A stretch of 50,194 nucleotides of DNA from Scytonema tolypothrichoides VB-61278. GTDB lineage: Bacteria > Cyanobacteriota > Cyanobacteriia > Cyanobacteriales > Nostocaceae. Made by a program: the position numbers and the translations under genes. Positions 1 through 50,194 of this stretch are shown here, piece by piece; positions within the stretch are counted from its first letter, which is position 1; the number at the start of each line of letters is the position of its first letter. Where the stretch lies: assembly GCF_000828085.3 (NCBI RefSeq), contig NZ_JXCA02000022.1, positions 18,997 through 69,190 of the forward strand, given 5' to 3'. The notes beneath the pieces are model-generated. The model saw only the letters and a program-made list of their open reading frames with translations, had not been told where the DNA came from and did no database searches.

Positions 1-119
1 ACTGGCACAGAAGGTTGAGTCACCGGTGGTACTGTAATTGTCGGCTGTATGACTGGCACAGAAGGCTGAGTCACCGGTGGTGCTGTAATTGTCGGTTGTG
101 TAACTGGCACAGGAGTTAC
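1..119 (-). repeat. 51-bp in-frame tandem repeat in FecR-domain protein
   Basis: Two full 51-bp units and the start of a third (1-51, 52-102, then a partial copy) encode a 17-residue Pro/Val/Thr repeat. Units differ by a few bases. The array continues past the left edge of the window, so its copy number is unknown. Confidence 0.85.
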
Positions 120-1070
120 TGGCTCAGAAGGTGTAACTATTGGTGATGTGGTAGTAGTTGGTTCGTTGGTTGGCGGCGTCCCCGGATCCGTAGGTATAGA
201 CCTAGGCTTAGGTGTAGAAGATGAAACAGCATTTGGCACAACATCTCGTGTTTCCAGTAAGGTCTCAACTAGGGAATTATCTCTAATAATGTTGTTACTG
301 GGTAAATTAGGAGAAGTCGTTGGCTTTAGAAAAGATGGGTTTTCAATAACGTCCTGACCAGCCACTGGCGATTGTGCAGCGACAGCAGCAGCAGTTTCAG
401 CTTGAACGCTGGCGATCGCCGGATCTGAATTTGGTATACCATTTCTTAAAGTCAGATTTAAATCCCGAACCAGGGTACTCGTTTCATAAAAAGTTCTTAG
501 ATCAAAATCATATAAACCTTTCAATTCCCCTTTAACTAGAACTATCAGCTGTCCTGCTTGTAATTCCCGTTTTTGAGAAGCATCTTTATTAGAGACTTGA
601 ATGCCACTGTTTGTCAATGCACCAACAATCGTGGTATCTGTTTCCTGGTCATAACGTACAAATAATGCTGAACCGCGAATTGCTGCTGCAGCATTTGGCG
701 TACTTATACGTGTTTGTCCTCTACCTGGTGGGATGAGGAGCAGTACTGTCCCATGGTTAAGGTTAAAGTTTCTTCTTTGTGGCAAGAATTGAAAAACTGC
801 CTGTTCTCCGATCCGAGCCAAAGAACCGTCGTTAAAACGTAAGTCTGCCAAGGCAGATCGCCCTGTAGATAACTTATCTCCCGGACTCATAGAATCCGAT
901 TTGCGTGCCGGACGCTTAGAGTTGTTGTGGGGCATGAGTTGCACCAAATTGCGCAGGTTTTGAATGACAGCAACACTCAAAGGAGTTGTAGCATCTGCTT
1001 GTTTTGGCATGGGGAACACAACAACTCCCCAGAAACTAATGATTATGAGTAGAAAAAACTTACGAAACAT
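1..1070 (-). CDS. FecR-domain secreted protein, 3' end outside window
   Basis: The reading frame is open from an ATG at 1070 to the window edge (about 356 codons), so the C-terminus is missing. The N-terminus is a signal peptide (basic MFRK, a hydrophobic stretch, then PKQADA). Residues about 25-190 resemble the FecR fold: an early DKLSTG-type segment, LRFNDGSLARIG, then ISTPNAAAAIRGSALFV, the usual FecR core motif. After about residue 200 the protein becomes a Pro/Thr/Val linker ending in tandem 17-residue repeats (VPVTQPTITAPPVTQPS type, 51 bp per unit). In cyanobacteria such proteins are secreted or periplasmic with poorly known roles; a FecR-like signalling role with a sigma factor is not supported by neighbours here. 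The divergent neighbour is an outer-membrane barrel candidate, which suggests a shared envelope role. Confidence 0.8.
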   Translation of the reverse strand, partial: MFRKFFLLIIISFWGVVVFPMPKQADATTPLSVAVIQNLRNLVQLMPHNNSKRPARKSDSMSPGDKLSTGRSALADLRFNDGSLARIGEQAVFQFLPQRRNFNLNHGTVLLLIPPGRGQTRISTPNAAAAIRGSALFVRYDQETDTTIVGALTNSGIQVSNKDASQKRELQAGQLIVLVKGELKGLYDFDLRTFYETSTLVRDLNLTLRNGIPNSDPAIASVQAETAAAVAAQSPVAGQDVIENPSFLKPTTSPNLPSNNIIRDNSLVETLLETRDVVPNAVSSSTPKPRSIPTDPGTPPTNEPTTTTSPIVTPSEPVTPVPVTQPTITAPPVTQPSVPVIQPTITVPPVTQPSVP

Positions 1071-1537
1071 AGTTTGGAGCCTTGGATAATTTTACTAATA
1101 CCAAACCAGTTGAAGACAGGTTTTAATGTTGACAGTTTAAGCCTATTATCTGTTCTCGCCATAATTTACGTGATTTTGCTTAACTCTAATTTATTATTTT
1201 ATATCATTGTCTATGTAATTATACTGTTAAACAATCATCAGAGTTTATTTTAAGAAAACTCGTATTTGAGAAACTATAGTGTAAGCTTCATACATACCTC
1301 GTAACGATATAAATAGCTAGACACTGATTTAACTTGAATTAAGAAGTAGAAATGACCTCTGTTTTCAAGTCCCCACCCTTCAGGGCGGAGTCAGTAACAG
1401 TTTATTTGCGTTTTTCATATAAAAATGGGTACATTTACCAAATACTGTCGCTAAAGTCTTTTGAAATTCTAATTTTTTCCAATGGAACTTTTAGCATGGT
1501 GAGTTAGTCTACTGTTGCCAAAAATGAAAGATTAAAT
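1071..1537. other. Intergenic region between divergent envelope genes
   Basis: This 467-bp AT-rich gap must hold the promoters of both the FecR-domain gene and the barrel gene. A short GC-rich imperfect inverted repeat lies at about 1370-1391 (CCCACCCTTCAGGGCGG), isolated in AT-rich DNA; it resembles hairpins found at ends of TnpB-type elements, but no transposase remnant is visible. No small ORF with credible features was found. Confidence 0.4.
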
Positions 1538-3070
1538 ATGCAACCCAAGGGCTGGATAAATTTGTTCTTTTGGATTGTATTAGCTTATAGTAGTGCAATC
1601 TTGTTTTACATCAAGAAGGTAGATGCGGCGCAGGCTGCTAATACACATCTCTCAATGACTGAAGATGATCTAATCTCAAGAATAACATTTTTAGGGGTTG
1701 CATGGATACCCGCTCAATTGTGCCAAGAGTGTGGGCAAATATCTCCCAAAGAAGTAGAAAAAATAAATTTTGGTAAAAAAGTAGGGGGATGTGAGGAAAA
1801 AGAGGGCATGTCTTCTGGCTCTTTTGCCTCTACAAGCTACCGTGCAAATACTTATAATATCATCTCAAAGTTGTATTCTCAGACACCACCAGATCAGACA
1901 CCGCCACCCTTACCAACTCTTGAACAAAATCCACCGCCAGTACCTGAAGGAAATCAAACTCCTGCACCACCTCCTGCACCACCTCCTGCACCACCCACTC
2001 CTGCACCACCCACTCCTGCACCACCTCCTGCATCATCTCCTGTACCACGTTCTGCACCCACCCCTACACCACCTCCTGCACCCTCTACACCGGATAACTT
2101 GCCACAGTTAGAAGGTCAACCCGCTGATTTTCTCCAACCTTCCTCACCAGCTATAGACCAACGGTTGCAATTACCTGAAGTTAATTACGCACAAAGATTA
2201 GAGAGGCTATTGCAATTGTTGCAGGAGAAAAAGTCAGCGCCTACGCAAGTTAGCGATTCTGAAATAGGAACGCTAAAGGTACGACCAACAAAACCATCAG
2301 AACCGCAGAAACGCCCACAGCGTCCTGAGAGATCTATAGGCTATCTACAGGCTCATGTAGGCTATTTTCATACAAATAATATTTTTTCCTCAACAGTAGC
2401 TCCCATAGAAGACGGCTTGATTTACTCTGGATTAACACTAGCTTCTATGCCTATACCCTTAGGGAACAGAACTTTTTTGAATGGGTCAATCGATGGCAAC
2501 TTAATGCGTTACATTAATCAATCAAAATACAATTACAACCAGGTGAGATTTAATGTTAGTATTTTCCAGCAGTTATCGTCGCAAATGTATGGGGAAATAG
2601 GATGGAGTAATCAACAGTTATTCTATGCAAGAAATGGTACTAATTTTGACGCGGGCGATCGCTTTTTGAATGAAAATTCTTTCCGCCTCTCTTTAGGACG
2701 ACGAGACCCCCTCACATCTAAATTAATGTTAGATAGTTTCTACGAATTGCGTCTCAGCTTAACTGATCCTCCCAGTCAACAAGACAATCGCGATCGACTG
2801 ATTCATTCTGCGTGGGTTTCTTTGAACTACTACTTAGAACAATCACTCCAAATTGGTCTTGATTATCAATTTGGTTTATCAGACTTCACGCGACGTCAGC
2901 GAGAAGACGTATACCATCGGTTCTATGGTCACTTCACTTATGGACTATCAAATTACACAAATCTTAGTGTACAAGGAGGTGTTACTTTAGGTGGTTCAAC
3001 TGACAGAAATATTGATGTTGATGGCTGGTTCTTCAGTATTAATTACAATTTGGAATTAGGTCGTTTTTGA
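1538..3070 (+). CDS. Secreted protein with proline-rich linker and C-terminal outer-membrane beta-barrel candidate
   Basis: This 510-residue protein has an N-terminal hydrophobic segment (about residues 8-25) followed by VDAAQAA, fitting a signal peptide. Residues about 118-190 are a low-complexity linker of PAPP/PTPAPP repeats. Residues about 268-510 show alternating polar/aromatic patterns (YLQAHVGYFHTNN, QVRFNVSIFQQL, SAWVSLNYYLEQ, GWFFSINYNLELGRF) and end in phenylalanine, as expected for an outer-membrane beta-barrel recognised by the Bam complex. The family name is not recognised. It diverges from a FecR-domain gene that also carries a Pro-rich tail, so the two may be an envelope pair. 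The start at 1538 is the first ATG giving a signal peptide; the barrel call is inference from residue pattern. Confidence 0.75.
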   Translation: MQPKGWINLFFWIVLAYSSAILFYIKKVDAAQAANTHLSMTEDDLISRITFLGVAWIPAQLCQECGQISPKEVEKINFGKKVGGCEEKEGMSSGSFASTSYRANTYNIISKLYSQTPPDQTPPPLPTLEQNPPPVPEGNQTPAPPPAPPPAPPTPAPPTPAPPPASSPVPRSAPTPTPPPAPSTPDNLPQLEGQPADFLQPSSPAIDQRLQLPEVNYAQRLERLLQLLQEKKSAPTQVSDSEIGTLKVRPTKPSEPQKRPQRPERSIGYLQAHVGYFHTNNIFSSTVAPIEDGLIYSGLTLASMPIPLGNRTFLNGSIDGNLMRYINQSKYNYNQVRFNVSIFQQLSSQMYGEIGWSNQQLFYARNGTNFDAGDRFLNENSFRLSLGRRDPLTSKLMLDSFYELRLSLTDPPSQQDNRDRLIHSAWVSLNYYLEQSLQIGLDYQFGLSDFTRRQREDVYHRFYGHFTYGLSNYTNLSVQGGVTLGGSTDRNIDVDGWFFSINYNLELGRF

Positions 3071-3103
3071 GTCTTCTGTTTGATCTTCATAAATGACAAA
3101 TGC

Positions 3104-3946
3104 CTAATAACTAATCCAGTCACTCCAGCTACCAGCATAAAGTTTACCTCTTGGAATTCCAGCAAGTTCCAGAGAGAGTAAATTGACACAAGCAGTCACG
3201 CCAGAACCGCAATAGACAAAAATTTCCTTTGCATTTTCCAACTCTAACCAGCGTTGACGTTGCTGTTGTTGCGGAAGTAAAAAACCTGCGGCGTCTGTCA
3301 CTTCCTGCCAAGGATAATTAACCGCACCAGGAATATGACCAGCAATTTTATCAATTGGTTCTTTAATTCCTAGATAACGTTCGCTTTCTCGTGAATCAAC
3401 CAACGCTACTTCTGGTAAATCTTTCCGGCTTTTAACTGCCGTAATATCCACTTCCATCTGTCGTTGTAAATCAGGGGTAAAAGTCACTATTTGAGGTTCA
3501 GGAATGACATCTGTAACAGGGTAACCAGCTTGTTGCCACGCAGAAAACCCTCCATCCAGGACAGCGACTTGTTCGTGTCCAAAATAACGTAATAGCCACC
3601 ATAAACGAGATGCAAAGGCAAGGCGGGAATCATCGTAAGTAACAACGAAAGTTTTTTGAGAATGGACTCCCATTGTTGATAACTTATTCGCTAATTCAAT
3701 CGGGTTCGGTAAAGGATGTCTTCCTCCATGTTCTTCGACTCGACTGGAAAGATCCTGATTCAAGTCTAAGTAATACGCTCCATTTATATGACTTTGTTGG
3801 TATTGCTGTCGTCCCAGTTGTGGATCAGCCAAAGAGAAGCGACAATCCACGATCACAACTTGGGCGTCATCAAGATGTTGAAGTAGCCATTCACAAGAAA
3901 CAACAAAAGGGGTGTTGATCATAAACTCAGATTGGTCATTGGTCAT
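3104..3946 (-). CDS. Sulfurtransferase (tandem rhodanese, 3-mercaptopyruvate type)
   Basis: This 280-residue protein has two rhodanese domains. The N-terminal inactive domain (about 8-140) holds DCRFSLADPQLGRQQY and SHINGAYYLDLNQDLSS; the C-terminal domain (about 160-280) holds VDSRESERYLG, AGHIPGAVNYPW and the active loop CGSGVTAC with the catalytic cysteine at residue 246. CGSGVTA is typical of 3-mercaptopyruvate or thiosulfate sulfurtransferases, which move sulfane sulfur to acceptors such as cyanide or thioredoxin in the cytoplasm. The predicted start ATG (3946) lies inside a heptamer tandem repeat; a second ATG at 3922 (MINTPFVVS) is equally likely and would leave the repeat outside the gene. 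The substrate cannot be fixed from sequence. Confidence 0.93.
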   Translation of the reverse strand: MTNDQSEFMINTPFVVSCEWLLQHLDDAQVVIVDCRFSLADPQLGRQQYQQSHINGAYYLDLNQDLSSRVEEHGGRHPLPNPIELANKLSTMGVHSQKTFVVTYDDSRLAFASRLWWLLRYFGHEQVAVLDGGFSAWQQAGYPVTDVIPEPQIVTFTPDLQRQMEVDITAVKSRKDLPEVALVDSRESERYLGIKEPIDKIAGHIPGAVNYPWQEVTDAAGFLLPQQQQRQRWLELENAKEIFVYCGSGVTACVNLLSLELAGIPRGKLYAGSWSDWISY

Positions 3947-3973
3947 TGTTTATTGTTTATTGTTAGTTGTTAG
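3932..3973. repeat. Heptamer STRR array overlapping sulfurtransferase start
   Basis: Six exact 7-bp steps can be read on the + strand: TTGGTCA twice, TTGTTTA twice, TTGTTAG twice. The minus-strand start codon at 3946-3944 lies inside the array, so the first codons of the longest sulfurtransferase frame (MTNDQ) are repeat-derived. Confidence 0.85.
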
Positions 3974-4022
3974 GTGTGCCACTCTCTACTCACCATTCAT
4001 CAGTAACGACTAACCACTATCT

Positions 4023-4994
4023 ATGACTATGTCAGACTTAGACAATTTTACACCCAAGCTCACAGCAGATGGCTCGTTCACTTTTTTTTCTCATGAGTTT
4101 GGCGAGTCGTTTCACAGCCATTTTGGAGCCCGTCAGGAGAGTTTTCTGAAGTTTGCGGTTCCAACTCAACTACCGTTGAAAGCACACAAACCAACAGTCC
4201 GCTTATTGGACGTTTGTTATGGTTTGGGATATAATACAGCAGCAGCTTTACAAACAATTTGGACAGTCAATCCCAACTGTTATATAGAAGTTATTGGTTT
4301 AGAACTTAATACAGCTGTACCACAAGCTGCGATCGCTCATCACTTATTCGACAATTGGGAATACGAATACACCGAAATTTTGACCGAGTTAGCCTGTGAA
4401 CATCAATTGGTGCAAGACCGTCTCAAAGCAACTTTACTTATTGGTGATGCCAGAAACTCGATAAGATTTATTCACCAGTCAGGTTTTAAGGCTGATGCAA
4501 TTTTTCTCGATCCGTTTTCACCACCTCATTGTCCTCAGTTATGGACTATTGAATTTATCAAACAAGTTTCCCTTTGTTTAGACATAGATGGCTTACTTGC
4601 CACTTACTCTTGTGCGGCTGCTGTACGTACAGCACTTTTGGCGGCTGGACTACAAATCAGTTCTACACCACCAGTGGGAAGAAAGACACCTGGTACTGTA
4701 GCTGGACATCGAGAAGTAGGCAAAGATGAGAGACTATGGGAAAATATCCTTCAGTATTTCCCTGCTTCTGTGTTTCCCTCTTCATCCTCTCCATCTCCCC
4801 TTCTCTCGCTTTCCCAAGCAGAACAGGAACATTTACTCACTCGTGCTGCTATTCCTTATCGCGATCCACATTTGTGCGATACCGGTGATGTGATTTTGAA
4901 ACGGCGACAACAAGAGCAACAAACTTCCTCTCTAGAGTCTACCTCTAGTTGGCGAAAAAGATGGTCTTCGAAAAATCAACTAAATGACATGTAG
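4023..4994 (+). CDS. MnmC-like SAM-dependent methyltransferase
   Basis: This 323-residue protein resembles the methyltransferase (DUF752) domain of MnmC, which acts late in 5-methylaminomethyl-2-thiouridine formation at the tRNA wobble base. The SAM-binding segment reads LLDVCYGLGYNTAAAL (about 61-76), and a DPFSPPHCPQLWT motif (about 163-175) matches the DPFSP/W signature of the family. The FAD-dependent oxidase half of bifunctional enterobacterial MnmC is absent, as is usual for cyanobacterial versions. A hydrophilic Ser-rich stretch near residues 245-265 is a likely disordered insertion. Two in-frame ATGs (4023 and 4029) are possible starts. It diverges from the sulfurtransferase gene, 76 bp away. 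Family confident, exact tRNA step inferred. Confidence 0.88.
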   Translation: MTMSDLDNFTPKLTADGSFTFFSHEFGESFHSHFGARQESFLKFAVPTQLPLKAHKPTVRLLDVCYGLGYNTAAALQTIWTVNPNCYIEVIGLELNTAVPQAAIAHHLFDNWEYEYTEILTELACEHQLVQDRLKATLLIGDARNSIRFIHQSGFKADAIFLDPFSPPHCPQLWTIEFIKQVSLCLDIDGLLATYSCAAAVRTALLAAGLQISSTPPVGRKTPGTVAGHREVGKDERLWENILQYFPASVFPSSSSPSPLLSLSQAEQEHLLTRAAIPYRDPHLCDTGDVILKRRQQEQQTSSLESTSSWRKRWSSKNQLNDM

Positions 4995-5571
4995 CATTTG
5001 TCGCTGACTTTTTGTACAATACTATATACACAATTTATGTGATCAAAGTCATCAGTATAAATAGCAGAGTCTCACTGACATGCAGAGGTAGTGATAGTTT
5101 GATAATTAACATCACTTATCGAGTCAAAATACGTAAAAAACTATCTCAAAAGCATAAGTGAAAACCTGATGCACCTTATTTTGATAGAAATAACATGCGT
5201 TAATAATTTCGTTGCAAGAGTATATAAAAAAATCTCAGTAAAAACTCGATTTAATCTATTTGGAAAAATTGCTTATACTAAAAACATATGAAACAGAAGA
5301 AGGCAGTAATAGTTTAAATTCTCTGAAAATAGTTTTTTTGTCTCAAAAAACTAGTATAGTTTTTTGTCAAAACCTGTCAATATTCAGGGATATTAAACTT
5401 GCAATACCTATACGCTATTAGGCTTTCAGTGCTAACATTTTCAACAGGAGTTACTTTATGATATAACAAAAAACTAAAGTATACAAAATAAAAAAATAAT
5501 ATAACTTGTTTCACAAAATGCCTTATTAAGCAAAAAAGCATAAAATTATTCATTGGCTAGAGCCAAGGGGC
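4995..5571. other. AT-rich intergenic region upstream of HD-GYP regulator
   Basis: This 577-bp gap has no ORF with recognisable coding features. It is AT-rich with several A/T runs (for example about 5330-5360) and presumably holds the promoter of the response regulator at its right end. No repeat, hairpin or RNA gene could be supported. Confidence 0.4.
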
Positions 5572-6666
5572 ATGATGCAACAACAAACACAAATAGCACC
5601 AATGTTTCCGAATATTCTTGTTAGTGAGACTCATGATTTATTCGTCTCTAAGACGGTACAAAATCAGGGGTCGACAGTGAATAGCTTTGATTCAGATGTG
5701 CCAAGAATTTTGGTAGTAGATGACCATGCTGCCAGTCGAATGACTGCTGTCGCCCTTTTGGCAATGGAAGGTTACCAAGTCATAGAAGCAGACAGTGGTT
5801 ATACGGCGATAAAGCTGGTAATACAGAAACAACCAGATTTGATTTTATTGGATGTGATGATGCCAGAAATGGATGGATATCAGGTGTGCGAGTTACTTAA
5901 GCAGAATGAACATACCAGACTCATCCCTGTAATTTTCATTACTGCTTTAAATGATAGGCGATCGCGCATTCGAGGAATTGAAACTGGGGCAGATGATTTT
6001 CTCACCAAACCCTTTGACTGTGTAGAGTTAGCGGCGCGAGTAAAATCTTTGATAACACAAAAGCGTTTGAATGAAGACTTAGATCACGCCGAACAAGTGC
6101 TGTTTTCTATTGCAAGGGCAATTGAAAGTCGTGATCCTAATACTGGTAACCACTGCGAACGTTTGGTACATTTAGGGAAAACTTTTGGAGAACATCTCAA
6201 TCTCACACGCAACCAAATTCGGGATTTGATGTGGGGAGGATTTCTTCATGACATCGGTAAAGTGGGTATTCCCGACGCAGTGCTGCTCAAAAAAGGTAAA
6301 TTCACTGCCGAAGAGTGGGATATTATGAAGCAACACGTTTTGATTGGAGAAAAAATCTGCCAACCACTACGCAGTATGCGGGGTGTAATTCCTATTATCC
6401 GCCATCACCACGAACGTTGGGATGGGTCAGGCTATCCTGATGGACTTATAAAAGATAATATTCCTTATTTAGCGCAAGTATTTCAGGTAATAGATATTTT
6501 TGATGCTTTGACTAATGAAAGACCATATAAAAAAGCTTTCACGCCAGAAGAAGCCCTTGCTGTGATCGCAGATGAAACAGCAAAGGGATGGCGTAATCCA
6601 AAACTCATGCAGCAGTTTACAGAGTTTATTTGTTCTTTCAAAGATTGGCAGTTATGGCCTAGCTAA
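5572..6666 (+). CDS. Two-component response regulator with HD-GYP output domain
   Basis: This 364-residue protein joins a receiver domain (about 45-160; phosphoacceptor Asp94 in LLDVMMPEMDG, conserved Lys in DDFLTKPFD) to an HD-GYP domain (about 175-350). The HD-GYP core is intact: HDIGKVGIP with His226/Asp227, and HHHERWDGSGYPDGL around 278-292. HD-GYP domains are metal-dependent phosphodiesterases that hydrolyse cyclic di-GMP (some act on other cyclic dinucleotides), so this is a probable phospho-controlled cyclic di-GMP turnover enzyme. No sensor kinase lies next to it. A second ATG three bases downstream is an alternative start. The first 45 residues are a poorly conserved tail. Confidence 0.93.
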   Translation: MMQQQTQIAPMFPNILVSETHDLFVSKTVQNQGSTVNSFDSDVPRILVVDDHAASRMTAVALLAMEGYQVIEADSGYTAIKLVIQKQPDLILLDVMMPEMDGYQVCELLKQNEHTRLIPVIFITALNDRRSRIRGIETGADDFLTKPFDCVELAARVKSLITQKRLNEDLDHAEQVLFSIARAIESRDPNTGNHCERLVHLGKTFGEHLNLTRNQIRDLMWGGFLHDIGKVGIPDAVLLKKGKFTAEEWDIMKQHVLIGEKICQPLRSMRGVIPIIRHHHERWDGSGYPDGLIKDNIPYLAQVFQVIDIFDALTNERPYKKAFTPEEALAVIADETAKGWRNPKLMQQFTEFICSFKDWQLWPS

Positions 6667-7289
6667 GTTTTGAACTATTAGCGCTTTTGTGACCAGAACT
6701 AGGGGGATAGGGGAGTGGGGGTGTAAAGGTATAGGATCCAAAGATACAAGCCCACGCCAGATGCCGGGGTTCGGCAGACCATGCACAGCAGTTCCTCGTG
6801 GGGAGAACAGTCCCGTGGGTGAGTTTCCTGACCGGAATGCACTATTCTCAACAAGACCTAAAAAACCGGGTTGATGAACGGTGAGACCAGCGCTGCGGGA
6901 GGGTTTCCCTCCGCAGGCGACTGGCGAACCCGGAGGGCAAATTAAGGCTTGCAAGTGTCGTCACTCTCAAGAAACCACAGGTTTGATCCTGGTGCAAGAT
7001 CTGAGTTTATCGACTTGAGGCAACTGTCTGTTAAACTAGTGCGTTGCCAAAAGTTGTTTATTGTTGAGCAAAATTCTCTTGTTTGTTCAAACAAAAGTGT
7101 CTGTAATATCTCCGGTGTGAAAGTACATCAGTGGAATAATTGGTTAGTTTGACATTATCCTGACTAGAAGTCAGGCTATTGTTGGCTCTAGGAGTCTAGT
7201 TAACTTAGACGACCTTGCGGTTTTCTTGTAAATTAAGCCTACACTCAAATTAACACACGCATTCAAAGCAATTCACTGATAGCTAAATT
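6667..7289. other. Repeat-bearing intergenic region before glmU
   Basis: This 623-bp gap has a GC-rich half (about 6700-6950) unlike its AT-rich surroundings. It contains the dispersed palindrome at 6887-6926 and other short inverted repeats, so it is likely mobile or recombination-derived rather than coding. Short open frames across it have no recognisable domains and run through the repeat. The right half (6950-7289) holds the glmU promoter region; nothing more could be supported. Confidence 0.5.
6887..6926. repeat. Dispersed ~40-bp palindromic repeat, copy 1
   Basis: The stretch begins CCAGCGCTGCGGGAGGG, then TTT, then CCCTCCGCAGGCGACTGG: a hairpin with a GGAGGG/CCCTCC core and CCAG/CTGG ends. 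A related copy sits at 33681-33721. The two share ends and core but differ inside the stem, as expected of a mobile or selected hairpin family. Confidence 0.75.
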
Positions 7290-8666
7290 ATGGTAGTTGT
7301 AGCAATTCTGGCGGCGGGACGTGGAACACGCATGAAATCAAACCTGCCCAAAGTTTTACATTCTTTGGGTGGGCGATCGCTCATCGAACGAGTTATCGAC
7401 AGTGTCAAACCGCTTTCGCCCACTCAGCAGATAGTGATTGTTGGGTATCAAGCAGCTGAAGTGAAAGCAGCCATGCAGTCAATTCCAGATTTGGACTTTG
7501 TTGAACAGACTGTGCAACTAGGGACAGGTCATGCTATCCAGCAATTACTCCCTCACTTGGAGGGCTACACAGGCGATTTACTTGTATTGTATGGTGATGT
7601 TCCTTTGCTTCGCACAGAAACTCTCAAAAATCTGTTGCAAACTCACCAAGAAAACGAAAACGCTGCCACCATTCTCACAGCATACTTGGATAATCCCAAA
7701 GGCTACGGACGCGTTTTTTGTAATGGTGAAAATATTGTGCAACAAATCGTTGAAGACCGAGATTGCACACCGAATCAAAAACAAAATAACCGTATTAATG
7801 CTGGTATTTACTGCTTCCGTTGGCAGGATTTAGCAAAAGTTCTGCCTCATTTACAAACGAACAATTCTCAGAAAGAATACTATCTGACAGATGCTGTCGG
7901 CTTACTGGAACCAGTCATGGCAGTAGATTTGGAAGATGTTCAGGAAATTCTGGGCATAAATGACCGCTTACAACTGGCTACAGCATACGAGATTTTGCAA
8001 AAGCGAGTCAAGGAAAAATGGATGACAGCAGGTGTTACCCTCATTGACCCTGCCAGTATTACAATTGATGACACAGTGGAAATCGCTCCAGATGTTATCA
8101 TCGAACCCCAAACTCATCTGCGAGGCAATACAGTTATTCACACAGGAAGTCGCATTGGACCCGGAAGTTTAATTGAAAATAGCCAGATAGGTGAAAATGT
8201 CACGGTGCTGTATTCAGTGGTGATAAATAGCATCGTGCAGGCAGCAAGCTGTATTGGACCTTACACCCATTTTCGCGGTCAAGTACAAGTGGGTGCTGGC
8301 TGTCGTGTAGGAAATTTTGTGGAATTGAAAAATACCAAGTTGGGCGATCGCACTAACGTTGCCCACTTGTCGTATTTGGGTGACACCACCACCGGTACCA
8401 AGGTAAATATTGGCGCAGGAACAATTACCGCCAATTATGACGGTGTGAAAAAACATCCTACCAATATAGGCGATCGCACCAAAACTGGCGCTAACAGCGT
8501 TCTAGTTGCTCCCTTGACGCTAGCAAACGACGTCTACATAGCAGCTGGTTCCACTGTTACAGAAGATGTCCCTGATGATTGTCTGGTGATTGCTCGTGCT
8601 CGTCAAGTTGTGAAACCAGGGTGGCGCAACAAAAGTACAGAGCCTTCTAAGAGTCCTGAGTCCTGA
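7290..8666 (+). CDS. glmU: Bifunctional UDP-GlcNAc pyrophosphorylase / glucosamine-1-phosphate acetyltransferase
   Basis: GlmU acetylates glucosamine-1-phosphate and couples it to UTP, giving UDP-GlcNAc for peptidoglycan and lipopolysaccharide. The N-terminal nucleotidyltransferase domain (about 1-225) opens with [14 protein letters not shown] (loop at residues 7-16) and holds LYGDVPLL and [10 protein letters not shown]. The C-terminal left-handed beta-helix (about 245-440) shows the hexapeptide pattern ([38 protein letters not shown]). The 458-residue length matches the family. The ATG at 7290 places the nucleotide loop at the proper distance. The gene appears monocistronic, convergent with the isoaspartyl peptidase gene 10 bp downstream. 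Confidence 0.97.
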
Positions 8667-8676
8667 GTTAAAATAC

Positions 8677-9660
8677 TCAAGACTTGTTACTTAGCACTTC
8701 ACTATTGAAAATACAGCCAACTTCTGTCCCAACGGGCATTTCTAAGGTATCGCCGATTTTCTCGCCGTTGTGGTAAGCCGCAAGGAGAGCATCGCTAGTT
8801 TTACCCCAAGCGATCGTCCCATTAGCATCTAGGGCGATCGCTCCAAAATTCCTTTTATGTTCTTGTGCTTCTGTAAATGAGCGGTGCATGGCTTCTTTGA
8901 GAGATAGACCATCAGTGACACGTACTACAACTCGTGCTGCTAGACACTCGTCAATAATATCTTCTCCAATACCAGTACAACTTACAGCGGCATATTTTGT
9001 CGCATAATTCCCTGCTGGCATTGCAGAATCACTTACGCGTCCAATTCGCTCAAATCCCTTGCCACCCGTAGAAGTACCTACCGAAAGAAATCCTTGAGTA
9101 TCTAATGCAACTACACCAATCGTACCGCGTCGCGCATTGCTAGTTTCCACCAGTTCTGCGTCTGCTACCACACCAGCCATCGTTCTTTGAAAATTGTCCT
9201 GACGTTCCCGTATCCACTCTTGCAAGCGCAACTCAGTTAAGCCATTGTAGCTGGGGATTTGCAACTCCCTAGCCAGTTCTGCTGCACCGTAGTCTGAGAG
9301 TACGCGGTCAGGAGAGGTTTGTAAAGCGATCGCCAAGTCAATGGGATTTTTGACTCGTGAAACATTAATCACCCCACTAAAGCTTTGGGATGTTCCATCC
9401 ATCAAAGAAGCACTCATGCGGATTTGACCATCCGATTGCAGCACAGAACCTGTGCCAGCATTAAAACGGGGGTCGTCTTCCAACATTTGACAACCCCGCA
9501 CAACCGCCTCATTTGCAGATACTCCGGACTCTAGAAGAGAATAGACTTCCTCTATTATTTGGTAGAGAGAACGGCGTACCGCCTCAATTCCTCCTTTTGC
9601 CTTTAGAGAACTACCAGCGCCTCCATGAATAATTAACTTAGGTTGTACCTTGATCTCCAT
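8677..9660 (-). CDS. Isoaspartyl peptidase / plant-type L-asparaginase
   Basis: This 327-residue Ntn-hydrolase resembles IaaA/EcAIII and plant asparaginases, which cleave isoaspartyl dipeptides and asparagine and mature by self-cleavage. The start has KLIIHGGAGS; the cleavage site is RRGTIGVVALD with the nucleophile Thr180 becoming the N-terminus of the beta subunit; GRVSDSAMPAGNYA and SCTGIGEDII follow as expected for the substrate pocket. It acts in the cytoplasm, recycling damaged proteins or possibly cyanophycin-derived beta-Asp-Arg, the latter being inference from cyanobacterial biology. It is convergent with glmU. Confidence 0.94.
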   Translation of the reverse strand: MEIKVQPKLIIHGGAGSSLKAKGGIEAVRRSLYQIIEEVYSLLESGVSANEAVVRGCQMLEDDPRFNAGTGSVLQSDGQIRMSASLMDGTSQSFSGVINVSRVKNPIDLAIALQTSPDRVLSDYGAAELARELQIPSYNGLTELRLQEWIRERQDNFQRTMAGVVADAELVETSNARRGTIGVVALDTQGFLSVGTSTGGKGFERIGRVSDSAMPAGNYATKYAAVSCTGIGEDIIDECLAARVVVRVTDGLSLKEAMHRSFTEAQEHKRNFGAIALDANGTIAWGKTSDALLAAYHNGEKIGDTLEMPVGTEVGCIFNSEVLSNKS

Positions 9661-9690
9661 CTCTTTGTTTATTTACCCGTACCTTTACGG

Positions 9691-9858
9691 TCATTGATTT
9701 GATTCATTTTTAGCTTGTGAACGGTGACGACGGCAACGTTCTGAGCAATATTTCACGTCATCCCAGCAATCTGCCCATTTTTTGCGCCAAGTAAAAGGGC
9801 GCTGACATACCGGACAAATTTTTGTGGGCAGGTCAGATTTAGAACGAGCACGTCCCAT
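9691..9858 (-). CDS. Small DUF2256-type zinc-ribbon protein
   Basis: A 55-residue frame starts at ATG 9858 and stops at 9691. It reads MGRARSKSDLPTKICPVCQR at the start and contains CPVCQRPFTWRKKW and YCSERCRRHR, giving two CxxC-type cysteine pairs (C15/C18 and C38/C42) spaced like a small zinc ribbon. The layout matches the DUF2256 family of tiny, basic, cysteine-paired bacterial proteins of unknown function. It lies 30 bp upstream of the isoaspartyl peptidase gene on the same strand, so the two may be co-transcribed. The metal site is inferred. Confidence 0.85.
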   Translation of the reverse strand: MGRARSKSDLPTKICPVCQRPFTWRKKWADCWDDVKYCSERCRRHRSQAKNESNQ

Positions 9859-10108
9859 ATTATTAATCAGCAGCTTAGAGCTAGATTTCTGAGATTTGGA
9901 AATTAATTATAGCTACTTTGGGACAAGACAATAGTAAAGTTTTTGACTTAATTGTAGGGTATTGATTGTCATGCATCTTCAGAGAGAAATCAAGGAGTGT
10001 CCCAAGAGTGAAGAGCTTTTTTCCACTTCTAATGATCGCTCAACGTAGATTAATACTATACTAAGACGCCAGAACAGTACCCAGAATCAGCAATTTAAAT
10101 TTTGGATT

Positions 10109-11263
10109 GTGGATATTTATAAAAATGTACTTCGTCCCCTTTTGTTCACTCTGCTTAAAGCAAATCCAGAGTGGATGCACTCCTCAACGATTCGCAGTTT
10201 AAACTGGTTGGGAAAAACTAACCACCAAGCACCTGCAAGTTGGATTAACCAATTTCTAGCACAGTCCTTTTGTCTATCTGATGCACGTCTAGAACAAAAT
10301 CTCTTTGGGCTGCACTTTCCTAACCCTTTAGGTTTAGCGGCTGGATTTGATAAGGATGGCGTTGCAGTTCCTATGTGGTCAAAACTTGGTTTTGGCTTTG
10401 CAGAAGTGGGAACTGTTACTTTTCATGCACAGCCAGGAAATCCCCGTCCTCGCTTGTTTCGCTTACCCTTGGACAAAGCCGCCCTTAACCGTATGGGCTT
10501 TAACAATCAAGGTGCACTAGCAATGGTGGAACGGTTAACACAACGTAAGCAAGAGTTAAATTTATCTATACCTATAGGTATTAATCTGGGAAAATCTAAG
10601 ATAACTCCTCTCGAAGAAGCTGCCAAGGATTATCTCGATAGCTTTCGGTTACTGAAGAATTTCGGAGACTATTTTGTCGTCAATGTCTCTTCACCTAATA
10701 CGCCAGGGTTGCGATCGCTCCAAGATGCCCCGATGCTTAGTTCTATCTTGGATGCTTTACAACAGGAAAATAGTGCATATAAGCCTATTTTTGTCAAAAT
10801 AGCTCCTGATTTGGAATGGGAGGCGATCGCCGATATTATTTCCCTAGCAAAAACCTATCAATTAGCTGGAATTATTGCCACCAACACCACTATCCGTAGG
10901 GATGGACTAAAAACAAAGGTGATTGACCAAACAGGCAAATCACCTCAACAAGAAGCCGGTGGTATCAGCGGTGCCCCACTAAAAGAACGTTCCACCGAAA
11001 TTATTCGTTTTATTTGGCAGCAAACAGCAGGTCAATTACCGATTATCGGTGTTGGCGGCATATTTACTCCTGAAGATGCTTGGGAGAAAATCACAGCCGG
11101 TGCTTGCCTCATTCAGGTTTATACAGGCTGGATTTACGAAGGTCCAGCCATGATACGCCACGTTCTTCAAGGGTTGCTATATAAGCTAGAACAAAGCGGA
11201 TTAAATACTATTTCCGAAGCTGTCGGTTTACAAGGAAAAATAGCTGGAAAAATGGAAAAGTAA
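10109..11263 (+). CDS. pyrD: Dihydroorotate dehydrogenase, class 2 (quinone-dependent)
   Basis: PyrD oxidises dihydroorotate to orotate in pyrimidine synthesis, passing electrons to membrane quinone. The 384-residue length and N-terminal helical extension (about 1-60) identify class 2. Motifs: [58 protein letters not shown] (catalytic Ser), KIAPDL, ATNTT and PIIGVGGIF for FMN phosphate binding. The start is GTG at 10109; no ATG lies at a better position upstream of the extension. It stands alone, with a heptamer repeat just beyond its stop. Confidence 0.96.
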
Positions 11264-11306
11264 AAAGAAGTTTCTTTTATCAGTGAATAGTTACTAGTAC
11301 AGTTAA

Positions 11307-11341
11307 TAACTGGTAACTGGTAACTGGTAACTGGTAACTGA
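11307..11341. repeat. TAACTGG heptamer STRR
   Basis: Four exact TAACTGG units are followed by TAACTGA. The array fills the gap between the convergent pyrD and membrane-protein genes. Confidence 0.9.
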
Positions 11342-11350
11342 ATAACTTTT

Positions 11351-12088
11351 TTAACTTTTGCCTTCTTCTGCCGGGAAAAACTCTTTCGTTTTTCGGGAGT
11401 ATTTCCAAGCAATTCCATCTGGATCCCTGCTGCGACTCCACTCTGGAAAATCGGGGTCGTCCCGCCGCTTATAAACTGTGCTGGAATAAACATTGAGACG
11501 CTTGGCAAGTTCAGATTGAATCAAAGAGCCAAACATCAATTGTTTTTCCAGCGGTTTTTTAACTTCCTCTTGGATTGGCTGAGGTAGTGGTTCAGTTTCT
11601 AGTTCTTGTAAAACTGGCTCGGGTGGTGGTGGTGGTACTAGAAACGGTAGCGCATACTGGGCAACAACTGATTGACTTTCAAGTTCTTTCGGTGGCTCGC
11701 TACTGTCAAGTATGCTCCCTAGAGTACTGGCAGTTATAAATTGATAGACTTTGCTTCCGTCTTCGGAGTTAACCGTGCTAGCAGCAAATTCCGATGCTTT
11801 CGTATCTAGGTAGCGTTTTGCCTTTTCCCCAGGAAAATTGCCCTTGATGGCCAAATCCATTGGCGTAATCTTGCCTTGGTTTTCCCGAATCAGTTGATGG
11901 AAAATCGGGTTTACCTTTTGGCACCACTGTTGCCATGTATAAAGTTGCCAGACATTGAAAGCCAAGACAAGTAGGATTAGTCCCAGCCAAATTCGCCAAG
12001 TAGCAACCAGGAAAATAATCAAAAACGAAATAGGCAAAAGTAGAACTAGAAAACCCTTGCCGTCGCTTTCTATAGTTTTTTCACTCAT
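11351..12088 (-). CDS. Membrane-anchored protein with putative C-terminal DNA-binding tail
   Basis: From the preferred start at 12088 (MSEKTIESDGKGF) the protein has 245 residues; an upstream ATG at 12139 would add 17 poorly convincing residues. A transmembrane hairpin spans about residues 12-52 (FLVLLLPISFLIIFLVATW, then IWLGLILLVLAFNVW). The middle (about 55-120) is a conserved soluble segment with ENQGKITPMDLAIKGNF. A proline-rich linker follows (LVPPPPPEPVLQ), then a C-terminal domain with SELAKRLNVYSSTVYKRRDD and PDGIAWKYS, which reads like the recognition helix region of excisionase or MerR-like helix-turn-helix domains. No family name is recognised. A membrane-tethered regulator is inference from this layout. 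Confidence 0.75.
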   Translation of the reverse strand: MSEKTIESDGKGFLVLLLPISFLIIFLVATWRIWLGLILLVLAFNVWQLYTWQQWCQKVNPIFHQLIRENQGKITPMDLAIKGNFPGEKAKRYLDTKASEFAASTVNSEDGSKVYQFITASTLGSILDSSEPPKELESQSVVAQYALPFLVPPPPPEPVLQELETEPLPQPIQEEVKKPLEKQLMFGSLIQSELAKRLNVYSSTVYKRRDDPDFPEWSRSRDPDGIAWKYSRKTKEFFPAEEGKS

Positions 12089-12393
12089 GCCGGTAACTGC
12101 CAAGTGACTGTGTGTGCAAATAATAATATATCTTGGCAAAAATTGGGGACATTATTTGTAGTATTTATTGATTTGCCAAAAAAATTTTGGCAAAACCAAA
12201 CAAAAGGTGTAACCTCCACCTAGTCAAGCACTTTGTGTGATGTGTGGAGAGATAAAAGTTAGGAGAAAATTTTTTACCCTAGCCCTTGACGTTTTATAAT
12301 ACACATACTACATTAAAGAACAAGCACATGCTTAGAAAAAATTCAATTTTCAGCCGTGGAGAATGCGTTAAAAAATTAAAAACGTTTCTTCTG

Positions 12394-12427
12394 ATTTTGA
12401 ATTTTGAATTTTGAATTTTGAATTTGA
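12394..12427. repeat. ATTTTGA heptamer STRR
   Basis: Four exact ATTTTGA units and a degenerate fifth lie immediately upstream of the tRNA-like fragment. Confidence 0.85.
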
Positions 12428-12431
12428 CTTG

Positions 12432-12453
12432 TGGCGGCTAGCTCAGTTGGTAG
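12432..12453 (+). pseudogene. tRNA 5' fragment (D-arm remnant)
   Basis: The stretch contains TAGCTCAGTTGGTAGA, the canonical U8/A9, D-stem and D-loop of many bacterial tRNAs, preceded by an acceptor-like GGCGGC. After GGTAGA the sequence no longer follows a tRNA: there is no anticodon arm, T-arm or matching 3' acceptor downstream. It reads as a broken tRNA gene whose 3' side was replaced by the xisI remnant. The isoacceptor cannot be named. Confidence 0.5.
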
Positions 12454-12582
12454 ATTCAGTGGAATGGTACAGAAGATGACATTGCTGCTGAATTAGTGGA
12501 GATGGGTGTAACAAAGCAGGATATTGTCTTGGGCTTCCACACGCCTCATATGCGACAGTTTACGGATTTTGCTGTTGGGTAG
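12454..12582 (+). pseudogene. xisI: xisI 3' remnant (fdxN-element excision controlling factor)
   Basis: Forty-two codons before a TAG read IQWNGTEDDIAAELVEMG and then TKQDIVLGFHTPHMRQFTDF, ending AVG. This matches the C-terminal third of XisI, a roughly 110-residue protein that works with XisH and XisF on excision of the fdxN element in heterocyst-forming cyanobacteria. An in-frame TAG lies immediately upstream (12451-12453) and there is no start codon or N-terminal part, so it is a truncated remnant. It abuts a tRNA-like 5' fragment. XisI recognition is from memory of the conserved tail. Confidence 0.7.
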
Positions 12583-12980
12583 TTAGCAGGCGATATCGCA
12601 CTTACTATAGAAACTACATTCCGCACCCGGCACTGTCACAATCGGTTTTTGGTGAATTCTGGAGATAAAAAGTTTTTTTTATACAAAAAACGTATATTTG
12701 TCGTTCTGTTAAGCGTTAAGAGTTCCCTAAAAATCTGTAGTGTGACACTTGAGGGTGCGCAAGGTGAGATATAAGTCTTTACTTCTCAATTTCACCGATT
12801 TGCCTATTTGCGATTTATCCTTACAGATGCAATATATAAGCGCCCCACAACCAGCGATTGCAACCCGTTACTAATTTCCTCCTCAAGAGTATTTTTTTAC
12901 ATTAACTCAAACTTTAACTTTCTCTTAACCTTAACTTTTGTTTTGTCCTATTTAATACAATTATAGTACGGCGGCGCGGA

Positions 12981-13008
12981 AGTCCAAAGTCCAAAGTTCA
13001 AAGACTCA
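12981..13008. repeat. AGTCCAA heptamer STRR
   Basis: Two exact AGTCCAA units followed by AGTTCAA and AGACTCA, upstream of the methyltransferase gene. Confidence 0.7.
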
Positions 13009-13104
13009 TACCACAAGCTTGTTGGTAATTTTTAATGCTAGCTTTATTTCCGCAACGCTGTAGTAGTTAGAAATTACACAAATCACGAAGTTTAGGGAGT
13101 ACAT

Positions 13105-13710
13105 ATGAATATATTGAGTAACGTGAGTAACCCGAAAATGATTTTGAGAGGTTTAAAAGTAATTACTTATACAATGATGGGTTGGGAAATGCCGCTTCCA
13201 TATCATGATCGCTATATATTGGAACAAAAAATTATTCCTTTTTTTATTGAGCAAAAGGAATTTACTAAGGTCTTATTTGTAGGATGTGGTTCTTATACAA
13301 AGCACTACGAAAAATGGTTTTCAAAAAAAGAATACTGGACAATTGATATTAACCCAATGAAAAAAATTTATGGAGCCAAGAAGCATATTACTGGCTCTAT
13401 GAGTGATTTAAATCTTTATTTTAAAGAAAACGATTTAGATTTAATTCTCTGTAATGGTGTTTTCGGCTGGGGATTGAATGAGAGGAAAGACGTGGAAGAT
13501 GCATTTTTGGGATGCTACCAATCTTTACGTCAGGGCGGTGTCCTTGTCTTAGGGTGGGATGACCTTCCAGAAAAGAAACCTTTTCCCTTAGAAACTTGTG
13601 AAAGCTTAAATCGTTTTCAATCCTACTTTTTCCCTCCTCTATCAACTTCACAATATAGAAATGTGGCAGATAAATCAGAAAAACATGTCTTTAATTTTTA
13701 TGTCAAGTAA
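13105..13710 (+). CDS. Class I SAM-dependent methyltransferase, substrate unknown
   Basis: This 201-residue protein has a SAM-binding motif I (VLFVGCGSYTKHYEKWF, about 51-67), an acidic strand end (YWTIDINPMKK) and LDLILCNGVFGWGLNE in the motif IV position, followed by LRQGGVLVLGWDD. This order is typical of class I methyltransferases. The substrate is not evident and the neighbours give no pathway. The ATG at 13105 follows AGGGAG, a credible ribosome binding site. The gene is AT-rich compared with neighbours and sits next to the tRNA/xisI scar, so recent acquisition is possible but unproven. Confidence 0.8.
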   Translation: MNILSNVSNPKMILRGLKVITYTMMGWEMPLPYHDRYILEQKIIPFFIEQKEFTKVLFVGCGSYTKHYEKWFSKKEYWTIDINPMKKIYGAKKHITGSMSDLNLYFKENDLDLILCNGVFGWGLNERKDVEDAFLGCYQSLRQGGVLVLGWDDLPEKKPFPLETCESLNRFQSYFFPPLSTSQYRNVADKSEKHVFNFYVK

Positions 13711-13740
13711 AAGGAACTAAACAGAGGGAATATTTTCTTG

Positions 13741-14274
13741 TTATGCATTTACATTCCCCTCAATATAAGTTGTCACGATATAATTTTCCTGCACAAAAGG
13801 TTTAAATCCCCGCTTAAGATAGTTGGTGAGTGCCGCTGGATGGTCTAATGTGCAGGTATGTACCCAAATGCGATGAGTTGCCTTTTTCCAAGCCTGCTCA
13901 ATTGCTATTGTTAGTAGAGACTTACCAAGTCCACGTCCTGTATACTCCTTGAGTAGCCCAAAGTAGGCAATATTAACTGAGCCATCTTCATATTGGTGTA
14001 ACTCAAAGTAACCGCCAGGTGCTCCTGTGTAGTACAGCACCCACAATGAAATGCTTGGTTGACTTAGGTGTGCTTGAATCTGCTCATCTGTCCAACTGCA
14101 ACGGTCTATCCAATGATAGTCACGTCCAACTTCACAATACAGATAACGGTAAAAGGATGCAGGACAATCAAAAATTTGAGTAACGTGTGCCCTATCGTCT
14201 ACGAGCTTTGCTGGCTGATGCTCATCGGGTGATAGCATTTGCAGGTAAGTTCTTGTAACTTCGATGCTTTTCAT
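13741..14274 (-). CDS. GNAT-family N-acetyltransferase
   Basis: From the preferred ATG at 14274 (MKSIEVTRTYLQM) the protein has 177 residues; an earlier ATG at 14328 would add a hydrophobic stretch not expected in this family. The GNAT acetyl-CoA motif A is seen as YFGLLKEYTGRGLGKSLL (Q/RxxGxG/A pattern), preceded by GAPGGYFELHQ and followed by WVHTCTLDHPAALTNYLKRG. The substrate is unknown. It ends 30 bp from the convergent methyltransferase gene. Confidence 0.87.
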   Translation of the reverse strand: MKSIEVTRTYLQMLSPDEHQPAKLVDDRAHVTQIFDCPASFYRYLYCEVGRDYHWIDRCSWTDEQIQAHLSQPSISLWVLYYTGAPGGYFELHQYEDGSVNIAYFGLLKEYTGRGLGKSLLTIAIEQAWKKATHRIWVHTCTLDHPAALTNYLKRGFKPFVQENYIVTTYIEGNVNA

Positions 14275-14421
14275 ACTCAAAACTTTACACAATAAAAAGT
14301 AAAATATATACTTTTGTAAACATATCAATACAGCCCCAGGACAGAAGATAAATTTTTTGAACCTTGATATTAATAATCCTTTAGCCGAGCAATCAACCGC
14401 AGCTTATCTGAGGAGTTATTA

Positions 14422-16527
14422 ATGCATCTGGAACCCATTGTTTCTTTCGCCATTCTGCTGACGGTTATCTTAATTGTCCCTCTGTTGTTTGAACGCTTAA
14501 AGCTGCCAGGATTAATAGGGCTACTGATAGCAGGTGTAGCTTTGGGGCCGCACGGATTGCGTCTCCTCAACACTGACTCGGAAACCCTCAAGCTCCTTTC
14601 TGACATAGGGCTGGTGTACCTGATGTTTGTGGCAGGGCTGGAAATTGATATGGAGCAGTTTGAGCGAACCAAGCATCGTTCCATCGGCTTTGGCACCTTT
14701 ACCTTCCTTGTGCCCCTGATTGTAGGAACAATTGTGGGACGAATGTTTGGTTTTGGTTGGAATGCTTCCGTTTTGATTGGCTCTTTGTTTGCTTCCCACA
14801 CTTTGCTGGCATACCCAATCATCAGTCGGTTGGGAGTCATCAATAATGAAGCTGTAACTGTTACTATTGGTGCAACCATCTTTACAGATATCGGCTCACT
14901 GCTGGTCTTAGCAGTGTGTGTCGCTATCCATGAAGGAGCATTCTCTACATTTAGTCTAGTCAAGCTACTACTCGGGCTGGTTATCTACTCTGCTGTTATC
15001 CTATTTGGCTTTAAGTGGTTGGGACATGAATTTTTTCGGCGAACGGGAGACGAACAAGGAAACCAATTTTTATTTATCCTCCTGGTTGTTTTTATCTCGG
15101 CGCTGGGAGCAGAGGTGATTGGGGTAGAAAAAATTGTTGGGGCATTTCTGGCAGGGTTAGCAGTCAATGAGGTTATTGGTTCTGGACCAGTTAAAGAAAA
15201 GGTAGTCTTTGTTGGTAATGTCCTGTTCATCCCAATTTTCTTTGTTGACTTAGGCTTGTTGATTGATATTCCAGGATTTATAAAAAGCATTAGTTCTGTA
15301 TGGTTGACTCTAGCAATTCTAGTGGGTTTAATTGGCAGTAAAGGAGCAGCAGCACTTCTGGCAAAAGTCGTTTACCGCTACAACTGGCGGGAAATGATTA
15401 CGATGTGGTCGTTGTCTTTGCCCCAAGTAGCGGCGACGCTAGCGGCAACTTTGGTGGGGTACCGGGCAGGGTTACTAACCGAAGGTATACTCAATGGTGT
15501 CATCGTTTTGATGATAGTGACAGCGACATTAGGACCACTCATCACCGCCCGAAGTGCTCTTGGGTTGACGATAACGGATACAACTGGCGAACCATCTGAA
15601 TCAATGCTTGGCAGGAAACAAGACCCAACTCAAGCGTTGACAGTGGTTGTACCTGTTCACAACCCAGAAACAGAAAGAAATTTGATTGAAATGGCGGCAC
15701 TATTAATCCGTCGGGAATCTGGTAGAGTCGTCCCCCTGGCGGTTACACCTGCTCACATTCACATGGACTCACCAGAGTTGGAGAAGCACATACAGCGAAG
15801 TAAGATTCTTCTGTCTAAAGCAGTAGAACTTGGTCGGGAATTTGGGGTAGAAGTCGAACCACTGGCACGCATTGATCAAGGGATTGTTCAAGGTATTAGC
15901 CACGCTAGCCGAGAGCAAGACGCTAGTTTGATTGTCATGGGCTGGAGTAGAACCACCGGCATACGTGCCCGTTTGTTTGGTAATGTGATTGATAGTGTGC
16001 TTTGGGCATCTCACTGCCCCGTGGCTGTGACTCGCCTGCTGGATTCACCTAGTAATATCCGCAGCATTTTGGTACCTATTGAAAATCTTAGCCAAGAAGC
16101 AGTGCGAGTTGTGCGATTTGCGGAGATTTTTGCAGAAGCTAATCAGGCAGAAGTAACGCTGTTGCATGTGTGCGCTCGCCGTACTTCCCCTGCCCGTATT
16201 TCTTGGATGGAGTCGCAATTGGATCTCCTGGTTTCCAAAGACTTTCCCCAAAGCCGTACGAACATCAAAGTTGTTCCATCTGATAATGTGGTGAATCCTA
16301 TCCTCAAGGCGTCGAAATCTTGTGATCTGCTGGTACTGCGATCGCGCCGTCGCCGCCTAAACATTGGTGAAGTTGCTGTCAGTGATGTGACGACTCAAGT
16401 CGTACAGCAGATTCAGTGTTCAGTTGTGCTACTAGGGGAACCACAAAGTTACCAAGACAATTTAAGTAAAGCTAGAGAGCTTGTCAAAAAATCATCTCCA
16501 GTAAACTTGACAAAACAAGAGATTTAA
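14422..16527 (+). CDS. Cation:proton antiporter (CPA2 type) with C-terminal UspA-like domains
   Basis: This 701-residue protein begins with about 12 hydrophobic segments (residues 5-390) of the CPA2 Na+(K+)/H+ exchanger fold: LKLPGLIGLLIAGVALGPHG, GLVYLMFVAGLEIDM, ASHTLLAYPI and ALGAEVIGVEKIVGAFLAGL, the last carrying acidic residues expected at the ion site. The C-terminal 280 residues are soluble and read as two universal-stress-like domains (TVVVPVHNPETERNLIEMAA; SLIVMGWSRTTG; SILVPIENLSQEAVRVVRFA; LLVLRSRRRR). This layout is common in cyanobacterial NapA/NhaS-type antiporters, where the tail may sense nucleotides. Role: pH and salt homeostasis; the ion is not certain. Confidence 0.92.
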   Translation: MHLEPIVSFAILLTVILIVPLLFERLKLPGLIGLLIAGVALGPHGLRLLNTDSETLKLLSDIGLVYLMFVAGLEIDMEQFERTKHRSIGFGTFTFLVPLIVGTIVGRMFGFGWNASVLIGSLFASHTLLAYPIISRLGVINNEAVTVTIGATIFTDIGSLLVLAVCVAIHEGAFSTFSLVKLLLGLVIYSAVILFGFKWLGHEFFRRTGDEQGNQFLFILLVVFISALGAEVIGVEKIVGAFLAGLAVNEVIGSGPVKEKVVFVGNVLFIPIFFVDLGLLIDIPGFIKSISSVWLTLAILVGLIGSKGAAALLAKVVYRYNWREMITMWSLSLPQVAATLAATLVGYRAGLLTEGILNGVIVLMIVTATLGPLITARSALGLTITDTTGEPSESMLGRKQDPTQALTVVVPVHNPETERNLIEMAALLIRRESGRVVPLAVTPAHIHMDSPELEKHIQRSKILLSKAVELGREFGVEVEPLARIDQGIVQGISHASREQDASLIVMGWSRTTGIRARLFGNVIDSVLWASHCPVAVTRLLDSPSNIRSILVPIENLSQEAVRVVRFAEIFAEANQAEVTLLHVCARRTSPARISWMESQLDLLVSKDFPQSRTNIKVVPSDNVVNPILKASKSCDLLVLRSRRRRLNIGEVAVSDVTTQVVQQIQCSVVLLGEPQSYQDNLSKARELVKKSSPVNLTKQEI

Positions 16528-16647
16528 AAATAATAATTGCAAACAGCAGAATCCAAAATCGAAGTCAAGATAGATGCAGCTGTAACTAAAATTAGTTGAA
16601 GATAGAAGCAAAAATCAGTTCTTTGCTCTTGATTCTTCCCGAAAGTC

Positions 16648-17997
16648 ATGACATTCGATTACGATCTGTTTGTGATTGGTGCTGGTCCAGGAGGACTGGC
16701 AGCAGCTAAAAAAGCAGCAAGCTATGGCGTCCGTGTCGCTATTGCCGAACAAGAAGCCGTCGGTGGTACTTGTGTTAATCGCGGCTGCGTACCCAAAAAA
16801 TTGATTGTCTACGCTGCTGATTTTGCCTTACAAAACCAGATGGCACACAGCTACGGTTGGAGTGACGGCCATTCCCACTTTGACTGGACACAATTCATCA
16901 AGTCCGTACACCAGCATATCGAAAGCATTCACCATTCGTATTTTGAGCAGTTGCAAGCAGCTGGCATTGAATTGATTCGGGGTCGTGCGACTTTCGTCGA
17001 TTCTCACACTGTCGAGATTAACGAACGCAAATATACGGCTGACAAGATTTTAATTGCTGTGGGTGGGGGCGCTATTAAGCCAAACATTCCAGGCATTGAA
17101 TACGCCCTAACTTCTCGCCAGATGTTTGATTTACCCTACTTACCCGAACGGTTAGCAATTATTGGCGGCGGCTATATTGGTGTGGAATTTTCGAGCATGA
17201 TGAACGCTTTTGGGTGCGATGTCACGATCATTGAGCGAGATGAGATGATTTTATCAGGATTTGATGATGACATCCGCTTGGGTGTTCAAGAAGGTTTGAA
17301 CAAAAGGGGAATTCGCTTTATTGGCAACAGCAGCATCAAACAAATCAAATACTCAGAAGATAAATTGGTGTTAACCATCACTGGCGACTCCCGAAAAACA
17401 ATTGCGGCAGATACTATATTGATTGCCACAGGTCGTGGTCCAAATACCAAAAATCTCGGTTTGGAAAACGCTGGAGTAGAACTTGAGGAAAAAGGCGCAA
17501 TTAAAGTCGATGACTACAACCGCACAACTGCGGAAAACATTTTTGCCGTGGGTGATTGCACAAATCGCTTGCAATTAAGCCCAGTTGCCAAAGCAGAAGG
17601 TCATGCTTTTGCCAACACAGTTTTTGGCAAAAAACCCCAAAAAGTCGATTATGAACAAGCCCCCTCTGCTGTTTTTGCCCGTCCAGAAGCAGCCGCTGTG
17701 GGCTTAACCGAAGCAAAAGCACGGGAAAAATTTGGCGAAGCTGTCAAATGCTACAGCGTTCACTTTCAACCAATGCTATCTCAAATGACACAAAACGACG
17801 AACAAGCTACGATTAAAATAGTAGTGAATGGTGAATCTGAACGTGTTTTGGGCGCTCACATGGTTGGTGAACATGCTGCAGATATCATTCAAAGTCTCGC
17901 TGTTGCTATTCGCAAGGGCATTACCAAGCAAGACATAGATGAGACAATTGGCATTCATCCCACGACGGGTGAGGAGCTTCTTTTTCATTCTCTGTAA
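16648..17997 (+). CDS. Glutathione-disulfide reductase-type flavoenzyme, paralog 1
   Basis: This 449-residue pyridine nucleotide-disulfide oxidoreductase has the FAD motif VIGAGPGGLAAA (9-20), redox-active GGTCVNRGCVPKK with Cys42 and Cys47, a second dinucleotide motif AIIGGGYIGVEF, the FAD-binding FAVGDCTNRLQLSPVA, and the C-terminal GIHPTTGEE with the catalytic His-Glu pair. These fit glutathione reductase, keeping glutathione reduced with NADPH. A close paralog follows 291 bp downstream on the same strand, an apparent tandem duplication. Dihydrolipoamide dehydrogenase is less likely because the CVNRGCVPKK form and the lack of a lipoamide pattern point to glutathione reductase. Confidence 0.88.
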   Translation: MTFDYDLFVIGAGPGGLAAAKKAASYGVRVAIAEQEAVGGTCVNRGCVPKKLIVYAADFALQNQMAHSYGWSDGHSHFDWTQFIKSVHQHIESIHHSYFEQLQAAGIELIRGRATFVDSHTVEINERKYTADKILIAVGGGAIKPNIPGIEYALTSRQMFDLPYLPERLAIIGGGYIGVEFSSMMNAFGCDVTIIERDEMILSGFDDDIRLGVQEGLNKRGIRFIGNSSIKQIKYSEDKLVLTITGDSRKTIAADTILIATGRGPNTKNLGLENAGVELEEKGAIKVDDYNRTTAENIFAVGDCTNRLQLSPVAKAEGHAFANTVFGKKPQKVDYEQAPSAVFARPEAAAVGLTEAKAREKFGEAVKCYSVHFQPMLSQMTQNDEQATIKIVVNGESERVLGAHMVGEHAADIIQSLAVAIRKGITKQDIDETIGIHPTTGEELLFHSL

Positions 17998-18190
17998 GGA
18001 AATAACTCAATGGCACGCCCCGAATAGGGGAATATGTCACAAGCACAACCTACCTTAACTTTGCCAGAATTAAGTTGTATCGCAAAGAGTGCAAGTTAAT
18101 GGCAGAAACTGAAAGCAAAACAAATCGCATGAGCGTTATCTGAGTGCCATCAGGAAATCATTTAGTTTGGTCTCAAGACCTTTTCAAAGT

Positions 18191-18239
18191 GGTACCATTT
18201 CACCCAACGAGATGTTTGCTTCGTTGGTGAAGTGGTATC
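18191..18239 (+). terminator. Strong hairpin followed by T-run between the two reductase genes
   Basis: Arms of about 19-20 bases (GGTACCATTTCACCCAACGA and TCGTTGGTGAAGTGGTATC) pair with one bulge and about two mismatches around a 10-base loop, and TTTTTTT follows at 18244-18250. This fits an intrinsic terminator of paralog 1; being 50 bp upstream of paralog 2 it may also act as an attenuator. The arms are longer than most terminators, so a small fold-back repeat is another option. Confidence 0.6.
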
Positions 18240-18288
18240 AAACTTTTTTTATGATTCTCAAGAGGTTAATTAACGGAAGCTAAAAACT

Positions 18289-19668
18289 ATGACATATGAT
18301 TACGACCTATTTGTTATTGGTGCTGGTTCTGGAGGTTTGGCTGCTTCCAAACGCGCTGCAAGCTACGGAGCAAAAGTAGCCATTGCTGAAAATGACTTGG
18401 TGGGTGGAACCTGTGTGATTCGTGGCTGCGTTCCCAAAAAACTCATGGTGTATGGTTCCCACTTTCGGGCTTTGTTTCATGACGCGGCTGGTTATGGCTG
18501 GAAAGTGGGTGAAGCACAACTAGACTGGGAACATTTCATCACAACAATAGATAAGGAAGTTCGCCGACTGTCACAACTGCACATCAACTTCCTAGAAAAA
18601 GCAGGAGTCCAACTTATACAAGGTCGTGCTACCCTAATAGACCCGCACACAGTAGAAGTAGACGGACGTAAAGTCACAGCAGACAAAATTTTGATTGCTG
18701 TTGGAGGACGTCCTATCAAACCCAATTTACCAGGGATGGAATATGCCATAACCTCCAACGAAATCTTTCACCTCAAACAACAACCAAAACATATCGCGAT
18801 CATTGGTTCGGGTTATATCGGCACGGAATTCGCCTGTATTCTGCGCGGATTAGGCAGTGAAGTGACGCAAATTATCCGCAAAGACTTGATTTTGAAAGGT
18901 TTTGATCAAGACATCCAACTTGAAATACAAGAAGGAATGATCAACCACGGAGTGCGAATTATCAAAAATACCGTAGTAGAAGCCGTGGAACAAGTCCCAG
19001 AAGGCTTAAAGTTAACTTTTTCAGGAGAACATACAGAACCAATCATTGCCGATGTGTTTTTAGCAGCAACAGGTCGCTCACCTAATATAGAAGGATTAGG
19101 TTTAGAAAATGCTGGAGTTGATATCGCTGCAACTTCGCTTGAAGGACCTGGATATAATACCATGAACGCTATAGCTGTTAACGAATACAGTCAAACTTCT
19201 CAACCGAATATTTTTGCTGTAGGTGACGTGACTGATAGAATTAATCTCACTCCTGTAGCTATAGGTGAAGGTCGTGCTTTTGCAGACAGTGAGTTCGGTG
19301 GTAACCGCCGTGTGTTCAGTCACGAAGATGTCCCCACAGCCGTATTTTCCACACCCGAAGCCGCTACAGTTGGTTTGACTGAGGCTGAAGCACGTTCTCA
19401 ATTCGGAGACGACGGCGTGAAAATTTACCGCACTCGCTTCCGTCCGTTATTCCACAGTTTAACAGGTTCATCAGAAAAGACAGTGATGAAGTTAGTAGTG
19501 GATGCTAACACAGACAAAGTGCTTGGTGCTCATATGGTGGGTGAAAGCGCAGGTGAGATTATTCAAGGGGTGGCGATCGCCGTCAAAATGGGCGCAACCA
19601 AAAAAGACTTTGATGCTACTGTTGGTATCCATCCCACATCAGCAGAAGAATTCGTTACCATGCGCTAA
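18289..19668 (+). CDS. gor: Glutathione-disulfide reductase, paralog 2
   Basis: This 459-residue flavoenzyme has the same plan as its upstream paralog: VIGAGSGGLAASKRAASYG (FAD), GGTCVIRGCVPKKLMVY with redox Cys42 and Cys47, AIIGSGYIGTEFACILRGLG (NADPH domain), FAVGDVTDRINLTPVAIGEG and a C-terminal GIHPTSAEEFVTMR. IRGCVPKKLMVY and the MR C-terminus match typical cyanobacterial Gor more closely than paralog 1. An insertion near 285-300 (SLEGPGYNTMNAIAVNEYSQ) is missing from paralog 1. It acts in the cytoplasm to regenerate glutathione. The hairpin and T-run upstream suggest its own transcription. Confidence 0.93.
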   Translation: MTYDYDLFVIGAGSGGLAASKRAASYGAKVAIAENDLVGGTCVIRGCVPKKLMVYGSHFRALFHDAAGYGWKVGEAQLDWEHFITTIDKEVRRLSQLHINFLEKAGVQLIQGRATLIDPHTVEVDGRKVTADKILIAVGGRPIKPNLPGMEYAITSNEIFHLKQQPKHIAIIGSGYIGTEFACILRGLGSEVTQIIRKDLILKGFDQDIQLEIQEGMINHGVRIIKNTVVEAVEQVPEGLKLTFSGEHTEPIIADVFLAATGRSPNIEGLGLENAGVDIAATSLEGPGYNTMNAIAVNEYSQTSQPNIFAVGDVTDRINLTPVAIGEGRAFADSEFGGNRRVFSHEDVPTAVFSTPEAATVGLTEAEARSQFGDDGVKIYRTRFRPLFHSLTGSSEKTVMKLVVDANTDKVLGAHMVGESAGEIIQGVAIAVKMGATKKDFDATVGIHPTSAEEFVTMR

Positions 19669-19673
19669 ACAAG

Positions 19674-19713
19674 TCATGAGTCGTTTGCTTTTGACAAATG
19701 ACTCATGACTAAA
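19674..19713. repeat. Inverted repeat after gor
   Basis: Left arm AGTCATGAGTCGTTTG and the complement of the right arm AGTCATGAGTCATTTG match at 15 of 16 bases, separated by 8 bases, 5 bp after the gor stop. It has no strong T-run. Its arms look like STRR heptamers in opposing orientation. It may stop transcription or stabilise the gor mRNA. Confidence 0.6.
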
Positions 19714-19733
19714 GACAGCACAAGTCAAACTTC

Positions 19734-20072
19734 ATGTCTAGTGAATTTATTTATCTTCACGGTTTTGCATCCAGTCCCAATTCTGCAAAAGCAGAGTACA
19801 TACGTACCTGCTTTGCACAAGCCAATATCAAGTTAAAAATCCCTGATTTGAATGCCGGGGACTTTTCTCACTTAACAATCACTCGCCAGCTTTCTCAAAT
19901 TGCGTCCCAATTCAATCATCATTCTACGCCAGTAACGCTTATTGGTTCCAGTTTGGGTGGTTTGAGCGCCGCCCATTTGGGACAGCAATATCCACAAGTG
20001 CAACGCCTCGTCCTTTTAGCGCCTGCTTTCGGATTTTTATCCCATTGGTTACCCAAGGTAGGAGATGAGGGG
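19734..20072 (+). pseudogene. YqiA-type alpha/beta-hydrolase gene, 5' part, interrupted
   Basis: The first 113 codons encode the N-terminal half of a YqiA/YcfP-like esterase: FIYLHGFASSPNSAKAEYI at the start and LIGSSLGGLSAAHLGQQYPQ, the nucleophile elbow G-S-S-L-G-G with the catalytic Ser. The frame meets an IS607-type element near 20072 and runs into a stop at 20093. The C-terminal half resumes at about 21941. Joining 20072 to 21941 gives GDEG-VERMQHWQKERY in frame. As it stands no full esterase can be made, unless the element excises. Confidence 0.85.
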
Positions 20073-20142
20073 CTGACAACAGAAGTGAAATAATTGGACA
20101 AGATTAGATAAGATTGGACAGTAAACAACTTATAATGAATAA

Positions 20143-20751
20143 ATGTCCAATATTATCGGCGTAAAGGAGGCAGCAGAACTGCTTGGGGTCAGTACTAAGA
20201 CAATCAGACGTTGGGAGGCGGAAGGAAAAATCAAGTCTGTGCGTACAGAGGGAGGTCACAGGCGATTTGAAATCTCACAATTGCTTGGGACAAAAACAGA
20301 TGCCAGCTTAACAATTGGTTATGCGCGTGTCAGTAGTTATGAGCAAAAGCAAGACCTAGAACGTCAAGTAATTGTCTTAGAGACGTACTGCGCCAAACAT
20401 GGTTGGTGTTTTGAAATCATTCAAGATTTAGGCAGTGGCTTAAATTACCGTAAAAAAGGACTGATACGGTTAATCAAGTTGATATGTTCATACCAAGTAG
20501 AAAGATTGGTTGTCACTCATAAAGATAGACTATTACGCTTTGGCTCAGAGCTAATTTTTACAATATGTGAAATATTTGGAGTTGAAGTTATCGTGATTAA
20601 TCGTACAGAAGACTCAACGTTTGAGGAAGATTTAGCACAAGATGTGTTAGAAATAATAACAGTATTTAGTGCGCGATTATATGGGTCAAGAAGTCATAAA
20701 AATAAACAAATAGTCAAACAGCTTAAAGAAGTAGCAAATAATTTAAAGTAG
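20143..20751 (+). CDS. tnpA: IS607-type serine recombinase transposase
   Basis: This 202-residue protein has a MerR-like helix-turn-helix at residues 1-48 (IIGVKEAAELLGVSTKTIRR, then WEAEGKIKSVRTEGGHRRFE) and a small serine recombinase domain at about 56-200 (IGYARVSSYEQKQDLERQ with catalytic Ser64; VVTHKDRLLRFGSELI; ARLYGSRSHKNKQ). In IS607 the DNA-binding domain precedes the catalytic one, opposite to resolvases, and this order is seen here. It cuts and rejoins element ends through a 5'-phosphoserine link. The stop overlaps the region just before the TnpB GTG start (1-bp gap), so both are translated together. Confidence 0.95.
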   Translation: MSNIIGVKEAAELLGVSTKTIRRWEAEGKIKSVRTEGGHRRFEISQLLGTKTDASLTIGYARVSSYEQKQDLERQVIVLETYCAKHGWCFEIIQDLGSGLNYRKKGLIRLIKLICSYQVERLVVTHKDRLLRFGSELIFTICEIFGVEVIVINRTEDSTFEEDLAQDVLEIITVFSARLYGSRSHKNKQIVKQLKEVANNLK

Positions 20752-20752
20752 T

Positions 20753-21892
20753 GTGATGTTGCTCGGATTCAAGACAGAACTCAAGCTGAACAATTATCAA
20801 CGTACCCAACTAGCAAAACACGTAGGTACTGCAAGACACGCATATAATTGGGGATTAGGCTTGTGTTTAGGAATTCTTGACCACAATCGACTTCATCCAG
20901 ATAAAAAGATTAAATTTCCAACAGCGATTGACTTACATAAATGGTTAGTAGCCATAGTCAAGCCGGAGAATTCATGGTATTACGAAGTCAGTAAATGTGC
21001 GCCACAGTATGCATTGAAAGCATTGAGAGAAGGTTTTGCAAAATGGTTTAGTAAAAAGGGAGGTAGACCGAAATTTAAGAAAAAAGGTCGTGATGATTCT
21101 TTTACGTTAGATGGAACAATTAAGGTCTTAGAACAAAAGAAAATTCAATTACCAGTAATTGGTATATTGCAGACTTATGAAAAACTACCAATTGGTCATT
21201 GCCCAAAAAATATTACTATTAGTCGTCAAGCTGATAGATGGTTTATTTCTTGGCGGATAGAAGTATCAACTTATGTGAAAGAAAAAAACATGGATGTAGT
21301 TGGAGTTGATTTAGGAGTTAAATCTCTAGCCACTCTTTCTACAGGAGAAGTTGTTAATGGAAGCAAAAGTTATAGAAAGTATCGCCAAAAACTAGCGAGA
21401 CTACAACGTCGATTGAGTCGGAAAGTCAAGCATTCAAGTAATTGGTACTCTGCGGTAATAGATGTTGCCAAACTACATCGAAAAATTGCCAACATTCGTG
21501 GAGATACGTTGCATAAATTAACTACCTATTTAAGCAAGAACCACGCAACAGTAGTGATAGAAGATTTAAACGTGTCCGGAATGTTGGCAAATCATAAATT
21601 AGCAGCTTCGGTTGCGGATATGGGTTTTTATGAATTCCGACGCCAACTTGAATACAAATGCAAGCTCAATGGCAGTAGTTTAATCATCGCAGACAGGTTT
21701 TTTGCATCAAGTAAAACCTGTTCTAATTGCGGTCATATTAAACAAGAACTCAGTTTATCTGAACGAGTTTTCGTTTGTGAACAATGTTCCTGTCAGATAG
21801 ACCGAGATTTGAACGCAGCAATTAATCTTAGTAGGTTAAGCTCTAACCGAATTCACGCCTGTGAACAGAGTGCCGCCGACGGTTCTGGATGA
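20753..21892 (+). CDS. tnpB: TnpB RNA-guided nuclease of IS607-type element
   Basis: This 379-residue TnpB has an N-terminal helical/WED-like region (about 1-170) and a split RuvC nuclease with all three acidic residues: Asp186 in VVGVDLGVKSLATLS, Glu270 in VVIEDLNVSGM, and Asp352 in DRDLNAAINL. A zinc-ribbon with CSNCGHIK and CEQCSC lies between the last two. The start is GTG at 20753 (an ATG follows directly). Known TnpBs are guided by a transposon-end RNA and cut donor sites, helping the element persist; that role is assumed here. The C-terminus (DLNAAINLSRLSSNRIHACE) is full length. Confidence 0.95.
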   Translation: MMLLGFKTELKLNNYQRTQLAKHVGTARHAYNWGLGLCLGILDHNRLHPDKKIKFPTAIDLHKWLVAIVKPENSWYYEVSKCAPQYALKALREGFAKWFSKKGGRPKFKKKGRDDSFTLDGTIKVLEQKKIQLPVIGILQTYEKLPIGHCPKNITISRQADRWFISWRIEVSTYVKEKNMDVVGVDLGVKSLATLSTGEVVNGSKSYRKYRQKLARLQRRLSRKVKHSSNWYSAVIDVAKLHRKIANIRGDTLHKLTTYLSKNHATVVIEDLNVSGMLANHKLAASVADMGFYEFRRQLEYKCKLNGSSLIIADRFFASSKTCSNCGHIKQELSLSERVFVCEQCSCQIDRDLNAAINLSRLSSNRIHACEQSAADGSG

Positions 21893-21940
21893 AGCAGGAA
21901 GCAGACCGGACAACGTTATGTCTAACTTTGTCCAAGTTTT
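21850..21940 (+). ncRNA. Possible TnpB guide RNA (reRNA/omega-RNA) region
   Basis: For TnpB elements the guide RNA usually overlaps the 3' end of tnpB and runs to the right element border, with the guide derived from flanking DNA. The stretch from the tnpB tail to 21940 is the expected position, and the guide would begin with GTAGAGCGGATGCAGC in the esterase gene. This is a positional inference; no structure was computed. Confidence 0.35.
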
Positions 21941-22252
21941 GTAGAGCGGATGCAGCACTGGCAAAAAGAAAGATATCTGATGGTTTACCACTATGGGGAA
22001 AACAAACCACTTCCTCTAAGTTACGATTTCGTTACAGATGCTCGTCAATATAAAGAGGAGGCGTTACAACGTCCCATTCCCACCCTTATTTTGCACGGAC
22101 GAAATGATGAGGTGATTCCGATTCAAGCCAGTCGCGACTTTGCCCAACAGCGTCCTTGGGTAGAGTTGATAGAACTTGACAGCGATCACGGTTTAGGTGA
22201 TGTGATGACGGAAATTTGGCAAACAATTCAGCTGTTTTGCCAGTTACCGTAA
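21941..22252 (+). pseudogene. YqiA-type alpha/beta-hydrolase gene, 3' part, interrupted
   Basis: This frame encodes the C-terminal half of the esterase: HWQKERYLMVYHYGENKPLP, then IPTLILHGRNDEVIPIQASR with the catalytic Asp, and ELDSDHGLGDVM with the catalytic His. An ATG at 21950 could start a fragment of 100 residues, but it lacks the nucleophile and would be inactive alone. Upstream codons GTA GAG CGG continue the frame of the 5' part, showing the insertion site. Confidence 0.85.
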
Positions 22253-22293
22253 AGTTGTATAATTAACGATCCTTAGTCATTCACGATTTTTTG

Positions 22294-22328
22294 CTAATGA
22301 CTGATGACCAATAACTAATGACTAAATT
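22294..22328. repeat. CTAATGA-type heptamer STRR before hisC
   Basis: Five consecutive 7-bp steps read CTAATGA, CTGATGA, CCAATAA, CTAATGA, CTAAATT and end exactly at the hisC ATG (22329). Confidence 0.85.
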
Positions 22329-23483
22329 ATGCTGCCATTCATCAGGTCAGACTTAGCGCAATTTACCGCTTACAAACCTCATCCCAGTAGCGATACTGCT
22401 CAAAACGTCCAAGCATCTATCCAAATTGACCGCCTAGATACAAATGAAAGTCCCTACGATCTGCCATTAGAGCTAAAAGAGAAACTAGCTTGGACATATC
22501 AGCAGCAGATTGAGACGAACCGTTACCCTGATGGCGGACATGAAACACTCAAGAGTGCGATCGCCGAGTATGTCAATGAATCTGCCCATCTTTGGCCATC
22601 TGTTTTCACACCCTCCCATATTTCCGTTGGTAACGGTTCAGATGAACTCATACGCTCGATACTCATAGCTAGTTGCTTAGGGGGGGAGGGTTCTATTCTA
22701 GTGGCTCAACCCACTTTTTCAATGTACGCTATTTTGGCACAAACTCTTGGGATTCCCGTTGTTAAGGTAGCTAGAAATGAGGCGAATTTTGAAATTGATT
22801 TACAAGCTGCCCAATTAGCCACAGAACAAACTCAACATCCTCCCATCCGGGCAGTCTTTGTCGTTCATCCGAATTCACCCACAGCTAATCCCCTTACTAT
22901 AGCAGAGTTGGCATGGATTCGAAATCTACCTGAACATATTCTCGTCGTCATTGATGAAGCTTACTTTGAATTTAGTCAAGACACCCTAGTAAGTGAATTA
23001 TCACAGCGTCCTAACTGGGCGATATTACGTACATTTTCAAAAGCTTTCCGGTTAGCGGCGTTGCGAGTTGGGTATTGTGTTGCCCATCCTGAATTTATTG
23101 CCATCTTAGAAAAAGCTCGCTTACCCTACAATCTTCCCACCTTCTCATTAACAGCAGCAAGGGTTGCTTTACAAAACCGGACACTCCTATTGGAGTCAAT
23201 TCCCCAAACTCTTACAGAACGAGCAAAACTGATTCAAGCTTTATCCCAAAATCCAGCATTACAAGTTTGGGAAAGCGCGACAAACTTTGTTTATTTGCGT
23301 CTCAAACCAAATGGTTCTCACTCACAAGACGCTGGAGTAAAAAATCTTCACCAAAATCTGAAAGCTGCTGGCACCTTAGTGCGGGAAATCAACGGAGGAT
23401 TGCGAATTACTGTAGGAACTCCAGAGGAAAATGCTCGGACACTCAATAGGCTACAAGGTGCTTTAGTGAATTTTAATAAATAA
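22329..23483 (+). CDS. hisC: Histidinol-phosphate aminotransferase
   Basis: This 384-residue fold-type I PLP enzyme converts imidazole-acetol phosphate to histidinol phosphate with glutamate. Motifs: [11 protein letters not shown] at the start, [20 protein letters not shown] (PLP phosphate loop), [22 protein letters not shown] (Asp binding pyridine N) and [16 protein letters not shown] with the Schiff-base Lys238. Length and motif order match HisC; related cyanobacterial aromatic aminotransferases share the fold, so a second activity is possible. A heptamer STRR occupies the 35 bp directly before the ATG, so the ribosome binding region is repeat-derived. Confidence 0.93.
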
Positions 23484-23532
23484 TCTTTAATTTTTTTTGA
23501 CGAATTTCTAAGTAGTACGCATTACCTAAAAT

Positions 23533-23553
23533 AAAGCTACCATTTGAAATCAG
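23533..23553. repeat. 21-bp sequence shared with 47011-47031
   Basis: The stretch AAAGCTACCATTTGAAATCA (plus G) matches 19 of 21 bases at 47011-47031, and AGTACG precedes both by a similar distance (23514 and 46991). Both lie in gene-free DNA. They may be remnants of one dispersed element. Confidence 0.5.
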
Positions 23554-23770
23554 CGAAAAGCCTAGACAATAAGCTTTTTGACTGTTGAACGCCAGTTGCA
23601 ACCCTACCCTAGGGTTGACTTTCTGACGAGGGACGTCTACAAGCCAGTGACTAACGCTAACGATACTAGCGTAAACCAAACAAACTGTGTTGTAACTCAT
23701 TAAACTTTCATAATTGTTTAGATTCGATGTAAAGTTATCTCCTCCTCAAATGATGTTTTACCACAGCAAA

Positions 23771-24325
23771 CTACTCATCAAACCTGCTATCCACACCGCT
23801 ACCAAGACGGCGTAATATTCTGACGGTTTGTGGTAACACACCCACTAAAAGGGCAAATGCTTCATCTGGCAATTGATCAACGATTTCTGGTGGAAAGTAT
23901 TGTTCAAATTGGTCTAGTATCTTCTGGATTCGCTGTCCAGATACTGGGTTTTCTGTAATTTGTTTAATTAAGCGAATCCACTGTCGCCTAATTAAGTAGG
24001 CTTTTTGGCGTTCCTCATGAGATTCCGGATTTAACAACGACAAATTACCTATCGGTAATGCCCCTCGACAATCACGATCATAATCACCACCCACCGCTGC
24101 TCCAGGACCCGCAAACTCAGCATGGTAACGTTTAAACAGTATTAAACCATTTCGTCTACGACTGTTGACGATGAACACTTTTCCACTGAGCAGCATTGTT
24201 AGGAGATCCGAGCTATAGGATTGCTCAGTTCCATCTGGCATGACAAGATAGTCGAGGAAACTGGTGTCAGGATAGTAAGTAGATACCATAGTAGTTTGAT
24301 AGCGTTGACAGTTTTCGCTATCCAT
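23771..24325 (-). CDS. Conserved hypothetical protein
   Basis: This 184-residue protein is not recognised. It is mixed alpha/beta in character with no signal peptide or membrane segment. Visible features are SGKVFIVNSRRRNGLILFKR (about 48-67), AGPGAAVGGDYDRDCRGALP, and a charged helical C-terminal half (RRQWIRLIKQITENP; IQKILDQFEQYFPPEIVDQL). The second ATG (MVSTYYPDTSFLDYLVMPDG, residue 13) is an alternative start. The gene stands alone, followed upstream by a long AT-rich gap. Coding is supported by length, regular codon use and an internal Gly/Pro/Asp-rich block. Confidence 0.7.
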   Translation of the reverse strand: MDSENCQRYQTTMVSTYYPDTSFLDYLVMPDGTEQSYSSDLLTMLLSGKVFIVNSRRRNGLILFKRYHAEFAGPGAAVGGDYDRDCRGALPIGNLSLLNPESHEERQKAYLIRRQWIRLIKQITENPVSGQRIQKILDQFEQYFPPEIVDQLPDEAFALLVGVLPQTVRILRRLGSGVDSRFDE

Positions 24326-25372
24326 CTTTTCTCGAAATTTGAATGAACTTGCTAGTTGTTTGCACTATAAGAGACGTTTGTATTTCTAGTACAATCAGAG
24401 CTTCAAACTTTCTTTACTATTAACAATTGGCTTTTCAATTTCTCTTAAAGAACAAAGAGGGCGTATCAGTAATTAGGTATTCACATTTTACGAGATCTAA
24501 CTGAAGTTGTCTTCTACAAAAGAAGCATTTTGTTAAAGTTTACATAAAGAAAGATATCTAGAATACAAAGATCTTGTGATGAATGAAAATCTTTTTAGCG
24601 TTATTTCTTTAACGTCATAATAATAATCTATTTGAGAGAGGTGGTATTCAATATTTACTCTGTTGTTTCAATCATCAATTATTTCTTCACAAAAAAGCAA
24701 ATATCATACATAACAATTCATCAAAAAAATATGTTTTTGATATTAATGAAGTAGGCTGCAAATATTTTGCATCAATACTTTAAGTTATTTTAAATCAGAT
24801 AAAATCTACAAATCAAAATATCTTAATTTATGTTTTTATGAATTTTTGTAAACAAAAGATTTTCAAATCCAAATGATAATATTTATTTATTGTAACTAGT
24901 CAAGTCTATTTTATTAGGATTACCTAACATTTTAATAAAAATATTCTTAATCACAACCTTTGTATTCTAGTAAATAGTCAGTAAAGAAGTCGTAATGGTC
25001 TCTTTTGCGGTAAATATCTTTATTTTGCTGATCTAACTTTAGAAGAACGTTAATGGCGAAAAATTCTCATCTTATGATTGCTGGAAACTCAATGTCAAAC
25101 CACGAATAGAACACAGATTGCTGGAAACTCAATGTCAAACCACGAATAGAACACAGATTTCCAGATCATCGAAATCAACTTCTAAGCAGACACAGTGTGC
25201 TCGTGTCAGATCAAGTCGTATTAACTTGAAATGGCTGTAATAGTTATTCACGCTAGAGATAGAGGCTGTGTAGTGGTGCAACCGAGGCGAATAGCACGAT
25301 TGTTTAGATCTGTTAATCTTACAAGTGGTGTTGTGATACACCATACGCCAGAAAAGTCATTAAGTAGAAAAT
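24326..25372. other. Long AT-rich gap with a 40-bp tandem duplication
   Basis: This 1-kb gap is notably AT-rich from about 24540 to 25070 with no credible coding. Near its right side a 40-bp unit is duplicated (25076-25155). Two short open frames across 25135-25431 on opposite strands overlap each other and the end of the acetyltransferase gene and show no domains, so they were not called. Confidence 0.45.
25076..25155. repeat. Exact 40-bp tandem duplication
   Basis: The unit GATTGCTGGAAACTCAATGT... (40 bp) occurs at 25076-25115 and again at 25116-25155 without a mismatch, followed by GATT of a third start. Perfect identity suggests a recent duplication. Confidence 0.9.
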
Positions 25373-26032
25373 TCAGACAATTAAGTTACCATTTAGGCGC
25401 TTACGCAAAAGAATCTGGCGTGATCGCCTGAAAAACAAGATATTCAAATGGGATTCCACTTTATGCTCTTGATATCCCAACTTGAAATAGAGCTGTCGTG
25501 CCTGACAGTTATTTTCTAAAACATGAAGGTATAAATCTTGAAACCCCCAAGAGAGGGAAACCTTTTCACAAGCTGTCAATAACCCAGAAGCAGCACCTTG
25601 CCTGCGGTATTTTGGGTGTACAGCTAAATTGGACAGGTACGGAAAACTTTTCCCTGCTTGCATCCAAGAATCGCTAAAACGCACACCCAACTCTACAGTT
25701 CCAACGATGTTGCTTGCAGTATCAGCAGTCATGTCAACAGCAACCAAACAGAGATGATGAGGTGCAGGAGATGCGAAACGATGCCTTAAGTCTTCGTATA
25801 TACCCAAACGCAATAATGGAAAAAGCCACTTTAATAGACCACTTTGGCTATGAAAGCTTTCGGCAATGATTTGGGCAACACCAATCAAATCAGCGGGTGT
25901 AGCCGCACGCATTTGAAATGGGTAAGAAGCTGGAAGCGCTGCGGCTAAGACTGGTTCTTGAGGAAATAAGTGAAAAAACAAGGGTTTCAAAGCTAGTTCA
26001 ATTTTGATTTTATCCAATACAAATATTCTCAA
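25373..26032 (-). CDS. GNAT-family N-acetyltransferase
   Basis: This 219-residue protein has a GNAT fold: MRAATPADLIGVAQIIAESF near residue 41, LSNLAVHPKYRRQGAASGLL (acetyl-CoA motif A with RRQGAA), and LHVLENNCQARQLYFKLGYQ (motif B). The first 38 residues (KIKIELALKPLFFHLFPQEP) are an extension whose start is uncertain; the ATG at residue 41 is possible. The substrate is unknown. Similar proteins are widespread in cyanobacteria, some annotated as ribosomal-protein acetyltransferase-like. Confidence 0.88.
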   Translation of the reverse strand: MRIFVLDKIKIELALKPLFFHLFPQEPVLAAALPASYPFQMRAATPADLIGVAQIIAESFHSQSGLLKWLFPLLRLGIYEDLRHRFASPAPHHLCLVAVDMTADTASNIVGTVELGVRFSDSWMQAGKSFPYLSNLAVHPKYRRQGAASGLLTACEKVSLSWGFQDLYLHVLENNCQARQLYFKLGYQEHKVESHLNILFFRRSRQILLRKRLNGNLIV

Positions 26033-26379
26033 ATATCGTAAAACATCATCAAACCTATAGCAAAACTTTGTAAGCCCTCAACATTGATGAACCGTTTACT
26101 GTGAGCAAGTAATTTAGCATAGCTTTCTGAAGATCCCGATTGCTAAATTGGAGGTATGTATTTGTTGAATAGTATACTTTGCTATTTAATCTCAATTGTT
26201 GCCATATCGCAAACTTTACCATGACTGGCACAAAGGAAACTTACTTGCACATCTTAAAGCCGGTGATTTGGCAAAAAACTTAACATATTGAGTTCAGTGA
26301 ACAAACTGTTGTTGAATAAATTACAACAAGCAATAAGGCAGTGTTACACTGGCTCAGGATTGAGAACACAGAACTTGGT
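26033..26379. other. Intergenic region upstream of TonB-like gene
   Basis: This gap between divergent genes contains AT-rich DNA with no recognisable repeat or RNA. It should contain the promoters of the acetyltransferase and TonB-like genes; no -10/-35 pair is clear enough to call. Confidence 0.35.
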
Positions 26380-27678
26380 ATGACACAATCGGTTCCGGAT
26401 GAAACTCCTATTCCAGATACATCATGGAGGCGATACACCGATCCACCTAGTTTGTGGATTGCTGTAACCACAATTTCTTTAACCCTCCACTTATTGTTGT
26501 TTTGGCTGCTGCGCTCGTATTCGTATAACCTGTTATCACAACGAAATTTATCAAATCCTATCCCACTGGAATTTGTGGAGATTTCTTCACAGCCAAAAGC
26601 GCCATCAAAAGCAAAACCAGTTTTGTTTAAAAAACCTGCGACAACTCAAAAGTCGTCTGTAACAAGCTCACCAAAGCTAACTAGTCAAGGAAATTTAACG
26701 CCAAAATCTACCTCTAGTGTAGAAGATAGCAATGCGATTGCACTTACAAACCCCACAAGCGCAAAAACTTCTCAACCTCAAGTCAAGAATCAAACTCAAC
26801 AATCCTTAAAAAAACAGGTGATCAAGCAAAAACAACCACAACCAAATCCTCAACCTATTGCAACATCTCAACCAACTCACCAACCTAAACCATTGATAGC
26901 AAAGACTCCAGAACCTCCGCAAAAACCGACTCTAGAAGATACCCCACAAGCACAACAACCCCAGCCAACCCCAAAGCAAACACAATCACAACTTCCCCTA
27001 CAGGCAACTCCAGAAGCACAACAACCCCAGCCAACTCCAGAAGCGACTCCGGCGGATAATCCAGACACACAGAATCAACCATTAGAAAATCAAGATCCAA
27101 ATCCGCAGAATAACACCACAGATTCTACTCGTCCTGATTCTTCATTTGAAACAGGTGAGCAAGCAAAGCTATTTAACGAGTCTACAGAATCACCGAGTAC
27201 TCTTCCCAGACAATCTGATGAACAGGTTATTGTTGGACAGGAAACACCACTACCAAATCTTGCTCCACTAGTTACACCAGAGCAATCGCCACTGGATGAG
27301 CCAAAAGTCGGAGGACTGGTAGTAGCGTTCTGGGATATAGAAGGTGATGAATTAAAAAGCGACATACCAGAAAACCTAGTTCAACCGCAAGACAACAGCA
27401 AGCGAAAAGAATTAAACATTGTTTTACCCGACACAGCAGACGATTTTCAACCTATAGATTTTTTCGTGTGGCTAACCATTGATGAACAAGGCACGTTGCT
27501 CTTCATCAGAGTAGATCAAGAAATTCCGTTACCACAAAGAAGTGAATACCAGAAATATGCTGATGAAATTTTTAAAGGTCAAAAATTTGTCCCCACAATC
27601 GATAAAGACCCTGCAACTGGCAAGCAAAAGTCACGATTGAGGAATCTGCGTGTACGTGTAAAAATCGAGCGCCCCTAG
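26380..27678 (+). CDS. TonB-like energy-transducer family protein
   Basis: From ATG 26380 (MTQSVPDETP) the protein has 432 residues; a GTG at 26341 would add 13. One transmembrane segment (about 28-45, LWIAVTTISLTLHLLLFWLL) anchors it in the inner membrane. Residues about 60-250 are a Pro/Gln/Lys-rich periplasm-spanning region (KPLIAKTPEPPQKPT, repeated AQQPQPTP). The C-terminal domain (about 345-432: IDFFVWLTIDEQGTLLFIRV, then EIFKGQKFVPTIDKDPATGK) resembles TonB C-terminal domains that contact outer-membrane receptors. No exbB/exbD or receptor is adjacent. It could alternatively be a TonB-like envelope protein of different function. Confidence 0.8.
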   Translation: MTQSVPDETPIPDTSWRRYTDPPSLWIAVTTISLTLHLLLFWLLRSYSYNLLSQRNLSNPIPLEFVEISSQPKAPSKAKPVLFKKPATTQKSSVTSSPKLTSQGNLTPKSTSSVEDSNAIALTNPTSAKTSQPQVKNQTQQSLKKQVIKQKQPQPNPQPIATSQPTHQPKPLIAKTPEPPQKPTLEDTPQAQQPQPTPKQTQSQLPLQATPEAQQPQPTPEATPADNPDTQNQPLENQDPNPQNNTTDSTRPDSSFETGEQAKLFNESTESPSTLPRQSDEQVIVGQETPLPNLAPLVTPEQSPLDEPKVGGLVVAFWDIEGDELKSDIPENLVQPQDNSKRKELNIVLPDTADDFQPIDFFVWLTIDEQGTLLFIRVDQEIPLPQRSEYQKYADEIFKGQKFVPTIDKDPATGKQKSRLRNLRVRVKIERP

Positions 27679-27725
27679 CTTGACTTTGTGCAAAAATAGT
27701 GTTATGTTCTAATAGTTGTGAATTT

Positions 27726-27796
27726 GCGGGCGTAGTTTAGTGGTAAAACTATAGCCTTCCAAGCTATTAATGCGGGTTCGATTCCCGCCGCCCGCT
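27726..27796 (+). tRNA. tRNA-Gly (anticodon TCC)
   Basis: The 71-nt cloverleaf has acceptor GCGGGCG/CGCCCGC with discriminator T, D-arm GTTTAGTGGTAAAAC, anticodon arm ATAGCCTTCCAAGCTAT with anticodon TCC, and T-arm GCGGGTTCGATTCCCGC. CCA is not encoded, as usual in cyanobacteria. It lies 48 bp after the TonB-like gene and just before the pst terminator on the other strand. Confidence 0.97.
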
Positions 27797-27801
27797 TATC
27801 T

Positions 27802-27840
27802 AAAAAATGAAAAAAGTTCTCAGGGTAACCCTAAAAACTT
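27802..27840 (-). terminator. Intrinsic terminator of the pst operon
   Basis: On the minus strand AAGTTTTTAGGGT pairs with ACCCTGAGAACTT, followed by TTTTTTCATTTTTT. It lies about 50 bp past the pstB stop and is correctly oriented for the pst operon. Confidence 0.75.
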
Positions 27841-27890
27841 GAAACTTCTTGTTATTAAGCATGATTGCGACAAAAAAGAATGTGTGATCT

Positions 27891-28697
27891 TTAACCGAAC
27901 TTACCGCTAACGTATTCCTTGGTGGCTTCCTGTTTAGGATCTTGGAAAATGACCTCTGTGCGGTCATATTCAACAAGATAGCCAGTACGACCTCCTTTTT
28001 CGGAAGTTTGAACGTTAAAGAAGGCTGTCTTATCTGAAACCCGGGAAGCTTGTTGCATATTGTGAGTCACAATAATGATTGTGTAATGCTCCTTGAGTTC
28101 ATGCAGCAAGTCTTCAACCCGTAGGGTGGAAATGGGGTCAAGAGCAGAACAGGGTTCATCCATTAAAATAACTTCGGGTTGAACTGCGATCGCCCTAGCA
28201 ATACACAAACGCTGTTGTTGTCCCCCAGATAACGAAGCACCACTTTGCCGCAGCTTGTCTTTGACTTCATCCCACAAAGCCGCTTGTCTGAGCGATCGCT
28301 CAACAAGTTCGTCCATATTACCTTTATAACCGTTCAGTTTCGGTCCAAAGGTAATATTGTCATAAATTGACTTTGGAAAAGGGTTCGGTCTTTGAAACAC
28401 CATCCCAATTCGACGACGCACCACAACAGGGTCAATATGAGGTGCATACAAATTCTCACCTTGGTAAAATACATTACCTTCAGCGCGAAAACTATCAATT
28501 AGGTCGTTGAGGCGGTTGTAACAACGTAGCAAAGTACTCTTACCACATCCAGAAGGACCGATAAACGCTGTAACCTTATTTTTCGGGATATCAAGCCAAA
28601 TATCCCGTACTGCCAAAAAGTTACCGTAGTAAACGTTGAGTTTCTCTGTACGAAAAACGGTGTCAGTTTGATTTCCGTTTCTAATGTCAGTTGCCAT
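27891..28697 (-). CDS. pstB: Phosphate ABC transporter ATPase
   Basis: PstB hydrolyses ATP to drive phosphate import through PstC/PstA. The 268-residue protein has Walker [10 protein letters not shown] (47-55), Q-loop [16 protein letters not shown] (typical of PstB), ABC signature [16 protein letters not shown], Walker [14 protein letters not shown] and switch His in [17 protein letters not shown]. It is the last gene of pstSCAB, 50 bp after pstA, followed by a terminator. The peptide [12 protein letters not shown] and the Asn-rich start point to PstB rather than a generic ATPase. Confidence 0.97.
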
Positions 28698-28747
28698 AAA
28701 TTTAGAGACTCTATTTTAACCTGAATGAAACTTGCGATTTGCTTTAC

Positions 28748-29638
28748 TTATTTAATTTTGCGACTTGTAGCCCAACGAGCAATGATACTGGTGAGTAGAA
28801 CCAATAACACCAAAATCAATGATGCCGCCCAAGCTAGAGATTGCAAATTTTTAAACGGAGAAATTGCAAAGTTGAAAACTAGTACTGCAAGAGATGCAGT
28901 AGGCTCGAAGATACCACGAGGCCAAAATTGAGAGAATAAAGCAGTAAATAGCAGAGGTGCAGTTTCTCCGGCGGCGCGGGCGATTGACAAAGTTGCCCCA
29001 GTGACAATTGCTGGTACTGCTGCTGGTAGAACCACTAATGCCACAGTTTGAAACTCAGTCGCACCTAACCCCACAGCTGCTTGTCGCAAATCGTCCGATA
29101 CTAACTGCAAAGCTTCATCAGTGGTTCGGACAATAATTGGTAGCATCAAAATCGACAGAGCAAATCCTCCAGCTACAGCTGAGAATCCACCTGTGAGAGT
29201 GACTACGATACCATAAGCAAATACACCAGCGATAATAGATGGAACTCCACTGAGAACGTTGGTTGCAAAACGAATCCAACGAGACATCTTACCAGTGCTA
29301 AATTCCGTTAAATAAACTGCTGCCAAAACTCCGAAGGGAATACTAATTAAAGCCCCAATCCCTACCATAACCAGCGTTCCCAATATGGCATTCCCAAAGC
29401 CTCCTCCCTTTACCAAAGGTGGTGGTGGCAATTTGGTAAATAAGTCTAAGCTCAAACTACTTATGCCTTGGATAATAACGTAAGACAGCACTGCGATCAA
29501 AGGCACAAGAGCAAATATCCCGCACATGAACGCGACGACTGTCATCACCGTGTCAAACAGCGTCCGGGGAGACGTCGCAGACCGAGATAAGGCGCCGGTA
29601 GATCCGGGAGAAAAATGGTCACCAGAAGTAGAAGTCAT
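28748..29638 (-). CDS. pstA: Phosphate ABC transporter permease PstA
   Basis: This 296-residue membrane protein has six hydrophobic spans and the PstA signature GGFGNAILGTLVMVGIGALI, plus the EAA-like cytoplasmic loop LRQAAVGLGATEFQTVALVV that contacts PstB, and ARAAGETAPLLFTAL. With PstC it forms the inner-membrane channel. It starts 19 bp after the pstC stop and is followed by pstB. Confidence 0.96.
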   Translation of the reverse strand: MTSTSGDHFSPGSTGALSRSATSPRTLFDTVMTVVAFMCGIFALVPLIAVLSYVIIQGISSLSLDLFTKLPPPPLVKGGGFGNAILGTLVMVGIGALISIPFGVLAAVYLTEFSTGKMSRWIRFATNVLSGVPSIIAGVFAYGIVVTLTGGFSAVAGGFALSILMLPIIVRTTDEALQLVSDDLRQAAVGLGATEFQTVALVVLPAAVPAIVTGATLSIARAAGETAPLLFTALFSQFWPRGIFEPTASLAVLVFNFAISPFKNLQSLAWAASLILVLLVLLTSIIARWATSRKIK

Positions 29639-29657
29639 TATTTAGTACACCCAAATG

Positions 29658-30608
29658 CTACAGTCGCTTGACTCGCAGAACAATTAACTCTGCCAAAATG
29701 TTGACTATTAGGGTTAAAACAAACAGAACTAATGCTGCATACATCAAAGCGCTAACTTGCAAACCGCTTGCTTCGGCAAACTGGTTCGCCAGCAAAGAAG
29801 AAATTGTGTTAGCTGGTGCAAATATTGAGGCGTTAATAACGTTGGCGTTACCGATGATCATTGTTACAGCCATCGTTTCTCCCATCGCCCGACCCAACCC
29901 CAACATCACAGCGCTTACAATACCTGAAAAGGCAGCTGGAATGATAACTTTTAAAATCGTTTCCCAACGAGTTGCTCCTAATCCCAGCGCAGCTTGGCGT
30001 AAAGTCGGGGGGACAGAAATCAGTGCATCACGGGATATAGCTGTGATAATTGGCAAAGTCATAATTGCCAAGATAACCCCTGCTGGGAACATTCCTGGTC
30101 CTGTAGGAGGAGTGCTAAAAATTGGTAACCAACCAAAGTAAGCGTTAAACCATTTTCCGATACCTGTCAGTATGGGAACCAAAACGTAAATTCCCCAGAT
30201 GCCATAAACAACACTGGGAATAGCTGCTAATAGTTCCACCAAAAAAACCAATACTGTCCGTGCAGATGATGGTAGCAAATTTTCACTCAGCAAAACAGCA
30301 GTGCCAACGCCAATTGGTACTGCTATCAATAGACCAATAAATGCACTTACCAAAGTTCCATAGACTTGCGGTATGACACCGTAGTCATTATTGACTGGAT
30401 TCCAAGCGCTTTTTACTAAAAAGCTAGCACCAAACTTTTGGATCGCAGGCAGTGCCTGAATGGCAACCTGTATCGCAATCCATAATAGAATACCTGCGAC
30501 CGCTAGTGCAAAAATCCGAGTCAGCAAAATAAAGCCTCGATCAACTGACTTTTCTAATTCCGACCGGGGTTGAATTGTGCCTTGACGATTTCCGGCTTGT
30601 ATATTCAT
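29658..30608 (-). CDS. pstC: Phosphate ABC transporter permease PstC
   Basis: This 316-residue permease shows six to seven transmembrane spans, LSENLLPSSARTVLVFLVEL, the loop LRQAAALGLGATR-like (LRQAALGLGATRWETILKVI) and GRAMGETMAVTMIIGN, all typical of PstC. An N-terminal cytoplasmic tail (about 1-27) precedes the first span. It lies 95 bp after pstS; the gap contains an AATTCAA heptamer array. Confidence 0.96.
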   Translation of the reverse strand: MNIQAGNRQGTIQPRSELEKSVDRGFILLTRIFALAVAGILLWIAIQVAIQALPAIQKFGASFLVKSAWNPVNNDYGVIPQVYGTLVSAFIGLLIAVPIGVGTAVLLSENLLPSSARTVLVFLVELLAAIPSVVYGIWGIYVLVPILTGIGKWFNAYFGWLPIFSTPPTGPGMFPAGVILAIMTLPIITAISRDALISVPPTLRQAALGLGATRWETILKVIIPAAFSGIVSAVMLGLGRAMGETMAVTMIIGNANVINASIFAPANTISSLLANQFAEASGLQVSALMYAALVLFVLTLIVNILAELIVLRVKRL

Positions 30609-30659
30609 GAACGACTTTACCCATCAACTGAAAGAATGTGGGAGCGAACCACATAAAAG

Positions 30660-30680
30660 AATTCAAAATTCAAAATTCAT
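30660..30680. repeat. AATTCAA heptamer STRR between pstS and pstC
   Basis: Three consecutive 7-bp steps (AATTCAA, AATTCAA, AATTCAT) sit inside the pst operon, in the pstS-pstC spacer. Confidence 0.65.
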
Positions 30681-30703
30681 GCATTTGACAAGCAATGCCA
30701 GTG

Positions 30704-31888
30704 CTACTTGCTAGCGCTAGCACCACCGCTACCACCGCCAGCAGCAATTTTATAATCTGGACTGATAGCATCAGCAGCAGCAGCAACTTTTTTCACTACG
30801 TTTTCAGGTAAAGGAACATATCCGAGTTGTGAGGCTGCTTTTTGACCTTCTGTCAAACCGTATTCAATCATGGCTTCTACCGCTTTAGCTTTCGCGGCAT
30901 CAGGATATTTCTTATAAACCAAAAGCCAAGTGTAGGTAACTATCGGGTAAGAATCGTTTCCTTCTGGATCTGTAATAAAGGCGCGGAGATTTGCTGGCAA
31001 TTCAACAGAAGCCAAAGTTTTAGATGCCGATTCATCTGTTGGTGTGACAAATTGACCTGCTTTATTTTGCAAAGCAGCAAAAGTGAGTTTGTTTTGTGCT
31101 GCGTAACCGTACTCTACGTATCCAATAGAACCTTGAGTTTGTTGGATTTGGGCAGTCACACCTTCATTACCCTTAGCACCAACTCCTGTAGGCCAACTGA
31201 CAGTTTTGCCCTCACCAACTTTGGATTTCCATGTTGGATTAATCGCACTGAGGTGTTTTGTGAACACACCCGTAGTCCCACTACCATCTGAACGATAGAC
31301 AACCGTGATTGGTTGCTTAGGAAGTTTGGCACCAGAGTTAGCCGCAGCAATTTTCGGGTCATCCCAAGACTTAATATTGCCCAATAAAATGTCTGTATAA
31401 ACGTCCCGTGGAAGTTTGAGTTCTTGTACTCCAGGTACATTGTAAGCTAGCACAATGCTACCAGCAGTCATGGGCAGCAAAAGGACGCCGTTTTGCACCT
31501 TGCTGATTTCTTCGTCCTTCATGGCAACATCGCTAGCACCAAAGTCTACAGTACCTTTGGTAAATTGCTCAACTCCGGCACCACTACCAACTGACTGATA
31601 ATTAACTTCGAGATTAGGATATTTCTGGTTTAAAGCCTGGAACCAAGTTTGATACAAAGGTGCTGGGAAAGAGGCTCCAGCGCCTGTTAATCTGACTTGT
31701 CCACCTAAGTCAAGTTTTCCAGGAGCACTAGCAGTAGCATCCTTTGCAGCACCACCAGGGGCTTCGCTTGTGGTATTACCGTTTTCCGCTTGCGGACCAC
31801 CGCAAGCAGCTAAGCTGATGCTCAGTGCTAATACTGACACTGTTCTTGTTAAGCAAGAAATATTATTTACAGGAGAACGAAAAAGCAT
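30704..31888 (-). CDS. pstS: Phosphate-binding lipoprotein of the Pst transporter
   Basis: This 394-residue protein is a periplasmic phosphate-binding protein anchored as a lipoprotein: signal peptide with lipobox LAAC (Cys29). Binding-site motifs are LTGAGASFPAPLYQTWF, YQSVGSGAGVEQFTKGTVDF, GASDVAM, and VYRSDGSGTTGVFTKHL, the last two providing the phosphate-binding Ser/Asp/Arg/Thr residues. The C-terminus is Gly/Ser-rich. It is the first gene of pstSCAB, behind a Pho-box-like promoter. Other cyanobacteria have several PstS paralogs with different affinity; which one this is cannot be told. Confidence 0.96.
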   Translation of the reverse strand: MLFRSPVNNISCLTRTVSVLALSISLAACGGPQAENGNTTSEAPGGAAKDATASAPGKLDLGGQVRLTGAGASFPAPLYQTWFQALNQKYPNLEVNYQSVGSGAGVEQFTKGTVDFGASDVAMKDEEISKVQNGVLLLPMTAGSIVLAYNVPGVQELKLPRDVYTDILLGNIKSWDDPKIAAANSGAKLPKQPITVVYRSDGSGTTGVFTKHLSAINPTWKSKVGEGKTVSWPTGVGAKGNEGVTAQIQQTQGSIGYVEYGYAAQNKLTFAALQNKAGQFVTPTDESASKTLASVELPANLRAFITDPEGNDSYPIVTYTWLLVYKKYPDAAKAKAVEAMIEYGLTEGQKAASQLGYVPLPENVVKKVAAAADAISPDYKIAAGGGSGGASASK

Positions 31889-32312
31889 GGATATGTTTTT
31901 TTGGTGATTTTCCAGCTAAGCGATTATACTATACAACCTAAGAGTAAAGATAAGGTTAAGATAATCCAAACGACTACTTTTTCTCATCCCCAATCTCGCA
32001 AAATATTATATTCTTTACCCAATTAAATTTTGTAACTGTCATTTAGTCATTCGGAGAACAAATCATACATTAGTACATTTGTTTTAATGGAAGAGAAAGA
32101 AACACACGTTACACAACAATAGTCGTTTAGGAAGTCTATCCAATTTAGAGATAACAAAGTTCAATGAAACAGCTAAAGGTATTTAAAAAAAAGTTTTTAA
32201 CTTGTTAAAATACAGAGACAAAAAAACAAGATAATACAAAAATAAAAGAATCAAATAATACTTAATTGATTGACATGTTTGTACGAGAGTCCTTTGCATG
32301 AGTACTTTGTAA
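31889..32312. other. Intergenic region between pst operon and bioY
   Basis: This 424-bp gap holds the pst promoter (31923-31960) at its left end. The rest is AT-rich; the bioY promoter presumably lies near 32200-32300 but no clear hexamers were identified, and no biotin operator (BirA box) was recognised. Confidence 0.4.
31923..31960 (-). promoter_or_regulatory. Pho-box-like repeats and -10 element of pst promoter
   Basis: On the minus strand CTTAACCT (31960-31953) and CTTTACTC (31949-31942) form two 8-bp repeats spaced by 3 bp, as in cyanobacterial SphR/PhoB boxes, and a perfect TATAAT -10 lies 13 bp beyond (31928-31923). The boxes cover the -35 position, as expected for activator-dependent promoters. 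The pstS start is 35 bp downstream of the -10. Confidence 0.7.
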
Positions 32313-32900
32313 ATGCTAGCTGCATCCAATCAATTACTATGGTCTATGATTGGCTTATTGCTAACGATGGGTGGTACCTTTTTAGAAGCTTATGTCGCCA
32401 CCTCACCGTTGAGTTGGAGTCAATATGGAATTCATGCTTTTTCTCTGGGTGTCACCTACCAAATTGGCGGGGTGCTGCTAGCCGGTTGTTTAGGAGGCAA
32501 GAATGCTGGTGCGCTCTCGCAAATTGCGTATATAGTAATGGGGTTAACACTATTACCAGTATTTGCTGATGGTGGTGGCATTGGTTATGTAAAAGTATCC
32601 CAGTTTGGTTATTTGCTCGGTTTTATTCCTGGAGCATGGATTTGTGGGTTTTTCGCTTTTAAAGCTAGACCTCGATTAGAAACTCTTGCCTTTAGTTGCT
32701 TTTGTGGCTTGTTAACTGTCCACTTATGCGGTATTACTTATTTGATACTCAGCTATGTTTTGCAATGGCAAGGGACAGAAACTTTGTCTTTGATGCAAGC
32801 TATGCTTAGATACTCCTGGTTTGCACTCCCTGGACAACTAGCTGTTGTTTGTGCTGTCGTCGTAATAGCATACGTGCTGCGCCACCTGATGTTTTACTAG
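32313..32900 (+). CDS. bioY: Biotin transporter BioY (S component)
   Basis: This 195-residue membrane protein has about six hydrophobic spans. GGGIGYVKVSQFGYLLGFIP followed by GAWICGF matches the BioY signature that binds biotin. BioY acts alone or with an ECF AT module to import biotin; no ecfA/ecfT genes are near. The ATG at 32313 gives the full first span. A different frame with an earlier ATG overlaps the start but lacks domain features. lspA follows 95 bp downstream on the same strand. Confidence 0.85.
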   Translation: MLAASNQLLWSMIGLLLTMGGTFLEAYVATSPLSWSQYGIHAFSLGVTYQIGGVLLAGCLGGKNAGALSQIAYIVMGLTLLPVFADGGGIGYVKVSQFGYLLGFIPGAWICGFFAFKARPRLETLAFSCFCGLLTVHLCGITYLILSYVLQWQGTETLSLMQAMLRYSWFALPGQLAVVCAVVVIAYVLRHLMFY

Positions 32901-32940
32901 TCATGAGTCCAGAGTCAACAGTAAATAGTCCAAAGTTCTT

Positions 32941-32989
32941 TGACTAATGACTAATGACCAATGACTAATGACTAATGACTAATGACTAA
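32941..32989. repeat. TGACTAA heptamer STRR, seven units
   Basis: Six TGACTAA units and one TGACCAA lie in perfect 7-bp register between bioY and lspA, ending 6 bp before the lspA ATG. This is the clearest STRR array in the window. Confidence 0.95.
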
Positions 32990-32995
32990 TTCACC

Positions 32996-33469
32996 ATGAG
33001 TGTAAAAAATCTCCTCTTCTGGATTGCTGCCTTTTTAGCTTTTCTCTTAGATCAACTGACAAAGTACTGGGTGGTGCAAACCTTTAACTCAGGACAGACA
33101 CAAGCCCTGTTACCGGGAATCTTTCACTTTACCTACGTTACCAACACTGGTGCAGCCTTTAGTTTGTTAACAGGGAAAGTAGAATGGTTACGCTGGCTAT
33201 CTTTAGGAGTGAGTTTAGCATTGATAGCACTGGCATGGTTTACAGTGTTGCATTTTTGGGATCAACTAGGCTATGGCTTCATTTTAGGCGGAGCCATCGG
33301 TAATGGCATTGACCGATTTGTTCATGGCTACGTGGTTGATTTTCTGGATTTTCGACTCATTAACTTTCCAGTTTTTAACTTAGCAGATGTCTTTATTAAT
33401 ATTGGTATTATTTGCCTACTGATTGCTACCTTTCAAAAGACACCCGCTTCACATCGTAGATCACGGTGA
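32996..33469 (+). CDS. lspA: Lipoprotein signal peptidase II
   Basis: LspA cleaves the signal peptide of diacylated prolipoproteins in the inner membrane. The 157-residue protein has four transmembrane spans and conserved motifs LDQLTKYWV (about 18-26), TNTGAAFSL, GGAIGNGIDRFVHGYVVDF with one catalytic Asp, and FNLADVFINIG with the other. A heptamer STRR fills the upstream region, so ribosome binding relies on non-standard sequence (TTCACC before ATG). PstS and other lipoproteins would be its substrates. Confidence 0.96.
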   Translation: MSVKNLLFWIAAFLAFLLDQLTKYWVVQTFNSGQTQALLPGIFHFTYVTNTGAAFSLLTGKVEWLRWLSLGVSLALIALAWFTVLHFWDQLGYGFILGGAIGNGIDRFVHGYVVDFLDFRLINFPVFNLADVFINIGIICLLIATFQKTPASHRRSR

Positions 33470-33541
33470 CAAGTCAAAGAATTTGGAATTTGCAATTGCG
33501 AATGGTATGACGCTTTTTGATTGCGTGCAATACACGGCTGT

Positions 33542-33565
33542 TGTGAAAGTGCATGCACTTTCACA
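33542..33565. repeat. Perfect 24-bp palindrome
   Basis: The sequence reads TGTGAAAGTGCA followed by TGCACTTTCACA, identical on both strands without a spacer. It lies 72 bp after lspA. It could be a protein-binding dyad or a cruciform-forming repeat. Confidence 0.9.
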
Positions 33566-33610
33566 TTATTGCGTGGTGGTGTATGTGATTTAAATGAGAA
33601 GCGTTATGTA

Positions 33611-33782
33611 ATATCAAGTCCGCTTAATTACTTATAATTCCTGCTTTACCTCACCCCAACCCTCTCCTTATTAAGGAGAGCCAGTGCGTTGCGGGGGTTC
33701 CCCCCGTTGTAGCATCTGGCGTGAGGGTGCCGTAGGCGGGTGAGGTTCCTCGTTTTTATAAGTGTTTATCCGGACATGATAT
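33611..33782. mobile_element. MITE-like element with 27-bp imperfect terminal inverted repeats
   Basis: Left end ATATCAAGTCCGCTTAATTA and the complement of the right end ATATCATGTCCGGATAAACA both continue CTTATAA. Just inside, CCTCACCC on the left pairs with GGGTGAGG on the right. The middle carries the 40-bp palindrome copy 2. TA dinucleotides lie at or near both borders. The element encodes nothing, as expected for a non-autonomous element moved by a transposase elsewhere. Confidence 0.65.
33681..33721. repeat. Dispersed ~40-bp palindromic repeat, copy 2
   Basis: CCAGTGCGTTGCGGGGG, TT, CCCCCCGTTGTAGCATCTGG: same CCAG/CTGG ends and G-run/C-run core as the copy at 6887-6926. It sits inside the MITE-like element. 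Confidence 0.7.
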
Positions 33783-33851
33783 AAGTAGGGACAACAAAGT
33801 CCCAAGTTGACTCCTGGCTTTAGACTGTTGACGACTTCTTTGGTCAAACCA

Positions 33852-33881
33852 AAAAATAAAAAGTCCGTATGAACGGACTTT
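33852..33881 (-). terminator. Intrinsic terminator of the Pro/Gly/Thr-rich secreted protein gene
   Basis: On the minus strand AAAGTCCGT-TCAT-ACGGACTTT is followed by TTATTTTTT, a compact stem with T-rich tail, about 100 bp after the stop at 33980. Confidence 0.8.
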
Positions 33882-33979
33882 CTCCCTTTAACGTTAGACT
33901 CTCGTCTGAGGGCATTGATTATTTAATAGACCACATTTAGCGAAGCGTAAGACTACGTCTTTACTCCGCCTGTGCCGGC

Positions 33980-34642
33980 CTACTTTCGCGTACCAGACCC
34001 TGGAGATCCAGAGGGAGTTGTAGTGCCAGGATCACTGGTGCTACCAGGGTTAGCAGGGTTACCAGTAGGAGGCGGGGCGATTTCATTTGTACCGCCGGGA
34101 GTGTTGGTAGTGCCGGGGTCAGCAGGTGCAGTACCTGGTACTGCTGTACCACCAGGGGTACTGCTGTCAGGAGCACCTGTTGTTCCACCAGGAGGAGTTG
34201 TTGGAATGTCGCCTGTACCACTAGGAGGAGTCGTTTGAGTTTCTCTACCAGGGTTAGCCGGGTTACCACTGGGAGGCGGGGCGACCTCTGTCGTGCCCTG
34301 ACCGCCAGGAATGCCTGTGGTGCCAGGGTCAGCAGGTGCAGTGCCTGGTGTTGCTGTACCACCAGGGGTACTGTCAGAAGGTTTCTTTTGTGTTTCAGTA
34401 CTGCTACCAGAAGGGCTTGATGTAGATGCTGAGCCTTCTTGACAGCGGGAGTTTAAAGGGTAATCGTTGCAAAACTTTTTCTTATTTACCCTTGGTGAAA
34501 GTTTGATTTCCCCCGATGATCCAGAGGATGAACCTCCGCTAGATTGACCTATCAGGAATTTGGCTGATTCGGCAACAGCAACGTTGCTGGTTAAAGCTAG
34601 AGTTAATGCTGCACCGATAAGGGTCAAAAATTTTCCGTTCAT
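33980..34642 (-). CDS. Secreted Pro/Gly/Thr/Ser-rich low-complexity protein
   Basis: From ATG 34642 (MNGKFLTLIGAALTLALTSN) the protein has 220 residues, preceded by a GAGGT ribosome site; an ATG at 34660 adds six residues. A signal peptide ends near VAVAESA. A short segment with KKKFCNDYPLNSRCQ contains two cysteines that may form a disulfide. The rest (about 70-220) is disordered, with a long block duplicated: TPGGTATPGTAPADPGTT and TPGGTAVPGTAPADPGTT, each followed by GNPANPG. The family is unrecognised; homologs with the CNDYPLNSRC-type motif appear to be cyanobacterial. An envelope or surface role is inference. Confidence 0.8.
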   Translation of the reverse strand: MNGKFLTLIGAALTLALTSNVAVAESAKFLIGQSSGGSSSGSSGEIKLSPRVNKKKFCNDYPLNSRCQEGSASTSSPSGSSTETQKKPSDSTPGGTATPGTAPADPGTTGIPGGQGTTEVAPPPSGNPANPGRETQTTPPSGTGDIPTTPPGGTTGAPDSSTPGGTAVPGTAPADPGTTNTPGGTNEIAPPPTGNPANPGSTSDPGTTTPSGSPGSGTRK

Positions 34643-35090
34643 ATTACTTAACCTCAACACCTCAACGGAGTACTTCCGCTCATTAAACCAAAATATCAGC
34701 TTTTAAGAAATCATCCTAAAAGAAGATATGTATTGTTGCTTTTAAAATTCTTATATGTTAAGAAGTAATGGTTTTTCGATTGACTTTTCTAAAGTGTTCG
34801 GTAACAAAAGTCTATATCGGAAGTCTCAACATCACATTTGGAAAACAGAGAAAAATGCACAAAAGAACCACTACAAGGCAATAAGAAAAATCTAGGAAAT
34901 CTGTTAAATATGTGACAAAATTAACAATGTGACTCTAATTATTATATATTTTTTTTTAAGTGTAAAATTGAATCGGGAACTATTCCAGGCCGCCAACGTC
35001 TTCGTAGGCTTATGATTACAATGGTGGAATACTAGCATCGAGATTGCAATGCGCCCGATTCCTTACCAATAAATGTGGTGTAAATAGCCG
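34643..35090. other. Intergenic region between divergent envelope genes
   Basis: This 448-bp gap is AT-rich with a poly-T run near 34948-34958. It must contain promoters of the secreted protein and the penicillin-binding protein; none is clear enough to call, and no repeat or RNA was seen. Confidence 0.35.
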
Positions 35091-37367
35091 ATGAGTTCCC
35101 CCCAACCGCCTCAAAAGCCACAAACTTTGCTTGGTCAAATAACTCAAGCAGTACAAACAATTCAAGCGAGAGTCGATTTCTCGAAACTAGCACTAAAACC
35201 AAACGCCAAGGTACCAGAACTTTTGGTGCAGGATGCAGGAGCGGATAAGGCGGAGGTGTATCCGTTGTTGGGCGATCGCTACATGCTAGGTCGCAGTTCC
35301 AAATCCTGCGATATTGTTGTCCGTAACCCAGTTGTGAGCCAAATTCACCTGTCTCTTTCACGAGATTCTGCTAAAAGAGAATCTGTTTTTGTTATTAAAG
35401 ATGAAAACTCCACAAATGGCATTTATCGGGGTAAGCGTCGCGTCAATTCTCTAGAGTTACGTCACGGCGATATTCTTACTCTCGGACCTCCAGAACTCGC
35501 CGCCTCAGTTAGACTGCAATACATCGATCCACCTCCTTGGTATCTGAGAGTAGCAACTTGGGCAGCTTACGGGGTGGGTGGAGCCACCGCGCTTATGGCT
35601 CTGGTTATTGGCGTGGAATCGCTGAAAGTTTCTGTTAAACCTTTACCTGGAGCGACGCGAGCACCAGTGGTTGTTTACGCTCGTGATGGAGTCACCAAGT
35701 TACGTGAGCCTCGGACGACTTCTCATATAGACATGAAGCAGTTAAAGGACTTTGGTCCTTACTTGCCCACCGCAGTCATTGCCTCAGAAGATAGCCGTTT
35801 TTACTGGCACTTTGGAGTTGATCCGCTAGGGATTTTACGAGCGGTATTCATAAATAGCCAGAGTGGTGATATCCAGCAAGGAGCTAGTACAGTTACCCAG
35901 CAAGTTGCCAGGAGTTTGTTCCGCGATTATGTCGGCAGACAGGATTCTTTTGGTCGTAAATTCCGAGAAGCGGTTGTCGCCCTGAAATTAGAAACGTTTT
36001 ACAGCAAAGATTATGTTTTACTTACTTATTTAAATCGGGTTTTCTTAGGAGCAGATACCTCTGGTTTCGAGGATGCTTCTCGCTATTACTTTGACAAGTC
36101 AGCAAAAGAATTAACTCTGTCAGAAGCAGCAACTTTGGTGGCAATTTTACCTGCTCCCAACGCCTTCGATTTTTGTGGAGTAGATAGCCCGAATAAGTTC
36201 AGAACCATTGAGTACCGCAATCGTGTATTGAAGCGGATGCTGGAAATGGGCAAAATCAAACAAGATGAGTATAACCGAGCTAGGCGATCGCCCGTTGAAA
36301 TCAGCTCCAAAGTTTGCGAGCAGCAGTCAAAAACGACTGCTCCTTATTTTTACAGTTATGTCTTTCAAGAGCTACAAGCCATTCTGGGAAAAGAAATAGC
36401 CACAGAAGGAAACTTTATTATTGAAACTCAACTCGACCCAGCAATTCAAAAACAAGCAGAAGAAGCATTGCGTAAACACATTAGCAACGCTGGGTCATCT
36501 TTTGGTTTTTCCCAAGGAGCGATGCTAACCCTTGACTCTAGCAATGGAGCGATCTTAGCAATGGTAGGAGGTAAGGATTATAAATCAAGCCAGTTCAATC
36601 GCGCGGTTCAGGCAAAAAGACAACCAGGTTCCACCTTCAAAATCTTTGCTTACACAGCTGCTCTTGAGCAAGGAATTTCAGTGGGAAATTCATATTCCTG
36701 CTCCCCTTTTCGTTGGCAAGGCTTTACCTACAAACCCTGTCGTACCAGCGCAGGTAGCTTGGATCTCGCCACAGGGTTAGCATTATCTGAAAACCCTGTT
36801 GCATTGAGGATTGCCAAAGATGTTGGGCTAGATAAAGTCGTAACAACGGCGCAACGATTAGGAGTGAAATCAGATCTAGACCCAGTTCCTGGCTTAGTAT
36901 TAGGTCAAAGTGTCGTGAATGTCATGGAAATGACAGGTGCATTTGCCGCTATTGGTAATGGGGGTGTGTGGAATCGCCCGCATGCAATTAGCCGAATTCT
37001 AGATAGTACTGATTGCCGCGACCGAAACGACTTAAAAACTTGCCGTGTGATGTACTCCTACGACCAAGATCCAAAGGCCAACAAACGAGTGTTGTCACTC
37101 AACATTGCCAATACAATGATTCGTCTTTTGCGCGGTGTTGTTACAAACGGTACTGGACGCAGTGCTGCTATCGGACTGGGCGAAGCAGGTAAAACTGGTA
37201 CAACAGATAAAAACGTTGACTTGTGGTTTATTGGCTTTATTCCTAGTCGACGGCTGACAACTGGTATTTGGTTGGGAAACGACAATAACGCCCCCACATC
37301 TGGCAGTAGCGCTCAAGCTGCTGAGTTATGGGGAAATTATATGGGTAAAATTACTAAGACCAAGTAA
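35091..37367 (+). CDS. Class A penicillin-binding protein with N-terminal FHA domain
   Basis: This 758-residue protein starts with a cytoplasmic FHA phosphothreonine-binding domain (about 55-145: YMLGRSSKSCDIVVRNPVVS, then KDENSTNGIYRGKRR), one transmembrane span (about 152-175), a glycosyltransferase 51 domain (about 195-390; catalytic Glu233 in ASEDSRFYWHFGVD, and QGASTVTQQVARSL) and a transpeptidase domain (about 440-740) with Ser514 (STFK), Ser566 (SEN) and Lys701 (KTGT). It polymerises and cross-links peptidoglycan. The FHA fusion suggests control by Ser/Thr kinases. The gene stands alone and is convergent with the DUF4335 gene. Confidence 0.95.
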   Translation: MSSPQPPQKPQTLLGQITQAVQTIQARVDFSKLALKPNAKVPELLVQDAGADKAEVYPLLGDRYMLGRSSKSCDIVVRNPVVSQIHLSLSRDSAKRESVFVIKDENSTNGIYRGKRRVNSLELRHGDILTLGPPELAASVRLQYIDPPPWYLRVATWAAYGVGGATALMALVIGVESLKVSVKPLPGATRAPVVVYARDGVTKLREPRTTSHIDMKQLKDFGPYLPTAVIASEDSRFYWHFGVDPLGILRAVFINSQSGDIQQGASTVTQQVARSLFRDYVGRQDSFGRKFREAVVALKLETFYSKDYVLLTYLNRVFLGADTSGFEDASRYYFDKSAKELTLSEAATLVAILPAPNAFDFCGVDSPNKFRTIEYRNRVLKRMLEMGKIKQDEYNRARRSPVEISSKVCEQQSKTTAPYFYSYVFQELQAILGKEIATEGNFIIETQLDPAIQKQAEEALRKHISNAGSSFGFSQGAMLTLDSSNGAILAMVGGKDYKSSQFNRAVQAKRQPGSTFKIFAYTAALEQGISVGNSYSCSPFRWQGFTYKPCRTSAGSLDLATGLALSENPVALRIAKDVGLDKVVTTAQRLGVKSDLDPVPGLVLGQSVVNVMEMTGAFAAIGNGGVWNRPHAISRILDSTDCRDRNDLKTCRVMYSYDQDPKANKRVLSLNIANTMIRLLRGVVTNGTGRSAAIGLGEAGKTGTTDKNVDLWFIGFIPSRRLTTGIWLGNDNNAPTSGSSAQAAELWGNYMGKITKTK

Positions 37368-37374
37368 GTAAATG

Positions 37375-37438
37375 GAGTCAGGAGGAAGGGAGAATTGACC
37401 AATTTCTGTAGAGAAAATGATTTTCTCGTTCCTGACTC
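37375..37438. terminator. Convergent hairpin between PBP and DUF4335 genes
   Basis: Outer arms GAGTCAGGA and TCCTGACTC enclose an inner stem GAGAAAA-TGA-TTTTCTC. It lies 8 bp after the PBP stop and 12 bp past the DUF4335 stop, so it could end both transcripts. Confidence 0.5.
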
Positions 37439-37449
37439 TTAATAACAAT

Positions 37450-38940
37450 CTACCGATATCCTCGCCAAGGAAGAACCTCCAGGCTACCGTCAGGCTTAAA
37501 CATCACCTGGTAATGTGCTAGAGGTTCTTTATTATTTGGAGGAGCCAAGTTTGAGCCGTAGACATCTTGAAACATCTTAGGAAGGGGTGTTGCTCGATAA
37601 TAGTCAACGGCTGGTTGGTTGAGTGGTTCGTAGTCGGCAATAACGCCATCTTTATTCACCGCTACCCGGTATCTCAAATCTCGTGCAAAGGTGGAAGAAG
37701 TACTCCAATTTTGGCGGATAGTGTTATAAAGCTTTTGATTCAAATCCTTAACTGCGTTGGGGTCTGTAATTTTTGTACCAACAACATCTGGTGTTTTGGT
37801 GTATCCCCGCCAAGGGCTAACCTGTAGCACACCTGCTCCTGTAAAGACGACTCTAAATTGGGCGATCGCTTCATTACCAGTAGAAGTGCGATTTGCCGGA
37901 TTAGAAAGTAGGTTTGCTAAAGGAGTTTTCTCCACTGCATCATTTGCTTGCTTATTGACTGCTTTATATCCAACAATTGCACCATCTGCACCCACTCCCA
38001 CACGAAAGACCAAATCCTCATTCAGTTCTGAGCGCTTTGCCCAACGTGGATTAATTTGGTTATATAATTCACGGTTCAAGGCACGCAGTTGAGATGCTTC
38101 TGTGATTTCTCCAGATGTATTTAAAAGTACTTCTAAATCCTGGACAACAGGCGCTGCACCCGGTGTGGGAGTGGCAGCAGTAGAATTTAATACTACAGAG
38201 GAAGAAGCTGTTGTGGGCGTGAATGTGGGATTTGCGGCTATCTGTTCATTAGCAGTTGGAGTAGGAGTGATAGATGCTGTTGCAGGAGTATTAACATTAG
38301 TAGTTCTATTGACATCTTGCTGTGTGTTCAGTTGCGGCGGACGAACTTGCGGAGTTGGAATCATTGTAAAAGCAACTGCTGCTGCTGCCAAACTCGTCAC
38401 TCCCACACTCGCAGGCACTGCCTGCTTGATCACAGCTTGACTGACACCGCCATGACGTCTAGCAACTGGTTGTAATTGTAATGTTAATTCTGGTAAAGTT
38501 TGACTGTCTGCAAAAAACTGGTCTATAGCTTCCACTAAATCAAAAAACTGCACCGTGTTCAAATCAACTTGTATTTGCCGGTTTCCATTGTTGGAGTAAG
38601 ACTCCATTCCATCTGCTGCATCGGCATGCACAATTAACCTATGTTGGTTATTGCCAATTTTCTGGAACTGGACTAACTCTGAGTCAATGTTATGCGCTTC
38701 GGCATGTGGCACACTACTCAAAAATTCCTGGGCATATGCACTGACTCCCCTAACCAAACTTTCAAAAAATTCTCGTCCTCCACTCAGTGGTCTAGTGTAG
38801 CCAGATATATGGCATTCTGCATTTACTAATATGGATAATTCTGGGCGCAGTTCCTGAAAATGTGCCGCTCTTGAGGCGTCACTTAAACCCTCCAGCAGTA
38901 GTGTGCAATTAGGTAAACTATACTTACGTTGAATATTCAT
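37450..38940 (-). CDS. DUF4335-type conserved cyanobacterial protein
   Basis: This 496-residue protein overlaps the upstream DUF3038 gene by 4 bp (ATGA), so the two are translationally coupled. The N-terminal part (about 1-165) has a conserved core (KYSLPNCTLLLEGLSD; SGGREFFESLVRGVSAYAQE; TVQFFDLVEAIDQFF). A hydrophobic Ala/Val stretch (about 178-195) may cross the membrane. A Thr/Pro-rich linker follows (about 196-270). The C-terminal half holds two similar segments, each ending with PWRGY (HAQFRVVFTGAGVLQVSPWR-like; AHYQVMFKPDGSLEVLPWRG). The pair DUF3038-DUF4335 recurs together in cyanobacteria; function unknown. Confidence 0.85.
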   Translation of the reverse strand: MNIQRKYSLPNCTLLLEGLSDASRAAHFQELRPELSILVNAECHISGYTRPLSGGREFFESLVRGVSAYAQEFLSSVPHAEAHNIDSELVQFQKIGNNQHRLIVHADAADGMESYSNNGNRQIQVDLNTVQFFDLVEAIDQFFADSQTLPELTLQLQPVARRHGGVSQAVIKQAVPASVGVTSLAAAAVAFTMIPTPQVRPPQLNTQQDVNRTTNVNTPATASITPTPTANEQIAANPTFTPTTASSSVVLNSTAATPTPGAAPVVQDLEVLLNTSGEITEASQLRALNRELYNQINPRWAKRSELNEDLVFRVGVGADGAIVGYKAVNKQANDAVEKTPLANLLSNPANRTSTGNEAIAQFRVVFTGAGVLQVSPWRGYTKTPDVVGTKITDPNAVKDLNQKLYNTIRQNWSTSSTFARDLRYRVAVNKDGVIADYEPLNQPAVDYYRATPLPKMFQDVYGSNLAPPNNKEPLAHYQVMFKPDGSLEVLPWRGYR

Positions 38941-39590
38941 TCCACCTCACCATCAAAAAGACTAATCCAGAACCGCTGCATTCCAGCTGTACCAGTACAA
39001 AATAATAATTGTTCCAACAAACTTATAGCTAGCTCATCTAATTTGTCATCGGAATTTAAAGCTAAAACACCAGAACGTCGAGAATTCATTCGGCTCTTAA
39101 AGTGGCTTCTAAAGCGCTCTAGGTAGTTAGATAGACGTAAATTCTGTTCCAGTGGAAGCTGTTTTTCAACCATTTGTTGATGTATCGCCAGCAACTGGCG
39201 AATGACAACAGTTAAGCGTCGCGCAATGTAGCAACCAATGACCACCAAAGCTTTCGCTTCCATGATAGACAGAGGACGGCGGATGTGTGCTCGTCGCATG
39301 GGGTTGGTGCTACGCATTCGCCATAAATTCACCCGGTTTTTAACAATTCCTTTAAGATCCAACTCTTCAGCAAATGCCAAAATAGCTTCAGAGCCACCAA
39401 GCTCTAAAGCTTCAATTGCCAGTAGTATAAGATCTATTTGCAACCGAGCTCTACGGGGACATCCCTGTCCTTCAACCACAGGTTCGGGTAAAGAGTCCAG
39501 AATCATCGGCACAGACTGGGGAGTTGGACTGTTAATTGGTGTGATACTAGCAGAAATATTCATTATAGATACCATTAACGGTTGCAACAA
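38937..39590 (-). CDS. DUF3038-type conserved cyanobacterial protein
   Basis: This 217-residue protein, mostly helical, contains RARLQIDLILLAIEALELGG, SEAILAFAEELDLKGIVKNR, RRPLSIMEAKALVVIGCYIA and a C-terminal DDKLDELAISLLEQLLFCTG. No catalytic motif is evident. Its stop overlaps the start of the DUF4335 gene by 4 bp, indicating co-translation. Several ATGs compete for the start (residues 1, 6, 10); the one at 39563 (MNISASITPINS) is plausible. Function unknown. Confidence 0.85.
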   Translation of the reverse strand: MLQPLMVSIMNISASITPINSPTPQSVPMILDSLPEPVVEGQGCPRRARLQIDLILLAIEALELGGSEAILAFAEELDLKGIVKNRVNLWRMRSTNPMRRAHIRRPLSIMEAKALVVIGCYIARRLTVVIRQLLAIHQQMVEKQLPLEQNLRLSNYLERFRSHFKSRMNSRRSGVLALNSDDKLDELAISLLEQLLFCTGTAGMQRFWISLFDGEVE

Positions 39591-39952
39591 ACTGAGTAAA
39601 ACTAATTTAAAATAGATGACCAGTCAAAAAAATCAGACTGATCGCATTATTAGCAATTTTGCCTGATACATACATTACTTACTCTTTTGACACAAAGGTT
39701 TCCGCATTGCTTTTGATTAAAGTTTATAAACTTTAAGTTTTCTTAGCTTACTGGTTAATATCGTTATATCCTTAGCTTGGTGTAGATTCCAATAATCGTC
39801 AATGGATAGACTTTTTCAAGATCTCATACCAAGCGTATGACATTTTAGTGTACGATTTTTCGGGTACATACCTCCTGTTGAACCGAGAGCTTGCAATCGG
39901 GCGATAGTGGTTATAGCTTGTACTGCTGGAACTAAAACTTTTTCTCTATTTT
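39591..39952. other. Intergenic region upstream of apt
   Basis: This 362-bp gap separates the divergent DUF3038 and apt genes. It is AT-rich with no recognisable repeat; a short palindrome-like ATACCAAGCGTATGAC at about 39827 is too weak to call. Confidence 0.35.
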
Positions 39953-40471
39953 ATGGATTTGAAGTCTCTGATTCGTGACATTCCTGATTTTCCTAAACCG
40001 GGAATTTTATTTCGCGATATCACTACCCTACTGCGCGATCCAGAGGGACTGCGCTACACGATTGACCTGTTTGCACAAAAGGTAAAAGATGCTGGACTGA
40101 GACCAGAATACATAGTGGGAATAGAGTCACGGGGCTTTATTGTTGGCGCACCGCTTGCTTGTCAGCTAGGAACTGGTTTTGTTCCTGTCCGTAAACCTGG
40201 TAAGTTACCAGCAGCAGTTCACTCAATTAAGTACGCACTGGAATACGGTACTGACGGTTTAGAAGTCCACCAAGACGCTTTGCATCCTGGAAGCCGAGTT
40301 TTGATTATAGACGACTTGCTCGCAACTGGTGGAACTGCAGGTGCAACAGCAAAATTAGTCGAAAAAATTGGCTGCAAACTTGAAGGTTTTGGGTTTATCA
40401 TCGAGCTACAGGATTTACAAGGACGAAAACATCTGCCAGATGTGCCCATCCTCACCCTTGTAGAATACTAG
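39953..40471 (+). CDS. apt: Adenine phosphoribosyltransferase
   Basis: Apt salvages adenine with PRPP to AMP. The 172-residue protein starts [20 protein letters not shown], as in most Apt enzymes, and has [28 protein letters not shown] (base-binding loop) and the PRPP motif [16 protein letters not shown]. Length and order match the family. It acts in the cytoplasm and complements de novo purine enzymes encoded by purF and purL nearby, although the genes are not one operon. Confidence 0.97.
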
Positions 40472-40614
40472 TACAACAAGGCACGAGGCTCAATTGGGAG
40501 CTATGCTGAAGGCGCAAAAGTTAACACAAAAACTTTATGTGTCCTTCTAACAAAACAGATGACTTCCGCCTTAATGTACTACTAAGTTAATAGTCTAGAT
40601 TCCAAAATGTTTTT

Positions 40615-40670
40615 GACTCTTGACTAATAACTAATGACTAATGACCCTTGACCCTTGACTAATGACTACT
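40615..40670. repeat. GACTAAT-type heptamer STRR overlapping permease start
   Basis: Eight consecutive 7-bp steps: GACTCTT, GACTAAT, AACTAAT, GACTAAT, GACCCTT twice, GACTAAT, GACTACT. The ATG of the ABC permease (40662) lies inside the seventh to eighth unit, so the first codons (MTTT) are repeat-derived. Confidence 0.9.
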
Positions 40671-41708
40671 ACACGAATTTCCTTGGATGCAAGTCGTGAC
40701 TGGCTTTTGAAGTTAGTCACCAGCGAGAGTTTTATTTATGTCATCAAGCGGATTTTGCAGGCGCTGTTGACTTTATTTTTAGCATCGGCGTTGTCGTTCA
40801 TCATTATTCAACTTGCTCCAGGAGATTATGTAGATACGCTACGGCAAAACCCAAAGATTTCCCCAGAAAGAATTGAGGAACTCAGACGACAGTTTGGTCT
40901 GGATAAATCTTGGCCAGAGCAATTTGGACTCTGGGTGTGGCGAATCATAACACAGGGGGATTTTGGCACAAGTTTTGTTTATCAACGGTCGGTGGCGTCG
41001 TTGTTGTGGGAACGGATACCTGCCACTTTGTTGTTGGCAGTATCTTCTTTGATTGTAACTTGGGCGATCGCCATCCCTCTGGGTATAGTCGCAGCCGTGA
41101 AACAAAATCAGTGGGTTGACCGCATTTTGCAGGTGATTAGCTACGCTGGACAAGGGTTTCCCAGTTTCATCACCGCCCTATTGTTGCTGATTTTAGCCCA
41201 AAACCTCTCGCCCATTTTTCCAGTGGGTGACATGACTAGCATTAATCACGCCGAACTCAACTGGTTTGGTCAAATTCTCGATATTGGCTGGCACATGATT
41301 TTACCCACCATTGCTTTGAGTGTCACCAGCTTTGCTGGCTTACAGCGTATTACTCGTGGTGAATTATTGGATGTCCTGCGTCAAGATTATATTCAAACAG
41401 CGCGTGCCAAAGGACTGCCAGAAAACCGTGTTATCTATGTTCATGCCCTGCGCAATGCAATCAACCCCTTGATTACTTTATTAGGTTTTGAGTTAGCAAG
41501 TTTATTGGGTGGTGCATTCATTGCAGAATTTTTCTTCAATTGGCCAGGTTTAGGAAGATTGACTTTACAAGCAGTGCAGGCTCAAGATTTGTATTTGGTG
41601 ATGGCGAGTTTGGTTATGAGTGCCGTACTGCTGAGTGTTGGTAATTTGATTGCGGATTTGTTACTCAAGGCGAGTGATCCTCGAATTCGCTTAGAAAATC
41701 TCAATTAA
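40662..41708 (+). CDS. Peptide/nickel-type ABC transporter permease (DppB/OppB family)
   Basis: This 348-residue permease has six transmembrane spans. The first (about 28-48) is followed by a large periplasmic loop with LAPGDYVDTLRQNP and FGLDKSWPEQFGLWVWRIIT plus GDFGTSFVYQRSV, typical of the DppB N-terminal domain. The EAA motif RITRGELLDVLRQDYIQTAR AKG lies in the ATPase-contact loop. The substrate is unknown; partners (second permease, ATPase, binding protein) are not adjacent, as often in cyanobacteria. The start sits in a heptamer array; an internal start is not obvious. Confidence 0.93.
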   Translation: MTTTRISLDASRDWLLKLVTSESFIYVIKRILQALLTLFLASALSFIIIQLAPGDYVDTLRQNPKISPERIEELRRQFGLDKSWPEQFGLWVWRIITQGDFGTSFVYQRSVASLLWERIPATLLLAVSSLIVTWAIAIPLGIVAAVKQNQWVDRILQVISYAGQGFPSFITALLLLILAQNLSPIFPVGDMTSINHAELNWFGQILDIGWHMILPTIALSVTSFAGLQRITRGELLDVLRQDYIQTARAKGLPENRVIYVHALRNAINPLITLLGFELASLLGGAFIAEFFFNWPGLGRLTLQAVQAQDLYLVMASLVMSAVLLSVGNLIADLLLKASDPRIRLENLN

Positions 41709-41747
41709 ATCATTTTAAATTTAAGGGACGGTACACTCGTATTGAGT

Positions 41748-41794
41748 GTCATTAGTTATTAGCCATTGATACCAAACTAATGACTAATGACTAG
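41748..41794. repeat. Facing STRR arrays (inverted heptamers)
   Basis: GTCATTAGTTATTAGCCATT on the left and ACTAATGACTAATGACTAG on the right are heptamer arrays in opposite orientation separated by 7-8 bp, so they can form a hairpin, 40 bp after the permease gene. It may stop transcription, though no T-run follows. Confidence 0.65.
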
Positions 41795-41911
41795 TACTCC
41801 AAGGCATAAATTCGGTTAGGGTATAAATATGAGCTTTTAAGGGAAGCTTTCGGCGGCATAATCCTATCTAAACTTACGCCGTAGTGTACTAGTGACTAAT
41901 AATTGATAACT

Positions 41912-42193
41912 ATGTTTTCTGAAGTCTATTATCTTGTACGGTCGAAAGCTAACGGTGATTATCTTACCGCTCGTCCCAACGCCGAAGCTAATGGTTATTT
42001 ATTGTTGTTTCGAGAACATTTTGATGCCCTCAGTTACCTCAACACTCATGCTGGTGAACTGGCAAACCGCTTTGGTGTAGAATCTCTTGCTGGCTCTCAA
42101 ATAGGAGGTTTGCTCAAACGTTGGGGTTTTAGTGGCGTGGGTATTGTTTGTGACCCATTGTTACCAAAAATTGAATTTTTACAGCAAAAGTGA
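41912..42193 (+). CDS. Small conserved hypothetical protein
   Basis: From ATG 41912 (MFSEVYYLVRSKANGDYLTA) the protein has 93 residues; an ATG at 41903 adds three. It is soluble, without signal peptide or membrane span, and contains FREHFDALSYLNTHAGELAN and SQIGGLLKRWGFSGVGIV. It looks like a compact alpha/beta protein; the family is unrecognised. The region before the start again has STRR-like heptamers (GTGACTAATAATTGATAACT). Coding is supported by amino-acid composition and spacing between permease and purF. Confidence 0.7.
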   Translation: MFSEVYYLVRSKANGDYLTARPNAEANGYLLLFREHFDALSYLNTHAGELANRFGVESLAGSQIGGLLKRWGFSGVGIVCDPLLPKIEFLQQK

Positions 42194-42304
42194 ACCAGAG
42201 ATAGAAGCAGTCCGTTGAACTTATCTCAAGTGTACAACCTGCCGTACAGATGGACGCGGAAATTGTCTGCGTCCATCTGCGTTTATCTGCAGTTGCAATT
42301 TTAG

Positions 42305-43801
42305 CTAGACGACTGCTCGTTCTAGTATCAACTTAGAACGCTTCACTTGTTCAGGAACAGAAACTGGATAGTCTCCAGTGAAGCAAGCGGAACAAAAGCT
42401 TTCTGGATCTTCTCGTGTTGACCAGAGCATTCCTTCCCTGGTGAGATAGGCGAGACTATCTACTTCTAGTAACTTGGCAATATCTTCTACTGAGGTAGTA
42501 GCAGCAATGAGTTGGTCTTGGGTATCAGTGTCAATACCATAAAAGCACGGGTGAGTCACTGGTGGAGAGGAAATTCGCATATGCACTTCCAACGCACCCG
42601 CTTCTCGTAAGGCTTTGACCAACTTACGGCTGGTGGTTCCCCGCACAATCGAATCATCTACAATGATAACTCGTTTCCCAAATAGCACATCTTTGAGGGG
42701 GTTGAGTTTCATGCGGATACCCGATTCTCGCATACTCTGTGTTGGCTGAATAAAAGTACGCCCAACGTAACGATTCTTAATCAATCCTTCAGCATAAGGA
42801 ATGCCAGAAGCTTGAGAATACCCTATAGCAGCAGGAATTCCAGAATCAGGGACACCTATCACCAAATCAGCATCAGCCGGAGATTCTTTAGCCAGTCGCC
42901 GTCCTATACGCATCCGATAGCTGTACAAACTCTCGTTGTGCATCACGCTATCAGGACGAGCAAAGTAAATCATCTCAAAAATGCACAGCTTTCTCTTGGA
43001 CTTTTGACTCCATTGAAAGGAATTTAAACCAACTTCCGTAATCCAAACCAGTTCACCTGGTTCTACATCTCGCAGGTATTGGGCACCAATGATGTCTAAA
43101 CCACAAGTTTCAGAGGATAGAACATAGCGAACTGGATTATCACCTAAGGTACCAATCACAAGGGGACGAATGCCATTGGGGTCGCGAACCCCCATAATAC
43201 CTTTTGATGTACCAATAACTAAGCTAAAAGCTCCTTGGCAGCGGTGAAAAGCCCGCATACAGCCCTCTTGCCAATCTGCACCAGCGTTGATTTCTTCAGC
43301 AATGGCAAAAGCAATCATTTCTGAGTCAGTGCTGCTAACTAAGTTGCAGTTGTTCTTCAACAACTCCTCCCGTAGCGCCACTGTATTGACTAAATTACCA
43401 TTATGTGCAAGTGCAACAGAACCTAAGCGAGTTTCGACAACAGCAGGTTGAGCATTCACTTTGCGGCTAGAACCCGTAGTTGAATAACGAGTGTGACCAA
43501 CAGCTAAAGTTCCAGGCAAATTTCGCAAGGTAGATTCATTAAAGACTTGGGACACCAACCCCATGTCTTTGTGTAAGTTGACTTGTTCACCCTCAAATGT
43601 GGCAATACCAGCCGATTCTTGACCCCGGTGCTGCAGGGCGTACAATCCAAAGTACGTTAGTTTGGCAACATCTTCTCCTGGTGCATAAACACCAAAAACA
43701 CCGCAAGCTTCTTCTGGCTTATCTGGACGATTTTCATGGTCGTTGGCTGAGTTCGGGTGCAATTGAGAGTCATCCAAAGAGTCGGATTGGCAGGAAATCA
43801 T
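42305..43801 (-). CDS. purF: Amidophosphoribosyltransferase
   Basis: PurF makes phosphoribosylamine from PRPP and glutamine, the first step of purine synthesis. The N-terminal glutaminase (about 33-270) begins after a 32-residue propeptide with Cys33 in EEACGVFGVYAPG, then LQHRGQESAGIA and VGHTRYSTTGSS. The phosphoribosyltransferase domain (about 280-480) has VIGVPDSGIPAAIGYS, YVGRTFIQPTQSMRESG and the PRPP motif VIIVDDSIVRGTTSRKLV. The C-terminus holds cysteines (CFTGDYP) of the iron-sulfur type. It lies 147 bp after purL on the same strand, a likely purine pair. Confidence 0.97.
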   Translation of the reverse strand: MISCQSDSLDDSQLHPNSANDHENRPDKPEEACGVFGVYAPGEDVAKLTYFGLYALQHRGQESAGIATFEGEQVNLHKDMGLVSQVFNESTLRNLPGTLAVGHTRYSTTGSSRKVNAQPAVVETRLGSVALAHNGNLVNTVALREELLKNNCNLVSSTDSEMIAFAIAEEINAGADWQEGCMRAFHRCQGAFSLVIGTSKGIMGVRDPNGIRPLVIGTLGDNPVRYVLSSETCGLDIIGAQYLRDVEPGELVWITEVGLNSFQWSQKSKRKLCIFEMIYFARPDSVMHNESLYSYRMRIGRRLAKESPADADLVIGVPDSGIPAAIGYSQASGIPYAEGLIKNRYVGRTFIQPTQSMRESGIRMKLNPLKDVLFGKRVIIVDDSIVRGTTSRKLVKALREAGALEVHMRISSPPVTHPCFYGIDTDTQDQLIAATTSVEDIAKLLEVDSLAYLTREGMLWSTREDPESFCSACFTGDYPVSVPEQVKRSKLILERAVV

Positions 43802-43948
43802 GGCAGGTGTGCTCCTGATGAGGATGTCAAGTCACAAAAATATATCTAAGGATAGTTGCAGACAATTCTTAAAATTTCTTAACCATCCATTAACACAGTA
43901 TCGCAATTATGCCTAGGAACGCCAGTCTTTTAGATGAGGAGATGCTAT

Positions 43949-46315
43949 CTATGAACTAGGAGTGGCGTTATGGATGGTTAGACGCCTTTCAATTGCGTTT
44001 AGGTAGCGATCACTCATTTCCTCAATTGTAACTTTTATTAAAGTATGATTACCAGTTGTTAAAACCCGCAAACCTATTTCGGAATTCCCAACTGCACCAA
44101 GTTTTTGCCAATGATGACCTAGTTGTTCTCTTAAAAGACTCTCCCAAGTTTCTTGTTGTTCTATTCCAACAGAGACTATAATCCGTGCGCCACCTTCACC
44201 AAAAAGAACTTCGTCCCAACGTTGGTTGTTGTGTGCTGGTAATTCTAATTGGATATCAGCACCAAATTTGCCCGTTATACAACATTCTGCCAGAGCAACG
44301 GCGACTCCACCCTCAGCACAATCATGAGCCGAACGAACCCAACCTTTGCGAATTCCCTCGCGACAGACTTGTTGTACTTGGCGTTCCAATTCAAAATCAA
44401 CTCGTGGCGGTTTTCCAGCAACAGTGTTGTGGATAGTGGCTAAATATTCCGAACCTCCTAGCGTAGAGTGGGAAGAAAGTTCACCCAACAAATAAATCAC
44501 ATCACCATTCACTTGCCAAGCTTGACCACAAATCTTGGTCAAATCAGGGATTAAGCCTACCATACCCACAACAGGGGTAGGATAGATTGGTTGTGGGTTG
44601 CCTTGAGAATCGAGAGTTTCGTTGTAAAGAGAGACATTTCCGCCTGTCACTGGAGTTGTCATTTCTCGACAACCTTCAGCCAAACCGCGACAAGCTTCTG
44701 CTAATTGCCAGTAACCAATAGGTTTTTCTGGACTACCAAAATTCAGGTTATCAGTAACTGCTAAAGGTTCTGCACCCACACAGCTAAGATTTCGTGCTGC
44801 TTCTGCGACAACTGCCTTCGCTCCTTCATAGGGATCAAGATAAACATAACGGGGATTGCAGTCTACCGTAGCTGCTACGCCGCTTTGGGTATTGGAAACT
44901 TTCCCCTGAACCTCTACTTCCTGTGGACGTAAGCGAATCACAGAAGCATCTGCACCACCTGGTAGCAGAACGGTATTATTCTGTACCTGGTGGTCATACT
45001 GTCGATATACCCAACGTTTTGATGCGATAGTGGGAGTATTCAGCAAAGTCAACAGGATGTCATTCCAACTTTGCAAGCGTCCTTGAATTTCTATACCAGC
45101 AGATGTACTCTTAGGCAGAGAATCAGGAGTCCATTCCCAAGCTTTTTGTGCATATTCCGGTGGTTGGGTCAACAATTCCCGGTGATATAGTGGGGTATTT
45201 TCTGCCAACGCTGTTGCAGGAATTTCTGCAGCAACTTCACCCTGAAATAAAATCCGGACAATGGGTTCAGCAATCACAGAACCTGCAACAACTGCATGGA
45301 GTCCCCAACGATGGAAAATGTCAATTAACTCTTGTTCGCGTCCCTTGTGTGCAACAAACAGCATCCGTTCTTGAGATTCCGAAAGCAGATATTCGTACGG
45401 AACCATTCCTGCTTCCCGTACAGGAATCTTATCTAAATCGAATTCAATGCCCACATTGCCTTTTGCAGCCATTTCTGAGGTAGAACAGGTAATACCAGCA
45501 GCCCCCATATCCTGTGCGGCGACGACTGCACCTGTTTTAAACGCTTCCAAACAAGCTTCAATCAGCGACTTTTCCAAAAAAGGGTCGCCCACTTGTACCG
45601 CCGGACGATCATCCATAGACTCATCACTAAGTTCTGCACTGGCAAAACTTGCACCTCCCATTCCATCACGTCCAGTCGTAGAACCAACATAAAGGACGGG
45701 GTTACCTATACCAGACGCACCAGATTTAACAATTTCTGGCGTTTCCATCAATCCCAGCGCCATCACATTCACCAAAGGGTTGTCAGAATAAGCGGGATCA
45801 AAATAAACTTCACCGCCGACAGTGGGGACACCTACGCAATTTCCGTAATGGGAGATACCAGCAACCACACCACTAAAAAGTCTTTGGGTTTTCCCATCGT
45901 CCAGAGAACCAAAGCGCAGAGAATTTAACACGGCAATGGGACGCGCACCCATTGTAAAAATATCTCTTAAGATACCTCCTACTCCTGTCGCAGCTCCTTG
46001 AAAAGGTTCGACCGCTGAGGGGTGGTTATGTGACTCAATCTTAAACGCAAGTCGCAGACCATCGCCCAAATCTACAACACCAGCATTTTCACCAGGTCCA
46101 ACAAGAATGCCGGGTCCTGTCGTGGGAAACTGTTTGAGTAACGGACGGGAATTTTTGTAACAGCAATGTTCTGACCACATCACCCCAAACATTCCCAGTT
46201 CCGCTTTGTTGGGATGACGCCCCAGACGCATCACGATTTCTTCATATTCTTCTAGCTTCAAACCAACAGCCGCAATTTCTTCAGGAGAAAAAGGATCGGA
46301 GGAAATGGGGATCAT
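43949..46315 (-). CDS. purL: Phosphoribosylformylglycinamidine synthase subunit PurL
   Basis: The 788-residue PurL (small type, working with separate PurS and PurQ) uses ATP and ammonia to convert FGAR to FGAM. Motifs: [19 protein letters not shown] with the conserved His (about 47-65), [20 protein letters not shown] (ATP/substrate), [34 protein letters not shown], and in the second half [31 protein letters not shown] and [16 protein letters not shown]. The glutaminase domain of large-type PurL is absent. It precedes purF on the same strand. Confidence 0.97.
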
Positions 46316-46890
46316 AGCAATGCAATAGCAAGGGGACAGAGCATTATTTTAGCGATTTAAGTGCCCTGTAGGTATTCACGTAAATGGTTTTCTATTTTCT
46401 CAAGGAAGATGCTGCGTGCTTTGTTGTGCGGCGTTAAGCGTAGTTCTGGCGCAGGCGATCGCTATTCCTACTGAGTCTTGCAAGAGGTGAGAATTTGTTA
46501 TTGTTACTACCTTTCGCCGATTATTCTTCTCTGGTAGAGATTGTCGAACAACTGTATAAACACGTAAATTTTTATAGAGGCTTTAAGTTTCAGAAAAATC
46601 AAATAAGTGTTTTCACTATTTGAAGAAGAGAAATCCTTTCATACCATTAATATTAACTAAGTCAAGTGTGATAAACAAGTTTTGCCATATACAATACGCG
46701 TATCTAAAGAGATGATTTAACAAGTTCGAAATTGTTCTAATCATCGGTTTTATCATGGGCAATCATACTTGTATTAGTTTTGAAAATTTCATTTTTGTAG
46801 TGTGCTAACTACTACTCAACACAGTTGTCCCACGTACCCAATTGATTGAATTTGTGGTTTAGTCTGCTCTTTTCACAAAAGGAATTGTAT

Positions 46891-46939
46891 AAAAATGTTA
46901 GGGGAGTCTTTCTCTGTTGAAGATTCCTCTAACATTTTT
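46891..46939 (+). repeat. Strong 20-bp hairpin
   Basis: Left arm AAAAATGTTAGGGGAGTCTT and right arm AAGATTCCTCTAACATTTTT around a 9-base loop. The two imperfect positions are G/T, giving G-U pairs in RNA from the + strand but mismatches (C/A) from the minus strand. It may be a transcript end or a small fold-back repeat; no + strand gene lies upstream. Confidence 0.7.
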
Positions 46940-47010
46940 CACATACAACAGAAAAGCCCATTCTTGATAGGACTGGCTCCCCAACTCACTAGTACGTTGA
47001 GCGCGGAAAG

Positions 47011-47031
47011 AAAGCTACCACTTGAAACCAG
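47011..47031. repeat. 21-bp sequence shared with 23533-23553
   Basis: AAAGCTACCACTTGAAACCA (plus G) differs at two positions from the copy at 23533; AGTACG lies 14-15 bases upstream in both. A dispersed remnant is likely. Confidence 0.5.
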
Positions 47032-47498
47032 TAAAAATATTACAATATAAATGTTGTTTATTTGTCACTTTTCTCTTGTTGTATTAGTGCAAAAAAGCAC
47101 CGATGCTGTCGGGCAAAGCCATTCCTCCAGATAAGGCTGTAATCCTTATAGTATCTAATTTTTGTCGTTTATAACTGTTTAGTTATTTCTGCCGTGTTGC
47201 ACACGCTTAACTTCCAGTCTGAAGTGCAAGTTACACATTTGGGATGCTCCCAAAATATCTATTATGTGTATAAAATGATTGCTCTAAATTAATACAGTTT
47301 CTGATTCTCCAGAAAATGACTGCTTCTAAGGTAAAAGGCTATGCTGGTTCTATCTTAATTTTTGAGTTATAAAAAGATGAAATTATACGTATTTATGTGT
47401 CTATGCAGTTTAGTAGAAATAGTTTTGTGATGAAAATCACTGGTGCGGATGATTAAGATCCTATTTTTTATATAAGCCAATAGACATAATACTAATAA

Positions 47499-47573
47499 CT
47501 GAACTCTAGCCGAGTCATTAATAGGGAACACACTAAACGCCGACAGCTTTCACAAGAAAACTGTCGGCTTTTT
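47499..47573 (+). ncRNA. Candidate small RNA with intrinsic terminator
   Basis: A TAATAC -10-like hexamer (47487-47492) precedes a gene-free stretch of about 75 nt ending in a clean terminator: GCCGACAG, 14-base loop, CTGTCGGC, then TTTTT (47539-47573). No ORF is present. A separate promoter and terminator without a protein gene is the usual form of a cyanobacterial sRNA. The -35 is weak and the identity is unknown; the region upstream of the hairpin (GGGAACACACTAAAC) is unpaired-looking. Confidence 0.45.
47539..47573 (+). terminator. Intrinsic terminator
   Basis: Perfect 8-bp GC-rich stem GCCGACAG/CTGTCGGC plus a TTT/AAA extension, followed by TTTTT. It is on the + strand; apcD lies on the minus strand beyond it, so it does not belong to apcD. 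Confidence 0.8.
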
Positions 47574-47726
47574 GTATAAAAAGGGGAATAGAGAAATAAA
47601 AATAGTAACAAATGACTCTTGACTATCAAATAAAATTTCCCCACAACTTGTTAGTAACTTGACACAAATTTTGCCGTAGCCACTATCCAGTGTGGGGAGG
47701 GTATGATCAGTATGTGGGTATTATTG

Positions 47727-47757
47727 AGATTGAGAATGTTGAGATTGAGAATGAGTT
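47727..47757. repeat. 15-bp tandem repeat downstream of apcD
   Basis: TTGAGATTGAGAATG is repeated twice in direct orientation with the start of a third unit (TTGA), about 60 bp after the apcD stop. Confidence 0.65.
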
Positions 47758-47816
47758 GACTGCATTCTCACTTTGTAGTCCGCAAGTCCACTCAAAGAAG
47801 TCTCACTAACTTTGTC

Positions 47817-48302
47817 TTACGACATCGCTTGAATGATGTAATCAAAGTAGGGGCCTGCTTCAGCCGCATCTTCTGCATTCAGTAAATTAAGGGAGGCTTT
47901 TTTCAGACAGTTGATTGCTTCTACCATTCCAGGTACGGGAACGCCAAGGGAATTGTACATTTCCCTGACACCAATTAAACCAATATCTTCAATTGGTTGT
48001 TTGTCACCAGCTAGTACACCGTAAGTGATTAGGCGCAAGTACCATCCGTAGTCACGAACACATAAAGCTCGTTGCTTGTCTCCGTATGCATTGCCCCCAG
48101 GTGCGATAAAGTCAGGACGCTTCTGCCAAAGCTGTTTAGTAGCTTCTTGAACTATCTTTTTTTCATTTTCGGCTAGGGTTGAGACAATTCGTATCCGTTG
48201 CTCGCCAGTTTGCAAATAGTCTTTGATATTGTTGAGTTCGCCACTGCTAGGATAACGCAGTTCGTCGTCGGCTTTGAGAATAACTTGGCTTACTACAGTC
48301 AT
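47817..48302 (-). CDS. apcD: Allophycocyanin alpha-B subunit (terminal emitter)
   Basis: ApcD is a minor allophycocyanin subunit in the phycobilisome core that passes excitation energy to photosystems and affects state transitions. The 161-residue globin-like protein has the bilin-attachment Cys81 in [50 protein letters not shown] and the C-terminal [15 protein letters not shown]. The start ([20 protein letters not shown]) and the [20 protein letters not shown] segment match ApcD better than ApcA. It is unlinked to apcABC here, as is common. Alternative ApcA is unlikely. Confidence 0.95.
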
Positions 48303-48707
48303 GATTATTGCAATGACATGAATTAATTATTATTTGCTAGTTTAACGAGTCTTGAGGACACAAGTGAAGAGAGGACAAGGAAACAATCTCATCGGGAACC
48401 ACCAGAAGACACTTCCGTACCAAAAGTTGTTGGCCGGCTGACGCCAGTGGTCTAAACTATGCCCAAGGGTGGTTTCACCGCCTTGCAGTGGCTGCGAATA
48501 ACCTAATACGGTTGCGGTTAGTGGTATTTAATTTTGTCAGATCCCCCAAAAGAGTTAAAAAGCTTGCTTAGTTCCCTCATTTTTAACGAGGGCTAGGGAG
48601 GATGAATCCCTAACAGCAGCCGTATTGGCTAATAACCCTTTGGATTAGCCAGTCGCCTAGATCGGGACACTCTCCTGCGGCGCTGGTTCACTAACAACTA
48701 ATGACTA
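48303..48707. other. Intergenic region between apcD and rlmD with a MITE-like repeat
   Basis: This 405-bp gap contains the apcD promoter side, a MITE-like element at 48498-48633 and an STRR array at 48691-48718. No coding sequence was recognised. Confidence 0.6.
48498..48633. mobile_element. MITE-like element (~136 bp) with imperfect terminal inverted repeats
   Basis: Left end ACCTAATACGGTTGCGGTTA and the complement of the right end AGCCAATACGGCTGCTGTTA are matched at about 16 of 20 bases, with TA near both borders. Inside, CCCTCATTTTTAACGAGGG forms a stem and GATCCCCC/GGGAGGAT give a second inverted pair. It has no coding capacity. Size and layout resemble cyanobacterial MITEs such as Nezha, but identity was not tested. 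Confidence 0.6.
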
Positions 48708-48718
48708 ATGACTAAAAA
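48691..48718. repeat. CTAATGA heptamer STRR overlapping rlmD start
   Basis: CTAACAA, CTAATGA, CTAATGA, CTAAAAA in 7-bp register. The rlmD ATG (48708) lies in the third unit, so MTKK is repeat-derived. Confidence 0.85.
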
Positions 48719-49425
48719 AAATTGGAAACAAGGTGAGTTAATTGACGTTGAGATAGTGGATTTGAATGATGCAGGTGATGGTGTAGGGCGTTGGGAAGAA
48801 AGGGTCGTATTTGTAAGCGACACTGTACCGGGCGATCGCGCTGTTGTCTTTTTAGTACACGTTAAACCCAACTACGCTCACGCTAAACTCAAACAACTTC
48901 TCAAATCATCACCTTACCGCGTCCGACCTAGCTGTATCGTCGCTGATAAATGTGGTGGTTGTCAATGGCAGCATATTGATTATCAGTACCAGTTGCTTGC
49001 AAAGCAAAATCAAGTTATCCAGGCTTTGGAACGTATTGGTGGTTTCGTCCAACCACCAGTAGACCCAGTACTTTCGACTCCTGAATGTTTGGGCTACCGT
49101 AACAAAGCGACTTATCCTGTGGGATTATCTGCCACTTTTACGGTTCAAGCTGGTTACTACCAAAAAGGTAGCCACCAATTGATTAACTTGAACCAGTGTC
49201 CCGTACAAGATCCAAGATTAAATCCTTTGCTGTCGGAAGTTAAACAGGACATCCAAAAGCGGGGGTGGGAAATTTACAACGAACAGCACCACACAGGTGT
49301 TGTACGTCATCTTAGTTTACGCATTGGTCGCCGCACAGGCGAAATATTACTAACTTTGGTGGTTAAGGACTGGAATTTACGCGGAATTCAAGACCAAGCA
49401 CTGGAATGGTTAAAGCGCTATCGCG
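48708..49425 (+). CDS. 23S rRNA (uracil-5-)-methyltransferase RlmD/RumA-like, truncated
   Basis: The first ~239 residues match the TrmA/RumA family, which makes 5-methyluridine in 23S rRNA. A TRAM domain (about 5-65) is followed by the iron-sulfur cysteines Cys76, Cys82, Cys85 (CIVADKCGGC) and one in NLNQCPVQDP near residue 164. The family SAM-binding and catalytic Cys regions, expected beyond residue 300, are missing: the frame continues past about 49425 only into unrelated GC-rich DNA and stops at 49715 with an Arg/Gly/Ala-rich nonsense tail. The loss is best explained by a chimeric join. The ATG sits inside a heptamer array. Confidence 0.88.
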
Positions 49426-50194
49426 GAGGTTGGCGTACTGATCGTAGAGGAAGAGCGCGAAGTGGGCCAGCTCGTGGCCGATCGTGCGCCAGCCCTCGGG
49501 CTCGGCCCAGCCGCCGCAGCGGGCACCCGCGCCGTCCCAGAGCCGGCCGAGGAAGACCGGGGCCGGGTAGTGCAGCACGGGCTGGCCGCCCGGCGTGGCT
49601 GCCAGGCGCGGCGCGGCGACGATCCCGCCGACGTAGGCGCTCGGGCGGTAGCCGCTGCTCGCCAGCACGCGCACGTCGGCCTCCTGCCAGGCCTTCGGGT
49701 CGCTGCCGATGGTGACCTCGCCGAGCGTGATCTGGCCCTCGCTCATGCTGTAGAGGTAGCGCGCCGCCTCGCGCAGCCCGCGCTCCAGGTTGGCGCGGTA
49801 GCCGGCCGGCAGCCCCGCGGCGGGCGACGGGCAGCCGGGGGCCAGCTCCGGACCCAGCTTGTCGTCGGCGCCGGGCTCCCACTCCAGGGCCACGCCCAGG
49901 TCGATCGCGATCACCGGGGTGTAGCTGACGACGAGGCGCGGTGGCTTGGCCGACTCGGCGCTGGCCAGGCTCAGGCCGAGGCTGGCGCCGGCCGGGCCGC
50001 GCAGGGCCAGGCCGAAGTTCGGCCGCGGCCGGCGCAGATCGCGCCACTCGGCGAGCAGCGGGCCGATCTCCCACTCGACGTAGAAGCCCGCCCCCGGCCC
50101 GACCGCCCGGCTGACCCCGGCGGGCGTGGAGGGCGGGCGGCTGTCCCAGGTGACCTTATCGGGGTCCCAGGCCGCGTCGACGCGCTCCACCCGC
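49426..50194 (-). CDS. Foreign GC-rich partial gene: DNRLRE-like domain plus putative metallopeptidase
   Basis: The minus strand has one open frame from the window edge to the join near 49426. Its first part (VTWDSRPPSTPAGVSRAV; VEWEIGPLLAEWRDLRRPRP; NFGLALRGPAGAS; PPRLVVSYTPV) has the pattern of DNRLRE-type adhesive or carbohydrate-binding domains. After a linker comes a segment with LERGLREAARYLYSMSEGQI and GWRTIGHELAHFALFLYDQY, an HExxH zinc-protease motif. GC content and codon use are far from the cyanobacterial part; Chloroflexota or another GC-rich bacterium is a plausible source. Both ends are missing. Confidence 0.7.

What the first reader, a model, noticed from the sequence alone, without database searches (positions are those of the whole stretch)
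19734..22252. IS607-type element splitting a YqiA-like esterase, with in-frame restoration on precise removal
Codons end at 20072 (GDEG) and resume at 21941 (VERM...) in the same frame, so excision at these borders would rebuild an esterase of about 216 codons with Ser, Asp and His intact. Both element genes look whole. Excision could thus act as a switch, as happens with developmentally excised elements in heterocyst formers; more simply it is a recent disruption.
Basis: partly seen in the sequence, partly recalled or inferred. Interest (0 to 1): 0.7.

Follow-up and report, generated by a model that had tools for sequence, protein, structure and literature searches.

The report
Recent jumping-gene insertion in cyanobacterial esterase
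A small mobile element present in six identical copies in this cyanobacterium has recently landed inside an esterase gene; removing it exactly would mend the gene, but that follows from how this kind of element moves and is no sign of a developmental switch.

Summary
A complete IS607-family element (serine transposase plus TnpB) splits a UPF0227/YqiA-like esterase. It is 1875 nt (20073-21947), followed by a GG (21948-21949) that repeats the GG at 20071-20072. The host gene resumes at 21950, not 21941. The mended product would be 213 codons (GDEG-MQHW), not about 216 (GDEG-VERMQHW).

The genome holds six copies identical over 1875 nt at unrelated places, and a congener holds at least one more with 27 differences, so this is a recently active insertion sequence. 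All 99 relatives' esterase loci examined are uninterrupted, 98 without an indel near the join. A second copy splits a response-regulator gene, which GG-to-GG excision would also mend in frame. In-frame restoration is therefore automatic and says nothing about a switch.

Eight of eight insertions compared (six here, one congener, one Stanieria relative) lie just after RRGGG. That fits the (G)GG target of IS607 and resembles the 5-nt TAM published for RAGATH-18-type IS607 TnpBs. A weak RAGATH-18-like RNA lies at the right place. If TnpB is active, it would cut the mended gene and favour retention. The developmental-switch reading has no support; excision itself was not observable here.

The parts
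19734..20072 (+). 5' part of UPF0227/YqiA-like esterase (113 codons; the open frame runs on to a stop at 20091-20093 inside the element)
   Evidence: ORF; PF05728 6.9e-29; 92-94% DNA identity to four of the five congeners with a match and 88% to the fifth; the sixth congener, G002, had no match
20068..20072 (+). AGGGG just left of the element: RRGGG target / TAM-like motif; its last two bases (20071-20072) are the GG core
   Evidence: RRGGG in 8 of 8 insertions compared; RR precedes 196 of 966 GGG in the window and 112 of 422 in the joined flanks of seven copies; TAM AGGAG/GAGGG reported in PMC11061315 (passages); (G)GG target in PMC6188088 (passages)
20073..21947 (+). IS607-family insertion sequence, 1875 nt
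   Evidence: six copies identical over 1875 nt in the genome; one congener copy with 27 differences
20093..20120 (+). left-end direct repeat ATTGGACA (20093-20100 and 20113-20120), possible TnpA binding sites (inferred)
20143..20751 (+). tnpA, serine transposase, MerR-type domain first and resolvase domain second, 202 aa
   Evidence: NF033518 IS607 transposase 218.9 bits, cut-off 110; MerR 7-42 and Resolvase 58-189
20753..21892 (+). tnpB, RNA-guided nuclease, 379 aa (GTG start, or ATG at 20756)
   Evidence: NF040570 283.2 bits, cut-off 100; PDB 8iaz_A 1e-51 over residues 3-360
21858..21900 (+). RAGATH-18-like core of the presumed guide RNA (reRNA)
   Evidence: 24.6 bits, below gathering 44.9; the only matches in the own genome at E up to 10 are the six copies, none over the cut-off
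21901..21949 (+). 3' flank of the presumed reRNA with hairpin arms 21908-21918 / 21923-21933, ending in GAGC + GG
   Evidence: hairpin; that a conserved 3' flank follows RAGATH-18 is from PMC11061315; RNA itself inferred
21948..21949 (+). GG core, right-hand copy
   Evidence: follows GAGC in 7 of 7 copies and in the Stanieria relative
21950..21969 (+). presumed 20-nt guide, equal to the esterase sequence after the insertion site
   Evidence: inferred from position (20-nt guide best for ISFba1 TnpB in PMC11061315)
21950..22252 (+). 3' part of the esterase (100 codons plus stop)
   Evidence: PF05728 2.8e-15, model positions 107-187

Best explanation
An autonomous IS607-family insertion sequence has recently inserted into a conserved cyanobacterial UPF0227/YqiA-like esterase and split it, very likely inactivating it. 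Shown: complete element, exact borders, six identical copies, uninterrupted site in relatives, GG core, RRGGG at each insertion compared. Inferred from the family: TnpA excises the element as a circle through GG-to-GG exchange and reseals the donor site, so any precise excision restores the reading frame. Also inferred: TnpB with an RNA from the element's right end, whose guide copies the esterase sequence after 21949, would recognise RRGGG plus that sequence. That is exactly the mended gene; cutting it would copy the element back from another chromosome copy. The element thus tends to keep the gene broken and does not act as a switch.
For: Six copies 100% identical; congener copy at another place with 27 of 1875 differences and both genes open. 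Uninterrupted site: 99 of 99 relative loci span the join, 98 without indel at residues 106-122, 0 stops. Empty places similar to two other copies agree with the same GG-core borders: for L002 five loci span the join and four of them read GGG just before it (L176, L178, L180, L184; L179 reads GAG); for L005 three loci (L145, L146, L151) align ungapped across the join, but only 24 nt beyond it, and they are members of a dispersed repeat. A second copy (L003) splits a CheY-like gene (PF00072) that is likewise restored in frame. Transposase family cut-off passed. RRGGG in 8 of 8. RAGATH-18 matches in the own genome only at the six copies. Closest natural solved TnpB 8iaz. TAM and (G)GG from passages of PMC11061315 and PMC6188088. 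Both esterase halves show dN/dS 0.08-0.20 between the window and six relatives, so no visible decay.
Against: No excision, circle or cleavage was observed; no reads are available. The RAGATH-18 match is below Rfam's gathering score; the same loose search (E up to 10) also gave matches below the cut-off in 5 of 14 control genomes, so weak hits occur by chance. Folding of 21780-21949 is no better than shuffles (z -0.47). NCBIfam's IS607_TnpB exception model is not passed (276.2 bits, cut-off 350), although the general guided_TnpB model is. Only 1 of 8 flanks is exactly a published TAM (GAGGG). For two of the six copies (L001, L006) no clean empty site was found, and for L003 only distant relatives, one without (L131) and one with (L133) a gap at the join.
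Confidence: 0.93

Rival explanations
1. A developmentally or environmentally controlled excision switch: TnpA removes the element in heterocysts or under stress and turns the esterase on, like the nifD, fdxN and hupL elements.
For: Precise excision would give an intact frame with Ser, Asp and His. The genome has HetR. [quoted passage not shown]
Against: Six identical dispersed copies; no interruption in 99 of 99 relative loci examined; transposase is IS607 type and far below the XisF cut-off; restoration in frame is automatic and happens at a second gene; I know of no heterocyst role for this kind of esterase (recalled, not searched).
Confidence: 0.03
2. Low-frequency reversible phase variation: stochastic IS607 excision in polyploid filaments gives mosaic esterase-positive cells.
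For: IS607 is proposed to excise as a circle and reseal the host DNA (PMC4058570, passages); both genes are open.
Against: No sign of selection for it; the presumed TnpB guide would target the mended site (inferred). Not testable without reads.
Confidence: 0.04
3. An IStron-like or split-protein arrangement in which the gene still works despite the insertion (RNA splicing, or two polypeptides that assemble; the 3' part does begin with ATG at 21950).
For: The downstream frame opens with ATG directly after the GG core.
Against: No group I intron match at E up to 1 in 19500-22500 and only 70 nt of left end before tnpA; the nucleophile Ser lies in one half and Asp and His in the other.
Confidence: 0.02

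Closest known systems
IS607-family insertion sequences (for example IS607, ISC1904, ISC1926, IS1535, ISChh1)
   Same: TnpA with N-terminal MerR-type domain and C-terminal serine-recombinase domain; tnpB downstream; GG core and (G)GG target (PMC6188088)
   Different: Nothing fundamental beyond sequence divergence; left flanks extend the preference to RRGGG in 8 of 8 insertions compared
RAGATH-18-guided IS607 TnpB (ISFba1; that PDB 8iaz is this protein is recalled)
   Same: TnpB aligns with 8iaz over residues 3-360 (1e-51); RAGATH-18-like RNA at the 3' end of tnpB; G-rich 5-nt motif left of the insertion resembling TAM GAGGG
   Different: RNA match is weak (24.6 bits against 44.9) with a shortened inner part; most flanks read AAGGG, not AGGAG or GAGGG; activity untested
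Heterocyst interruption elements (nifD/xisA, fdxN/xisF, hupL/xisC)
   Same: Element with its own recombinase lies inside a gene of a cyanobacterium that carries HetR; exact removal restores the frame
   Different: IS607 transposase, six identical copies, position not shared with the relatives examined, gene with no heterocyst role known to me (recalled)

Membership tests
IS607 family | serine transposase with DNA-binding domain before the catalytic domain | tested here: met
   MerR 7-42, Resolvase 58-189; NF033518 equivalog 218.9 bits, cut-off 110
IS607 family | insertion at GG with exchange over the GG dinucleotide | tested here: met
   GG on both sides of 7 of 7 copies; uninterrupted site of the matching length in relatives for the window copy (98 of 99 loci); similar empty places for L002 and L005 agree
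IS607 family | excision through a circular intermediate that reseals the host DNA | not testable with these tools
   needs reads or PCR
RAGATH-18-guided IS607 TnpB | RAGATH-18 RNA at the 3' end of tnpB | tested here: inconclusive
   24.6 bits at the expected place, below gathering 44.9; six matches in the own genome, all at the six copies, while 5 of 14 control genomes also show matches below the cut-off; none in the Stanieria relative. A search of 10 of 20 other loci gave none, but its E limit of 0.5 was too strict to list even the near-identical congener copy L030
RAGATH-18-guided IS607 TnpB | TAM AGGAG or GAGGG directly left of the target | tested here: inconclusive
   8 of 8 left flanks are RRGGG; exact GAGGG in 1 of 8 and AGGAG in 0 of 8; cleavage not tested
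Heterocyst interruption element | XisF/XisA/XisC-type recombinase | tested here: not met
   XisF model 47.4 bits, cut-off 375, resolvase part only; XisA and XisC not compared here (tyrosine recombinases, recalled), whereas this is a serine recombinase
Heterocyst interruption element | same insertion kept in several relatives (common, not universal) | tested here: not met
   0 of 99 relative loci examined are interrupted at this site
Heterocyst interruption element | excision in heterocysts | not testable with these tools
   no reads or expression data
IStron | group I intron at the element's 5' end | tested here: not met
   no group I intron match at E up to 1 in 19500-22500

The most novel reading that the evidence does not exclude
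The TnpB guide system of this cyanobacterial IS607 decides which insertions survive: only insertions after RRGGG give a retargetable empty site. In polyploid filaments each excised, mended esterase copy is cut and converted back, so the element locks the host gene in the broken state by an RNA-guided drive on the chromosome.
Probability: 0.3. Interest if true: 0.4.

Novelty: new member of a known kind. Interest (0 to 1): 0.2.

Why it matters
It removes a tempting switch hypothesis and gives exact borders for a recently active IS607 in filamentous cyanobacteria (polyploid as a rule, recalled). If the TnpB reading is right, this genome is a natural test bed, with six identical elements carrying six different guides, for whether RNA-guided retention fixes insertions in polyploid chromosomes.

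Tried and rejected
Core GG at 20070-20071 instead of 20071-20072: rejected, because the empty site would be one base shorter and out of frame, while relatives' sites have the length given by 20071-20072. IStron: no group I intron. Free-energy test of the 3' RNA: uninformative (z -0.47). RAGATH-18 in other IS607-like loci: no match in the 10 searched, but that search would have missed a match as weak as the window's, since it did not list the near-identical copy in L030; none in the Stanieria locus, although the letters GATTGAAGCAGAAA there resemble the window's GATGAAGCAGGAA (by eye). The faster-looking 3' half of the esterase (89% against 94% DNA identity to the closest relative) was checked by dN/dS; both halves stay at 0.08-0.20 against six relatives, so no decay is claimed. 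Empty sites for copies L001 and L006 were sought without a clean result; in L006 two relative genomes carry extra sequence at that place. Copies in relatives were not counted exhaustively: one search scored only up to 5 candidates per genome (it listed 5 of the 6 known own copies).

Full report
What is there. The window lies in a 7.89-Mb genome (G000, contig C5). Between a gene resembling a pyridine-nucleotide disulphide oxidoreductase (18289-19668) and one resembling a histidinol-phosphate aminotransferase (22329-23483; both ORFs, names by eye) lies an esterase gene cut in two. The first part (19734-20072) and second part (21950-22252) match consecutive stretches of UPF0227, model positions 2-104 and 107-187 of 187. 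The first part also matches YqiA weakly (46.2 bits, cut-off 252 for the whole protein).

The insert. The DNA between is a complete IS607-family element. TnpA (202 aa) has a MerR-type domain followed by a resolvase domain and passes NCBI's IS607 transposase model (218.9 bits, cut-off 110). Its solved relatives include catalytic domains of ISC1926, ISC1904 and IS1535 transposases. TnpB (379 aa) passes the guided_TnpB model (283.2 bits, cut-off 100) but not the IS607_TnpB exception model (276.2, cut-off 350). Its best natural match among solved structures is 8iaz, over residues 3-360; an AI-designed nuclease scores higher. That 8iaz is the ISFba1 TnpB of PMC11061315 is recalled and was not checked.

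Borders. The genome has six copies; a search with 1868 nt gave six 100% full-length hits plus five partial ones, four of them at 64-74% identity and one of 42 nt. The six are identical over 1875 nt. A congener, G002, has at least one more copy, with 27 differences and both genes open. All seven read host-GGG | CTGACA...GTAGAGC | GG-host. Host sequence resumes at 21950.

Empty site. Of 58 relatives searched with the 5' half, 35 had a match; I fetched the best 19 and left the weaker 16. From named genomes I took the best 80 of 175 loci (for example Scytonema, Brasilonema and Nostoc). The two sets overlap in part (83 distinct aligned proteins). Of these 99 loci, 99 run through the join without interruption and 98 have no indel at residues 106-122; the one exception was not looked at further. 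None has a stop, and Ser, Asp and His are kept in 99 of 99. The closest relatives read GATGAGGCG-ATACAGCG where the window would read GATGAGGGG-ATGCAGCA. The exact mended product is 213 aa...GDEG-MQHW.... No esterase was found in G002 with the 5' half (89% complete genome). For the other copies, empty places were sought with flanks in 12 genomes each, own genome included, and compared. L002 has five loci that span the join, four reading GGG before it and one GAG. L005 has three ungapped matches, which belong to a dispersed repeat and end 24 nt past the join. L003 has only distant relatives, one without and one with a gap at the join. L001 and L006 have none that is clean.

Why in-frame restoration is not special. 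IS607 is proposed to excise through exchange at a GG and to reseal the host DNA (PMC4058570, passages), and it inserts at (G)GG with no duplication of host sequence (PMC6188088, passages). Any precise excision therefore restores whatever was there. Locus L003 is a second example: another identical copy splits a CheY-like receiver gene near its start (PF00072 for the remainder), and the GG-to-GG join gives one open frame. At the other four copies I see no split gene: open frames of 91-113 aa span the join at L002 and were not followed, and no frame of 70 aa or more spans it at L001, L005 and L006.

Age. Six identical copies, a near-identical copy in a congener, no interruption in the relatives examined, and no decay in either half (dN/dS 0.08-0.20 for the window against six relatives) all say recent. 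The 3' half is somewhat more diverged in DNA (89% against 94%), but by synonymous changes too.

TnpB and the target motif. The five bases left of the element are RRGGG in 7 of 7 copies: AAGGG in five, AGGGG in the window, GAGGG in one. In the only more distant relative I examined, from a Stanieria plasmid, the flank is also AAGGG, and that element also ends GAGC-GG (its borders are read from similarity, and the second match in that record was not examined). In the window RR precedes 196 of 966 GGG, and in the joined flanks of the seven copies 112 of 422. Eight of eight is therefore unlikely by chance (about 3e-6 with the first rate and 2.5e-5 with the second, my arithmetic; 1.4e-5 for seven of seven with the first rate), though the motif was chosen after seeing the flanks. 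[quoted passage not shown] A RAGATH-18 match lies at 21858-21900, at the 3' end of tnpB and running past its stop. It is weak (24.6 bits, gathering 44.9). In a whole-genome search at E up to 10 the only six matches are the six copies (150 of 1380 candidates scored), but weak matches also occur in 5 of 14 control genomes, none over the cut-off. By position the guide would start at 21950. PMC10711439 reports that the fixed right-flanking nucleotide belongs to the RNA scaffold in the IS607 element ISXfa1 (passages). The mended esterase would then be the nuclease's target. A preprint held in the library describes retention and drive by TnpB of IS605-type elements (it counts IS607 with these) and tests it on plasmids (PMC11870625, passages). 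These steps are inferred for this element.

Switch hypothesis. The host has a HetR gene, so a heterocyst former is plausible. A survey of interruption elements (PMC4874684, passages) shows that small elements with serine recombinases do occur in genes without known N2-fixation roles, which keeps the idea from being absurd. But the recombinase here is an IS607 transposase, the element is dispersed and identical, and its position is not shared with any relative examined. I put the switch at about 3%. In the four literature searches made I saw no report of an IS607 element serving as a developmental switch in cyanobacteria; that is a reading of the listings, plus passages of six papers.

Verdict. 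An ordinary, recent, probably still mobile IS607 insertion, correctly spotted, with the right border 9 nt off.

Noticed in passing
L003 (G000:C5:525277-530144): Another identical copy splits a CheY-like response-regulator gene shortly after its start; 424 of the 500 nt beside it have a 95% identical second copy about 1.6 kb away.
   Followed up: partly
L006 (G000:C1:856812-861679): At this copy's site two relative genomes (L156; L157 and L163) carry extra sequence flanked by a repeated stretch of about 15 nt, and the last 35 nt or so of the left flank recur elsewhere in several genomes: a dispersed repeat family.
   Followed up: no
L005 (G000:C2:986303-991170): The left flank contains two dispersed repeats (about 92 nt and 170 nt) present many times in this genus.
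   Followed up: no
L202 (Stanieria cyanosphaera PCC 7437 plasmid pSTA7437.01): A 71% related IS607 element with the same AAGGG left flank and GAGC-GG right end.
   Followed up: partly
window 21829-21900 and short matches in G013: Short matches (75-77%) to element positions 1757-1828 occur at four places in one relative genome, with no longer match listed there (where only 5 of 22 candidates were scored); possibly guide-RNA remnants or non-autonomous elements.
   Followed up: no
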